DNA of 43,850 nt from NCBI GenBank assembly GCA_031255285.1, contig JAIRSU010000127.1, positions 1 to 43,850 on the forward strand, written 5' to 3'. The stretch is from Treponema sp. (lineage in GTDB: Bacteria; Spirochaetota; Spirochaetia; Treponematales; Breznakiellaceae). A program made the position numbers and the translations under genes. The notes under the pieces were generated by a model. That model searched no databases and was not told where the DNA came from. It worked only from the letters and a program-made list of their open reading frames with translations. Shown one piece after another: positions 1 through 43,850 of the stretch; position 1 is the first letter of the stretch, and every line of letters begins with the position of its first letter.

Positions 1-107
1 AAATACACCAACCCAGCATAAACGCCGTAGTTTATCGCCGTATTCGAGAGCCCAACGATGCCAAATTTGACGAATTGTAGAAAAAACGCTCTGTCAAGTC
101 TTATCAA
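1..107 (-). CDS. GtrA-like membrane protein, N-terminal part only (runs off the left edge)
   Basis: This gene is not in the ORF track. Reading the minus strand after the FdtA stop gives about 35 residues, including QFVKFGIVGLSNTAINYGVY. That is the usual start of GtrA-family proteins: a short basic/amphipathic lead followed by the first membrane helix. A TTG at 107 is the likely start, because a G-rich Shine-Dalgarno-like run (GGGGGGCGG) lies about 7 bases upstream and the FdtA stop is in the same frame 15 bases before it. GtrA proteins are four-helix membrane proteins proposed to flip polyprenyl-phosphate-linked sugars. A GtrB-like transferase sits at 1941-2852 in the same operon, which supports a GtrA/GtrB pair. 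Most of the gene lies outside the window. Confidence 0.75.
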   Translation of the reverse strand, partial: MIRLDRAFFLQFVKFGIVGLSNTAINYGVYAGLVY

Positions 108-122
108 GGCTGAACCGCCCCC

Positions 123-536
123 CTATCGTATCCATTCTAAAAATTCCTCATAATTCCTGATGTAGTCAGCAACGTCATATTTTTCGGATGCCAAGACGAG
201 GCAGATTGAGTTTGATGAGAAAGCTTGCTCATACGCCCAAACACTGGGCGGTATATGGACTCCATAATACGGTTGGGTCAATTGTACCGTCCGTTTCACC
301 TTACCATCGTCAAGGACAACTTCGAAAGCACCGCTTGCCGCGATGAGAAACTGGTGGCAGTTTCTATGAGCATGCGCTCCACGTGACTCGCTACCGGGTA
401 TGTCATACAAATAAAAAACTCTCTGCACGGAGAATGGCAATGAAATATCGCTCTCCACTACAGTTAAACTACTACGCTCATCATAGTATTTGCCAAGTCC
501 AATGACCGCACAATCAAATACTGTCGGTTTATTCAT
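123..536 (-). CDS. fdtA: dTDP-4-keto-6-deoxyglucose 3,4-ketoisomerase (FdtA/QdtA family)
   Basis: This is a 137-residue single-domain cupin of the WxcM-like/FdtA family, the usual length. It moves the keto group of dTDP-4-keto-6-deoxy-D-glucose from C4 to C3 before amination. The family signature RGAHAH, with its two active-site histidines, is at residues 52-57, followed by the conserved Gln and a jelly-roll strand pattern. The ORF track starts at 608, but the internal ATG at 536 is preferred: it has GAGAGG just upstream and fits family starts. The start overlaps the upstream stop as ATGA. FdtB, FdtC, RmlA and RmlB are all encoded in the same operon, so the pathway is complete. Sequence inspection cannot separate the Fuc3N (FdtA) from the Qui3N (QdtA) isomer. 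Confidence 0.88.
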   Translation of the reverse strand: MNKPTVFDCAVIGLGKYYDERSSLTVVESDISLPFSVQRVFYLYDIPGSESRGAHAHRNCHQFLIAASGAFEVVLDDGKVKRTVQLTQPYYGVHIPPSVWAYEQAFSSNSICLVLASEKYDVADYIRNYEEFLEWIR

Positions 537-1069
537 TTTATACCTCTCATAAGCGGCGGTGATATATTTTTTAATGGTAGTTCTATATTCGTGTACGTTG
601 CGGCCCATACCAAATAAAGTGCAATAAATAAAAATACAAATAAGAAACTGGTAAGTAATTTATACCATTTAAAGAAGAAATGGTAACACTCTCTTACATT
701 TTCAAAGGTCTGTGATTTAGTTGCTACCAATAATTGAGGTAAAAAGATGATGAGTATAAACAACGCGAGAAACGATGCGACAAAGGTCCGAAACCTTATT
801 ATTTCATCTAATCCGGTGAATCTGAAAATACTTTTGCCTATATAAGGGAAAAAGAGGAACACATACCCTCTAATCGAATAGGGAAAAAAGAAGCCGTCTT
901 TTTCGAATTCGAACGATTTACTCAATTCCCAATATACCCCCGAATCATAGAGAAAATGTCGAATATCCATAGTCATGCTGTAGATAAAGAGAATGGCAAA
1001 TCCAGCTATGAATGCGAATACCGCCGTAAGTAAACAATCTTTTCTATCAATGCTCAATTCTTTCATCAT
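533..1069 (-). CDS. Short GT-C-like membrane protein, possibly truncated
   Basis: This 178-residue protein has three or four hydrophobic helices (about residues 14-32, 92-112 and 135-155). A loop motif DSGVYW after the first helix resembles the first-loop acidic motif of GT-C polyprenyl-phosphate-sugar glycosyltransferases, compared with DTASY in the full-length GT-C at 29547-31544. GT-C enzymes are usually 450-650 residues, so this looks like only the N-terminal third. It nevertheless has an intact start, and its stop overlaps the next ATG (ATGA), as in the rest of the operon. It may be a remnant whose 3' part was deleted, or a short accessory membrane subunit. The family assignment is inference from one motif and hydropathy. 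Confidence 0.55.
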   Translation of the reverse strand: MMKELSIDRKDCLLTAVFAFIAGFAILFIYSMTMDIRHFLYDSGVYWELSKSFEFEKDGFFFPYSIRGYVFLFFPYIGKSIFRFTGLDEIIRFRTFVASFLALFILIIFLPQLLVATKSQTFENVRECYHFFFKWYKLLTSFLFVFLFIALYLVWAATYTNIELPLKNISPPLMRGIK

Positions 1070-1472
1070 TTTTACCTTTCAATGTTAGAAATTCATCATA
1101 ATCATGAATATGGTCATCAGTGACGTGTCCCGTACTTGAAACTATCAAAGCCAATGAGTTAGTAGAAAAATCACACATTTCTAACCATGTCATACGTGGA
1201 GTATAGAGTCCGTAATAGGAGCGATTGAGACTGAAGGTTGATTTTTCCCTTCCATTGTCAGACGTAACATTAAAACTACCGGACAAGGCTACGATAAACT
1301 CGTCCGTAGTCTTGCAGGCGTAACCGATACGAGCCTCTTCGCTCAGCGTTTCTTCGTAAATCCAATATATCCGTTTTATCTCGAATGGGATTTGCGCACA
1401 ATTCTCAAAAAAAGAAAGAGTGCCTCGCTTATCAGAGATTTTGGGTAAGTTTATGATTCTTGTTTCAGTCAC
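1047..1472 (-). CDS. FdtA-like cupin lacking the catalytic histidines
   Basis: This 141-residue protein aligns along its length with FdtA/WxcM-like cupins: RGTLSFFE near the start, RIYWIYE, LSGSFNV, and [11 protein letters not shown] matching YYGVHIPPSVW in the neighbour at 123-536. The HxH motif is absent: where the neighbour has RGAHAHR, this copy reads RIGYACK (residues 48-54), with Tyr and Cys in place of the two His. It is therefore unlikely to be a normal 3,4-ketoisomerase. It may be a non-catalytic partner, a binding protein or a diverged isomerase. The start is GTG at 1472 with GGAGAG about 8 bases upstream. It overlaps the acetyltransferase stop by 8 nt and the next gene by 23 nt. 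Confidence 0.75.
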
Positions 1473-1944
1473 TTATGCTCTCTCCTGCTTCTTTGACGTA
1501 TCCGTGCTGAACCGCTGGATTCCCATACCAGAGCATTCGTGGCGGTATATCTCTCGTCACAACACTTCCCGCGCCGATAAGCGCGTATTCGCCGATGGTA
1601 TGCCCTGCGATAATAGTCGCGTTAGCTCCGATTGAACATCCTCTTTTTAAAAGTGTTCTTACAAAAGAAACCGGATGCTGCTTTGACCTAGGGAAAATAT
1701 CATTCGTAAACGTTACGTTTGGGCCAATGAATACATCATCCTCCACCGTAACGCCATCCCATAGTTGGACACCTGATTTTATCGTTACATTGTTTCCTAT
1801 AACAACATTGTCTTCAATAAACACTCCAGCGCAAATATTACAATTCTGTCCAATAATAGCTTTCTCTAAGACGACGCAAAACTGCCAAATATTGGTATCC
1901 TTGCCAATATTGCTTGCCTTTACATCGGCAAGAGGGTGTATCAT
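1465..1944 (-). CDS. fdtC: dTDP-3-amino-3,6-dideoxyhexose N-acetyltransferase (FdtC/QdtC type)
   Basis: This is a 159-residue left-handed beta-helix acyltransferase with repeated hexapeptides ([20 protein letters not shown] and following turns), a loop [10 protein letters not shown] and a closing [12 protein letters not shown], typical of WlbB/FdtC/QdtC sugar N-acetyltransferases. It would acetylate the 3-amino group made by FdtB, using acetyl-CoA. The track start at 2001 is replaced by the ATG at 1944. That codon is preceded by GGAGG at ideal spacing, overlaps the GT2 stop as ATGA and gives the family N-terminus MIHPLADV. The neighbours fdtB and fdtA complete the pathway. The Fuc3NAc or Qui3NAc product cannot be told apart by eye. 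Confidence 0.85.
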
Positions 1945-2852
1945 ATACGTTCCTCCACAATGAACGTCGGGCGCCTGAGTGACGCGGAGAACGTTCGCCA
2001 TAAATAGCTCCCCAAAATCCCTAATGTCAGCATAATTATTCCAAATGCACTCAGATTGAATATCATCAAAGTTGTAAAACCAGTTATTGGTATCTTATCT
2101 CGTAACCTGCCTATAAAAACGATAACGCCCCATACAAAAGAAACTACGAGAGCAATAAATCCAAGGTACGAAACAAATGAAATGGGAATCGTTGAAAACG
2201 TAAATAGAGTATCGGTTACCAGGCGTATCTTTTTATATAGCGTCCATCGACTCCTACCGATTTCTCGTTTACGTCGAATATACGGTACAACCGCGGTCCG
2301 AAACCCGCTCCACAGTATCTGCCCAGTCAACGCTGAGTTTCGCTCATCCATATCACGCAAGACTTCTATCACTTTGCGGTCAAGCAAGAATACATCGAAT
2401 CCATTACGTGGCATATTCGGTAGAGCGACTTTTCGCGTTAGCCAGTAATACAAATTAGAGAACAACGCCAAATCTTCTCTGCCTTCACGGACAGCCAATA
2501 CCACATTATTACCATCCTTCCATTTAGTATACATATTTAGAATTAATTCAGTCGGCTCCTGCATATCTGCGGCTTTTACCACAGCACAATCCCCGTTACT
2601 ATTGACAAGCCCGCATAGAATCGCCGCATGCGATCCGAAATTTCGCGATAGTCGGAACAGCCGTATATGTCTATCTCGTATCGCCAGACCCTTTAATATC
2701 TCCCAACTTTCATCTTTGGAACCGTCATCCACAAAAACAAGTTCATAGTCTATGCCGATTTTTCCAATAAAATTCTCTTGTAAATCCGCATAGAGCGGCT
2801 CCAAATTTGCCTCGCTAAAATAAACAGGAACTATAATCGAAATCTTTTCCAT
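1941..2852 (-). CDS. GtrB-like family 2 glycosyltransferase with two C-terminal membrane helices
   Basis: This 303-residue protein has an N-terminal GT2 fold ([16 protein letters not shown], then the nucleotide-binding VDDGSKDES near residues 41-49). It has the DPM1/GtrB-type features [15 protein letters not shown] and a basic juxtamembrane stretch ([16 protein letters not shown]). Two long C-terminal helices lie at about 230-252 and 262-288. This is the standard layout of bactoprenol-phosphate glycosyltransferases, which charge a lipid carrier at the inner leaflet for later transfer by GT-C enzymes. The partial GtrA-like gene at the left edge is the likely flippase partner. The ATG at 2852 lies 10 nt after the fdtB stop. 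The sugar is unknown; given the operon, a 3-acetamido-dideoxyhexose or glucose is possible. Confidence 0.85.
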
Positions 2853-2862
2853 AATAACCTCA

Positions 2863-3972
2863 TTAACCCTCCCACGAATTTAATACATCAATAACATATC
2901 TAGTCTGTTCGTCTGAAGACACAGGGCTTATCGGCAAACTCAATTCTTCACGATGAATCTTCTCTGTTATAGGGAGAGACAAATCATTCCATATCTTGTA
3001 GCATTCCTGCTTATGCGGTGGAATTGGATAATGAATCATAGTCTGGATATTTTTACTCGAAAGATATGCTTGCAAAGCATCTCGTTTCTCCACTAGAATT
3101 GGGAAAATATGAAACACATTAGCGTTCCAATTAGGTACATTCGGTAAAACAATATATGGATTTTTGATACCTTCAATATATTTTCGTGCGATTCTTCTGC
3201 GTGAGTCGTTATCTGTATCAAGATACATTAATTTCACGCCAAGTATCGCGGCTTGTATTTCGTCGAGACGGCTGTTTCTACCTTGATAGCGGAATATGTA
3301 TTTCTGCGACGATCCATAGTTTGACAACGCACGGACTATTTCTGCGAGCGTTGCATCGTCTGTCGTTACCATGCCCCCATCTCCGAACGCTCCCAGATTC
3401 TTCCCCGGATAGAAGCTGTGCCCGGCCGCATCTCCAAGTGCACCTGTACGCTTCTCCCCGTACAGGCAACCATGTGCCTGTGCGTTATCCTCTATTAGTT
3501 TTAAACCATGTCTTTTACATATCTCGCCGATTTTTTCCGTATAAGCACATCGGCCATATAAATGAACTATCATCACGGCTCTAGTCCTTGTCGTGAGTGC
3601 AGACTCGATTCTTGTATCATCAATCTGGTATGTATTGACATCAGGTTCAACCAAAATCGGTGTGAGCCTATTCTCCGTAATAGCAAGAATTGATGCAATA
3701 TAAGTATTCGCAGGGACAATCACCTCGTCTCCTTCATCAAGTATTCCCAGCTCTTTATACGCCCGTAAAATGAGCGTGAGTGCATCGAGCCCGTTAGCAC
3801 ATCCAATCGCGTTTTTCACGTTAATGTATTCTGCATAATGCGCCTCGAATTTCGTGTTTTCTGTACCCTGTAAATACCAACCCGAGTCCACCACTCGATG
3901 AATCGCATCACGAATCTCTTCAACATATTTTTGAGTAACGTCTTTTAGTGATAAAAATGGAATTTGTATCAT
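2863..3972 (-). CDS. fdtB: dTDP-3-oxo-6-deoxyhexose 3-aminotransferase (FdtB/QdtB, DegT/DnrJ/EryC1 family)
   Basis: This is a 369-residue PLP-dependent sugar aminotransferase, the family's usual length. The PLP-binding Lys is K191 in the conserved context [17 protein letters not shown], and the cofactor-contacting acidic pair is in [10 protein letters not shown] (about 159-168). The N-terminus IPFLSLK and the motif SGWYLQGTE are typical of the 3-aminotransferases FdtB/QdtB. It would transfer an amino group, normally from glutamate, to C3 of the dTDP-3-keto-6-deoxyhexose made by FdtA. The gene abuts rmlB (start 3972, rmlB stop 3973) and is followed after 10 nt by the GtrB-like gene. Position and sequence both support the assignment. 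Confidence 0.9.
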
Positions 3973-5046
3973 CTATCGCTCCTTGTAATTTTTTTCAATC
4001 CAACATCGGTATGCGCCGCTTCGGACCCCGTCCACCCACTCTATGTTTCCAAGATACCAATCCACAGTCTTGACGAGCCCTTCTTCAAAGTCGATAACTC
4101 GTTCCCAATTCAACTCGCGCTTGATTTTCGTGCAATTCATCGCGTAACGGCGGTCATGCCCAGGCCTATCTTTGACAAATGCGACAAGTCGATTTAGGTC
4201 GTCCGCATCGGCGCCCACAGCCTTCGCTACAATTTCAATAAGCGTCTGTATGAGACGGATATTTTCCCATTCATTCTCACCGCCTATGTTGTAACTTTCG
4301 CCGATTTTGCTACATTGCAGGATTCGCCATACAGCCCGATTATGGTCGTCGACGTGAATCCAATCTCGCACATTCCGTCCGTCCCCATAGACAGGAAGCG
4401 GCTTCCTCTCTTTCAGGTTCAGTATCATCAAGGGAATGAGCTTTTCGGGGAACTGATAGGGACCGTAGTTGTTGGAGCAGTTCGACAGTGTAACCGGGAG
4501 TCCGTAAGTGTGATAAAACGCCATAACCATGTGGTCGCTTGAGGCTTTGCTCGCCGAGTACGGGGAGCGTGGGGCGTAGGGCGTCGTCTCGGTGAAAGCG
4601 CCTGTCTCACCGAGAGAGCCGTAAACCTCGTCTGTGCTAACGTGGTGAAAGAGAACTCCGTCCCGTCCCGCCCAATAGCGGCGAGCAGCTTCAAGCAGAG
4701 TGAACGTCCCCAAAATGTTCGTTTGGACGAAAGCATCAGGTTTCACGATGGAGCGATCGACGTGGCTTTCCGCTGCAAAGTGGACGACTGTGTCGATTCC
4801 GTATTTCTCGAATATGTCCGCAACTAACCCAACGTCTCGTATATCGCCCTGTTCAAAACAGTAGCGTTCTCCACCGAATTTCGCCTGAACGTCTGAAAGA
4901 CTTGCAATATTACCCGCATAAGTAAGCGCATCGAGGTTGATGATTCGCCCGCTGAAATCAGGCGTGTTTTCAAGCAGTAATCTGATAAAGTTACCGCCGA
5001 TGAATCCCGCGCCGCCTGTTACTAAAATATTCTCCAATCTTCTCAT
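3973..5046 (-). CDS. rmlB: dTDP-glucose 4,6-dehydratase
   Basis: This 357-residue extended SDR has the NAD-binding GGAGFIGGNFIR at residues 11-22, the dehydratase signature STDEVYGSLG, the catalytic YSASKASSDH (Tyr-xxx-Lys) and NNYGPYQFPEKLIP. It converts dTDP-D-glucose to dTDP-4-keto-6-deoxy-D-glucose in the cytoplasm. With rmlA upstream and fdtA/B/C downstream it supplies the Fuc3NAc/Qui3NAc branch; rmlC and rmlD homologues of the rhamnose branch are absent from this block. The 110 bp upstream contain short hairpins (such as TGACC/GGTCA) but no convincing promoter. AAAGGA precedes the ATG at 5046. Confidence 0.95.
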   Translation of the reverse strand: MRRLENILVTGGAGFIGGNFIRLLLENTPDFSGRIINLDALTYAGNIASLSDVQAKFGGERYCFEQGDIRDVGLVADIFEKYGIDTVVHFAAESHVDRSIVKPDAFVQTNILGTFTLLEAARRYWAGRDGVLFHHVSTDEVYGSLGETGAFTETTPYAPRSPYSASKASSDHMVMAFYHTYGLPVTLSNCSNNYGPYQFPEKLIPLMILNLKERKPLPVYGDGRNVRDWIHVDDHNRAVWRILQCSKIGESYNIGGENEWENIRLIQTLIEIVAKAVGADADDLNRLVAFVKDRPGHDRRYAMNCTKIKRELNWERVIDFEEGLVKTVDWYLGNIEWVDGVRSGAYRCWIEKNYKER

Positions 5047-5156
5047 TTTATATTCCTTTTATAACAACGCCGATATATAACTGACCTTATGTGGTCATTG
5101 ACAGAACTCAACAAGCTCTCAATCGACCTAACTGTCTGCACGAAGCAGCCTTCTAT

Positions 5157-6032
5157 TCAAAAACCTTCCGCGACTTGACGAAGATAGTCTCCATATTCGG
5201 TCTTGTATGATGAAGCGAGCGTCAACAAGTTATCCTGCGTTATCCATTGGTTTAGATACGCGATTTCTTCTACGCAAGATATAAACATTCCCTCACGCTT
5301 TTGAATCGTCGCGATGAAGTTAGAGGCGTCCAATAGCCCGTCGTAAGTGCCGGTGTCGAGCCACGCCATACCGCGTCCGAGCAGTTCCACCGAGAGTTTG
5401 TCCGCCGCAAGATAGGTGTTGTTGACCGCTGTAATTTCAATCTCTCCACGTGCAGACGGCGCGATGTTTTTTGCTATTCCCACGACGTCGTTGTCGTAGA
5501 AGTAAAGCCCTGGTACCGCGTAATGAGATTTTGGGCGCTCAGGCTTCTCTTCTATCGACAAGACTTTCCAGTTTGAGGAAAACTCTACTACTCCATAGGA
5601 TGACGGGTTCTTCACGTAGTAACCGAATACGACCCCGTTTTGCTCTGATTCCACCTTATGGACGGCGTTCTTCAATACAAGAGAAAAGCCTCTCCCAAAG
5701 AAGATGTTGTCGCCGAGCGTCAGGCAGACCGTATCCTGTCCAATGAATCTTTCCCCGATGATGAAAGCGTCCGCGAGTCCGCGCGGTTTATCCTGTACCG
5801 CATATTCAAACCGCATTCCGAGCCATTGCCCATCACCGAGCAGTTCCTTGAAGAGCGGTATATCTCGCGGTGTGGATATTATCAGAACGTCTTGTATCTC
5901 CGCCAACATCAGTACGGAAAGCGGGTAGTAAATCATCGGTTTGTCGTAACAGGGCAGCATCTGTTTCGACACTGCTCTGGTCAACGGGTAGAGTCGCGTC
6001 CCGCTCCCTCCAGCTAAAATTATCCCCTTCAA
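5157..6032 (-). CDS. rmlA: glucose-1-phosphate thymidylyltransferase
   Basis: This 291-residue protein matches full-length RmlA/RfbA. It has the nucleotide-binding [20 protein letters not shown] at the N-terminus, [21 protein letters not shown] and the C-terminal [14 protein letters not shown]. It makes dTDP-glucose from dTTP and glucose-1-phosphate, the first step of the dTDP-sugar branch of this operon. Its start overlaps the YfhO stop as ATGA (6032/6029), so translation is probably coupled. The next gene, rmlB, begins 110 bp downstream, the largest gap in this half of the operon. Confidence 0.95.
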
Positions 6033-8353
6033 TTTCCGTCGCCTCCTAACAAATATTGTTTCTTTTTAGATGCCATTTCTTTGACTATCAATGTTATTAA
6101 TGCAAACACACTCAAAATAACGCCGAACATTAACCCCGGCGCGGTATACATCAATTCCACAAGATGTTCTCCTTCTGTGGGAAATCTTGCTCCAATAAAA
6201 GCGTCTTCAAAAAAGCCTATTGTTTCTACCTTTTCCCCATCTATTTTGATACGCCACCCTTTACTGAATGGGATAGACGTCCAAAGATAATTAAAATCCG
6301 CGTCAGACCGCATTTTTGCTTTTATTTTCGTATCTTTAAACGAGATATATTCCGGTGCATAAGCTTTTAGCTTATCAAAGATTGTCTCAAAGATCGGTAT
6401 ATCAATGTAATATGAGTCGTCGACTCCTCTTTTGAAACATTCGTTATTCCCGCCTGACAACGCTTTTAACAGCGTATTCTCTAATTCGTAATGATTCTCA
6501 AATTTATCATTGATATGAACATTTCTAATCCCTTTGTTCACGGTATTTATTATATTTAAACTATGTTCATTTTTATAAATTTTGACAGCGCCATTTTGAT
6601 AAAGAGAATACGGATTCGCCTTATCTGCTCTATATGAAAGTATATACCGAATGCCCAAGAGAGAGTCTAAAACGGCGTTATTATCATTTCCATATAATGA
6701 AAATTTTCCTGTATACCTCAAAGAATTATTTTTAATAAAGAAATTATTAAGAGGATTATTTAAGATTGTATTTCCAGAAACGGAATTATATCCTATCGCG
6801 AAGGCATCGGTTTCTCTTCTGTAGAATGACTTCTCTATCCTAAATACATTTCGCTCACTTTCAGGAATATATTCTATTATTGATTTAACGTCAGAAATAT
6901 ATTTGTTATAAGCGCTAGATTCCTTACGTTCCTGAAATTCGTGCTTTCTTATTAAGAGAACGGTGTTAACTCCGAGTTCTAACCCTGTCAACGCAAATAA
7001 TCCTGCAAAAACGACAAGGCGTTGTAAATCACTTTTGGAAATAGATATAACAAAACAAAACGCTATAAGGAAAAATAGATTGGCTAAAACGACCTTTATA
7101 GATATGGGCATTTCATCGCTGTTTTCTAGTACTAATAGAACCGTTACTATTAAGATTAGCGTACTTGCTATATACAGGATATTAAAACTTTTACTATTAT
7201 TCTTGAAGTTTATAAGCGTCTTATAACCCCAAAACAAAATAAAGAACGATATGGCAAAAGAAAAACGCCCTTCAAACCATGAAGGTGCGTCAAAGCCGTG
7301 TATGGCAATATACAAAGGATTGATTGTCAGAGTACTGAAAATAATAAGTGAGAAGGCAATACCACACAGTTTTTCACGCTTTGTAGTATGTTGAAAAAAA
7401 GACAGTACAAACATTGTAAGCGGTAAAAGTCCGCAGTAAATAAACGGAACGCCTCCCGGTCCGTTTGTATCGTATGTTCCTATAAACAGTTTTGCCAATA
7501 ATTGTTTAATATTATACCTAAAATAGAAATTTAACGGTGTAACGTCCTGATACAGATTCCCATTCCTCATTGAAATTATAGTAGGTATGAGTACAAAACC
7601 AGCCAAACAAAAGGCAAGTATTGACGAAAATGCAAACAAACCGCTAGTTCTAAACAACTCTTTCTTATTTTTTCCGTCTATCAATAAGGCAATCTTGTAT
7701 ACGAAATACAAAACGGTAAAAGCGCAGACAAAATACGCCGTATACCAACTTGAAATCATACAGAGCGTCAACGATACTATGAAAAATAATGCGCGTTTCT
7801 CTTCAAATAATTTTTCAACGCCAAGTATGACAAGCGGCGTCCAAACAAATCCTGTCCAAATCGGCAGCATCCAGTGCATTGCAACAGCATACCCGCACAG
7901 GGCGTAGCAAATAGAAAAGAGAACGATATAGAGACTCCGTTTTATATATGATAGAAAAAGAGAAAAAGTTAATCCAGCGAATCCTATCTGCAATAAAATA
8001 ATAAAATATATAGCGTCTGTTAAATTTGACTGCGGAAAAAGAATTAAGACTAGATTAGTAAAGACTAAGACCCCGTCTCCAAGAAATAACGGATTCCCAA
8101 GACCTACCTTCCAAGTATATTGGAAATTATGCTGTCCTAATAATATACTTCGTTGATACGCTAGTTTATCAACAAACATATTACTGAGATCAGACGAGAG
8201 TATAGTCTTTGCACTATGCGGATATACCCCGTTGAACGCCATAGCAACTGCGAATAATATCATTGGGATAAAAAACGAGAGTAAGAAAATATAATTCTTT
8301 GATGCCCATTGCCGTAATCCGCTTAAAAAAGAAGAAGTGTTAGGTTTATTCAT
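6029..8353 (-). CDS. YfhO-family polytopic membrane protein, probable GT-C-type glycosyltransferase
   Basis: This protein of about 774 residues has some 12 or more hydrophobic helices over its first two thirds, then a soluble beta-rich C-terminal part and a last helix near the C-terminus. Recognisable YfhO-family pieces are [20 protein letters not shown] near the start, [20 protein letters not shown] near the end, and a helix followed by a Lys-rich tail. YfhO proteins are GT-C-like enzymes implicated in glycosylating surface glycopolymers on the outer face of the membrane. The track start at 8440 would overlap the upstream gene; the ATG at 8353 ([12 protein letters not shown]) is preferred, leaving a 29-nt gap. 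The substrate is unknown. Confidence 0.8.
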
Positions 8354-8382
8354 ATCTATTCTATACCTTGATTCTATACCTA

Positions 8383-9081
8383 TTAGAATATTATCATGGA
8401 CACAGGCGGCAAACGAACCGCGTCTAAAGTTTCCGCCCATGTATCAAAACAAACGCTGTCTATTACCGTACGCGTAATATTGTCATAAACGACGAAGTTC
8501 AATCCTCTCCGATTTACTGAATATTCAAGACCATTTATAATAATAGAGCATCTCCCAGCGGAAGCAGCCGCACTAAAAATCTTATATTGGCTTCCGTCTG
8601 ATAATTTTCCAGAATGTTTTACAAACGCTTTTGCGGCAAGCTCCTCGTACGAGATATTGCCGTTGTTACCCGCCGCCTCATAAGCTAAATTCCCTTTATC
8701 TATAACCGCGATATAACTCATGAACCATCTCCCCTCCAGACTAATTTCCAAACCTAAATTCGCTAACCCATCAAGAATATATTGATTAAGACTTCTACTC
8801 GCTTCGTCTTTCATACCAATTAAAATAGAATACCGACTATCGTTTATGGCAGAGAGGTATTCTCGAATGTCCGTTATTTCACTAAACTGATATTGATATT
8901 GCGCTTTTTCTTTATGTTGTTGTTTCGACTCCAAAGCTAACCTGACAAAAGAAAAACAATACGAAAATAAGATAATTCCGCCTATACAAATAATGAGTTT
9001 GTATGGATTAAAAACCGCCTTTGTTTCAGTAACATCGCTGTCATTATCTATACGCATAGTAAATACATTTTCTAATTTCAT
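8383..9081 (-). CDS. Membrane-anchored protein with an interleukin-like EMT-inducer (ILEI/FAM3) domain
   Basis: This 232-residue protein has a cytoplasmic N-terminus, one membrane helix at about residues 29-48, then an extracytoplasmic domain. The C-terminal part (SIIINGLEYSVNRRGLNFVV, then VIDSVCFDTWAE) matches the ILEI/FAM3 fold, known from vertebrate FAM3 proteins and from bacterial and GnT-I-type glycosylation proteins, where it probably binds carbohydrate. The stretch before it (ITDIREYLSAINDSRYSILIGMKDEAS) also fits the ILEI core, in which LxxLxxDxxVxxxxxDEAS-like motifs recur. It overlaps the GlfT2-like gene as ATGA and precedes yfhO. It is probably an accessory or sugar-binding component of surface glycan assembly; no enzyme motif is visible. 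Confidence 0.75.
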   Translation of the reverse strand: MKLENVFTMRIDNDSDVTETKAVFNPYKLIICIGGIILFSYCFSFVRLALESKQQHKEKAQYQYQFSEITDIREYLSAINDSRYSILIGMKDEASRSLNQYILDGLANLGLEISLEGRWFMSYIAVIDKGNLAYEAAGNNGNISYEELAAKAFVKHSGKLSDGSQYKIFSAAASAGRCSIIINGLEYSVNRRGLNFVVYDNITRTVIDSVCFDTWAETLDAVRLPPVSMIIF

Positions 9082-10913
9082 TTTTCCTCCTTATTTTCAG
9101 GAAGCCGCGCTATTCCCAGGTACTCGCGCCAAAAGGACTCTGTTCGGTATTGCGGATAGGAATCGCGGTATAGCTTCACTGTTTCGGCGAACAGACGGCG
9201 CATCTTCTTAATCAGTCGCCGATACGCCGCCCACACACGCAGAGACTCCTTGACGTCTCGGTACACCATAAAGCCGCACCTGCTCTCCGCATCATAGTTC
9301 AATGCGGAGCCGACTCGATACAAATGCCCGTGTATGGGATACTCTGCAGGAACGACCACGCCGTGCCTATTCGCAGGCAAAAGCAACCCGTTCAAGGTCA
9401 TACGGCGAAAAAGCCGCCGCAGGCGCCCTTCTTTTTCCCACACCCTGTTCTGTTTATATGTTTCGCCATTAAACGCCACAGGCAGCTCGCTCAAAGGCGT
9501 TGACTTATAGACGCTCGCCATAACCTCGCGATGTAAAGCGTCAGGGTCCTGCACTGCGAGCCACTGGAACCCCTTGAACCAGTCCTCCGTAGCCCGCAGA
9601 GCCAGCCAAGCGCATTTGTACCGGTAAAGCAAGATATTCCGCAGAACTACCCCGCCCAAGAGCCGTTGAACGAAGCCAGGCGTGAATTCCGCTTCAGGAC
9701 CATGTAACGCACAAATGATGAGCCTGTTGCGAATGGCGTAGTATTCCTTCCATAAGGACTGTTTCTTGCCAAAAGATTCATGCCACAGACAGACTCCGTT
9801 CAACGTTACCTTTGCCATACCTCGGTACCGCTGATTGAAGTCTATATCGTCGTATTGGAAAAAGATGGGAATGGACAGAATATCATCTTGCGTACCGCTT
9901 ATGGGGAAACAGCAGAACCACCACGCTAGTTGATTGCTGCCGTCCTCTATTTCATTCCGCGCGACGTTCTCTATAGAGCGCATATTGTAATTGAGCTTGT
10001 TGAACACCGTGCCGTCGACGCGCCATGTCTCGCCCGCTCCGTGCTGGAGATAAGGGCGGTCTATGCGAAGCATTGCGCCGCCGAGCATAACATTACGGCT
10101 GTCGGGCTTTAATACCCGCAAAAACGTGTACGCCCGCTCAAGCGCATCCGCGGTGAATACCACATCATCGTCCATCAAGACGATATGCGTAAGCCCGGTC
10201 TTTTCCCGTTCCGACAATGCTTCAATCATAGCGCGGGTGAAACCGCCGGAGCCGCCCGCGTTTATGTTTGGAAACAACCGTATCCCGCGGTCCGCGGCGA
10301 CTTCGGGCTTCAGCGTCCGCCCATTGTCTGCAATATAAACATGGAAGCGGCCGTGTAAAGGCGAGTCTTTGTTTTCAAACACGTCTCGTTTTAGTATATC
10401 GATAGTATTCTTTATGTAGTCCTCGCGCTTGTAGGTACAGATACACAGCGCCAGAGTCATTTCGGGCAAAGACGACTCGTCAATATCCGTATAATACGCG
10501 CCTCCCAGAAACTCACTGTTCTTCTCAAGCGCGGTAAGTTCAAACGCCAGAATACCTTTGGCTGGACACGGCGGATACACGAATCGGAATTCCCGCGCTT
10601 CGCCACACGAAACCGAGTCGCCGCACAGGACGTATTTAGCAAGCCCGTCGCCGTCAATCTCAAACCGCGTCAAGGCCACCTCAAACGCACCCTTCAACGT
10701 GAGACGCAGTTCCACCGCGTTTACCACTGTATATTTCTTCCATTTTTCCACAGAGAATGAGTTGAAATACGTGTCAAACCATACATCCTGCCTATTCTTC
10801 ATCGTGAGCCGTTTCTCACGGATATTGAGACTGTTCTTGTTAAAATCGCACCGCATATACATATCTTTCGCCGTCTCTCCAATTTCTGGAAACAGCAATT
10901 CTTGTAATTTCAT
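9078..10913 (-). CDS. GlfT2-like family 2 glycosyltransferase (putative galactofuranosyltransferase)
   Basis: This 611-residue protein has the three-part layout of mycobacterial GlfT2: an N-terminal beta-sandwich (residues 1-150), a GT-A domain, and a helical C-terminal region. The GT-A domain contains TLALCICTYKRED, ADNGR, NINAGGSGGFTRAM and the metal-binding MDDDVVF near residue 245. It also has NQLAWWFCCFP, the acidic QYDDIDFNQR and the base-region LWHESFGKKQS. GlfT2-like enzymes polymerise or add galactofuranose from UDP-Galf. UDP-Galf synthesis would need Glf, whose only trace here is a broken copy in the opposite block (27470-27733). The start forms TAATG with the upstream repeat ORF, with AGGAGAGG just before. 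The exact sugar is inferred. Confidence 0.82.
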   Translation of the reverse strand: MKLQELLFPEIGETAKDMYMRCDFNKNSLNIREKRLTMKNRQDVWFDTYFNSFSVEKWKKYTVVNAVELRLTLKGAFEVALTRFEIDGDGLAKYVLCGDSVSCGEAREFRFVYPPCPAKGILAFELTALEKNSEFLGGAYYTDIDESSLPEMTLALCICTYKREDYIKNTIDILKRDVFENKDSPLHGRFHVYIADNGRTLKPEVAADRGIRLFPNINAGGSGGFTRAMIEALSEREKTGLTHIVLMDDDVVFTADALERAYTFLRVLKPDSRNVMLGGAMLRIDRPYLQHGAGETWRVDGTVFNKLNYNMRSIENVARNEIEDGSNQLAWWFCCFPISGTQDDILSIPIFFQYDDIDFNQRYRGMAKVTLNGVCLWHESFGKKQSLWKEYYAIRNRLIICALHGPEAEFTPGFVQRLLGGVVLRNILLYRYKCAWLALRATEDWFKGFQWLAVQDPDALHREVMASVYKSTPLSELPVAFNGETYKQNRVWEKEGRLRRLFRRMTLNGLLLPANRHGVVVPAEYPIHGHLYRVGSALNYDAESRCGFMVYRDVKESLRVWAAYRRLIKKMRRLFAETVKLYRDSYPQYRTESFWREYLGIARLPENKEEK

Positions 10914-11260
10914 TATCCTCTCCTTAACAGCCGGGACGGTTCGCTGGAACGCTCCCGTTTATTGACGGCTCCCGCCGTGAATAATCTGGTATAAAGCCAT
11001 AGAGAGAGAGGCGGCAAACCTCCCGCAAAACCTTTATACCCACGTATTAAATCTTGATACCCGCGTACTAAACTTTGATACCCGAGTATTAAACTCTGAT
11101 ACCCGCGTACTAAACTTTGATACCCGAGTATTAAACTCTGGTACTCGAGTATTAAACTCTGATACCCGCGTACTAAACTTTGATACCCGAGTATTAAACT
11201 CTGGTACTCGAGTATTAAACTCTGGTACTCGAGTATTAAACTCTGATACCCGAGTATCAA
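10913..11260 (-). CDS. ORF with about ten heptad repeats (GYQSLIL type), uncertain gene
   Basis: The first 75 of 115 residues are a tandem heptad repeat of the form [GE]YQSL[IV][LR], encoded by a 21-bp DNA repeat; the rest is basic and unremarkable. A start is possible at TTG 11260 but has no convincing ribosome-binding site. Because the repeat unit is a multiple of three without a stop in this frame, the frame could be open by chance. In favour of translation, its stop overlaps the GlfT2-like start as TAATG. A heptad with regularly spaced hydrophobic residues could form a helical or beta-type repeat. The function is unknown. Confidence 0.3.
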   Translation of the reverse strand: MILGYQSLILEYQSLILEYQSLILGYQSLVRGYQSLILEYQSLILGYQSLVRGYQSLILGYQSLVRGYQDLIRGYKGFAGGLPPLSLWLYTRLFTAGAVNKRERSSEPSRLLRRG

Positions 11261-11262
11261 AT
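11038..11262. repeat. 21-bp tandem repeat array, about 10.5 units
   Basis: About ten and a half copies of a 21-bp unit lie head to tail, for example ACTTTGATACCCGCGTACTA and ACTCTGGTACTCGAGTATTA plus one base. Three subtypes alternate, differing at GAT/GGT, CCC/CTC and GCGTAC/GAGTAT. Several units contain the perfect palindrome TACTCGAGTA, so the array is also a series of small dyads. It sits between the nucleotidyltransferase gene and the GlfT2-like gene, where the operon has its only large gap. Confidence 0.9.
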
Positions 11263-11314
11263 CCCCAATTACTTATTACTTTTCCCTCAGACGTGGTTTG
11301 AAAGCCGCCGCCCT

Positions 11315-11539
11315 TTAATAGCCTGAAAAATACGGCTGTTTAAGAAACTCTACGGGCGGCTGCGTCTTTATTCCAGAGAATACAATCCTATAGATAAACC
11401 TCCCGAATGCGGGAACCTGCCAAATTGAGCCGTCCTGCGCTAGGATACCGCCCGCGCATTTTGCGCGATTAAATTTGCCGTCGTCTCTCAAGCACCATTC
11501 CCCTCTTACAAGGTTGTCTAACAGTCTTCGCTTGCACGT
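11315..11539 (-). pseudogene. Unrecognised ORF remnant between the nucleotidyltransferase gene and the repeat array
   Basis: An open frame of about 75 codons with no good start codon reads RRLLDNLVRGEWCLRDDGKF and continues through GGILAQDGSIWQVPAFGRFIYR to a TAA at 11315-11317. Codon choice and composition look coding. The frame is bounded upstream by a stop inside the 3' end of the nucleotidyltransferase gene, in another frame. It is either the C-terminal remnant of a deleted gene or a small gene with a non-standard start. I do not recognise the family. The sequence CGCGCA-TTT-TGCGCG inside it could form a small hairpin. Confidence 0.4.
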
Positions 11540-12303
11540 TTATTATTTTTATGATCATGGGGGGGAGCCTCGGACATTTGAGGAGCTGTTTTACAAAACA
11601 GCTCCAAGTCTTCCGGTGTCCCCAGTCCGTACATTCCATTTCCGACGGAACCGATGTTGCAATAGACAATCTTCGCGCCGTGTTCGATGTTAATATTGTA
11701 GACAGGCGCTACGTAGAACTCGCCGTTGACGCGCATATTTTTCGCAATCATTTCCTTTGCGCCGTTTACAAAGTCTGCACCATGTGCAAAGTTATATATA
11801 CCGACAGTAGCTTCACTCGATATAACCTCTTTCTCGCGGACTTCAGTGACAAAACCGTTTGCATCATACCGAATGAAAGACCATTTCTTATCGTCTGCTG
11901 TCATTGTCATGATAAGCCCATCATTCTTACCCTGACGTTCAAGATAATCGTTAATGCCAATATTCACATACTGGTCGGAGTTAGCTATCATCAGCGCGTC
12001 TTGATTGTTGATGTAATCCTCAGCGAGCAACACGGTACACGCTGCCCCTTCCGTAACCTGTGATACAGGCACGACAGCGCAATTCGGCGCGATTTTGTTC
12101 AATTTTTCACAGAGCGAGTATTTTTCAATATGTTCCGCAAGGCATATGAAAATAAATCTATGCTCTTGTTTTGGACGTAAGTTGTTGACGACAACCTCAA
12201 TCATAGGTTTGCCGTGTACGGGAATTAACGGCTTTGGCAAAGTGTAGCCAACGTTTGCGAATCTGCTGCCGCGCCCTGCCATGGGTATCACAATATTTAA
12301 CAT
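11518..12303 (-). CDS. Sugar nucleotidyltransferase (NTP_transferase family)
   Basis: This 261-residue single-domain nucleotidyltransferase carries the intact N-terminal signature IPMAGRGSRFANVGYTLPKP and PLIPVHGKPMIEVVV. It also has the metal-site motif IANSDQYV near residue 105 and GEFYVAPVYN near the C-terminus. It would activate a sugar or other phosphate as an NDP derivative. A cupin, a degenerate nucleotidyltransferase, a HAD phosphatase and a GDPD-like protein precede it, suggesting a dedicated pathway for an unusual activated precursor. The gene abuts the cupin (12303/12304). A 7-G run lies near the 3' end in the PPHDHKNN tail. The substrate is unknown. Confidence 0.82.
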   Translation of the reverse strand: MLNIVIPMAGRGSRFANVGYTLPKPLIPVHGKPMIEVVVNNLRPKQEHRFIFICLAEHIEKYSLCEKLNKIAPNCAVVPVSQVTEGAACTVLLAEDYINNQDALMIANSDQYVNIGINDYLERQGKNDGLIMTMTADDKKWSFIRYDANGFVTEVREKEVISSEATVGIYNFAHGADFVNGAKEMIAKNMRVNGEFYVAPVYNINIEHGAKIVYCNIGSVGNGMYGLGTPEDLELFCKTAPQMSEAPPHDHKNNKRASEDC

Positions 12304-12633
12304 TTAGTCCCCCTCCGATAAATATTTATCGTTTTTTGCACCGGGTATTTTAACCACAGTATTTACAGCATCAGTTATCGCACGAAAATCTGTTGATTCT
12401 CCGGGTTCTATTACGATAATGTCACCTGCTTTATATATTTTTCCGTTCATTTCAACCTCTCCCGAAATCACTACTGTCAGTTCAACGGCGATCTTATGGT
12501 AGTGTGCGGACTCATAATCTCCTGATTTGTAAGTTTTTACAGCAACTTCAACAGACTCGGTTTTTAGCAAAGACGGATCAAAGTCTCCGACAAACCAACC
12601 GCCCTTCATATCTTTCAACTTATACAATTTCAT
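12304..12633 (-). CDS. Small cupin protein
   Basis: This 109-residue single-domain cupin contains SAHYHKIAVELTVVISGEVE with metal-ligand-type His and Glu residues, then GDIIVIEPGESTDF. It resembles small cupins found in polysaccharide clusters that act as sugar isomerases/epimerases or binding proteins. The ATG at 12633 replaces the track start at 12675: GGAGAG lies 8 bases upstream and the start overlaps the preceding gene by 14 nt. It sits between two nucleotidyltransferase-type genes, so it probably acts on the same precursor. No specific reaction can be assigned. Confidence 0.75.
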   Translation of the reverse strand: MKLYKLKDMKGGWFVGDFDPSLLKTESVEVAVKTYKSGDYESAHYHKIAVELTVVISGEVEMNGKIYKAGDIIVIEPGESTDFRAITDAVNTVVKIPGAKNDKYLSEGD

Positions 12634-13363
12634 TAAACACTCTCCGTTTTCGCAAATATTCTTCGTAGAGTTCAATACCTTTACGGTGGTTCAGATTAAA
12701 ATATTGCTCCTGATTAATTCGGTATATACCGATTTTCTTGCCAAGCAAAACCATTTCATTATAGGCGGGGCAGATATAATATTTACCGTCAACGCTTGCT
12801 TCCTTTTTTATCATTGAGAATACAGCGCTGACAAAATCCTCTGCGCGTTTGAAGTAATAGAATCCACTAGTGGCATTGCGGCTGATAGGACGTTTTTCCG
12901 CCGCCTCTATGACAAAACCGTTTTCGTTAAGTCTGACATACGACCATCGGGGGTGGATACCGTCAAATACGATAACGCCGCCGTCATAGTTTTTCTGCGA
13001 AAAACAGTTTACAACATCTTGCAGATTAAGCGTTACAATATGTCCACTGTTGTATATTATAAGCGGCTCGTCCATAACAAAGTTGTCAAACGCCAGCATA
13101 CAACTGCAAGCCGCACCACTCGTGTCGCCCCGCGACACAACAATTTCCGCATCTGGCGCAAGCATTTTTACAACACTGTCAAGCTTGTACTTTACCACAT
13201 CCACTCTGTGCAGGATAAATACCAGTTCCGCATCTTTTACGGCGGACAGCGCCTCACAGACATATTGCAGTATTGTTTTCCGCTCAATTTCGTACAAGCT
13301 ACGCCCATATGGCGTATCTATGCCTTGGATTTTATTCTCCAAAATAGGTATCAGTATTTTCAC
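12620..13363 (-). CDS. Nucleotidyltransferase-like protein with degenerate active-site motifs
   Basis: This 247-residue protein is collinear with the nucleotidyltransferase at 11518-12303: SYVRLNENGFVIEAAEKRPI matches SFIRYDANGFVTEVREKEVI, and YYICPAYNEMV matches FYVAPVYNINI. The GxGxR loop is missing (IPILENKIQGIDTPYG where the paralogue has IPMAGRGSRF), and the Asp of the metal motif is replaced (YNSGHIV versus ANSDQYV). It may be a non-catalytic partner or have a different reaction. The start is GTG at 13363, overlapping the HAD stop as GTGA; the 11-G tract lies immediately upstream and supplies the only SD-like sequence. Confidence 0.7.
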   Translation of the reverse strand: MKILIPILENKIQGIDTPYGRSLYEIERKTILQYVCEALSAVKDAELVFILHRVDVVKYKLDSVVKMLAPDAEIVVSRGDTSGAACSCMLAFDNFVMDEPLIIYNSGHIVTLNLQDVVNCFSQKNYDGGVIVFDGIHPRWSYVRLNENGFVIEAAEKRPISRNATSGFYYFKRAEDFVSAVFSMIKKEASVDGKYYICPAYNEMVLLGKKIGIYRINQEQYFNLNHRKGIELYEEYLRKRRVFNEIV

Positions 13364-13998
13364 GCCCCCCCCCCCGCACTCTCAGAGCGTTTTATACTTT
13401 CAACAATGTTCTCATATGTCACATCATAAACAGTATCGACTCTCATAACATTTGCACCGGCGCTTTCGGCGGCTTGTATACCATTTTTGTTATCCTCGAC
13501 AACAAGGCATGCGCGGGGTGAAAAGCCCAATTTTGCAATAGCCGTGTTATAAATCTCAGGGTTAGGCTTCGCCTTTTTCACATCCTGATTGGACAATGAA
13601 AACTGCAAATAAGGAGTGAGATTGGCTTTCTTCATCATAATATCAACCGTATCACGAATTGAATTTGAAGCTACCGCCAATTTATAACCTTCGGCGTTGA
13701 GTCGTGACAATGCAAATTCATGTACAAATATCGGACGGCAATATCGATATATCTTTTCCGCCGTGTACTCCTGTTTCAGCATATTGATATACGGGTGGAG
13801 CCCTTGCGGCAAGCCGTGTTCGCGCGACATCATTTTCAGCTTGTCCGAAGTCGGAAGTCCATCGTATGTCACAAGGTGGTCATAGCGACTGATTTCATAG
13901 CCGAACAGCGACAACGCTTTGTTGAGTGCTTCATAATGCCATTCTTTAGCTTCTATCAGAACGCCATCCATATCGAATATTATTCCTTTGATCTTCAC
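13360..13998 (-). CDS. HAD-superfamily phosphatase (beta-phosphoglucomutase-like)
   Basis: This 212-residue protein has all four HAD motifs: FDMDGVL (residues 8-14), ASNS around residue 110, the Lys of KKAKPNPEIY, and EDNKNGIQAA. The cap domain is the helical C1 type typical of beta-phosphoglucomutase-like phosphatases. It probably dephosphorylates or isomerises a phosphorylated precursor in the pathway served by the adjacent nucleotidyltransferases. The start is GTG at 13998, overlapping the GDPD stop as GTGA with GGAGG upstream. The last codons are GCG GGG GGG GGG GCG TGA, so an 11-G tract encodes the C-terminus (AGGGA). Slippage there would change the tail and move the stop. Confidence 0.85.
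   Translation of the reverse strand: MKIKGIIFDMDGVLIEAKEWHYEALNKALSLFGYEISRYDHLVTYDGLPTSDKLKMMSREHGLPQGLHPYINMLKQEYTAEKIYRYCRPIFVHEFALSRLNAEGYKLAVASNSIRDTVDIMMKKANLTPYLQFSLSNQDVKKAKPNPEIYNTAIAKLGFSPRACLVVEDNKNGIQAAESAGANVMRVDTVYDVTYENIVESIKRSESAGGGA
13365..13375 (-). repeat. Poly-G tract of 11 at the HAD / nucleotidyltransferase junction
   Basis: Eleven consecutive C on the plus strand (G on the coding strand) end two bases before the GTG start of the nucleotidyltransferase-like gene and form the last codons of the HAD gene. Runs this long are very unlikely by chance in DNA of this composition and are typical of slipped-strand phase variation. A change in length would shift the HAD stop and remove the GTGA coupling. 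Confidence 0.9.
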
Positions 13999-14600
13999 CT
14001 GAAAAAAACCTCCGCTTCGCTCGGTTTATCTGTACAAAGATACAGATTATCACGGTTTTTATATTGCAAAAGACGCTCCCACAACGCCGCATATTCCAAC
14101 TTGTGCAATTCCGGCGACACGACTGACACAATCTTTCCACTATCAAGCAATTGCTCAATTGATTTATCAATGTGGTCGCAATCCGTAAACCGGTCGAGCC
14201 ACACGCCATTGCTTCGCTCCCAAAACGCGGGATCGGGTTCAAACTCGCTGGAGCGAGTGAATATGTTATAACCCCGCTTAATATAGACATATTGTTCCGG
14301 CACGGATGCGTCAAACAAAAACGCGCTCTGCGGGAGTTCCGGCAACAGCAAGTACAATCCATCCGCCTTAATGTTCAGCGCGAGAACGCAGTTACCGCCG
14401 TATTGTGAGTGTATGCGCAATAAGTCTTCAAACTTCGGCGCTGATTCATCAGCCGGATTGTGTGAGATTACAAGCCCGCCGCGGTAATCGCGTATATCTG
14501 TTTCGACGCCATAACCAGACACAAAAGCGCGTTTGATAGCGGAAAGCGTATTCTTTTCGGACTCCACACACCAGAATCCACGGTGAGCAAGAATGGTCAT
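13995..14600 (-). CDS. Glycerophosphodiester phosphodiesterase-like protein
   Basis: This 201-residue protein starts with AHRGFW and continues with [20 protein letters not shown] and GGLVISHNP, the His-Arg, Glu-Asp and His active-site positions of GDPD/PI-PLC-type phosphodiesterases. It is shorter than ordinary GDPD enzymes (about 240-260), mainly in the C-terminal half of the barrel. It lacks a signal peptide, so it should act in the cytoplasm. In this operon, between an acetyltransferase and a HAD/nucleotidyltransferase set, a biosynthetic or proof-reading role on a phospho-precursor is more likely than phospholipid turnover; that is inference. It overlaps both neighbours (ATGA and GTGA). 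Confidence 0.75.
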
Positions 14601-15382
14601 TCAGATCCTCCATAGTCAGTTTTATTAACCGCTATTATATCGTCATAGGTTATAGGTTTCGGCGTCCATTTAACAAGATTTCCTGATTGAACCTCGTAAC
14701 TAAATCTCTCAATGAAATCCAATATATTCATATCCGCGCTCCAATCTTTTAAATCCGCGAAATTATATTCCCACCACTTTGACTCAAGCAACCGCTCAAT
14801 CACTTTTGGTGGAAAACGATACTTTAGAGTCCTTGCAGGAACGCCGCCCACAACGGCGTACGGCGGTATGTCTTTGGTGACGACAGCTCTTGCCGCAACG
14901 ACCGCGCCTGAATGGATAGTCACGCCTTGCTTAATAAGGGCATCCGCGCCAATCCAAACATCGTTTTCAATAACAATACGTCCGTCAGGAGGTCTGGGAA
15001 CGGTAGTATATGTTGTGTTGCTCCTGTCTGAAAGCGCTTGCTTAAATGGAGGCAGATACTTGTCATAAGTTAGGCTTGACGTTGTAAATCTCTCAAGCGG
15101 GTGTTGTACAGACATAATACATACGCCTCCAGCAATACTACAATATCTGCCCATTACCGTTGTCGTGGGGAAAGCAACCCATGAATACGAAAAGCTCCCG
15201 ATGGTAAATAATGAACTGCCGCTAAAAATCCCGGTATACGGCTCAATTTGGGTTCCACCCCCCCCCCCGTGAGGTAAAATATTTAATTTAGTTCCAACCT
15301 TGATTGAGTTGTTAGTTCCAAAAAATATATTGCTTTTACGGAAAAGCTCCAGCGTTTGTTCGGTAATAACTATTTCAGCCAT
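14597..15382 (-). CDS. CatB-type hexapeptide acetyltransferase with an in-frame poly-G tract
   Basis: This 261-residue left-handed beta-helix acetyltransferase is of the xenobiotic/polysaccharide type. It has [11 protein letters not shown], then [34 protein letters not shown] and the C-terminal helix region [16 protein letters not shown]. It would O- or N-acetylate a glycan residue using acetyl-CoA. The start at 15382 (MAEIVITEQ) is preferred over the track start at 15400, with AAGGAGCGGG upstream and an 8-nt overlap with the preceding stop. Eleven G at 15258-15268 encode the run of five Gly around residue 42 (PHGGGGGTQ). The present length keeps the frame open; plus or minus one would truncate the protein early. 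Confidence 0.87.
15258..15268 (-). repeat. Poly-G tract of 11 inside the acetyltransferase gene
   Basis: Eleven C on the plus strand read as GGG GGG GGG GGT GGA on the coding strand. The tract lies about 110 bp into a 786-bp gene, a position where single-base slippage abolishes the product. It matches the tract at 13365-13375 in both length and strand. Confidence 0.92.
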
Positions 15383-17531
15383 TTTCACCCGCTCCTTCAT
15401 TCGGTCTTTCGCCTTTGGTTAGCGCAATCTTGTGCAAGGTCTTGTCTGCGGTTTCCAAATACTCGATTACATCATGCGAAAACCCTTTGTATTCGCCTAT
15501 TTCACTCAAAGCAAGAATCGCGTTTTTCACCGTTGCGTTCGTATTGAACTCCTTATAATCCCGAGAGACGCGCTCGTCCATAAAATCTACTAGAGCCATT
15601 GACCAATTTTCGGGTAATTCATTTTCCTTATGCCCCGCTATGCTCTCGGAAAAAACCCCATATATCATCTTTGCCAGTTTAGCGCAGTCAAAAGCGGCGT
15701 CTTTACATTCTTGAAACCATTTCATGGCGTAATACGCCCACAACAAAACGCTAAGGTTTGGCGCGGTAGTTATTCCTCTTCGCAAGATATGATATAAGAC
15801 TTCCGATATTGAAAAAGCCTTCGGCAATGTTTTAATTTCGCCTGAGAAGAAACTTTTATACAGTTGAACAATTGCGCCACTATTTTTATAAATTGATTGC
15901 GTCGTTAATGCGTCAAAATAAATGTCGCCGTTATCTTTTAGATATTCTTTATTCGCGTCGATCCACCGATTTATATCGCCGTAAGCGATACTCTGTTCAA
16001 GCAAGGTATAAAATGAATCATCGTTATTTGTAATAAGATTTGAAAACAGGAGTTTTGCGGTTTCATTAAATGAAAAGAAGTTTGTTATTGCTGTATCCGC
16101 AAACCTTTTCCTATACCTATGCATCATTTTGAATTTGTTCTTATCCTCGAATTCTATCATGTCATAATAATCAGCTTGCGTAAAAGCGGATACCCCGCCG
16201 TTCTCGGCGAGTCTGCAAATTGCTTTGTGCAAAAGAGAAAATCCATGTCCCCAGACAACATTACCATGTACAATATCCTCTACGGCAGAACTACACCTAA
16301 TTGAGACAACCCAGCCTTTTATAATTCTTTTGTCTTTAGAGCCGTTAAAGAGGTCTTGGAATTCTAAAGGAAACTTGTTCGTTACATCATCCGGCGCCAT
16401 AAGAAAATGCGAATAGATGACAAGCAACTCGGTGGCGTATACCTTGTTTAAGAAGCTTGGAAAGTATGTCCACGGGGCCACATATTTCCACCCAAACCAA
16501 AAATTCACACATCTGAGGTACTCCTTTAATATTGGAAACGCGTTCCAAAACGCTTGAAGAAACCACAGAAAATCCGGAGCGCCAAGAGTCTGGCAAGCAA
16601 ACAGAGAGGCTTCAAATACGGTCATTCTTCGTAAATCGTCTTTATATCCGTAAAACAGCAAGTCCATTCCGGTCAGCGGTGTAAAAAGCGAAGTATACTC
16701 AATCAGTACCCTGTAATTGAAAACCACTGGGAAATTGCCAAATCTTTTTACGGTAAGGTCGATATTACTATCAATTAACGATATGAACTTGTTTAAGTGC
16801 GAAGCTACCATGTCGGTGCGCGCTTTCAGCACAAACACATCAGGCGGCAACACGTCCAGCGCGGCGGAAAACTGAACCGCTTGCCGCATGAAGTTTGGAT
16901 TAATATTATCATATTCATTGGGACATTTCTGTTCTACGAGAACTATGTTCAGTTTGTTGAGTTTTTCCCTCAGCCCCGCTTCACATTCTTCGATTTCTCC
17001 ATGCCACGTTGATAAGACGATACCTTCAAATACGCCTTTCGTACGAAGTTCTACTAATTTAGACAGTATAATATAAAATTCAAAACGCGCCCTCAACGCG
17101 CCGCACACAACCACCCAATTACGGCGTTTCTTCGAACTGACTGAATAAATCGGCTCCGCCGGTTCGATCGAAAGAGACTGAAAAGCGATAAAACTCTCAT
17201 CGCCGTTAAAGTCAGTGGTGGTAACAAAAAACTGGCTTGCTTCATATATCGTATTAAAAACGACAATTACTTCATGCCAATCGCCGTCAGGAACTGTCTC
17301 AATATAGATTTGCTGAAACCGCCTTGCTTTGTCGCTTACAAAAAACCTGATAGGTGTGGTTGACCTGCATTTGAGCATCGCGGAAAACTTAAGCCTTGTA
17401 CTTACTCCATAAGTGGTTCCCAAATCATAGCACACCCATACATACTTCGCCGTTCCTTTCTTTTGCAAATATGTACCGTCGCTTCTTACACTTATTTCCC
17501 AAGCGTTATCATTGCCTGGTCTCCAACTCAT
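15375..17531 (-). CDS. WavE-like putative glycosyltransferase with N-terminal beta-sandwich domain
   Basis: This 718-residue protein has a beta-rich N-terminal domain of about 130 residues ([20 protein letters not shown] onward), like carbohydrate-binding modules. It is followed by a region resembling WavE lipopolysaccharide-synthesis proteins: [30 protein letters not shown], then [11 protein letters not shown] long helical C-terminal part follows. WavE-type proteins are cytoplasmic putative glycosyltransferases of LPS or capsule synthesis; the KARTDM acidic motif is a plausible metal site. It overlaps the upstream gene as ATGA and the next by 8 nt. The sugar is not predictable. The family call rests on two motifs and context. 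Confidence 0.7.
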
Positions 17532-19825
17532 ACTTTCTCCTGTATCTCGTTAAACCGCGTAACCAATTTGTCAAACTTTGCTTCGAGTTCGTAGATGCGT
17601 TTTCGTAATTTAACATTTTCTCTTTGTATAATATCCAATGTCGACAGCATTACTTCTTTCGGCGCATTCAACGCTTTCAAGAGCCAATTTTGCCCTCGCT
17701 CTCGTTCTGAATTCAAAATCTTATTGACAGTATCATAGCCAACGCCGCCGATTAAATCCTCTCGCTCTATGATTTCCGCCGCATCGTAGACAAAACGATC
17801 AATCAACCCCAAATTCCCTAATAAACTCTCAAATCGTGCATTTCCTCTCTTTACATTACCGATAGAAACAAAAGGCTTTTCATTGATTATCGCAAAACAA
17901 GTACCGTGAAAACTATCGGTCAGTACAAATTTCGCGTTTGCGAAATGCCACAGCCATTCCTCAATTTTAGCATCCTCAAGTATACCGAAATCTCTCATTT
18001 GCTCGATTTTTTTCATATAATCCATCTGACGATCAACTATAGTTACAATTCTCAATTTTAACTTTTCGGATAGACGTGTGAGCGCTGCCATTTTCTCGTT
18101 TGTCGGTTCCATAATATATGCGAGAATGAAACCGCCTCCTGTTTTACGTTCTGCGCTTTCCGCAAGTTTAAGATAGTCCGTACGGTTAAGCAAAAACACG
18201 GGATCGCAAGTCACAACGGCGTCCACACCAAACTCTCGAGCAAGCGCAACGCCATCAGTTTCGCGTACCGATACATAATCCAACTCCCGCATATAAACAG
18301 TGACTTCTTCTTTGATCTCTTCAGGGAAAAATGTATGAGCATGTCCAAAAGACGTTGAGTACGCTATCTTTTTTTTTGTTCTTTCCGCAAAAGAAAGCAT
18401 ATAATAATGAGAGTATTCACAAAAATAATTCCAAAGTTGATCCGAGCCTAATATGAACGCGTCAAAGTACCGATTTAACTCATAAAGATTCTCTCTTCTC
18501 CGAAAGTTTGTAATTCTGTAATGTTTTCTCGCAAACGGCAAAGCGTTGGTCTCCTCAACAGCATAGTATTTCTCGCGGTCAGGAGAACGCAACATTCCGA
18601 CTGAAAACCCTTGGTTAGACAGATATTTGTACAAGGCATAGCTTGTAATCATAGAGCCGTAATTCACAATATACCACCACGAAACAAGCCCGATGTCCAT
18701 TATTTCTTTCTTTGCATATCTAAGGGACTTGTTGAATCCATGCTCGTCAAGATGTGTGAAAAAACATTTATGATCTGTATTTTTCCACGTTGGAACGCTC
18801 AACTGTCCGTTACCGCTAATCGCAATGCTCAATTCCTGTCGTTCGCAAAGTATCATTCTCGGACGAATACTCTCAAAAAACCGCCTTCCTTTTTCCGAAT
18901 TTATCAACACACATGACGTACCTTTGCCATCGTCTAGCTCTTTTTTGTGTCTTTCTATACCCCAAAAATCGCCGATTGTTATATCACCGACACGTGGAAT
19001 CTTTGCATATATGCAACTTGAACAACATACACGGGTCGAAAACGCTTTTAAAAAAGCCGTATACCATGCACCTGAACGACCTTCCGTAAAAACAACCTCA
19101 GAATTGTCGGGCTTACTGATACTGATACTGATACTGATACTGTTTCCCCAACCTTTATCTTTCGGTCGGAAATTGACGTTACTTACAATTCCGTTCCCCA
19201 TTTTTACATCCCAAATGTCGTCAATATACGACTGCCACGCCTTGGGACTCGGTACGCCGTGGCACACCAAATCCGCCGTATACAGCCTGTCGTGTTCCCC
19301 AATGTAGTTACGCAACGCGGCTACTTGACACGGGCATCCGCAGAATAGCACTGGTTTATCTGTCGTATCGAGCAGAGTCTTGATTTGACGGTAGACCGTG
19401 TTCGTATCGCTTTGCACATACTTAGACCGCATGAGCCGCGGTAGTTTGGTCCAGTGGTCTACCACCGCATGGCGAACTCCTCGGAAGTCCTCGGTGAATT
19501 CCGCGCCACACACAAAGCCGTTATGCTCCAGTATCCAGTCCGCGGCCAGAACGAACATACCACCGCTGCTCGTTACCCACCGCACCTCGTCCTTTGCCAT
19601 GACCGCATAACAGTCAGGCGCCTGCGGTCCAAACATCGGCGGGTGCAATACCGGGCATACCAGCTCGCACGCCCCGCATTGTACGCACTTCGCGTCGTCT
19701 ATGACTGGGCATAAGAAACCTTCGGCGTCCTCGCGCATTGCTATAGCGTCTACGGCGCATCGATTAAAACACGCGCCGCACCCTGTGCATGCGTCGGGAG
19801 CAAGGTCGCGGATGGTCTTACCCAT
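17528..19825 (-). CDS. Fusion of F420-hydrogenase-beta/FrhB-type iron-sulfur protein and polysaccharide pyruvyltransferase
   Basis: This 765-residue protein starts with two [4Fe-4S] motifs, CTGCGACFNRC (about 14-24) and CVQCGACELVC (about 47-57). An FrhB-type region follows (SSGGMFVLAADWIL, LFCGCPCQVAALRNYIG, DLVCHGVPSPKAW, ARVGDITIGDFWG-like). From about residue 365 a pyruvyltransferase domain begins (VNYGSMITSYALYKYL, ILGSDQLWN, SFGHAHTF, LTDSFHGTCFAIINEKPFV). The C-terminus is a coiled coil. The first half probably handles flavin or iron-sulfur redox chemistry, the second transfers a pyruvyl ketal or related group. The same pairing is known in polysaccharide clusters, but the reaction is unresolved. 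A 9-A run lies near 18370. The start directly abuts the upstream stop (TAAATG). Confidence 0.85.
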   Translation of the reverse strand: MGKTIRDLAPDACTGCGACFNRCAVDAIAMREDAEGFLCPVIDDAKCVQCGACELVCPVLHPPMFGPQAPDCYAVMAKDEVRWVTSSGGMFVLAADWILEHNGFVCGAEFTEDFRGVRHAVVDHWTKLPRLMRSKYVQSDTNTVYRQIKTLLDTTDKPVLFCGCPCQVAALRNYIGEHDRLYTADLVCHGVPSPKAWQSYIDDIWDVKMGNGIVSNVNFRPKDKGWGNSISISISISKPDNSEVVFTEGRSGAWYTAFLKAFSTRVCCSSCIYAKIPRVGDITIGDFWGIERHKKELDDGKGTSCVLINSEKGRRFFESIRPRMILCERQELSIAISGNGQLSVPTWKNTDHKCFFTHLDEHGFNKSLRYAKKEIMDIGLVSWWYIVNYGSMITSYALYKYLSNQGFSVGMLRSPDREKYYAVEETNALPFARKHYRITNFRRRENLYELNRYFDAFILGSDQLWNYFCEYSHYYMLSFAERTKKKIAYSTSFGHAHTFFPEEIKEEVTVYMRELDYVSVRETDGVALAREFGVDAVVTCDPVFLLNRTDYLKLAESAERKTGGGFILAYIMEPTNEKMAALTRLSEKLKLRIVTIVDRQMDYMKKIEQMRDFGILEDAKIEEWLWHFANAKFVLTDSFHGTCFAIINEKPFVSIGNVKRGNARFESLLGNLGLIDRFVYDAAEIIEREDLIGGVGYDTVNKILNSERERGQNWLLKALNAPKEVMLSTLDIIQRENVKLRKRIYELEAKFDKLVTRFNEIQEKV
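19115..19142. repeat. Hexanucleotide repeat ACTGAT, 4.7 copies
   Basis: Four full ACTGAT units and a partial one lie in the FrhB part of the fusion gene and encode alternating Ser-Ile (SISISISIS). Because the unit is six bases, copy changes keep the frame and would only lengthen or shorten this stretch. Confidence 0.9.
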
Positions 19826-22186
19826 TTATACTCCTTCTCTATTATATTCCCGCGCTTGAACTGGCGGGCGTCGAGTCTCCGCGTCTATCTGCTCAAACCG
19901 CTTATAGATTCTCCCTACGTTATCGTCCGCGTACCACTTCTTTAGCTCGTCCAGAGATGTATTCACCCTGCCCACGTTATCGTCCACATACCACTTCTTT
20001 AATTCGTTTAGCTGCTGTTCAAAACTATCGAGCCGCTGGTTCAGAGCTTCCACAGAGCGTAAAAACACACGCGGCGTCAGCGAAGCTATTACCACAAACG
20101 GGAAATGACGGCGTCTCTCTTCCTGCCGCGCTTTCTCAATACAGCTCCGCCAAAAATTCTGGTATCGTAAGCCTAATTCTTTGACATAAACGCTCAACTT
20201 GAATTTTTTGAATAGTCTATACACTTCCATCGCGTACTGAGTACTTTCAGGTTCAGGACAACTGTCTATACAAGAAAATACGAAGTCAAGGCAATAAGTC
20301 GCGAATTCTTTTGACGCGGGAAGATGCTCCCCCTGGCTGATATGCAAAAGCGCTTTAAGAATATGTATCTGCTCCGCGCACCGCGAAACAGGGTCCCGCG
20401 CAATGGAATGCATGAGCGAATCTGGGCGGAAATGGCGGTAACGGTATAGTTTGTCGGAAATGACCGCCACGCCGTGCGCCTTGGGCATAGCTTCAAGCGT
20501 AAACAGCGCGTCCTCGCCGTACTTATATCTCTCATCAAAGCAGATTTTGTTCTTCGTCAAAAATTCCCGCTTGAAACAACACCGCCAGATATAAACTTTA
20601 AGATACGGTTTTATAAACAATGTCCGCGCGTCAATCGAGGGGAAATACTCGTCAGGCGTAGTCAAAACTTGATAATGCCAATCGCTTGCCCGCGGCTCGT
20701 CGGGAAACGGCGTAGTCCCGAATACAACAATATCTGGATTCTCGCGCCTTGCTATAGTTTTCTTCAAAACTTCCGCTGTGGTCTCGCATATCCAATCGTC
20801 AGAGTCGACATATATAATATATCGGCCCCGGGCGGCGGCCGCCCCCGCGTTGCGGGCGGCGGCCAGGCCTGCGTTTTCTTGATTGATAACGACGAAGCGT
20901 TTATCAGCGGCTGCATATTCCTCCAGAATCGACAAAGAATGGTCCGTAGAGCCGTCGTTTACACAGATAATCTCAATATCTTCAAACGTCTGAAACATGA
21001 CGCTTTCAAGACAAGAACGCAGATATTTCTCCACGTTATAGACCGGTATGATAACGGAAAAAAACGGACGCGGGGATTCGTCCTGCTCTCGCTCGCTCGC
21101 AATAAGGCTTAAATTACCCAACGGGGTTCTCGGCTCTGCGTATTTGAACCTCGCCCCTTCTTGCTCGTAACGCTCGATGAAACGCCATGTATGATACTCA
21201 AGTGGATCGTCCGCTATTCGCTTAATGTCTCGATATTTCCACCATTCTTTCTCAAAAGGCAGGTTCTCAATCCCGACTTCGTCTATAATCCGCTCGAAAC
21301 GCGGCGAAATTCGCTTCAAAAACGGATAACGAGTCTTGATTCCAAGCTTCTCATAATCCCATATACACGAGTCGTAGAACGCCGCGCTTTCAATTGCTGT
21401 AAGTTTCAATTTCCGTCTGTTCATCCGCAGGAAACGTTCTATTTCATCATATTCATCAAGAACGCAATACACCTTCTTGTCAAGGTTATTGACGGAGGAG
21501 TCTGCGTTGTCCTGGCGGTAATGGAGAAAGGCGTCGTATAGGCAGACCACACGGTCGACTGTAGCGTAGACCTTGAACGCGAAGGACGTATCTTGAAACG
21601 AGGCGCCCGGCGTCTCCAGAAAGGTTATCTTGTTATCAATCAGAAACTCGCGTTTGTAAATCGCCGACCATATCGACGGCTTCCGGTGAAAGAAAGAATC
21701 GCCTTCATATGTCCGCGGCGTTATAACTTTCCCGTCCTCTTCCCGAGTGAAGTACTTATGCAGTTTGTTCCGCTCCGGGTCGCTCCAATAAAACCAGAAG
21801 TTCGACTTGGCCACGTCGACTTCATTTTCCTCCGCCGCTACGTAGAGGGTCTCGAACATCTCTGCTTCTATGAAATCGTCAGCCTCTACGATGCCGATAT
21901 ACTCGCCGCAGGCCGCCGCTATCCCTACATTCATGGTCTGCCCATAGCCGGCGTTAGGCTTGTCTATCACCCTTATGCGATTGTCTTTCGCTGCATATTC
22001 AGTAATAATATCCATACAGCCGTCTGTGGACCCGTCATTCACGATAATAATTTGAATATCTCGTAGAGTCTGGCTTACCACACTGTCAAGACAGTGTCTC
22101 AAGTACTTTTCAGCGTTATAGACGGGGATTATAATTGATATTTTAGGTGTCCGCTCTTTTGATATATCAAATTCTTTCATAGCCAT
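19826..22186 (-). CDS. Bifunctional glycosyltransferase with two GT2 domains and a C-terminal coiled coil
   Basis: This 786-residue protein has two GT-A domains. The first (about 14-340) has ISIIIPVYNAEKYL, IVNDGSTDG and VEADDFIE. The second (about 375-690) has FSVIIPVYNVEKYL, CVNDGSTDH and VDSDDWIC. Both carry the nucleotide-binding and metal-binding acidic motifs, so both may be active, as in two-domain chain polymerases or dual transferases. The C-terminal 80 residues form a coiled coil in which ELKKWYVDDNVGRV is repeated as ELKKWYADDNVGRI. This is the first gene of the left block. The start ATG at 22186 has GGAG 8 bases upstream, and that Shine-Dalgarno sequence lies inside the left 50-bp inverted repeat. 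Confidence 0.9.
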   Translation of the reverse strand: MAMKEFDISKERTPKISIIIPVYNAEKYLRHCLDSVVSQTLRDIQIIIVNDGSTDGCMDIITEYAAKDNRIRVIDKPNAGYGQTMNVGIAAACGEYIGIVEADDFIEAEMFETLYVAAEENEVDVAKSNFWFYWSDPERNKLHKYFTREEDGKVITPRTYEGDSFFHRKPSIWSAIYKREFLIDNKITFLETPGASFQDTSFAFKVYATVDRVVCLYDAFLHYRQDNADSSVNNLDKKVYCVLDEYDEIERFLRMNRRKLKLTAIESAAFYDSCIWDYEKLGIKTRYPFLKRISPRFERIIDEVGIENLPFEKEWWKYRDIKRIADDPLEYHTWRFIERYEQEGARFKYAEPRTPLGNLSLIASEREQDESPRPFFSVIIPVYNVEKYLRSCLESVMFQTFEDIEIICVNDGSTDHSLSILEEYAAADKRFVVINQENAGLAAARNAGAAAARGRYIIYVDSDDWICETTAEVLKKTIARRENPDIVVFGTTPFPDEPRASDWHYQVLTTPDEYFPSIDARTLFIKPYLKVYIWRCCFKREFLTKNKICFDERYKYGEDALFTLEAMPKAHGVAVISDKLYRYRHFRPDSLMHSIARDPVSRCAEQIHILKALLHISQGEHLPASKEFATYCLDFVFSCIDSCPEPESTQYAMEVYRLFKKFKLSVYVKELGLRYQNFWRSCIEKARQEERRRHFPFVVIASLTPRVFLRSVEALNQRLDSFEQQLNELKKWYVDDNVGRVNTSLDELKKWYADDNVGRIYKRFEQIDAETRRPPVQAREYNREGV

Positions 22187-22193
22187 TTCACTT

Positions 22194-22243
22194 TCTCCTA
22201 CTCTCCCGTGTTTTTTTTCGTAAAAGTGCGCCTTTTACGAAAA
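22194..22243 (-). repeat. Left inverted repeat (50 bp) with recombination-site-like core and the left-block ribosome-binding site
   Basis: This 50-bp stretch is the exact reverse complement of 24103-24152. Reading toward the left block, it holds an arm TTTTCGTAAAAG, a 5-bp spacer GCGCA, the inverted arm CTTTTACGAAAA, four more A and a purine-rich CACGGGAGAGTAGGAG that includes the Shine-Dalgarno sequence. On the plus strand the core is 22215-22243 with spacer TGCGC at 22227-22231. The arms are perfectly palindromic, so orientation is set only by the spacer. Confidence 0.95.
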
Positions 22244-22253
22244 AAGTGAATGT

Positions 22254-22282
22254 AGATTACTATTTTTCCCCATATATGTCAA
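22254..22282 (-). promoter_or_regulatory. Outward sigma-70-type promoter just inside the left inverted repeat
   Basis: Reading leftward, TTGACA (22282-22277) is followed by a 17-bp spacer and TAATCT (22259-22254). The predicted transcription start is near 22247, four bases before the inverted repeat. It therefore points through the repeat into the double-GT2 gene at 22186. Spacer and flanks resemble the tRNA-Arg promoter at 35983-36011, which supports it being a strong housekeeping promoter. Because it lies between the inverted repeats, it would turn around if the segment inverts. Confidence 0.8.
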
Positions 22283-22764
22283 GTGGTTTTAGAGGCTTTT
22301 CTTTTCAAATATGTTTCCTGCTAGTCAGATAATTGAAACACAGGCGGGAAATACTGTATATTTCTCCTGCGTCCTACCAATACAGTTGCGGCGATGTAAA
22401 AGTATGATGGCACAAGATTTTATAGAGCAGAGTAATTACATCCGTCGGAGTGATTTTGACGGTGGACGCCTTGGACCTGACGGCAAAGGCGCGGCGGAAG
22501 CCAGCGCAACGAGGACATGAATAGGCGCGAGTACCTGAAAATGCTTTATAACCCTGAACCTACCCATCTGCATTTCCCATGACAACAATCGTTATGGTTC
22601 ATTATATTTCCGAGCCGCTTCTAATTATCAAATGACTTCATCTTCGTAATTCGTTAATTCTTTTCCTACAGTAATAGTAATCTGCTTCATCCGCCATCGC
22701 TTCTGAACGAGTTTGCCAAATCGTAAAAATTTAAGCCGTCAAATTTATGGTCAGGAGGTTCCCT
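22283..22764. other. Non-coding leader between the outward promoter and the recombinase gene
   Basis: About 480 bp without a convincing complete gene. Short coding-like pieces are visible on the plus strand, for example a 21-codon frame at 22517-22582 (MNRREYLKMLYNPEPTHLHF) behind GAGG, probably a decayed gene. The sequence AATAGTAATCT at 22673-22683 repeats the minus-10 region of the outward promoter in the plus direction, but its minus-35 partner (TTAATT) is weak. It could be the recombinase promoter. The recombinase Shine-Dalgarno sequence AGGAGG is at 22753-22758. Confidence 0.5.
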
Positions 22765-23922
22765 ATGAGAAAGGGTTTAAATATCTATAAAAGAAAAGAT
22801 GGAAGATACGAAGGCAGGTATCGGATTATCGACGAAGCGAGCGGTGAATCAAGATATCGATCGATGTACGGCAGAACGTTTTCCGAGTTACGGGAACGGT
22901 TGATAGAAATAAAGGGGCGGCTCAAACAAGAGCATCCTCATTCTGGTATTCCGTCTCTTTTGACGATGAGAGACGTTTCCAATTCGTGGTTAGAATCTTT
23001 GAGTTCTTCTATTAAGAAATCGTCTTTTTGGAACTATAAACGCAAGCTCGATAACCATTTGATGCCTGAGTTCGGCGATTGTAAATATACAGACTTGTCT
23101 ATTGAAAGACTTGAAGGCTTTGTTTTGAAAAAGCTTCTTCGCGGTCGTCTATCAGATGGCTCGGCGTTATCCGCAGGCTATGTAGGAGATATAGTGGTTA
23201 TGCTCAAAAGCATCGGTAAATTCGCCATGAAACAATACGGTTTTCCTAACATCATGTCTCTTATAGTCCAGCCGAAAGTCAGAAAAAACGACGTGGTTTT
23301 ACTCTCCAGAGCGGAAACAGCGCGGCTTGATTACGAGATTAAAAACAGATTGAAAGAAGACTCCTATAAAGAATACTCTATCAAATTAAGCGTATTCTTG
23401 AGTTTATATACAGGTATCCGTCTGGGTGAGCTGTGCGCCTTGAAATGGGAAGATATTGACCTCGGCGAGAGAATCATCCATGTAAGAAGCAGTTTACAAC
23501 GTATCCGCCGCTCGGATTCACAGACCGAAACTCTGCTCAAAAAGACGTCTTTGACCGAGCTAGTCATTACAACGCCTAAAACAGAATCCTCAAACCGCGA
23601 TATACCCATTCCAGACGCGCTCTTCCCGGTTCTCTTCTCCGCCTATTCTTCTGGTTTCGTGCTGAACGGACTCCTCTATCCTGTGGAACCGCGTCTTTTA
23701 CAGTACCGTTTCAAGAGCTTTCTCAAATCTATGCAACTACCGCCTATACGGTTTCATGCACTCCGACATATGTTCGCCACCAACTTCCTTCATCAACGCA
23801 GCAGTGACTATAAAACCTTGTCAGAGATTCTGGGACACTCAAACGTTTCTACCACCATGAGGAAATACGTACACAGTTCAGATGAAAGAAAAGCCGAATG
23901 TATGAAGCATTTTAATTTCTAA
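22765..23922 (+). CDS. Tyrosine recombinase (phage-integrase family), probable DNA invertase
   Basis: This 385-residue protein has an AP2-like arm domain at the N-terminus (GLNIYKRKDGRYEGRYR), an SAM-like core-binding domain (about 65-160) and a C-terminal catalytic domain with the full R-K-H-R-H-Y set: R219 (TGIRLGEL), K272 (TPKTESSNRDIPIP), H331 and R334 (HALRH), H358 (LGHSN) and Y368. It should therefore be active. The ATG at 22765 is chosen over the track start 22747 because AGGAGG lies 6 bases before it, overlapping the longer reading. The gene sits between inverted repeats with site-like cores, so it most likely inverts the segment that contains it. An integrative-element integrase is the alternative, but no other mobile-element gene is present. 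Confidence 0.93.
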   Translation: MRKGLNIYKRKDGRYEGRYRIIDEASGESRYRSMYGRTFSELRERLIEIKGRLKQEHPHSGIPSLLTMRDVSNSWLESLSSSIKKSSFWNYKRKLDNHLMPEFGDCKYTDLSIERLEGFVLKKLLRGRLSDGSALSAGYVGDIVVMLKSIGKFAMKQYGFPNIMSLIVQPKVRKNDVVLLSRAETARLDYEIKNRLKEDSYKEYSIKLSVFLSLYTGIRLGELCALKWEDIDLGERIIHVRSSLQRIRRSDSQTETLLKKTSLTELVITTPKTESSNRDIPIPDALFPVLFSAYSSGFVLNGLLYPVEPRLLQYRFKSFLKSMQLPPIRFHALRHMFATNFLHQRSSDYKTLSEILGHSNVSTTMRKYVHSSDERKAECMKHFNF

Positions 23923-23974
23923 TCCATCGACTCCATAGCATTGAGTTTCTCGTACGGTAGCTATAGAACTCTAA

Positions 23975-24051
23975 CCATGACGGCTTCACCATTCACTTTT
24001 AGCAAAGCTTTTTATTTCAGACGATTTGAATGAAAGAATAAGCCGTCATGG
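23975..24051. repeat. 12-bp inverted repeat downstream of the recombinase gene
   Basis: CCATGACGGCTT (23975-23986) and AAGCCGTCATGG (24040-24051) form a perfect inverted repeat with 53 bp between. It lies between the recombinase stop and the right 50-bp repeat. It may act as a transcription barrier that stops recombinase transcripts entering the right operon, or as an accessory protein-binding site. No T-run follows, so a classic terminator is unlikely. Confidence 0.6.
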
Positions 24052-24102
24052 GAGTGGTCAGAAGGATGAGTAAGTATAGATGTAGGAAAGAAGAGAGAGG
24101 GC

Positions 24103-24152
24103 TTTTCGTAAAAGGCGCACTTTTACGAAAAAAAACACGGGAGAGTAGGAGA
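24103..24152 (+). repeat. Right inverted repeat (50 bp) with recombination-site-like core and the right-block ribosome-binding site
   Basis: This is identical to the left repeat in opposite orientation. The core is 24103-24131, with arms TTTTCGTAAAAG and CTTTTACGAAAA and spacer GCGCA at 24115-24119. It ends exactly on the A of the rfbF ATG, so the first 33 nt of sequence upstream of rfbF, including GTAGGAG, are shared with the left operon. The arms could also be read as 11 bp with a 7-bp spacer. The 100 bp inside this repeat show no promoter comparable to the left one. Confidence 0.95.
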
Positions 24153-24931
24153 TGAAAGTAGCGATATTGGCGGGGGGGTTAGGAACGCGGCTGTCTGAAG
24201 AGACAGGGCTGCGCCCCAAGCCGATGGTTGAAATCGGCGGCAGACCTATACTCTGGCACATCATGAAGACTTACGCCTATTGGGGCTTCAACGACTTCGT
24301 CGTGCTCACAGGCTATCTGTCGCATATAATAAAGGATTTCTTCATCAATTATTACACGCAGTACTCGGATGTGTTCGTGGATTTGGGGGAGAATCGGATA
24401 GAATTGTTGCAACATCGCACCGAGCCGTGGCGGATAACGTTGCTGTATACGGGGACGGAGACGCAGACGGGAGGGCGGTTGTTGCGGGCTCGGGACACGC
24501 TTGATGGCGAGCGGTTCATGCTGACCTATGGGGACGGTGTGAGCGATGTGGATATACCTGCACTGTTGAAGCGGCATGAGACTTCTGGGAGAGCGGCCAC
24601 GCTGACCGCAGTGAAGCCCAGTGGGAAGTTCGGGATGCTGTCTCTGGAAACGGACGGAAAGATAAGCCGCTTCCAAGAAAAGCCCGACGGAGATGGAGGC
24701 TGGATAAACGGCGGATTCTTTGTGATGGAGCCTGAAATATTCGCCTATTTGCGAGACGGGGATACGACGATTTTAGAGCGTGAACCGTTAGAACGGCTTG
24801 CGCGAGAGGGACAGTTGAGCGCGTATAAACATCAAGGGTTCTGGCGGTCTATGGACACACTGAAAGACAAGAACGATCTGACGGCGCTGTGGCGTACAGG
24901 CGATGCGCCGTGGGCGCTATGGACGAGGTAG
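24152..24931 (+). CDS. rfbF: glucose-1-phosphate cytidylyltransferase
   Basis: This 259-residue protein matches RfbF length and signatures: AGGLGTRLSEETGLRPKPM, GGRPILWHIMKTYAYWGF, LTYGDGVSDVDI, GWINGGFFV and HQGFWRSMDTLKD. It makes CDP-glucose from CTP and glucose-1-phosphate, the entry point for CDP-6-deoxy sugars. It is the first gene of the right block. Its Shine-Dalgarno sequence and leader come from the right inverted repeat, which ends on its first base. In the present orientation of the segment no strong promoter faces it, so the block may be silent or served only by weak read-through. Confidence 0.95.
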   Translation: MKVAILAGGLGTRLSEETGLRPKPMVEIGGRPILWHIMKTYAYWGFNDFVVLTGYLSHIIKDFFINYYTQYSDVFVDLGENRIELLQHRTEPWRITLLYTGTETQTGGRLLRARDTLDGERFMLTYGDGVSDVDIPALLKRHETSGRAATLTAVKPSGKFGMLSLETDGKISRFQEKPDGDGGWINGGFFVMEPEIFAYLRDGDTTILEREPLERLAREGQLSAYKHQGFWRSMDTLKDKNDLTALWRTGDAPWALWTR

Positions 24932-24932
24932 C

Positions 24933-25976
24933 ATGAAGGAATTAGATTTTTACAAGGATAAAAGAGTTTTCGTAACCGGGCATACTGGGTTCAAAGGGAC
25001 GTGGCTGTGCCATATCTTATTGGAGGCTGGAGCGGCAGTGAGCGGCTATGCACTGGAGCCAGAGGCTGGATTGTATGAACAGACTGGATTAGACAGGCGG
25101 ATGCACTCAGTCATAGGGGACGTGCGGGATGAGGCGAAAATAACGGCAGCGCTGACTGAGGCGCGCCCCGAAGTGGTGTTTCATCTGGCCGCACAGGCTT
25201 TGGTACGGCGTTCTTATCGGGAACCTGCACTGACGTATACGACCAATGTCGTTGGTACGGTGAACATCTTGGAGGCGATACGCCGAATGCCTTCGGTTAG
25301 GTCCTTTGTGAACGTAACGACGGACAAGGTGTACGAGAACCGCGAGTGGTTCTGGGGGTATCGAGAAAACGAGCGGCTGAACGGATTAGATCCGTATTCA
25401 AACAGCAAATCGTGCAGCGAGTTGGTAACCGGGAGTTATCGTGAGGCGTTCTTCGACGGGGCTGATTCCACGGCGGTTTCCACCGCGCGGTCTGGAAACG
25501 TGATAGGGGGCGGAGACTATAGCGAGGATCGTGTCATACCGGACTGTGCGCGGGCGGTACGGGCTGGGCGTGAAATACTTGTCCGCAATCCCGGGTCGAC
25601 GCGTCCGTATCAACACGTTCTGGAGTGTCTGTATGGGTATCTATTGTTGGCGGAACGGCAATACGCGGACAGAAGTTTCGCAGGCGCGTATAACTTCGGA
25701 CCTGGCGAGGAGAGTTGTGTGCGGACCGGAGAGCTAGCCGCGCTTTTCTGCGAGGCATGGGGAGATGGCGCGGCATGGCGGGTGCAAGAGGACGAAGGAC
25801 CGCATGAGGCGAACTATTTGAAATTGGACTGCGCTAAGGCGAAAGAGGTTCTGGGCTGGCGGCCGCGCTGGGCGGTAAAAACGGCGGTAGAAAAAGCTGT
25901 GGAGTTCGCCAAACTGGATACCGACACGGAGAGAACCGCCTGTCTAGGGCGGCAAATTAAGGAATATTTTGTATGA
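24933..25976 (+). CDS. rfbG: CDP-glucose 4,6-dehydratase
   Basis: This 347-residue extended SDR has RVFVTGHTGFKGTWL at the N-terminus, the catalytic DPYSNSKSCSELV (Tyr-xxx-Lys), NVIGGGDYSEDRVIPD and RPYQHVLECLYGY, which are diagnostic of RfbG. It converts CDP-glucose to CDP-4-keto-6-deoxyglucose. The ATG at 24933 starts one base after the rfbF stop with GAGG just upstream; the longer track start at 24903 lies inside rfbF and is rejected. Both products of this pair feed the SDR and RmlC-like genes that follow. Confidence 0.95.
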   Translation: MKELDFYKDKRVFVTGHTGFKGTWLCHILLEAGAAVSGYALEPEAGLYEQTGLDRRMHSVIGDVRDEAKITAALTEARPEVVFHLAAQALVRRSYREPALTYTTNVVGTVNILEAIRRMPSVRSFVNVTTDKVYENREWFWGYRENERLNGLDPYSNSKSCSELVTGSYREAFFDGADSTAVSTARSGNVIGGGDYSEDRVIPDCARAVRAGREILVRNPGSTRPYQHVLECLYGYLLLAERQYADRSFAGAYNFGPGEESCVRTGELAALFCEAWGDGAAWRVQEDEGPHEANYLKLDCAKAKEVLGWRPRWAVKTAVEKAVEFAKLDTDTERTACLGRQIKEYFV

Positions 25977-26899
25977 AGAAAGCGATAGTAACAGGAGCGG
26001 GCGGATTTATCGGGCGTGCACTCACCGCCGAATTGTTGGCGCACGGCGTTGAAGTGGTCGCCCTTGACCTCGCGGGAATAGGTCTCGCGAAGAAGCTGCC
26101 GAACAGCGACGGCTTACATATCGTTGAATGTAATTTGTCAAGACTTCTTTCCCTGAGCGAAGTCGAGAGGGAGCCGCTTGCGGGCGCGGACGTGTTTTAT
26201 CATTTGGGATGGGCAGGTTCCGCAGGAGATGCGCGCGCCGATTATACTGTTCAGTTACAGAACGTACAATGGTCGCTGGACGCAGTGAATCTTGCGAAGC
26301 AAGTCGGCTGTGCGCGTTTTGTTGGGGCGGGGAGTATTATGGAAAAGGAGAGCGGTTTCGTAGGGAACGCTCAAGGCGCGAGGCCGGGCGTGGCTTATAT
26401 CTATGGGACCGCGAAGCTTGCCACTCACTGTATGACGAAACCGCTTACGGCGCAGTTAGGTATAGATCACGTATGGGCGATGATAACTAATGCCTACGGT
26501 GCAGGCGAGTCCTCGCCGCGTTTCATCAACGCGACTATTCGTAAGATTCTCGCGGGGGAACCCCTTGAGTTCACAGCCGGAACACAGAACTACGATTTTG
26601 TATATGTAACCGATGTTGCGAAAGCATTTCGGCTTTTAGGAGAAGCGGGGAAGCCGTTTTGTCAATACACATTGGGGAGCGGCGGAGTGAAGCCTCTCCG
26701 AGAATTCATCGAAGACCTAGGACGGACGCTCGCACCTGACTGGCCGCTCCATTTTGGGAACGTGCCGTATACCGGGGTAAACCTACCGCCAGAGGAGTTT
26801 GCGATAGACGATTTAGTGCGAGATACAGGGTGGGCCGCGGAAGTTTCATTTGTGGAAGGCGTGAGAATGACTTACGACTGGATAAAGGAGAGCGCGTAA
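25973..26899 (+). CDS. NAD-dependent epimerase/dehydratase (SDR), probable CDP-4-keto-6-deoxyhexose reductase or epimerase
   Basis: This 308-residue extended SDR has the Rossmann motif TGAGGFIG, DVFYHLGWAGSAG and the catalytic YIYGTAKLATH. It overlaps rfbG as ATGA. By position it should act on CDP-4-keto-6-deoxyhexose, either reducing C4 (as RfbJ-type abequose synthases do on their substrate) or epimerising. There is no DdhC/DdhD-type 3-deoxygenase gene in the block, so the product is more likely a 6-deoxyhexose than a 3,6-dideoxyhexose. The exact stereochemistry cannot be predicted. Confidence 0.82.
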   Translation: MKKAIVTGAGGFIGRALTAELLAHGVEVVALDLAGIGLAKKLPNSDGLHIVECNLSRLLSLSEVEREPLAGADVFYHLGWAGSAGDARADYTVQLQNVQWSLDAVNLAKQVGCARFVGAGSIMEKESGFVGNAQGARPGVAYIYGTAKLATHCMTKPLTAQLGIDHVWAMITNAYGAGESSPRFINATIRKILAGEPLEFTAGTQNYDFVYVTDVAKAFRLLGEAGKPFCQYTLGSGGVKPLREFIEDLGRTLAPDWPLHFGNVPYTGVNLPPEEFAIDDLVRDTGWAAEVSFVEGVRMTYDWIKESA

Positions 26900-26901
26900 A
26901 T

Positions 26902-27480
26902 ATGACCCGTGCATTTTCATTTGAGAAGACGCTGTTTGAGGGTGTTTTTCTGATAAAGCCGTTTGTTTCTGACGACGAACGCGGCTATTTCGTCAAAGAT
27001 TATTCCAAAGAATTGTTCGCAGATAACGGTATAACGCACGACCTGCAAGAAGTATTCTACACGTCGTCCTATAAGGGGGTAATACGAGCGATTCATTTTC
27101 AACGGGAAAAAGAACAGGCGAAATTGGTACGATGCGTAAAAGGGAGCGTGTTCGATGTGGTTGTGGATTTACGCCCGGAGTCTCGGACGCTAGGCCGATG
27201 GGAAGGCTTCTATCTCAATGAAGAGAACAAGAACGAGGTATTGATACCTGCGCATTTTGGGCATGGGTATCTCGTGTTGGAAGACTCTATTGTGTCCTAC
27301 AAATGTGCAGAGAGATTTTATGGAGAGTTCGACGACGGGATCAAATGGGACGACCCTGATATAAACGTTCAATGGCCCCTGGAAAGAGTAGGCGCTCTTA
27401 TCCTGTCAGAGAAAGATAAGAACTTACAAACCTTCGCGGAATGGAAGACGAAACGCTTGGAGGGTGTGGATGGCGTATAG
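26902..27480 (+). CDS. RmlC-like sugar 3,5-epimerase
   Basis: This 192-residue cupin of the dTDP-4-keto-rhamnose 3,5-epimerase family has GVFLIKPFVSDDERGYFVKD, the catalytic-His region GVIRAIHFQ, VVVDLRPESRTLGRW, IPAHFGHGYLVL and the C-terminal IKWDDPDINVQWP. The key His, Asp and Tyr positions appear present. In an rfbF/rfbG operon it should epimerise C3 and/or C5 of CDP-4-keto-6-deoxyglucose before reduction by the SDR. The start at 26902 is preferred to the track's 26830, with GGAGAG upstream and family-like N-terminus. Its 3' end overlaps the glf remnant. Confidence 0.85.
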   Translation: MTRAFSFEKTLFEGVFLIKPFVSDDERGYFVKDYSKELFADNGITHDLQEVFYTSSYKGVIRAIHFQREKEQAKLVRCVKGSVFDVVVDLRPESRTLGRWEGFYLNEENKNEVLIPAHFGHGYLVLEDSIVSYKCAERFYGEFDDGIKWDDPDINVQWPLERVGALILSEKDKNLQTFAEWKTKRLEGVDGV

Positions 27481-27733
27481 CATAGAATACTTCGATGTTA
27501 TTGTCATAGGGTGCGGATTTTGCGGGAGTACGGTAGCGCGACGGCAGGCGGAACAAGGTTACACGCGGATAACAGAATATAAGAAACTGCCGCCCCAAGA
27601 CGTTCCGGGCGTAACGACAGTCGCCTATGAGTATCCCCAGTCGTCAGGGGGAGGCGATGAGCCGTATTACCCGATACTCACAATGGATGCCGCGGTGAAG
27701 CGGGCGCTCGCAGTGGAGAATACTATCCCATGA
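27470..27733 (+). pseudogene. glf: UDP-galactopyranose mutase remnant with in-frame internal deletion
   Basis: The 87 codons begin like Glf (YFDVIVIGCGFCGSTVARRQ, the FAD-binding GxGxxG) and then jump at about residue 32 to a stretch from the Glf C-terminal region (YTRITEYKKLPPQDVPGVTT, then EYPQ and EPYYPI). About 230-250 residues of the middle and the last part are missing. The start still has GGAGGG upstream and overlaps the RmlC-like gene. The product cannot be a mutase. It shows that this operon once made UDP-galactofuranose; an active glf would have to lie elsewhere for the GlfT2-like enzyme in the other block. Confidence 0.85.
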
Positions 27734-27777
27734 ATAGCATCAATGTCATTATTTTCAACATATATTAGAGGCGGGAA

Positions 27778-28479
27778 GTGAAAGAGAGGCTTTATATCGT
27801 TATGCCTGCGTATAACGAGGAAATGAATATTGAAGCCGTCGTTCGCGAATGGCATACAGTTATTACTCAGCTAGGAGAAGGCAGGCTTGTGGTTGTTGAC
27901 GACGGGAGCAAAGACGGCACTTACGCCAAACTCCAAGAATTACAAAAAGAACTGCCGCGTCTAACCGCCTTGACAAAGCCTAATAGTGGGCACGGCGGTA
28001 CAGTACTCTTCGCGTATGAATATGCGCTTGCGGAAGGCGCAGATTACGTCTTTCAAACGGACTCAGACGGTCAAACGGTATCGACTGAATTCTGGGAGTT
28101 ATGGAGAAGCCGGGCAGATTACGATATACAGCTCGGCTACCGGAAAGGCAGACAAGACGGCTTGTCCCGCGTCGTCGTAACAAAGACGCTTAAATTGGTG
28201 CTGTTCCTTAACTTCAGGCTTTGGATAAAGGACGCGAATACACCTTTCCGCCTCATGACCGCCGCCTCGTTAGCGGGCTTCCTACCCAGAATCCCGAAGG
28301 AGCATAACCTCGCTAACGTCTTGCTTACCGTGCTGTATGAGAAGGACAAGATGCGGCGGCGTTACGCACCGATAACCTTCAGACCGCGGCAAGGCGGCGT
28401 TAACAGTATAAATATCTCGCGTATCATCAAGATAGGGTTGAGAGCGGTGAAAGACTTCGCGGAGCTGAAGAAGTTATAG
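27778..28479 (+). CDS. DPM1-like family 2 glycosyltransferase (polyprenyl-phosphate type)
   Basis: This 233-residue GT2 protein has LYIVMPAYNEEMNIE, VVDDGSKDGT, SGHGGTVLFAYEYAL, the metal motif QTDSDGQT and DANTPFRLM near the C-terminal half. There are no C-terminal membrane helices, unlike the GtrB-like protein at 1941-2852. It probably charges a polyprenyl phosphate with a sugar, and the GtrA protein directly downstream would flip the product. It starts with GTG at 27778 behind GAGGCGGGAA. The 44-bp gap after the glf remnant is plain. The sugar is unknown; glucose or the CDP-derived 6-deoxyhexose are candidates. Confidence 0.87.
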   Translation: MKERLYIVMPAYNEEMNIEAVVREWHTVITQLGEGRLVVVDDGSKDGTYAKLQELQKELPRLTALTKPNSGHGGTVLFAYEYALAEGADYVFQTDSDGQTVSTEFWELWRSRADYDIQLGYRKGRQDGLSRVVVTKTLKLVLFLNFRLWIKDANTPFRLMTAASLAGFLPRIPKEHNLANVLLTVLYEKDKMRRRYAPITFRPRQGGVNSINISRIIKIGLRAVKDFAELKKL

Positions 28480-28513
28480 CGCAAAGGGGAGAGCGATTAA
28501 GATACCTGACTTC

Positions 28514-28921
28514 ATGCAGAAATACATACCACTTTTGCGGCAAGTCGTGTTATACGGCGTGTTCGGCTGTTTCTCCGCGCTCGTTGATATATTGCTTTTT
28601 AGCCTGTTAAGCAGTTTTTTAAACGTAACTCCAGCTAATATTATCAGCGTACACTGCGGGATATTATGTAGTTTTCTGCTCAACACGTTTTTTACCTTCA
28701 AGGTAAAAAATAAGATGAGGCGGCGGATTGTGATATTTTTTTGTGTTGGATATTTCGGATTGCTGTTGTCCATGCTGATACTCTGGCTTGGGGTGGAGAA
28801 GCTGGGCGTCGATAAGATGCGGGTGAAGATTGTTTCGGTGTTCATAGTAGCGGCGGTACAGTTCTTGTTGAACAAGTTTATCACATACCGCAACGACAAA
28901 AATTATAGTAAAGAAGGATGA
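28514..28921 (+). CDS. GtrA-family membrane protein (probable lipid-linked sugar flippase)
   Basis: This is a 135-residue, four-helix protein with the GtrA profile: LLRQVVLYGVFGCFSALVDI in helix 1, CSFLLNTFFTFK in helix 2-3 and VQFLLNKFITYRN at the end. It is paired with the upstream DPM1-like transferase. No Shine-Dalgarno sequence precedes the ATG at 28514. An excellent one (AAGGGGAG, 28484-28491) is placed for an in-frame ATT at 28496, which would add six residues (start IKIPDF). A rare ATT start is possible but unproven; the downstream ATG fits family N-termini. Confidence 0.87.
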   Translation: MQKYIPLLRQVVLYGVFGCFSALVDILLFSLLSSFLNVTPANIISVHCGILCSFLLNTFFTFKVKNKMRRRIVIFFCVGYFGLLLSMLILWLGVEKLGVDKMRVKIVSVFIVAAVQFLLNKFITYRNDKNYSKEG

Positions 28922-28928
28922 AATTACG

Positions 28929-29543
28929 TTGAAAGAAAATAAGAATGAACGCGGTAATATAAAAATCGTCAAAAGCACGGCAAAATATTTGTTGTTTTAT
29001 TTTATCGCTTTCTTGGTTTTTACTGGGATATATATCGCCTCTTTCCGTACGCCGTTGTTTGCCGCAAACCATGTGTTTTTCTATCGCGCCGTTTCGCTGT
29101 TGATTATCACGAGCGTACTATTTACAGTCGTTGTAATTATCTTCGCAAGATGCGGGAAGCTGATAAGGCTTGCCGTTCAAGACGTTTTGATAGCGGTAAT
29201 TGTGCCATTATGCCTCAACATGACGTTTTTGTCGGTCGTTACGGTTTCCATAGACCGCTCGATTTCCGTCTTTCTTTTGGCGTCTATGGCGGAAAATAAA
29301 GAGAGGGTTTGGACGGAAAAAGATATAACAGATTTATTTTTGAACGTGTATATGGATGAATACAAGGCGATGGACCGACGCTTTGACGAACAGTTAATCA
29401 CCGGCTCAATAGAGAAAAAAGGGGGTGCGTATCAGATTACCGACAAAGGGGTGTTCTTGATTAACGCCTTTCGATTAGTGGGAAGCGCCTTTCCCATTGA
29501 CAATCGTTTCTTGTATCCAGAGCCATATGTTCCAGAGGAGTAA
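28929..29543 (+). CDS. Small membrane protein of unknown function with conserved-looking SIDRSISVFLL motif
   Basis: This 204-residue protein has three membrane helices (about 20-38, 52-72 and 80-105), then a soluble C-terminal domain (WTEKDITDLFLNVYMDEYKA, then GGAYQITDKGVFLINAF), resembling a small winged-helix-like fold. The loop SIDRSISVFLL after the third helix looks like a conserved signature. It starts with TTG at 28929, 7 nt after the gtrA stop. I do not recognise a named family. Its place between GtrA and a GT-C enzyme suggests it belongs to the lipid-linked sugar transfer machinery. Confidence 0.7.
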   Translation: MKENKNERGNIKIVKSTAKYLLFYFIAFLVFTGIYIASFRTPLFAANHVFFYRAVSLLIITSVLFTVVVIIFARCGKLIRLAVQDVLIAVIVPLCLNMTFLSVVTVSIDRSISVFLLASMAENKERVWTEKDITDLFLNVYMDEYKAMDRRFDEQLITGSIEKKGGAYQITDKGVFLINAFRLVGSAFPIDNRFLYPEPYVPEE

Positions 29544-29546
29544 AAG

Positions 29547-31544
29547 ATGCCGCCGAAAATTGAGAAGTTGTTAAAGTACAAGAGACCCCTCAAAATAGTT
29601 GCGCTTGTGGTATGTGTTTTTATTGCGGCCCGTTCCATCGCAGATTATTATCGTTCCCAGTACTTTGCAGAAGGGCAAGGGATGTTCGCGGGGACGTTCC
29701 CGTTCTTTATGCACTCGCCATATTACGAGGGACAAATAAACGACAGCTTCACGGTTAAGTCATCGTTATTCTTCGGTATAGCAGAGAAAGGACGTATACA
29801 GTTTTTCGTTAACAAGTTCGAGGAAGCGGAGAGAGGACGAGCAGACGGTGTGTCCCTTGTCGTCTATGCGAATGAGATAGAAATCGCCCGTGTTAAGGAA
29901 AACCCCTATCTCCGCTCGGAACCCAGACACAGCGTAACGTTTGACTTTGACATACCCGCGGGAACAAGAGCTCTCACTGTCAAAGTAGAGGCGAACAGCA
30001 ACATAGACTATGACCACACGTTTATTGAAGGGCTTAACGTCCGTAAGCCGAACATCCGCGGCTGGATACTGTTTTCGGTATGTATCGCAACGATTCTCTT
30101 TTTGCTACTGGCGCCGGAAATAAAAGGCGTAAAAGAACAGTTCCCAGAGATAAAGATGCGAATCAAGAAGACGCTCTCAAAGGACTATTGGCGGGGCGTA
30201 GTTCGGGAGCCGATATTCTATATTGCGCTAATAAGTATAGCCGCCAGAGTCGTTTATTTCTATGACTGGATTCCATTCTGTATGTCACACGATACAGCTT
30301 CTTATATTAAATCGTCTATTATTAATCCACAGAGGACTCCGCTCTATCCCATTTTCTCGCGGCTTGTCCATTTTGGCGGTGAGTTCCTCTGGTATAGGAC
30401 CATGGCTGATATTCAGAGTCTTTGTGGAATTATAGCAGCCTGTTATTTCTACCGTATCGCGGAACAGCTCATAAAGAACAAGCGCACCGCCTTTTTTTGC
30501 GCCGCGTTCTACGCCTGCCTGCCCTATATCGTCGTGTTTGAACGGGCGATATTAAGCGAATCATTTGCCGTTTCCTTCACTATATTTCTCATCTACAACG
30601 CCTCTCGCTATCTGCAAAATCCGAACAAAGTCTCCGCTATGATGATTGGCGTGTGGTCTCTCATGCTTACCATGCTAAGAGATATGTATATAGTAGTTCT
30701 CATTCCGCTCTTCCTGTTATTCTGGATTGTTCGGCTGTTTGTAGAAAACGACGGACCGCTCGTTAAGACGGGGTTTAAGTGGATTCTGGTATGTTTAGGA
30801 GTCGTCTTATTTCACGCATATCTCTTTAACGCCAGAATCGGCGTATTCGCTAACAGTCTTGTTTCTATAAATTATAATTTGTCATACAATCTCATTCAGC
30901 ATGACTTGTACCAGAATCCGATTGACCCTGAAATAGCCGACGAAATAACACAAAAAGGGAGAATAGAATCTTCTTTTGACGTTTGGCCGTATATCGATTC
31001 TTTACACAGCAGGTTCGGCGTTATCAGAATGATGCGTTACTGGAAAGATGCCTTGCGGAAGAATATCGGCGGGTTCCTGAAATACGCGATCAACGAATTA
31101 TGGAAAACACGAGATAGAAGAGCAACGGAGAATTCTTTTGGCGGTATGAGAAGATATATTAAAGATAATATTGATAATAGCTATATAAGCGCTATATCAA
31201 AAGTTCCGAAAGAAGATTGGATAAGACTTGATGCACGGTATAAAGAGAAAACGACCGGCGAGTTTTTTGCCCCGCTGTTCTTCAATATAAAATTGTGGCA
31301 TATATGGGCGCTCATGTTAATAGAAGCGATTATTATTCTCCATGCGCTCTTCCGCCGTAAGCAGGTATTATACTTTGAGGTTATCGTCTGTGGAATCACG
31401 TTTGCCGTCTTTTTAGCCGCTGTAATAATGGCGTGGGGTTATTCTTCGAGAATATCAATTCCTGCGCTCCCGCTGGTGATTCTGCTGGGGTTCCTAAATC
31501 TGTCGCGACTCTTTGCGGCAGAGCCTGCTTCTAGCATAGAGTAG
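29547..31544 (+). CDS. GT-C membrane glycosyltransferase with N-terminal extracytoplasmic beta-domain
   Basis: This 665-residue protein has a first helix at about 15-30, then a soluble beta-rich domain (about 35-165, with FFVNKFEE, VSLVVYANEIEIARVKENP and VKVEANSNIDYDHT). Nine to ten helices follow. After the second helix comes the GT-C loop MSHDTASYIKSS with an acidic residue near position 247 and RTPLYPIFSRLVHF, typical of polyprenyl-phosphate-dependent glycosyltransferases. It would transfer a sugar from the lipid made and flipped by the preceding GT2/GtrA pair onto a surface glycan. GAGGAG precedes its ATG and it follows the upstream stop by 3 nt. Confidence 0.83.
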   Translation: MPPKIEKLLKYKRPLKIVALVVCVFIAARSIADYYRSQYFAEGQGMFAGTFPFFMHSPYYEGQINDSFTVKSSLFFGIAEKGRIQFFVNKFEEAERGRADGVSLVVYANEIEIARVKENPYLRSEPRHSVTFDFDIPAGTRALTVKVEANSNIDYDHTFIEGLNVRKPNIRGWILFSVCIATILFLLLAPEIKGVKEQFPEIKMRIKKTLSKDYWRGVVREPIFYIALISIAARVVYFYDWIPFCMSHDTASYIKSSIINPQRTPLYPIFSRLVHFGGEFLWYRTMADIQSLCGIIAACYFYRIAEQLIKNKRTAFFCAAFYACLPYIVVFERAILSESFAVSFTIFLIYNASRYLQNPNKVSAMMIGVWSLMLTMLRDMYIVVLIPLFLLFWIVRLFVENDGPLVKTGFKWILVCLGVVLFHAYLFNARIGVFANSLVSINYNLSYNLIQHDLYQNPIDPEIADEITQKGRIESSFDVWPYIDSLHSRFGVIRMMRYWKDALRKNIGGFLKYAINELWKTRDRRATENSFGGMRRYIKDNIDNSYISAISKVPKEDWIRLDARYKEKTTGEFFAPLFFNIKLWHIWALMLIEAIIILHALFRRKQVLYFEVIVCGITFAVFLAAVIMAWGYSSRISIPALPLVILLGFLNLSRLFAAEPASSIE

Positions 31545-31723
31545 GTTTCGCTTCTGGTATGGATGACGCCCGCCTGCGCTTGACGGGGACAGCAGTATCC
31601 CTTTTCGTACAGCAACCGTTAAGAAGTCGTAAAACAGGCGAAGCCTGTGGGGACAGACAAATTTACTAACCCACACTAGTTGGGAAGTTATAAAACAGAC
31701 GAAGTCTGTGAAGGAGTAATTTT
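31545..31723 (+). promoter_or_regulatory. Intergenic leader with a duplicated small hairpin
   Basis: This is the largest gap in the right block (179 bp). Two related segments occur: AAAACAGGCGAAGCCTGTGG (stem ACAGGC/GCCTGT at 31634-31648) and AAAACAGACGAAGTCTGTGA (stem ACAGAC/GTCTGT at 31695-31709), each with a GAA loop and preceded by GAAGT-type sequence. The stem differences are compensatory (GC/GC to AC/GT), so pairing rather than sequence looks conserved. The second hairpin ends one base before the AAGGAG Shine-Dalgarno sequence of the next gene. It may control translation or mark RNA processing. Confidence 0.6.
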
Positions 31724-33664
31724 ATGAATGACGATGAAGTAAAGATTACCGAAGACACAACAAGCGACGTTAAAATCTTTGTGTGTCATACACCCGGACG
31801 AGAGAGTGTATTACCGGAAAATCCGATGTATGTTCATATACTTGGCGGCGCGGCTTTAGCCAAAGAGAATCCGCAGAATCTGATGGGCGACAACAGCGGC
31901 GATAACATTTCCATGAAAAACAAAAGCTATTGCGAGCTTACCGTGCAATACTGGGCATGGAAAAACACGGACGCGGACTATTACGGCTTCTGCCATTACC
32001 GACGGTATTTCAGCTTTAACTCGCCTGAAGAAGAACAAATACCGAATATGTACGCAAACGTTCCGTTTGAGTATTTTAATGATAAAATAATGTCTCAAAT
32101 TGATGTTGACATAGATTTTATTATCAAAAAAATGAAAAAGAACCCTATAGCTCTCACGACTCTGTTTGACGTTAAAAACGTCAAAGCTTTCAGCATTTAT
32201 AATCACTACAAAATAACCCCTTCTTTACATAACGAAGATTTAGATATATTGCTGGAAGTCATTCATGAAATTTGTCCTGAATATGACAAAGCGGCAAAAG
32301 AACATTTGAAAAGTCATTTGTTATACCCATGTAATATGTTTATAATGAAAAGACCCCTTTTCTTTCGTTATTGCGAATGGCTGTTTCCTATTATGGAAGA
32401 GTGCGAAAGGCGCATCGACGCATCAAATTATACGGAGGAAGAATTCCGTGGTATTGGACATTTAGCCGAGCGCTGTTTAGGGATTTTTTACACGTATATC
32501 AACCGAAACGAGAACGTCGAGGCGGTATTTTTCCAACGCCTGCTTATAGAGAATCCGTCCGTCGGAATTAAACCCCGACCCCGCTCTAAAAACCCAGTAA
32601 CGGTCGTAACGGCGGCAAGCGGTTTTTATGTTCCATATCTCGCGGTCATGATACAAAGTTTGGCAGAACATACGTCATCAAATAGAAATTACGAGATATG
32701 CGTTTTACACACCGATATATCTGATGAAAATAAAAAGAAAATGTGGAATATGGTAAAAATTTATCCCAATATTCACCTTATATTCTACAATATAGCGATG
32801 GATATATCTGATTTTTCTTTTAGATGCTCTGAATGGGGCGAACATATAAGCAACGAAACATTTTATCGGACATTACTCCATAAAATATTTACCAATTATA
32901 AAAAAGTCATCTATTTCGACAGCGATATGATTATTAAAGCGGATGTAGCAGAGCTTTTTGATACGGACATAGGGGACAACCTCATTGGCGCCTGCCTTGA
33001 TCCTGACTTTATCGGAATGTATTGCTCAAATTTTGATTCAAAATTCTATACGGAGACAGTATTAAAGATAAAACATCCTTTTGAGTATTTTCAAGGAGGT
33101 GTGTTACTCGTCAACATAGAGCAGTTCAAGGGAGGGTTTAGCGACACCGAACTGGCTGAAGAAGCGGCCGTCAGTAATTATCGGTGGGTTGACCAAGATT
33201 TGTTTAATGTTGCCTGCCATGGCAAAGTTGCATTTATCGATATGAGCTGGAATGTGATGGTTCAGCATAAATGGGACAGACTCAAAGTAATCAAACAATG
33301 TCCATTCGAGATTTCCAAACAGTATTTTGATGCGAGAGAAAACCCTAAAATTATTCACTACGCGGGCGGGCAGAAACCGTGGATAGAACCGTGGATAGAT
33401 TTTGGTTCCGATTTCTGGTCGGTTGCGTACCGCAATGTGTATTTCGGAGAGCTTCTCTGGCGTATGAGCCACGATATAGTCGCCTATGTTTTAAACGAAA
33501 CTGCCAACAAAAGAATTTCCGCGCCTCCTCCCCCTCCGCTGCCGGAAAAATCGTCTCTGCTGAAAAAATTGGCGGTTGGAATCGCTTCTCCCTTTTTCCC
33601 CGAAGGAACAAAGCGGAGGGAAAAATTGAGGAGACTCTACAACAAGGTCCGTGGAAAAGGATAA
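31724..33664 (+). CDS. Fusion of a DUF4422 domain and a family 8 glycosyltransferase
   Basis: In this 646-residue protein, residues of about 16-285 match DUF4422-type sugar transferases (VKIFVCHTPGRES, SYCELTVQYWAWKN, DYYGFCHYRRYF, YPCNMFIMKRPLF, GHLAERCLGIFYTYI). Residues of about 290-575 are a GT8 domain with VTVVTAASGFYVPYLAVMIQ, the metal motif YFDSDMII near position 398, QGGVLLVNIEQF, WVDQDLFN and the late KIIHYAGGQKPW. A Pro-rich linker (APPPPPLPEKS) and a basic tail follow. Two transferase domains in one chain suggest two consecutive additions. AAGGAG lies upstream of the ATG. Confidence 0.9.
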   Translation: MNDDEVKITEDTTSDVKIFVCHTPGRESVLPENPMYVHILGGAALAKENPQNLMGDNSGDNISMKNKSYCELTVQYWAWKNTDADYYGFCHYRRYFSFNSPEEEQIPNMYANVPFEYFNDKIMSQIDVDIDFIIKKMKKNPIALTTLFDVKNVKAFSIYNHYKITPSLHNEDLDILLEVIHEICPEYDKAAKEHLKSHLLYPCNMFIMKRPLFFRYCEWLFPIMEECERRIDASNYTEEEFRGIGHLAERCLGIFYTYINRNENVEAVFFQRLLIENPSVGIKPRPRSKNPVTVVTAASGFYVPYLAVMIQSLAEHTSSNRNYEICVLHTDISDENKKKMWNMVKIYPNIHLIFYNIAMDISDFSFRCSEWGEHISNETFYRTLLHKIFTNYKKVIYFDSDMIIKADVAELFDTDIGDNLIGACLDPDFIGMYCSNFDSKFYTETVLKIKHPFEYFQGGVLLVNIEQFKGGFSDTELAEEAAVSNYRWVDQDLFNVACHGKVAFIDMSWNVMVQHKWDRLKVIKQCPFEISKQYFDARENPKIIHYAGGQKPWIEPWIDFGSDFWSVAYRNVYFGELLWRMSHDIVAYVLNETANKRISAPPPPPLPEKSSLLKKLAVGIASPFFPEGTKRREKLRRLYNKVRGKG

Positions 33665-33675
33665 AGAAGTAAAGT

Positions 33676-35703
33676 ATGGTTTTGTTTTATTGCAATCATA
33701 TGGGTACGCTCTCTCAGCTTATCACATTGAGATACCTCAGGTGCGCTGTTGACGAAGAAGCCGTTTTAATGTCGGTCGCATTTTCTAATTTTTATACAAG
33801 TGATTTTTCTAAAAAAATTATAGAGACAAACATTTTTTCTAAAATAATTCCTACAGCAACTATGTTTTCTAAGAATGAAGAAACTGTAGAAAAACAGGAA
33901 CAAAGGATAAGTAGCTATTGGGATGGAATTCTTAAGAAAGAAAATATCGATTTAAATGATTTTTCTGAGATATATGGTACGATAGATTGTTTTGGGGAAT
34001 TTTTTGTGTATTTATCAATGAAAAGTATTCCTTATATTTTAATTGAAAACTCTCCGAATCAGTTCAATATCCCTAATAGATGTATCGGCCCAGAAAGAGG
34101 TTTGCATTTTAATCACTCGTATACGTTAGTATTAGAAAAACACAAAGCTTTATATGGAGAAGGAGACCTCTGTAAAAAACGCTTGCGTTTTGAGAGTGAG
34201 AAAACCGACCACAGCAAATCACTGCCGAAAGACGAATGGATAGATTTTAACGCTTTGTTCAATAATTCTTCCACTCAATTCAAACATATTATTCTTTCTT
34301 GTTTAGACGAACAGGCGTCTTTTTTAAGTGAAAAAGACGCTTGCTTAATCCTACCGAATTCATACGGTGTTCATACACCAATAACTAAGCTTGACTTCGC
34401 CCATATGAATATTGTCTATCAAATAGCGCTTGATTATTACAACCATAACGATGAATCGCGCATATTCGTGAAAGAACATCCTTACGCTCTTTATGATTTC
34501 AGACTTGATAAATATCTTGAGAATCCCGTTACGCTTAACGCATATATTCCCATCGAATTTTATAAATTTATACCGGAATTTTCCATAAGTAGGCTTATTA
34601 GCGTAAATACGTCAACTATCTCAAAAATCGCCGAATATATTAAAGAAAGTATCCGGTTAGGGGACACGTATTATTGGAATTTTCGTCTATGTCACAAGCT
34701 TGTCTTGACGTTTTCTCTTAACAAAGAGTTTTCCAATCAAAAAACATTTCAGTACGCGCAGGGCGTTAACGATGAATTCCTTCAGACGTTCGTCCATTAT
34801 TGTATCAATGATTTTCCCAACTATAAACCGCAAATGAAATTCGGATGGCAGAGCTTAAAAGGCGATAATTTTATTATTCTCGACGAAGTCCCGTCCGAAA
34901 ACAAAAAAGACCTTATCGCGGGTCTCGACGGCGCCGACTCCCTTACAAAAATCGTGTTCTTAAACTCAAAGAAAGATTTTATGTTCTTTGAGTTTGAACG
35001 TTTTGATTTACTCGAATATATCACGCCTTTTGTCATCAAAAAAACCGCGCTCAATGATACGTGTATCTCCGATACCGACGATGAAATGCTGTTCTTTTTT
35101 TGCAAAGACAAGGCGGTCAGAGAGAAAGCAAAGTCGTTTGTCTTACAAAAGTCTCTGAAACATACAAAGCTATCTCTTGAAATCTCCGCGGTAAATATCA
35201 AGGATATTTATCCTTTGCTTTATCGGCGTGAATATGTATCAAGGATACAAGAGATTAACCGAGCGTTTGAGTCGCAGAGCAAACAGACAAACGACGTCTC
35301 TAAACAAATCGAAGGTTTGTCAAAATCGTTCAATGAGTATAAAGAGCGCTCTGACGCGCGTATTGACGCGCTGACAGATATTTGCCGCAACTTGACGCAG
35401 ACTGTAGAAGCGTCGCATAAAACCGTTTACGAAAGTCTGTCAAAATCGCTTGACGAGAACAGAGCGCACTCTGACGCGCACATTGACGAACTGACAAATA
35501 TTTGCCGCAACTTAACGCAGACTGTGGAACAGTTGAGCGCAGAGATGCGTAAGAATGAAATGCGGACGGAAGAGCATATAAGCCAAGCGGTCAGCGAGAT
35601 AAAAGGACTTTATCGAAGTCTACTTACGTCTAATTCATGGCGAATCGGGCGGGCGGTTACCTGGTTACCGCGCAAGATTAAGGGTTTGTTCCGTCATAGC
35701 TAA
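33676..35703 (+). CDS. Putative GT-B-type glycosyltransferase with repeated coiled-coil tail
   Basis: This 675-residue protein starts with MVLFYCNHMGTLSQLITLRY, like the N-terminal Rossmann half of sialyltransferase-like/GT52 or polysialyltransferase-like enzymes. It has a candidate donor-site motif VKEHPYALYDF (Lys-x-His-Pro type) near residue 275 and YIPIEFYKFIPEFSISRLIS after it. From about 530 a coiled coil contains two diverged copies of a unit of about 40 residues (DALTDICRNLTQTVE and DELTNICRNLTQTVE). The tail NSWRIGRAVTWLPRKIKGLF is a basic C-terminal patch common in membrane-associated transferases. Codons are more AT-rich in the first half. This is the last gene of the right block. 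The family is inferred with moderate confidence. Confidence 0.65.
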   Translation: MVLFYCNHMGTLSQLITLRYLRCAVDEEAVLMSVAFSNFYTSDFSKKIIETNIFSKIIPTATMFSKNEETVEKQEQRISSYWDGILKKENIDLNDFSEIYGTIDCFGEFFVYLSMKSIPYILIENSPNQFNIPNRCIGPERGLHFNHSYTLVLEKHKALYGEGDLCKKRLRFESEKTDHSKSLPKDEWIDFNALFNNSSTQFKHIILSCLDEQASFLSEKDACLILPNSYGVHTPITKLDFAHMNIVYQIALDYYNHNDESRIFVKEHPYALYDFRLDKYLENPVTLNAYIPIEFYKFIPEFSISRLISVNTSTISKIAEYIKESIRLGDTYYWNFRLCHKLVLTFSLNKEFSNQKTFQYAQGVNDEFLQTFVHYCINDFPNYKPQMKFGWQSLKGDNFIILDEVPSENKKDLIAGLDGADSLTKIVFLNSKKDFMFFEFERFDLLEYITPFVIKKTALNDTCISDTDDEMLFFFCKDKAVREKAKSFVLQKSLKHTKLSLEISAVNIKDIYPLLYRREYVSRIQEINRAFESQSKQTNDVSKQIEGLSKSFNEYKERSDARIDALTDICRNLTQTVEASHKTVYESLSKSLDENRAHSDAHIDELTNICRNLTQTVEQLSAEMRKNEMRTEEHISQAVSEIKGLYRSLLTSNSWRIGRAVTWLPRKIKGLFRHS

Positions 35704-35711
35704 ATCTTTAC

Positions 35712-35739
35712 ACACATAGCTTACGCATAGGCTATGTGT
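35712..35739. terminator. Hairpin after the right block
   Basis: ACACATAGC (35712-35720) and GCTATGTGT (35731-35739) form a perfect 9-bp stem with a 10-nt loop, starting 8 bases after the last stop codon of the right block. No T-run follows on the plus strand, so it may be a weak or factor-assisted terminator. Confidence 0.45.
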
Positions 35740-35843
35740 AGTTCTCCCCCTGGACGCGCTTCGAGTTCTTCTATAGAAACGTCTTGTGCAAAAAGCGTTA
35801 CCGCCTCGGCGGCGCCCTCAACACGTCCTTCCTGTATACGGTT
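35721..35843 (-). pseudogene. C-terminal remnant resembling Rpn-type nuclease/transposase tails
   Basis: A minus-strand open frame of 40 codons without a start reads RIQEGRVEGAAEAVTLFAQD, then VSIEELEARPGGEL, and stops at 35721. The EGRxEGxAE pattern followed by a short helix with SIEEL is common at the C-termini of Rpn-family (PD-D/ExK) recombination-promoting nucleases. The upstream part is gone, so this is a remnant. It lies between the right block and tRNA-Arg, a likely insertion zone. The assignment is by pattern only. Confidence 0.4.
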
Positions 35844-35900
35844 TTACAAGAAATGAGCAAGAATGTTTTCCGCCTAAAGGCGGACGATAGTTGGGCGCTT

Positions 35901-35973
35901 TGATCCAAGGCCGAATCGAACGGCCGACCTGCCGCTTAGGAGGCGGCCGCTCTATCCCCTGAGCTATTGGACC
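35901..35973 (-). tRNA. tRNA-Arg (anticodon CCU)
   Basis: The minus strand folds into a full cloverleaf of 73 nt: acceptor GGTCCAA/TTGGATC with one G-U pair, D stem GCTC/GAGC, anticodon stem GCCGC/GCGGC around loop CTCCTAA (anticodon CCT, codon AGG), a 5-nt variable loop, and T arm GGCCG-TTCGATT-CGGCC. The discriminator base is A; CCA is not encoded. It lies at the right border of the polysaccharide locus. Confidence 0.96.
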
Positions 35974-35982
35974 AACACCGTA

Positions 35983-36011
35983 ATTAAACTATATTTTTCC
36001 ATAAACGTCAA
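35983..36011 (-). promoter_or_regulatory. Promoter of tRNA-Arg
   Basis: Reading leftward, TTGACG (36011-36006), a 17-bp spacer and TTTAAT (35988-35983) lie about 10 bases before the tRNA start. The spacer (TTTATGGAAAAATATAG) is strikingly like that of the outward promoter at 22254-22282. Confidence 0.8.
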
Positions 36012-36055
36012 GCGGTGTTCTCATCAGACAGCTTTCACCATATGCTGACTAATCC

Positions 36056-36084
36056 TTGACATTTTTCCCAAAAAATAATAAACT
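36056..36084 (+). promoter_or_regulatory. Promoter of the LRR-AAA+ gene
   Basis: TTGACA (36056-36061), 17 bp, TAAACT (36079-36084), predicted start near 36091. This leaves a leader of about 75 nt before the ATG at 36166. Confidence 0.65.
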
Positions 36085-36165
36085 GAATAATGAATGCTCG
36101 GAGTCCGTGGAGGGCGACGGCATCGAAAAACTAAATGAAGTTCCCGCCTCATTCGAGGAATAAAT

Positions 36166-38328
36166 ATGAATAATTTTGCAATAGAAAATACCGGGCTAAA
36201 AGAAGCTTGTAGACGGATAAAACACTTCTCTGAAAATTGTGAGACGTCCCTTGACCTTTCCGATTTGGGCTTGGACCAGCTACCAGAAGACCTATTTGAA
36301 GATGTGGAAACGGAAACGATGCAGTCTCTTAATATTAGTATGAATAAGCTCGAAGAAATTCCTTCGTTTATCATGACTTTTTCGTCATTGGAGGCTTTGG
36401 ACGCGAGTAGTAACCGACTTAAAAAACTGCCAGATGCCGTTACCACGCTCCTATTTCTCAAGAAACTCAAGATTAATGACAATGACCTTACGGAACTGCC
36501 TGAAAACATAGATAAACTTGCTATGCTAGAGACTCTGGATGTCAGCCGTAATAAGCTCGTAAAACTGCCTGAGTCCGTCAAAAACCTCCGCGCTCTCAAA
36601 AGATTCGATTTTATATTGAATAAACTCGCAGAAGTTCCTAGTTCTGTACGGAAATTCACCACCCATCAAAAGGTCAACATCTTGACTCACATACAGAAAC
36701 TTGCGGTAAGCGCTACAGAAACTGAATTCCCCTTTGGCGATTCCTTTTTAAAAAAGGCAAAATTTCATATCAAGGCGTTGTCGGAATGGTTTCAGCTCTC
36801 TGCCCTGCAATCCGTCGTCTACGCCCAGTTTCTCGTCAGGTTCGAGGATCAATCCATATATCTGCGGGAAATCGCCGCGTCTCTTAATTTGAACAGTCTT
36901 GAAATGCTTCCATTTATGAACGAATTTGACGAACTTGAAAAAAAGAAACTTCTTCTCTGCCGTAGACCGTCTGAAGGTGAACTGGTCACCTATCGTGTTC
37001 CTGGCGAAGTGATAGAGTCTTTGCGTTGTAACAAGCCGTACTTTGCGGAAACTTATAAGAATATATCCAACGATGAATTTTTTGATGTGTTGGACAAGCT
37101 GTTCGACAGACATGGTAACAGTGAAATGTCCTACGAGATGTTTGTAGGAGAGCTGAATGCGCTCATAGATGGCAATATGCAACTCGCTTTTTCTCAAAAA
37201 ATCAGAGAACTTCAGCTTGCGCAGGAAGATCTTGTCTTACTCTTGCGTTTCTGTCAGCGGTTCGTGAGTTGTAATGATGAAAATATTGGCATAAGCGGTG
37301 TAGGTGGAATATTCAATGACTCCACATTCAGAAATATTACCAGAGTCTTGCTTGGTGGTGAGCACGAACTCTTAAAACGAGGCATCATCGAGAAAATAGA
37401 CAGAAACGGAGATGAAGACGACTTCTTTGAGGATAGGGAATATTTCACTTTGACTATGGAAACAAGGAAGAGTCTGTTTACTGATCTGAACCTTAAGCCT
37501 CAGAAACTCGAATGGAAAGGACCTTTCATAGCGCCGTCAGAAATCGCCTCCAAGCAGATGTTCTATAACGAATCTGGAGTCGAGCGCATACGGGAGCTTA
37601 CGTCCATCTTGAGTAAGGACAATTTCAAGGATGTACAGGAAAGGCTTGCCGAAAAAGGCTTGAGAAGCGGGTTCACATGCCTGTTCTCAGGTGCGCCTGG
37701 AACCGGCAAGACAGAAACCGCCTACCAGTTAGCTCGTGAGACCGAGCGTGACCTCTTGTCAGTGAACATCACCGACATCCAGAGCAAGTGGGTTGGGGAG
37801 AGTGAGAAGAATCTTAAAGCGATTTTCGATAAATACCGTACCGCAGTAAGGAAGCGGGAACATACACCCATATTGCTCTTCAACGAGGCGGATGCCATCA
37901 TGCCGCGGCGTTTCGAGCTTGGCTCACAAAGTCGTTCGACGGACCAAATGATGAATAGCCTCCAAAATATTATTCTTGAAGAGCTGGAAAAGCTCCCCGG
38001 CATACTCATAGCGACCACGAATCTATTCCAAAACATGGACAAAGCGTTTGAACGCCGCTTCTTATACAAAATAGAGTTTGAGAAGCCCGATCTTTCGGTA
38101 CGCCAAGCTCTATGGCAAAGTATGGTACCGGAGCTTTCAAAGGATGATGCAAAGACACTCGCGACACGTTTCGACTTTTCAGGCGGACAAATCGAAAACA
38201 TCGCTCGCAAGTCCATCACTGATTACGTGCTTCATGGTAGAACGCCTTCTTTTGAAAGAATATTCTTATTCTGTAAAGAAGAACTCCTATCAAAGCCAAA
38301 CGAAAAGCTTCTTGGCTTTATTGCTTAA
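36166..38328 (+). CDS. Leucine-rich-repeat AAA+ ATPase
   Basis: This 720-residue protein has an N-terminal leucine-rich repeat region (about 25-165) with about five repeats of the LxxLPxxI type (LEALDASSNRLKKLPDAV and similar), a helical middle (about 170-450) and a C-terminal AAA+ module: Walker A GAPGTGKT (about 508-515), Walker-B-like ILLFNEAD with Asn in the usual Asp position, sensor-1 ATTN and the arginine-finger region AFERRF. The domain order resembles cytoplasmic unfoldase or remodelling ATPases with a recognition domain. GAGGAA precedes the ATG. A rhomboid gene follows 17 nt downstream, so the two probably form an operon. The client is unknown. Confidence 0.88.
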   Translation: MNNFAIENTGLKEACRRIKHFSENCETSLDLSDLGLDQLPEDLFEDVETETMQSLNISMNKLEEIPSFIMTFSSLEALDASSNRLKKLPDAVTTLLFLKKLKINDNDLTELPENIDKLAMLETLDVSRNKLVKLPESVKNLRALKRFDFILNKLAEVPSSVRKFTTHQKVNILTHIQKLAVSATETEFPFGDSFLKKAKFHIKALSEWFQLSALQSVVYAQFLVRFEDQSIYLREIAASLNLNSLEMLPFMNEFDELEKKKLLLCRRPSEGELVTYRVPGEVIESLRCNKPYFAETYKNISNDEFFDVLDKLFDRHGNSEMSYEMFVGELNALIDGNMQLAFSQKIRELQLAQEDLVLLLRFCQRFVSCNDENIGISGVGGIFNDSTFRNITRVLLGGEHELLKRGIIEKIDRNGDEDDFFEDREYFTLTMETRKSLFTDLNLKPQKLEWKGPFIAPSEIASKQMFYNESGVERIRELTSILSKDNFKDVQERLAEKGLRSGFTCLFSGAPGTGKTETAYQLARETERDLLSVNITDIQSKWVGESEKNLKAIFDKYRTAVRKREHTPILLFNEADAIMPRRFELGSQSRSTDQMMNSLQNIILEELEKLPGILIATTNLFQNMDKAFERRFLYKIEFEKPDLSVRQALWQSMVPELSKDDAKTLATRFDFSGGQIENIARKSITDYVLHGRTPSFERIFLFCKEELLSKPNEKLLGFIA

Positions 38329-38345
38329 TACAGAGGAGTGTACCT

Positions 38346-38921
38346 ATGAAACTAAAATATAATTCGCCGACAATTTTGACCTTTACCTTCATAAGCGTCG
38401 CGGTATTGGCTTTGGACCAATTTTTGTTTCCAAACCTCATCAAAGGCTGGTTCAGCGTTCCGGGTCGTGGCGATTTCCATTTCGGAATCCGAAACGTTGT
38501 CAATCTATTCACCCATGTAATAGGACACGCAGATTGGCCGCATCTGGTCGGCAATTTCTCAATCATCTTACTGGTTGGTCCCATGCTGGAGATGCGTTAC
38601 GGCTCAAAAGACATGATTCTGATGATGGTCATCACTGCTTTGGCAACCGGACTGTTAAACGTCCTCTTTTTTATGACAGGACTATTCGGTGCGTCAGGAG
38701 TCGTGTTTATGATGATACTTCTAGCTTCATTCACTAATTTCAAGAAAGGGGAAATACCTCTTACTTTCATTCTCGTACTGTTTCTCTATTTGGGGCAACA
38801 GATAATAGAAGCCTTTCAACACGACAACATTTCGCAATTCACCCACATTGCAGGCGGTGTCTTAGGAAGTCTTTTCGGTTTTTGGGGTAGAAGAGAAGAA
38901 AAGGACCATGAGCAGCGGTGA
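38346..38921 (+). CDS. Rhomboid-family intramembrane serine protease
   Basis: This 191-residue protein has six hydrophobic segments, the catalytic serine motif GASGVVF, the His of THIAGGVLGSLFG in the last helix, and the family motif GHADWPHLVGNFSIILLVGP (the HxxxN-type oxyanion region). The catalytic Ser-His dyad is intact. It would cleave membrane proteins within the bilayer. The basic tail (GRREEKDHEQR) ends in a hairpin-forming sequence. It is probably co-transcribed with the LRR-AAA+ gene; a functional partnership is only suggested by position. Confidence 0.9.
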   Translation: MKLKYNSPTILTFTFISVAVLALDQFLFPNLIKGWFSVPGRGDFHFGIRNVVNLFTHVIGHADWPHLVGNFSIILLVGPMLEMRYGSKDMILMMVITALATGLLNVLFFMTGLFGASGVVFMMILLASFTNFKKGEIPLTFILVLFLYLGQQIIEAFQHDNISQFTHIAGGVLGSLFGFWGRREEKDHEQR

Positions 38922-38938
38922 ATCGCCATTCATGGTCC
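38903..38938. terminator. Possible bidirectional hairpin between convergent genes
   Basis: GGACCATGA (38903-38911) and TCATGGTCC (38930-38938) form a 9-bp stem between the convergent rhomboid and PTS genes, overlapping the rhomboid 3' end. There is no T-run on either side, so termination is uncertain. Confidence 0.4.
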
Positions 38939-38947
38939 GCCGATACA

Positions 38948-39400
38948 CTACTCCGACAAGATACGGAGAAGATCTTCCGAGGTTTGAGCATGGAGGATCT
39001 GTCCACGCTTTTCTTCGCTTTTGAAAAGAAGGCTCACTTCCGCGAGAAACTGTAGATGGGGACCCGTTTTTTCAACTGGCGAAAGCGTCATAATAAAGAT
39101 GCGGCATGGCTGTTTGTCCAGTGCGTCAAATTCAACAGGCGTGTCCGATACACCCATACACGCCACCAAGTCCGATAGAGTTGGACTCTTTCCATGCGGT
39201 ATGGCAATGCCATGTTTCATACCGGTCGACATCTTATTCTCCCGCTCCATTACCGCAGCCAAGGCGGAATTTCGATCTGTTATCTTATGCGCCGCCACGA
39301 GTATATCAATTAACTCATTGATAATCTCTTCTTTTGTGGTTCCTTTTAAGTGGAGACAAACGGTCTCCTTCGTTAACATACCCTTTAAATTCATATTCAT
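38948..39400 (-). CDS. PTS EIIA(Ntr/Fru)-type phosphoryl carrier protein
   Basis: This 150-residue PTS EIIA domain of the mannitol/fructose/nitrogen class has NKMSTGMKHGIAIPHGKS, with the phosphorylatable His about position 69, and GPHLQFLAEVSLLF. It stands alone, with no EIIB/EIIC gene beside it, as with regulatory PtsN proteins; spirochaetes often have such incomplete systems. The ATG at 39400 has no Shine-Dalgarno sequence and lies only about 8 bases after a promoter minus-10 sequence, suggesting a leaderless or near-leaderless mRNA; a second ATG two codons in is possible. Confidence 0.87.
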   Translation of the reverse strand: MNMNLKGMLTKETVCLHLKGTTKEEIINELIDILVAAHKITDRNSALAAVMERENKMSTGMKHGIAIPHGKSPTLSDLVACMGVSDTPVEFDALDKQPCRIFIMTLSPVEKTGPHLQFLAEVSLLFKSEEKRGQILHAQTSEDLLRILSE

Positions 39401-39407
39401 GTATATA

Positions 39408-39435
39408 ATCTTATCCCATATTTTAAAAAAGTCAA
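39408..39435 (-). promoter_or_regulatory. Promoter of the PTS EIIA gene
   Basis: Reading leftward, TTGACT (39435-39430), 16 bp, TAAGAT (39413-39408). The start codon follows after 7 bases, so the transcript would begin at or next to the ATG. Confidence 0.55.
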
Positions 39436-39473
39436 TGGTTTTAGCTAAAAAAATAATCGAAGAGTAAAGAAAA

Positions 39474-39511
39474 TGAATAATGAATAAGTATCAGTCGTTA
39501 TTCATTATTCA
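39474..39511 (-). terminator. AT-rich terminator downstream of the DHH phosphoesterase gene
   Basis: TGAATAATGAATAA (39474-39487) and TTATTCATTATTCA (39498-39511) form a perfect 14-bp stem with a 10-nt loop, 8 bases after the DHH stop. In the minus direction it is followed by TTTTCTTTACTC. It should end the DHH transcript before the PTS promoter. Confidence 0.75.
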
Positions 39512-39518
39512 CTAATCC

Positions 39519-40427
39519 CTACTTGTTTATCTCTGCGATGATTTCCGCCATGACACGTTCCGTATCGGCGTACGGTACCTGACACGTCCCGACTTGTTTA
39601 TGCCCACCACCACCGTACTTCAGCATCAGACTGCCTACATCAACGATAGCGGTCTTGTTGACAATACTGTACCCCACAGTAATGACGCTATTCTGTTTTT
39701 GCTTACCATCGACCGTCCACACGGAGATATTCTGTTCCGGGAACAGTGTGTAGAGCAGAAAGCGGTTACCTGACGGTATACTCTCAACCCCGCGCAAATC
39801 AGCCACTATAACCTTACCCTGTACTTTGGCGTATTTTTTTACCGTTTCGATGAAGAATCTTTGTTGTTCGAAATATACGTCGACTCTTTCCTTTACGTCG
39901 GGCAAAGCTAATATTTCCTCAACAGACTTGGTAAGTTCTCCATGCGCCAGCTTCTTCATCAATTCAAAGTTGCTTATGGTGAAATTGTGAATCCTGCCAA
40001 GTCCTGTCCGCGGATCAACGATGAAACTGAGCAGTATCCATCCCTTGGGGTTCATGATTTCATCTATAGAGAGGTCCGCCGAGTCGGTCTTATCAACATA
40101 ATGAATCAATTCAGAAAATTGTTTAAGCTTTTCATCTCCGCCATAGTATTCGTAGATGACTCGTGCGCAACTTGGTGCAAGTCTTGAGACGCCTTCAAAG
40201 CAAACGTCCTTTCCGAGCCGCTCAGTTTCGCTTGAATGATGGTCAAACCATAGTTTACAACCTTTGATGTACGGGACATTTGCCACGATATCATTGCTTG
40301 TTGCTGTGACTTTGCCATCTTGAATGTCTTTTGGATGCACAAACTGCCACTCGTCGACCAGTCCCAAAACTTCGAGTAATGCGCCGCATACTAACCCGTC
40401 AAAATCCGACCTTGTTATTAGTCGCAT
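39519..40427 (-). CDS. DHH/DHHA1-family phosphoesterase
   Basis: This 302-residue protein has RSDFDGLVCGALLE at the N-terminus (metal-binding Asp), the DHH signature in KLWFDHHSSE (about 80), DKTDSADLS, and the DHHA1 C-terminal motif YGGGGHKQVGTCQVP. The family includes exopolyphosphatases, NrnA-type oligoribonucleases and cyclic-dinucleotide phosphodiesterases; which applies here cannot be decided by eye. AAGGAGAA precedes the ATG and a clear promoter lies upstream, so it is transcribed separately from xseA. Confidence 0.85.
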   Translation of the reverse strand: MRLITRSDFDGLVCGALLEVLGLVDEWQFVHPKDIQDGKVTATSNDIVANVPYIKGCKLWFDHHSSETERLGKDVCFEGVSRLAPSCARVIYEYYGGDEKLKQFSELIHYVDKTDSADLSIDEIMNPKGWILLSFIVDPRTGLGRIHNFTISNFELMKKLAHGELTKSVEEILALPDVKERVDVYFEQQRFFIETVKKYAKVQGKVIVADLRGVESIPSGNRFLLYTLFPEQNISVWTVDGKQKQNSVITVGYSIVNKTAIVDVGSLMLKYGGGGHKQVGTCQVPYADTERVMAEIIAEINK

Positions 40428-40462
40428 ATAAATTCTCCTTTTACTTAAAAATATGTTGTATT

Positions 40463-40491
40463 AGTATAATAGAAAAATAATCTTTTGTAAA
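40463..40491 (-). promoter_or_regulatory. Promoter of the DHH phosphoesterase gene
   Basis: Reading leftward, TTTACA (40491-40486), 17 bp, TATACT (40468-40463), predicted start near 40456, about 29 nt before the ATG. Confidence 0.75.
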
Positions 40492-40520
40492 TATTCTTTT
40501 TCGAGCCGATAAATTTTCCT

Positions 40521-41702
40521 TTATTCTGCGACTGCCTTGATCTGTCCATCCATGAGTCTGATGTTGAAGTGGTCGCCTCTTTGAACATGGGATGCGCTTC
40601 TGACGAGCTCTCCCGTGATCGCGTCTATAACAATGGAGAATCCACGTTGTAAAACCGCGTTTGGATTAGCAGATTCGAGAGTCCGCCTCTCCAGCTCCAA
40701 TTTACGACGTATATCCACGATACGGTTTTGCAAGGATATAATCAAAGCATCCTTCGCGTCGTCAAAACGCGCCAAACGGGGTTCTAGTATCGTGCGGAAA
40801 CGGTATTCCATATCTTCCGCGCTGAATGGCTTAACGAGAAGCCGTGTTTTATCGAGTCTCATTCGTATAGACTGATGCATACTATCCATAATACCATGCA
40901 CCGCGGTCAGTGCGGCATCGTAGTTTGCGCTGACAAGTTCGGCCGCTGCGGAAGGAGTTGGGGCGCGAAGGTCCGCTGCGTAATCGGAAAGCGCCCAATC
41001 AATTTCGTGTCCCACCGCGCTCACCACTGGTATACGCGAATTCGCGACCGCCCGGACCACGACTTCTTCGGAGAACGGGAGCAAATCTTCGAGAGAACCA
41101 CCGCCTCGTCCTATGATAAGTACGTCTGCTAAATTCCAGAAATTGGCCTGCTCAATACGCCTTGCGATGATTGCGGCGGCTTCACTACCCTGTACTGGAC
41201 AGGGCAGAATGACAACATTGACGCTTGCGGCGCGGCGGTTTAGAATATTAAGAATGTCCCGCAATGCCGCGCCCATCGGAGAACTTACCACTCCGACGGT
41301 TTCTGGAAACCGAGGAAGACACTGTTTCCGTGTATCATCGAAAAGCCCTTCATTTGCGAGCGATCGCTTCCGCTGTTCCAATAATGCGAGAATATCACCC
41401 GTGCCGCACTTTTCCATCTCCTCGCATACAACTTGGTAAGCGCCTCGCTGAGGATACACAGACAGCGCGCCAATTACACGGAGCAACATACCATCCTTTG
41501 GCTCAAAGGAGAGACTCCGGTAGCGGTTACGAAACATCACTGCGGAAATGCACGCGCCTCCATCCTTCATCGTGAAATATAGATGCCCGGTACTCGAAGG
41601 ACGACAATTAGACGCCTCTCCCTGAACCACGATTTCAGGAAATGCGTTTTCGAGATTATCTTTTATAAGATTCGTCAATTCTGAAACAGTAAATTCGCGC
41701 AT
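40521..41702 (-). CDS. xseA: Exodeoxyribonuclease VII large subunit
   Basis: This 393-residue protein is slightly shorter than the E. coli enzyme (456), as in many bacteria. It has the N-terminal OB fold (FTVSELTNLIKDNLENAFPEI, VQGEASNCRPSSTGHLYFTMKD) and the catalytic region (FPETVGVVSSPMGAALRDIL, DVLIIGRGGGSLEDL, SRIPVVSAVGHEIDW, ADLRAPTPSAAAEL). The C-terminal coiled coil ends in NPNAVLQRGFSIV. With XseB it degrades single-stranded DNA to oligonucleotides in repair. It follows the kinase-like gene by 15 nt with AAGGA upstream; xseB is not in the window. Confidence 0.95.
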   Translation of the reverse strand: MREFTVSELTNLIKDNLENAFPEIVVQGEASNCRPSSTGHLYFTMKDGGACISAVMFRNRYRSLSFEPKDGMLLRVIGALSVYPQRGAYQVVCEEMEKCGTGDILALLEQRKRSLANEGLFDDTRKQCLPRFPETVGVVSSPMGAALRDILNILNRRAASVNVVILPCPVQGSEAAAIIARRIEQANFWNLADVLIIGRGGGSLEDLLPFSEEVVVRAVANSRIPVVSAVGHEIDWALSDYAADLRAPTPSAAAELVSANYDAALTAVHGIMDSMHQSIRMRLDKTRLLVKPFSAEDMEYRFRTILEPRLARFDDAKDALIISLQNRIVDIRRKLELERRTLESANPNAVLQRGFSIVIDAITGELVRSASHVQRGDHFNIRLMDGQIKAVAE

Positions 41703-41717
41703 ATTATTCCTTATGAC

Positions 41718-43112
41718 TTATCTCCCAAGGCTCCGCTTGATTTCGGTAATGCGCCATAGTCCCTTGTGAAGTGCGAGACTTATCTCATCAACGCGGGGCT
41801 GTTCTCCGGGAATGCGAGGGGAGTCCAGAGTTTCGTCATTAGGAGAAGGATTGAAAGCAGGCGCCCATAGTTTATACTCTGCTCTGAAAGAGACTTCTCC
41901 ATCCTCAACGCTTAAAGGTTTAACCTCGAGGTGGGATATGCCGAAAACGATGGCAGTCGTAGGCTGCGCACCATTCTCCAGCCATGTTTGTGCGGAAATA
42001 ATTGAAGGTGGTTTTCCTATTTCATAAGCCTGACGGACTTTGCTCAACACGAAGAGCTCGGTAACCATATCAATGTCATCCTTACCCGCCTTCTTTAAGA
42101 CACAGCCGTTCATAACGATATGGTCGAGATTTCCCATTGCGGTATAGTATGTCTCTACCACATGGAGGGGCGTCATTCCCTTTGTATTCGGCAGATTAGC
42201 GCGATCCTGAATCACGCTGCCAATGACAACAACGGCAATGACAACAGCCGCGACTGCCCCTATCACAATCCCTCTGTTTCTCTTAAAAAAACGCCGTATT
42301 CTCGTCAGTCGTTCTTGTTTTTTGCTGAATCTTGCCGACTCGACAGACAGATTTTTCGTTTCTTCCTCCGAAAGGGAGTGAATAAACGCATCAATAGATA
42401 AGAGAGCAGCGTCGTTTAAGAACGAAAAATCCTCTAAGCTAGGAAACGCTTGCGAGGAAGGGAGGAAGGTTCTCTGCAAGAGCGCATCTATCCTTCCATC
42501 AATACCTGGTCGGACGAAATGTATAGGGGAAAATACGCCCTCGCGTATATCCTGACGAAGTATATCCGCATCCACGGCCGGGAAGGCGTCATTACCAGAA
42601 AAGATGCGGTAGAGTATACAGGCAAAAGACCAGACAACCGCAGATTGACCGGTCAAATCAGGGTGAACGTAACGCATTATCTTATCAACAGTCTGTCCCT
42701 GTGCCTCAACATACCGAGCTACAAGCTGTTCCGGCAAGAACAGAAGCGCGTCGTTTGAACAGATAACTCCACAAGGAACGACGCTCACCGCCTTCTTCAC
42801 CTCAACAATGGTCTGATTCAGCAAGAGCAGTGCGTCCCACCAGAAACGGACTGCGTTCAGGGCTTCATCTGTCCCGCGTTCAAGGAGGATATCTAAAGGC
42901 TGCCCATTGAAATCTTTGCCCCATACGACCATATTCCCCTCCCTTTCCGCGACTCCTTCTATTTTCCATTTTTCAACCGATCCATTCCTCTTGACAATGA
43001 TCCCCTCCTGCATAACCAATCTTGAAAGCCCGGCTTGCGCGAAAGCCCTTTCTTTCAGTCCGGTATCAAAACACAAAACAGCTCTATTTTCAATCTCCCC
43101 ATGAATTTCCAT
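41718..43112 (-). CDS. Membrane-anchored protein with a degenerate protein-kinase-like domain
   Basis: This 464-residue protein has a cytoplasmic N-terminal part (1-270) with a kinase C-lobe-like stretch: MRYVHPDLTGQSAVVWSFACILYRIFSG, then FSPIHFVRPGIDGRIDALLQ, matching the subdomain IX to XI pattern of Ser/Thr kinases. The HRD and DFG catalytic motifs are not visible, so it looks like a pseudokinase. A basic stretch and one membrane helix (about 284-304) follow, then an extracytoplasmic domain of about 160 residues (THVVETYYTAMGNLDHI-like, ending ISLALHKGLWRITEIKRSL). The layout is like a kinase-based signalling receptor. It heads a probable operon with xseA. No Shine-Dalgarno sequence precedes the ATG. 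Confidence 0.7.
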   Translation of the reverse strand: MEIHGEIENRAVLCFDTGLKERAFAQAGLSRLVMQEGIIVKRNGSVEKWKIEGVAEREGNMVVWGKDFNGQPLDILLERGTDEALNAVRFWWDALLLLNQTIVEVKKAVSVVPCGVICSNDALLFLPEQLVARYVEAQGQTVDKIMRYVHPDLTGQSAVVWSFACILYRIFSGNDAFPAVDADILRQDIREGVFSPIHFVRPGIDGRIDALLQRTFLPSSQAFPSLEDFSFLNDAALLSIDAFIHSLSEEETKNLSVESARFSKKQERLTRIRRFFKRNRGIVIGAVAAVVIAVVVIGSVIQDRANLPNTKGMTPLHVVETYYTAMGNLDHIVMNGCVLKKAGKDDIDMVTELFVLSKVRQAYEIGKPPSIISAQTWLENGAQPTTAIVFGISHLEVKPLSVEDGEVSFRAEYKLWAPAFNPSPNDETLDSPRIPGEQPRVDEISLALHKGLWRITEIKRSLGR

Positions 43113-43691
43113 TTATTTAGTATGAACTATGGCTAGCTTTTTGTCAACAGGCAAGCGCAATCCATTAGGAAATGGCACGCTTTCCAAAACACTGAAGGCT
43201 GACAGCGTACCTACCTGCGCCTTCCTGCGAGTCGCCCGTTACCCAAAAAACGGGCGACGATCGGACTTGCAGCACTGGAGAGTGAACTCGAATCAACAAA
43301 TTTTTTGCCTGTTTCCTTTTATCGTTTCCCTGAAATACTCACTCGCCATACCCTGCCCTACCCTAAACAAAGACAGTGTTGTTTTTATACAGTCAATTAA
43401 AAAGCTGGTATTTCACAATGAGGATTCCGATTTAATAATCATCCATGCGGTTTATGATTGGTGGTTCTTGAATTAGATCAAATAATCGAACGATTTGAAA
43501 CGAATATCATGTGGAATCTGATTCAATCCACCGACAAATATAAAGTTTTTTCAAAACCTTCCCGGGAATTCCTGCTCCATTATCGAATGCTGAGTAGGAT
43601 GAATCATCCGGGGTTTGGGTTGTGAATAAACTGGAATCGGGCTTTAAATAATATGAGAACAATCCTGCCGCCAACAACGTTTTTGTTCATC
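43113..43691. other. Intergenic region with a decayed coding-like stretch
   Basis: About 580 bp without a convincing gene. On the plus strand two frames look coding near their junction: one ends SIKKLVFHNEDSDLIIIHAV...FLN at 43476, and another (43458-43625) reads LDQIIERFETNIMWNLIQST and ends SREFLLHYRMLSRMNHPGFG. They would join by a frameshift at about 43460-43475 and may be a remnant of one gene of unknown family. CGGGCGAC near 43250 and CGTCGCCCG-like repeats form only short stems. No promoter was identified with confidence. Confidence 0.35.
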
Positions 43692-43850
43692 TTATATCTT
43701 CTTCGCAAACGCCGCCGCCTCTTCAAGGTCCGCGGCATTGGGGCGTCCCTTGCGCATGACGGCAAACGCCCCCTTGCAGTGAAAATCCTCACGGGCGAGC
43801 GGGATGTTTTTCGCCGCAAGCAATGCGGCGACACGCGGACGCGCTGACTT
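43692..43850 (-). CDS. Flavodoxin, C-terminal part only (runs off the right edge)
   Basis: A minus-strand frame not listed in the ORF track gives 52 residues ending at TAA 43692: REDFHCKGAFAVMRKGRPNA followed by ADLEEAAAFAKKI. This is the typical C-terminus of flavodoxin-family proteins (FxCxGxF, then KGRPNAxDLxxAxxFA). Flavodoxins are FMN electron carriers. The N-terminal FMN-binding part lies outside the window. The composition is GC-richer than the preceding intergenic DNA, as expected for a gene. Confidence 0.85.
   Translation of the reverse strand, partial: KSARPRVAALLAAKNIPLAREDFHCKGAFAVMRKGRPNAADLEEAAAFAKKI

Follow-up and report, generated by a model that had tools for sequence, protein, structure and literature searches.

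The segment at positions 22194-24152 of the window, the analysed stretch of 43,850 nucleotides from the genome of a Treponema sp., is best explained as a self-contained invertible promoter cassette that alternates two surface-polysaccharide operons, a reading to which we assign a probability of just under 0.8. An arm-binding tyrosine recombinase encoded within the segment would bind two cores with palindromic arms, and strand exchange across an asymmetric spacer would invert the segment of about 1.86 kb. In the orientation assembled, the single outward promoter, located at the end upstream of the recombinase gene, would drive the leftward glycosyltransferase operon via a hairpin leader. Once inverted, the segment would place this promoter ahead of the rightward rfbF (CDP-sugar) operon, so that use would switch between the two surface-polysaccharide operons, and the operon at the promoterless end would receive no more than read-through of the recombinase gene. 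The evidence for inversion from the recombinase family as a whole is much stronger than that from the locus itself.

The segment is bounded by a perfect 50-bp inverted repeat (22194-22243 and 24103-24152), the arms of which are 100% complementary and 1859 bp apart. Each copy consists of a 29-bp core and 21 bp of outer leader, and the identity does not extend inwards. The left core (22215-22243) has the sequence TTTTCGTAAAAG-TGCGC-CTTTTACGAAAA, in which perfectly complementary 12-bp arms (22215-22226 and 22232-22243) surround a 5-bp spacer (22227-22231), and the right core (24103-24131) carries the spacer GCGCA (24115-24119). The left spacer TGCGC and the right spacer GCGCA represent one site sequence in opposite orientations, and because they differ at all five positions, the polarity of the sites is unambiguous. 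The outer leader extends to the ribosome-binding-site region of the glycosyltransferase gene on the left and, adjoining rfbF, to that of the rfbF operon on the right. A search of the genome (2.15 Mb in 131 contigs, 79% complete) with up to 3 mismatches returned these two copies of the core only and none away from the recombinase gene. The repeat reaches a score of 50, spanning inverted repeats of at least 25 were obtained for 0.07% of mismatched flank pairs, and a chance origin of the window's repeat is excluded. The repeats had been noticed by a sequence-only reading, whose description of palindromic arms and of two opposed sites directed by the spacer alone was confirmed, and they are best interpreted as inversely oriented tyrosine-recombinase sites with their polarity only in the spacer, an interpretation supported by the comparisons below.

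The one gene between the sites encodes a tyrosine recombinase (22765..23922, plus strand; start taken from homologues, the mechanical ORF starting at 22747), so that the inverted repeats bound a segment together with a site-specific recombinase, as in invertons. The protein matches PF00589 and PF14659, and the residues R219, K272, H331, R334, H358 and Y368 are invariant among 48 sequences. Only tyrosine-recombinase families were matched, and the catalytic domain of serine recombinases (Hin/Gin) was not. The recombinase is not a XerC or XerD equivalog (60 bits vs a cut-off of 335 and 44 vs 330, respectively) and reaches 78 bits with a XerA-type profile, for which the cut-off is 220. In the AlphaFold model (pLDDT 87, pTM 0.66) the N-terminus forms a beta-beta-beta-alpha unit (strands 7-9, 15-22 and 29-36; helix 39-56), and the top fold matches in the PDB were the Tn1549 integrase (best) and the full-length lambda integrase. 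Three strands and a helix are the arm-binding layout of the IntTn916 subgroup (PMC8138268). Together with the core-binding and catalytic domains, the RKHRH pentad and the tyrosine, the domain and catalytic features of an IntTn916-type enzyme are present, and as modelled the recombinase is an arm-binding integrase of the Tn916/lambda type. The sequence-only reading likened the cores in size to those of dif and FRT; the enzyme itself is neither dif/Xer- nor Flp-like. Among tyrosine recombinases an arm-binding domain is described as strongly predictive of a role in phage or ICE mobility (PMC8138268), and one would not expect such an enzyme to be a dedicated invertase. An IntTn916-type mobile element with directly repeated attachment sites was not found here, as the sites are inverted and the recombinase is the sole gene held.

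A single outward promoter is predicted, by consensus match and conservation, at the left end of the segment (22254..22282, minus strand). It is composed of the -35 hexamer TTGACA (22277-22282), a 17-bp spacer and the -10 hexamer TAATCT (22254-22259), the latter sharing just 3 of 6 positions with the consensus. The promoter is found in all four Treponema species carrying the locus, in which the -35 hexamer, the 17-bp spacing and a TARTCT motif are kept in the face of differences at about half of the synonymous sites. At the right end, promoter and terminator scans found neither an outward promoter nor a terminator. A weak candidate promoter of the recombinase gene itself (TTGAAA-N18-TATATT, 22333..22362, plus strand) has a -10 hexamer that is not kept in L010. 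As assembled, the outward promoter is predicted to face the glycosyltransferase gene (19826..22186, minus strand), which contains two glycosyltransferase-2 domains and is the first of a long leftward gene run continued by a polysaccharide pyruvyl transferase fusion; a promoter inside the segment facing a flanking gene is likewise as expected for an inverton. In the flipped state its predicted target is rfbF (24152..24931, plus strand), encoding a glucose-1-phosphate cytidylyltransferase (TIGR02623), which opens an operon continuing at 24903..27480 (plus strand) with genes for a CDP-glucose 4,6-dehydratase (TIGR02622), an NAD-dependent epimerase and an rmlC-type epimerase (TIGR01221). The distance from core to first gene is only 28 bp on the left and 20 bp on the right, too short for a promoter that would lie outside the cassette and close to the start of either operon. 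The predicted outward transcript begins just before the core, and its leader would therefore open with a 12-bp hairpin, which had also been anticipated from the sequence alone and is predicted at -15.7 kcal/mol (z -2.8).

The same arrangement is present in three further genomes of the genus, designated L010, L011 and G009, the last of which is split over two contigs with the recombinase gene falling in the gap between them. The Treponema MAGs L010 and L011, nearest named relatives of the window genome, are taken by us to stem from termite gut, judging by isolate names and source projects. Their recombinases are 77-81% identical to that of the window. The Treponema recombinase genes show dN/dS values of 0.12-0.16 at a dS of 0.7-1.0 and no stops, and these low ratios indicate that the recombinase is maintained by purifying selection. 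The spacers in the four species are GCGCA, GCGCA, TCGCG and GATCA, in each case equal at both sites, and changes in the arms are largely common to both sites of one genome, a pattern of concerted site evolution. In the genome G003 only more distant rfbF homologues (53-69%) were found, and the glycosyltransferase gene had no match at E<=1e-80. An empty locus in G009 was considered and rejected, as each of its two contigs breaks off within the cassette, in one case in a tandem repeat. Such repeats, minisatellite arrays with units of 23/46/92 bp and 21 bp, separate the outward promoter from the recombinase gene in two of the four Treponema species (L010, 5632-5895; L109, which is contig C1 of G009, 1-208) and are seemingly absent from the window and L011.

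The outer leader is the same at both sites of the window (21 bp; 22194-22214 and 24132-24152) and differs between species. L011 has an 11-bp outer leader (2770-2780 and 4538-4548) that is also the same at both of its sites and unlike that of the window, and L010 and G009 retain a different leader on the glycosyltransferase side. Because an inversion by itself leaves sequence beyond the exchange region uncopied, some further process must also act; the matching leaders indicate at least two events resembling conversion and suggest gene conversion between the two sites. They show contact between these sites.

This leader identity, which goes beyond what a simple inversion would exchange, and the identical orientation of all four Treponema assemblies count against inversion; no flipped copy, nor any further Treponema copy, was found in the 393 genomes sampled from the phylum and the 200 of the family. 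The single orientation would suit a fixed cassette, in which the glycosyltransferase operon is the permanent target of the promoter and the repeats are retained as a common leader hairpin with ribosome-binding site, and such an arrangement would also account for the predicted hairpin (z again -2.8) and for the inclusion of the leader in the 50-bp identity. We regard it as unlikely. A hairpin loop needs no asymmetric spacer that is equal at both sites yet changes between species, and the arms of L011 (inner TTTCRTGGAGG, outer CTTTCACGAAAA) pair poorly as a hairpin, yet both of its sites have changed together. The purifying selection on the recombinase also speaks against a fixed cassette, as does a pair of homologous loci that has inverted.

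These are L034 of an uncultured Ruminococcus and L040 of R. flavefaciens YRD2003, orthologous loci that are exact inversions of each other and in which both orientations of the cassette are seen. The cassettes are collinear (1173-2561 vs 5789-7177, 93%), whereas both flanks run in reverse complement (86% along 2.1 kb and 93% along 0.64 kb), with the block junctions inside CGCAAATTTATATAAT. The outer bases GCC and TTC have shifted relative to the inner bases, which places the exchange within 16 bp, a stretch made up of the spacer with the inward ends of the arms. The same swap is seen between L025 and L040 at 72-78%. For the Treponema cassette, inversion is what we infer from this family-level evidence.

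The recombinase was detected in 3 of 393 genomes of the spirochaete phylum and in 3 of 200 of the family, with no other genus represented among those sampled. Outside the spirochaetes, its relatives come almost exclusively from Clostridia (Ruminococcus and kin; 34-43% identity in tblastn), with related cassettes in dozens of gut Clostridia, and this distribution indicates horizontal transfer. Among the 74 loci whose flanks were usable, a spanning inverted repeat with a score of at least 16 is present at 63, compared to 2.5% in a null set for which left and right flanks of different loci were paired. Both sites share one spacer in 62 of 69 pairs, a proportion that is somewhat biased upward by the selection of loci for the presence of a repeat (the mismatched-flank null covers this bias), but spacers of different loci are identical in only 16 of 920 comparisons, with a mismatch of 0.68 that is close to random. 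An outward promoter scoring at least 10 of 12.5 was found at the recombinase-upstream end of 52 of 65 loci; the corresponding controls were 11/65 for inward promoters at this end and 0/65 for outward promoters at the other end. The one-promoter layout is thus a family trait. The proposal of the sequence-only reading that the layout serves inversion is borne out by the enclosed tyrosine recombinase with all catalytic residues, by spacers that match within pairs and differ between loci, and by the inverted clostridial orthologues.

A direct-repeat motif, CGTC-N8-GTC, is present on both sides of the recombinase gene in the window in the same orientation, as CGTCAAATTTATGGTC upstream against its Shine-Dalgarno sequence (22737..22752, plus strand) and as CGTCATGGGAGTGGTC downstream (24044..24059, plus strand). 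Across the family, 65 of 69 loci have it upstream of the recombinase gene and 45 of 69 have it downstream, and it is almost always on the coding strand (2 loci upstream and 0 downstream have it on the other strand); shuffled sequences give about 1.2 and 1.3 loci in total. In some loci the halves of the motif are separated by one or more bases fewer or extra. Judged by these statistics, the motifs are probably arm-type sites to which the recombinase would bind, and the upstream one may also be a putative operator of the recombinase gene.

Several clostridial cassettes sit between genes for a MobL relaxase or a T4SS coupling protein and LytTR response-regulator operons. This proximity to mobility genes and the patchy distribution, with one spirochaete genus and otherwise Clostridia, would be compatible with a minimal integrase-only mobile element that has the inverted repeats as its ends. 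Such an element is very improbable, as each Treponema genome holds a single copy at one conserved locus, excision is not expected from inverted rather than direct sites, and the outward promoter and per-locus spacers are conserved in the cassette. Almost no weight is left for the repeats being terminators that act in both directions, or members of an ordinary repeat family. Either might be suggested by strong palindromes at a place where two operons diverge, but the terminator reading was rejected because an A-run, not a U-run, follows the stem in outward transcripts and the terminator scan flags neither site, and a repeat family disagrees with the two genomic copies and with the association of repeats and recombinase at most of the homologous loci.

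As an invertible cassette, the locus resembles the RecV switches (PMC5903667) and the inverton groups of PMC11892184 in its short inverted repeats, the promoter between them and the surface or regulatory genes outside. The flagellar and cwpV switches of C. difficile are inverted by RecV, which acts on several sites in trans (PMC5903667). Unlike these, the Treponema cassette has its recombinase inside the segment, a spacer private to the locus and an enzyme with an arm-binding domain. Recombinase and outward promoter are both inside the segment in the Salmonella Hin system as well (PMC5903667); Hin, however, is a serine recombinase, whereas the Treponema enzyme is a tyrosine recombinase and its cassette has outward operons on both flanks. 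With the IntTn916 subgroup, including the Tn916 and Tn1549 integrases (PMC8138268), it shares the three-strand and helix arm-binding domain, the SAM-like core-binding domain and the catalytic domain, but those integrases move elements between directly repeated sites, while here the sites are inverted and there is no other cargo. Inverton group 145 is cross-phylum and linked to tyrosine recombinase/integrase, relaxase, MobC and hsdS (PMC11892184). Its cross-phylum occurrence and its recombinase and relaxase links, which suggest horizontal spread, are similar to those of the present family, a likeness by description rather than an established identity, and its hsdS link is unlike the clostridial cassettes.

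A self-encoded invertible promoter is already known from Hin and many invertons. The variant appears to be new in its combination of an arm-binding tyrosine integrase, private spacers, internal arm-like motifs and two divergent polysaccharide operons in a spirochaete; searches for arm-binding invertases and for spirochaete invertons gave no report of this family in the literature covered, from which most subscription journals were excluded. The family comprises dozens of arm-binding enzymes whose sites, spacers and one natural inversion indicate the flipping of their own promoter, not mobility. We tentatively propose, at somewhat less than even odds, that a widespread arm-binding integrase family has turned from mobility to self-inverting promoter cassettes with private spacer codes and internal arm sites that may set inversion bias and recombinase autoregulation, and that, after spreading between phyla, the cassettes were acquired by termite spirochaetes, where they alternate two polysaccharide operons. 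If true, the cassette would be a compact, portable flip module and a site-specific inversion switch in Treponema without earlier report in the same literature, determining which one of a pair of surface-glycan operons an uncultured termite symbiont expresses. With a spacer private to each locus, both cross-talk and the point of exchange become testable.

LytTR response-regulator genes were observed downstream of many clostridial cassettes (for example in the right flanks of L014, L063 and L072), and phase variation of the LytTR regulator is likely at such loci. The contig of L063 is labelled Alistipes and its cassette is nested among clostridial ones; it is probably mis-binned or a recent transfer. 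One MAG holds three near-identical cassettes (L066, L068 and L070). The spacers of L070 are unequal (CCGTC and CCACC) and the 55-bp repeat of L066 takes in outer flank, oddities hinting at cross-talk between loci.
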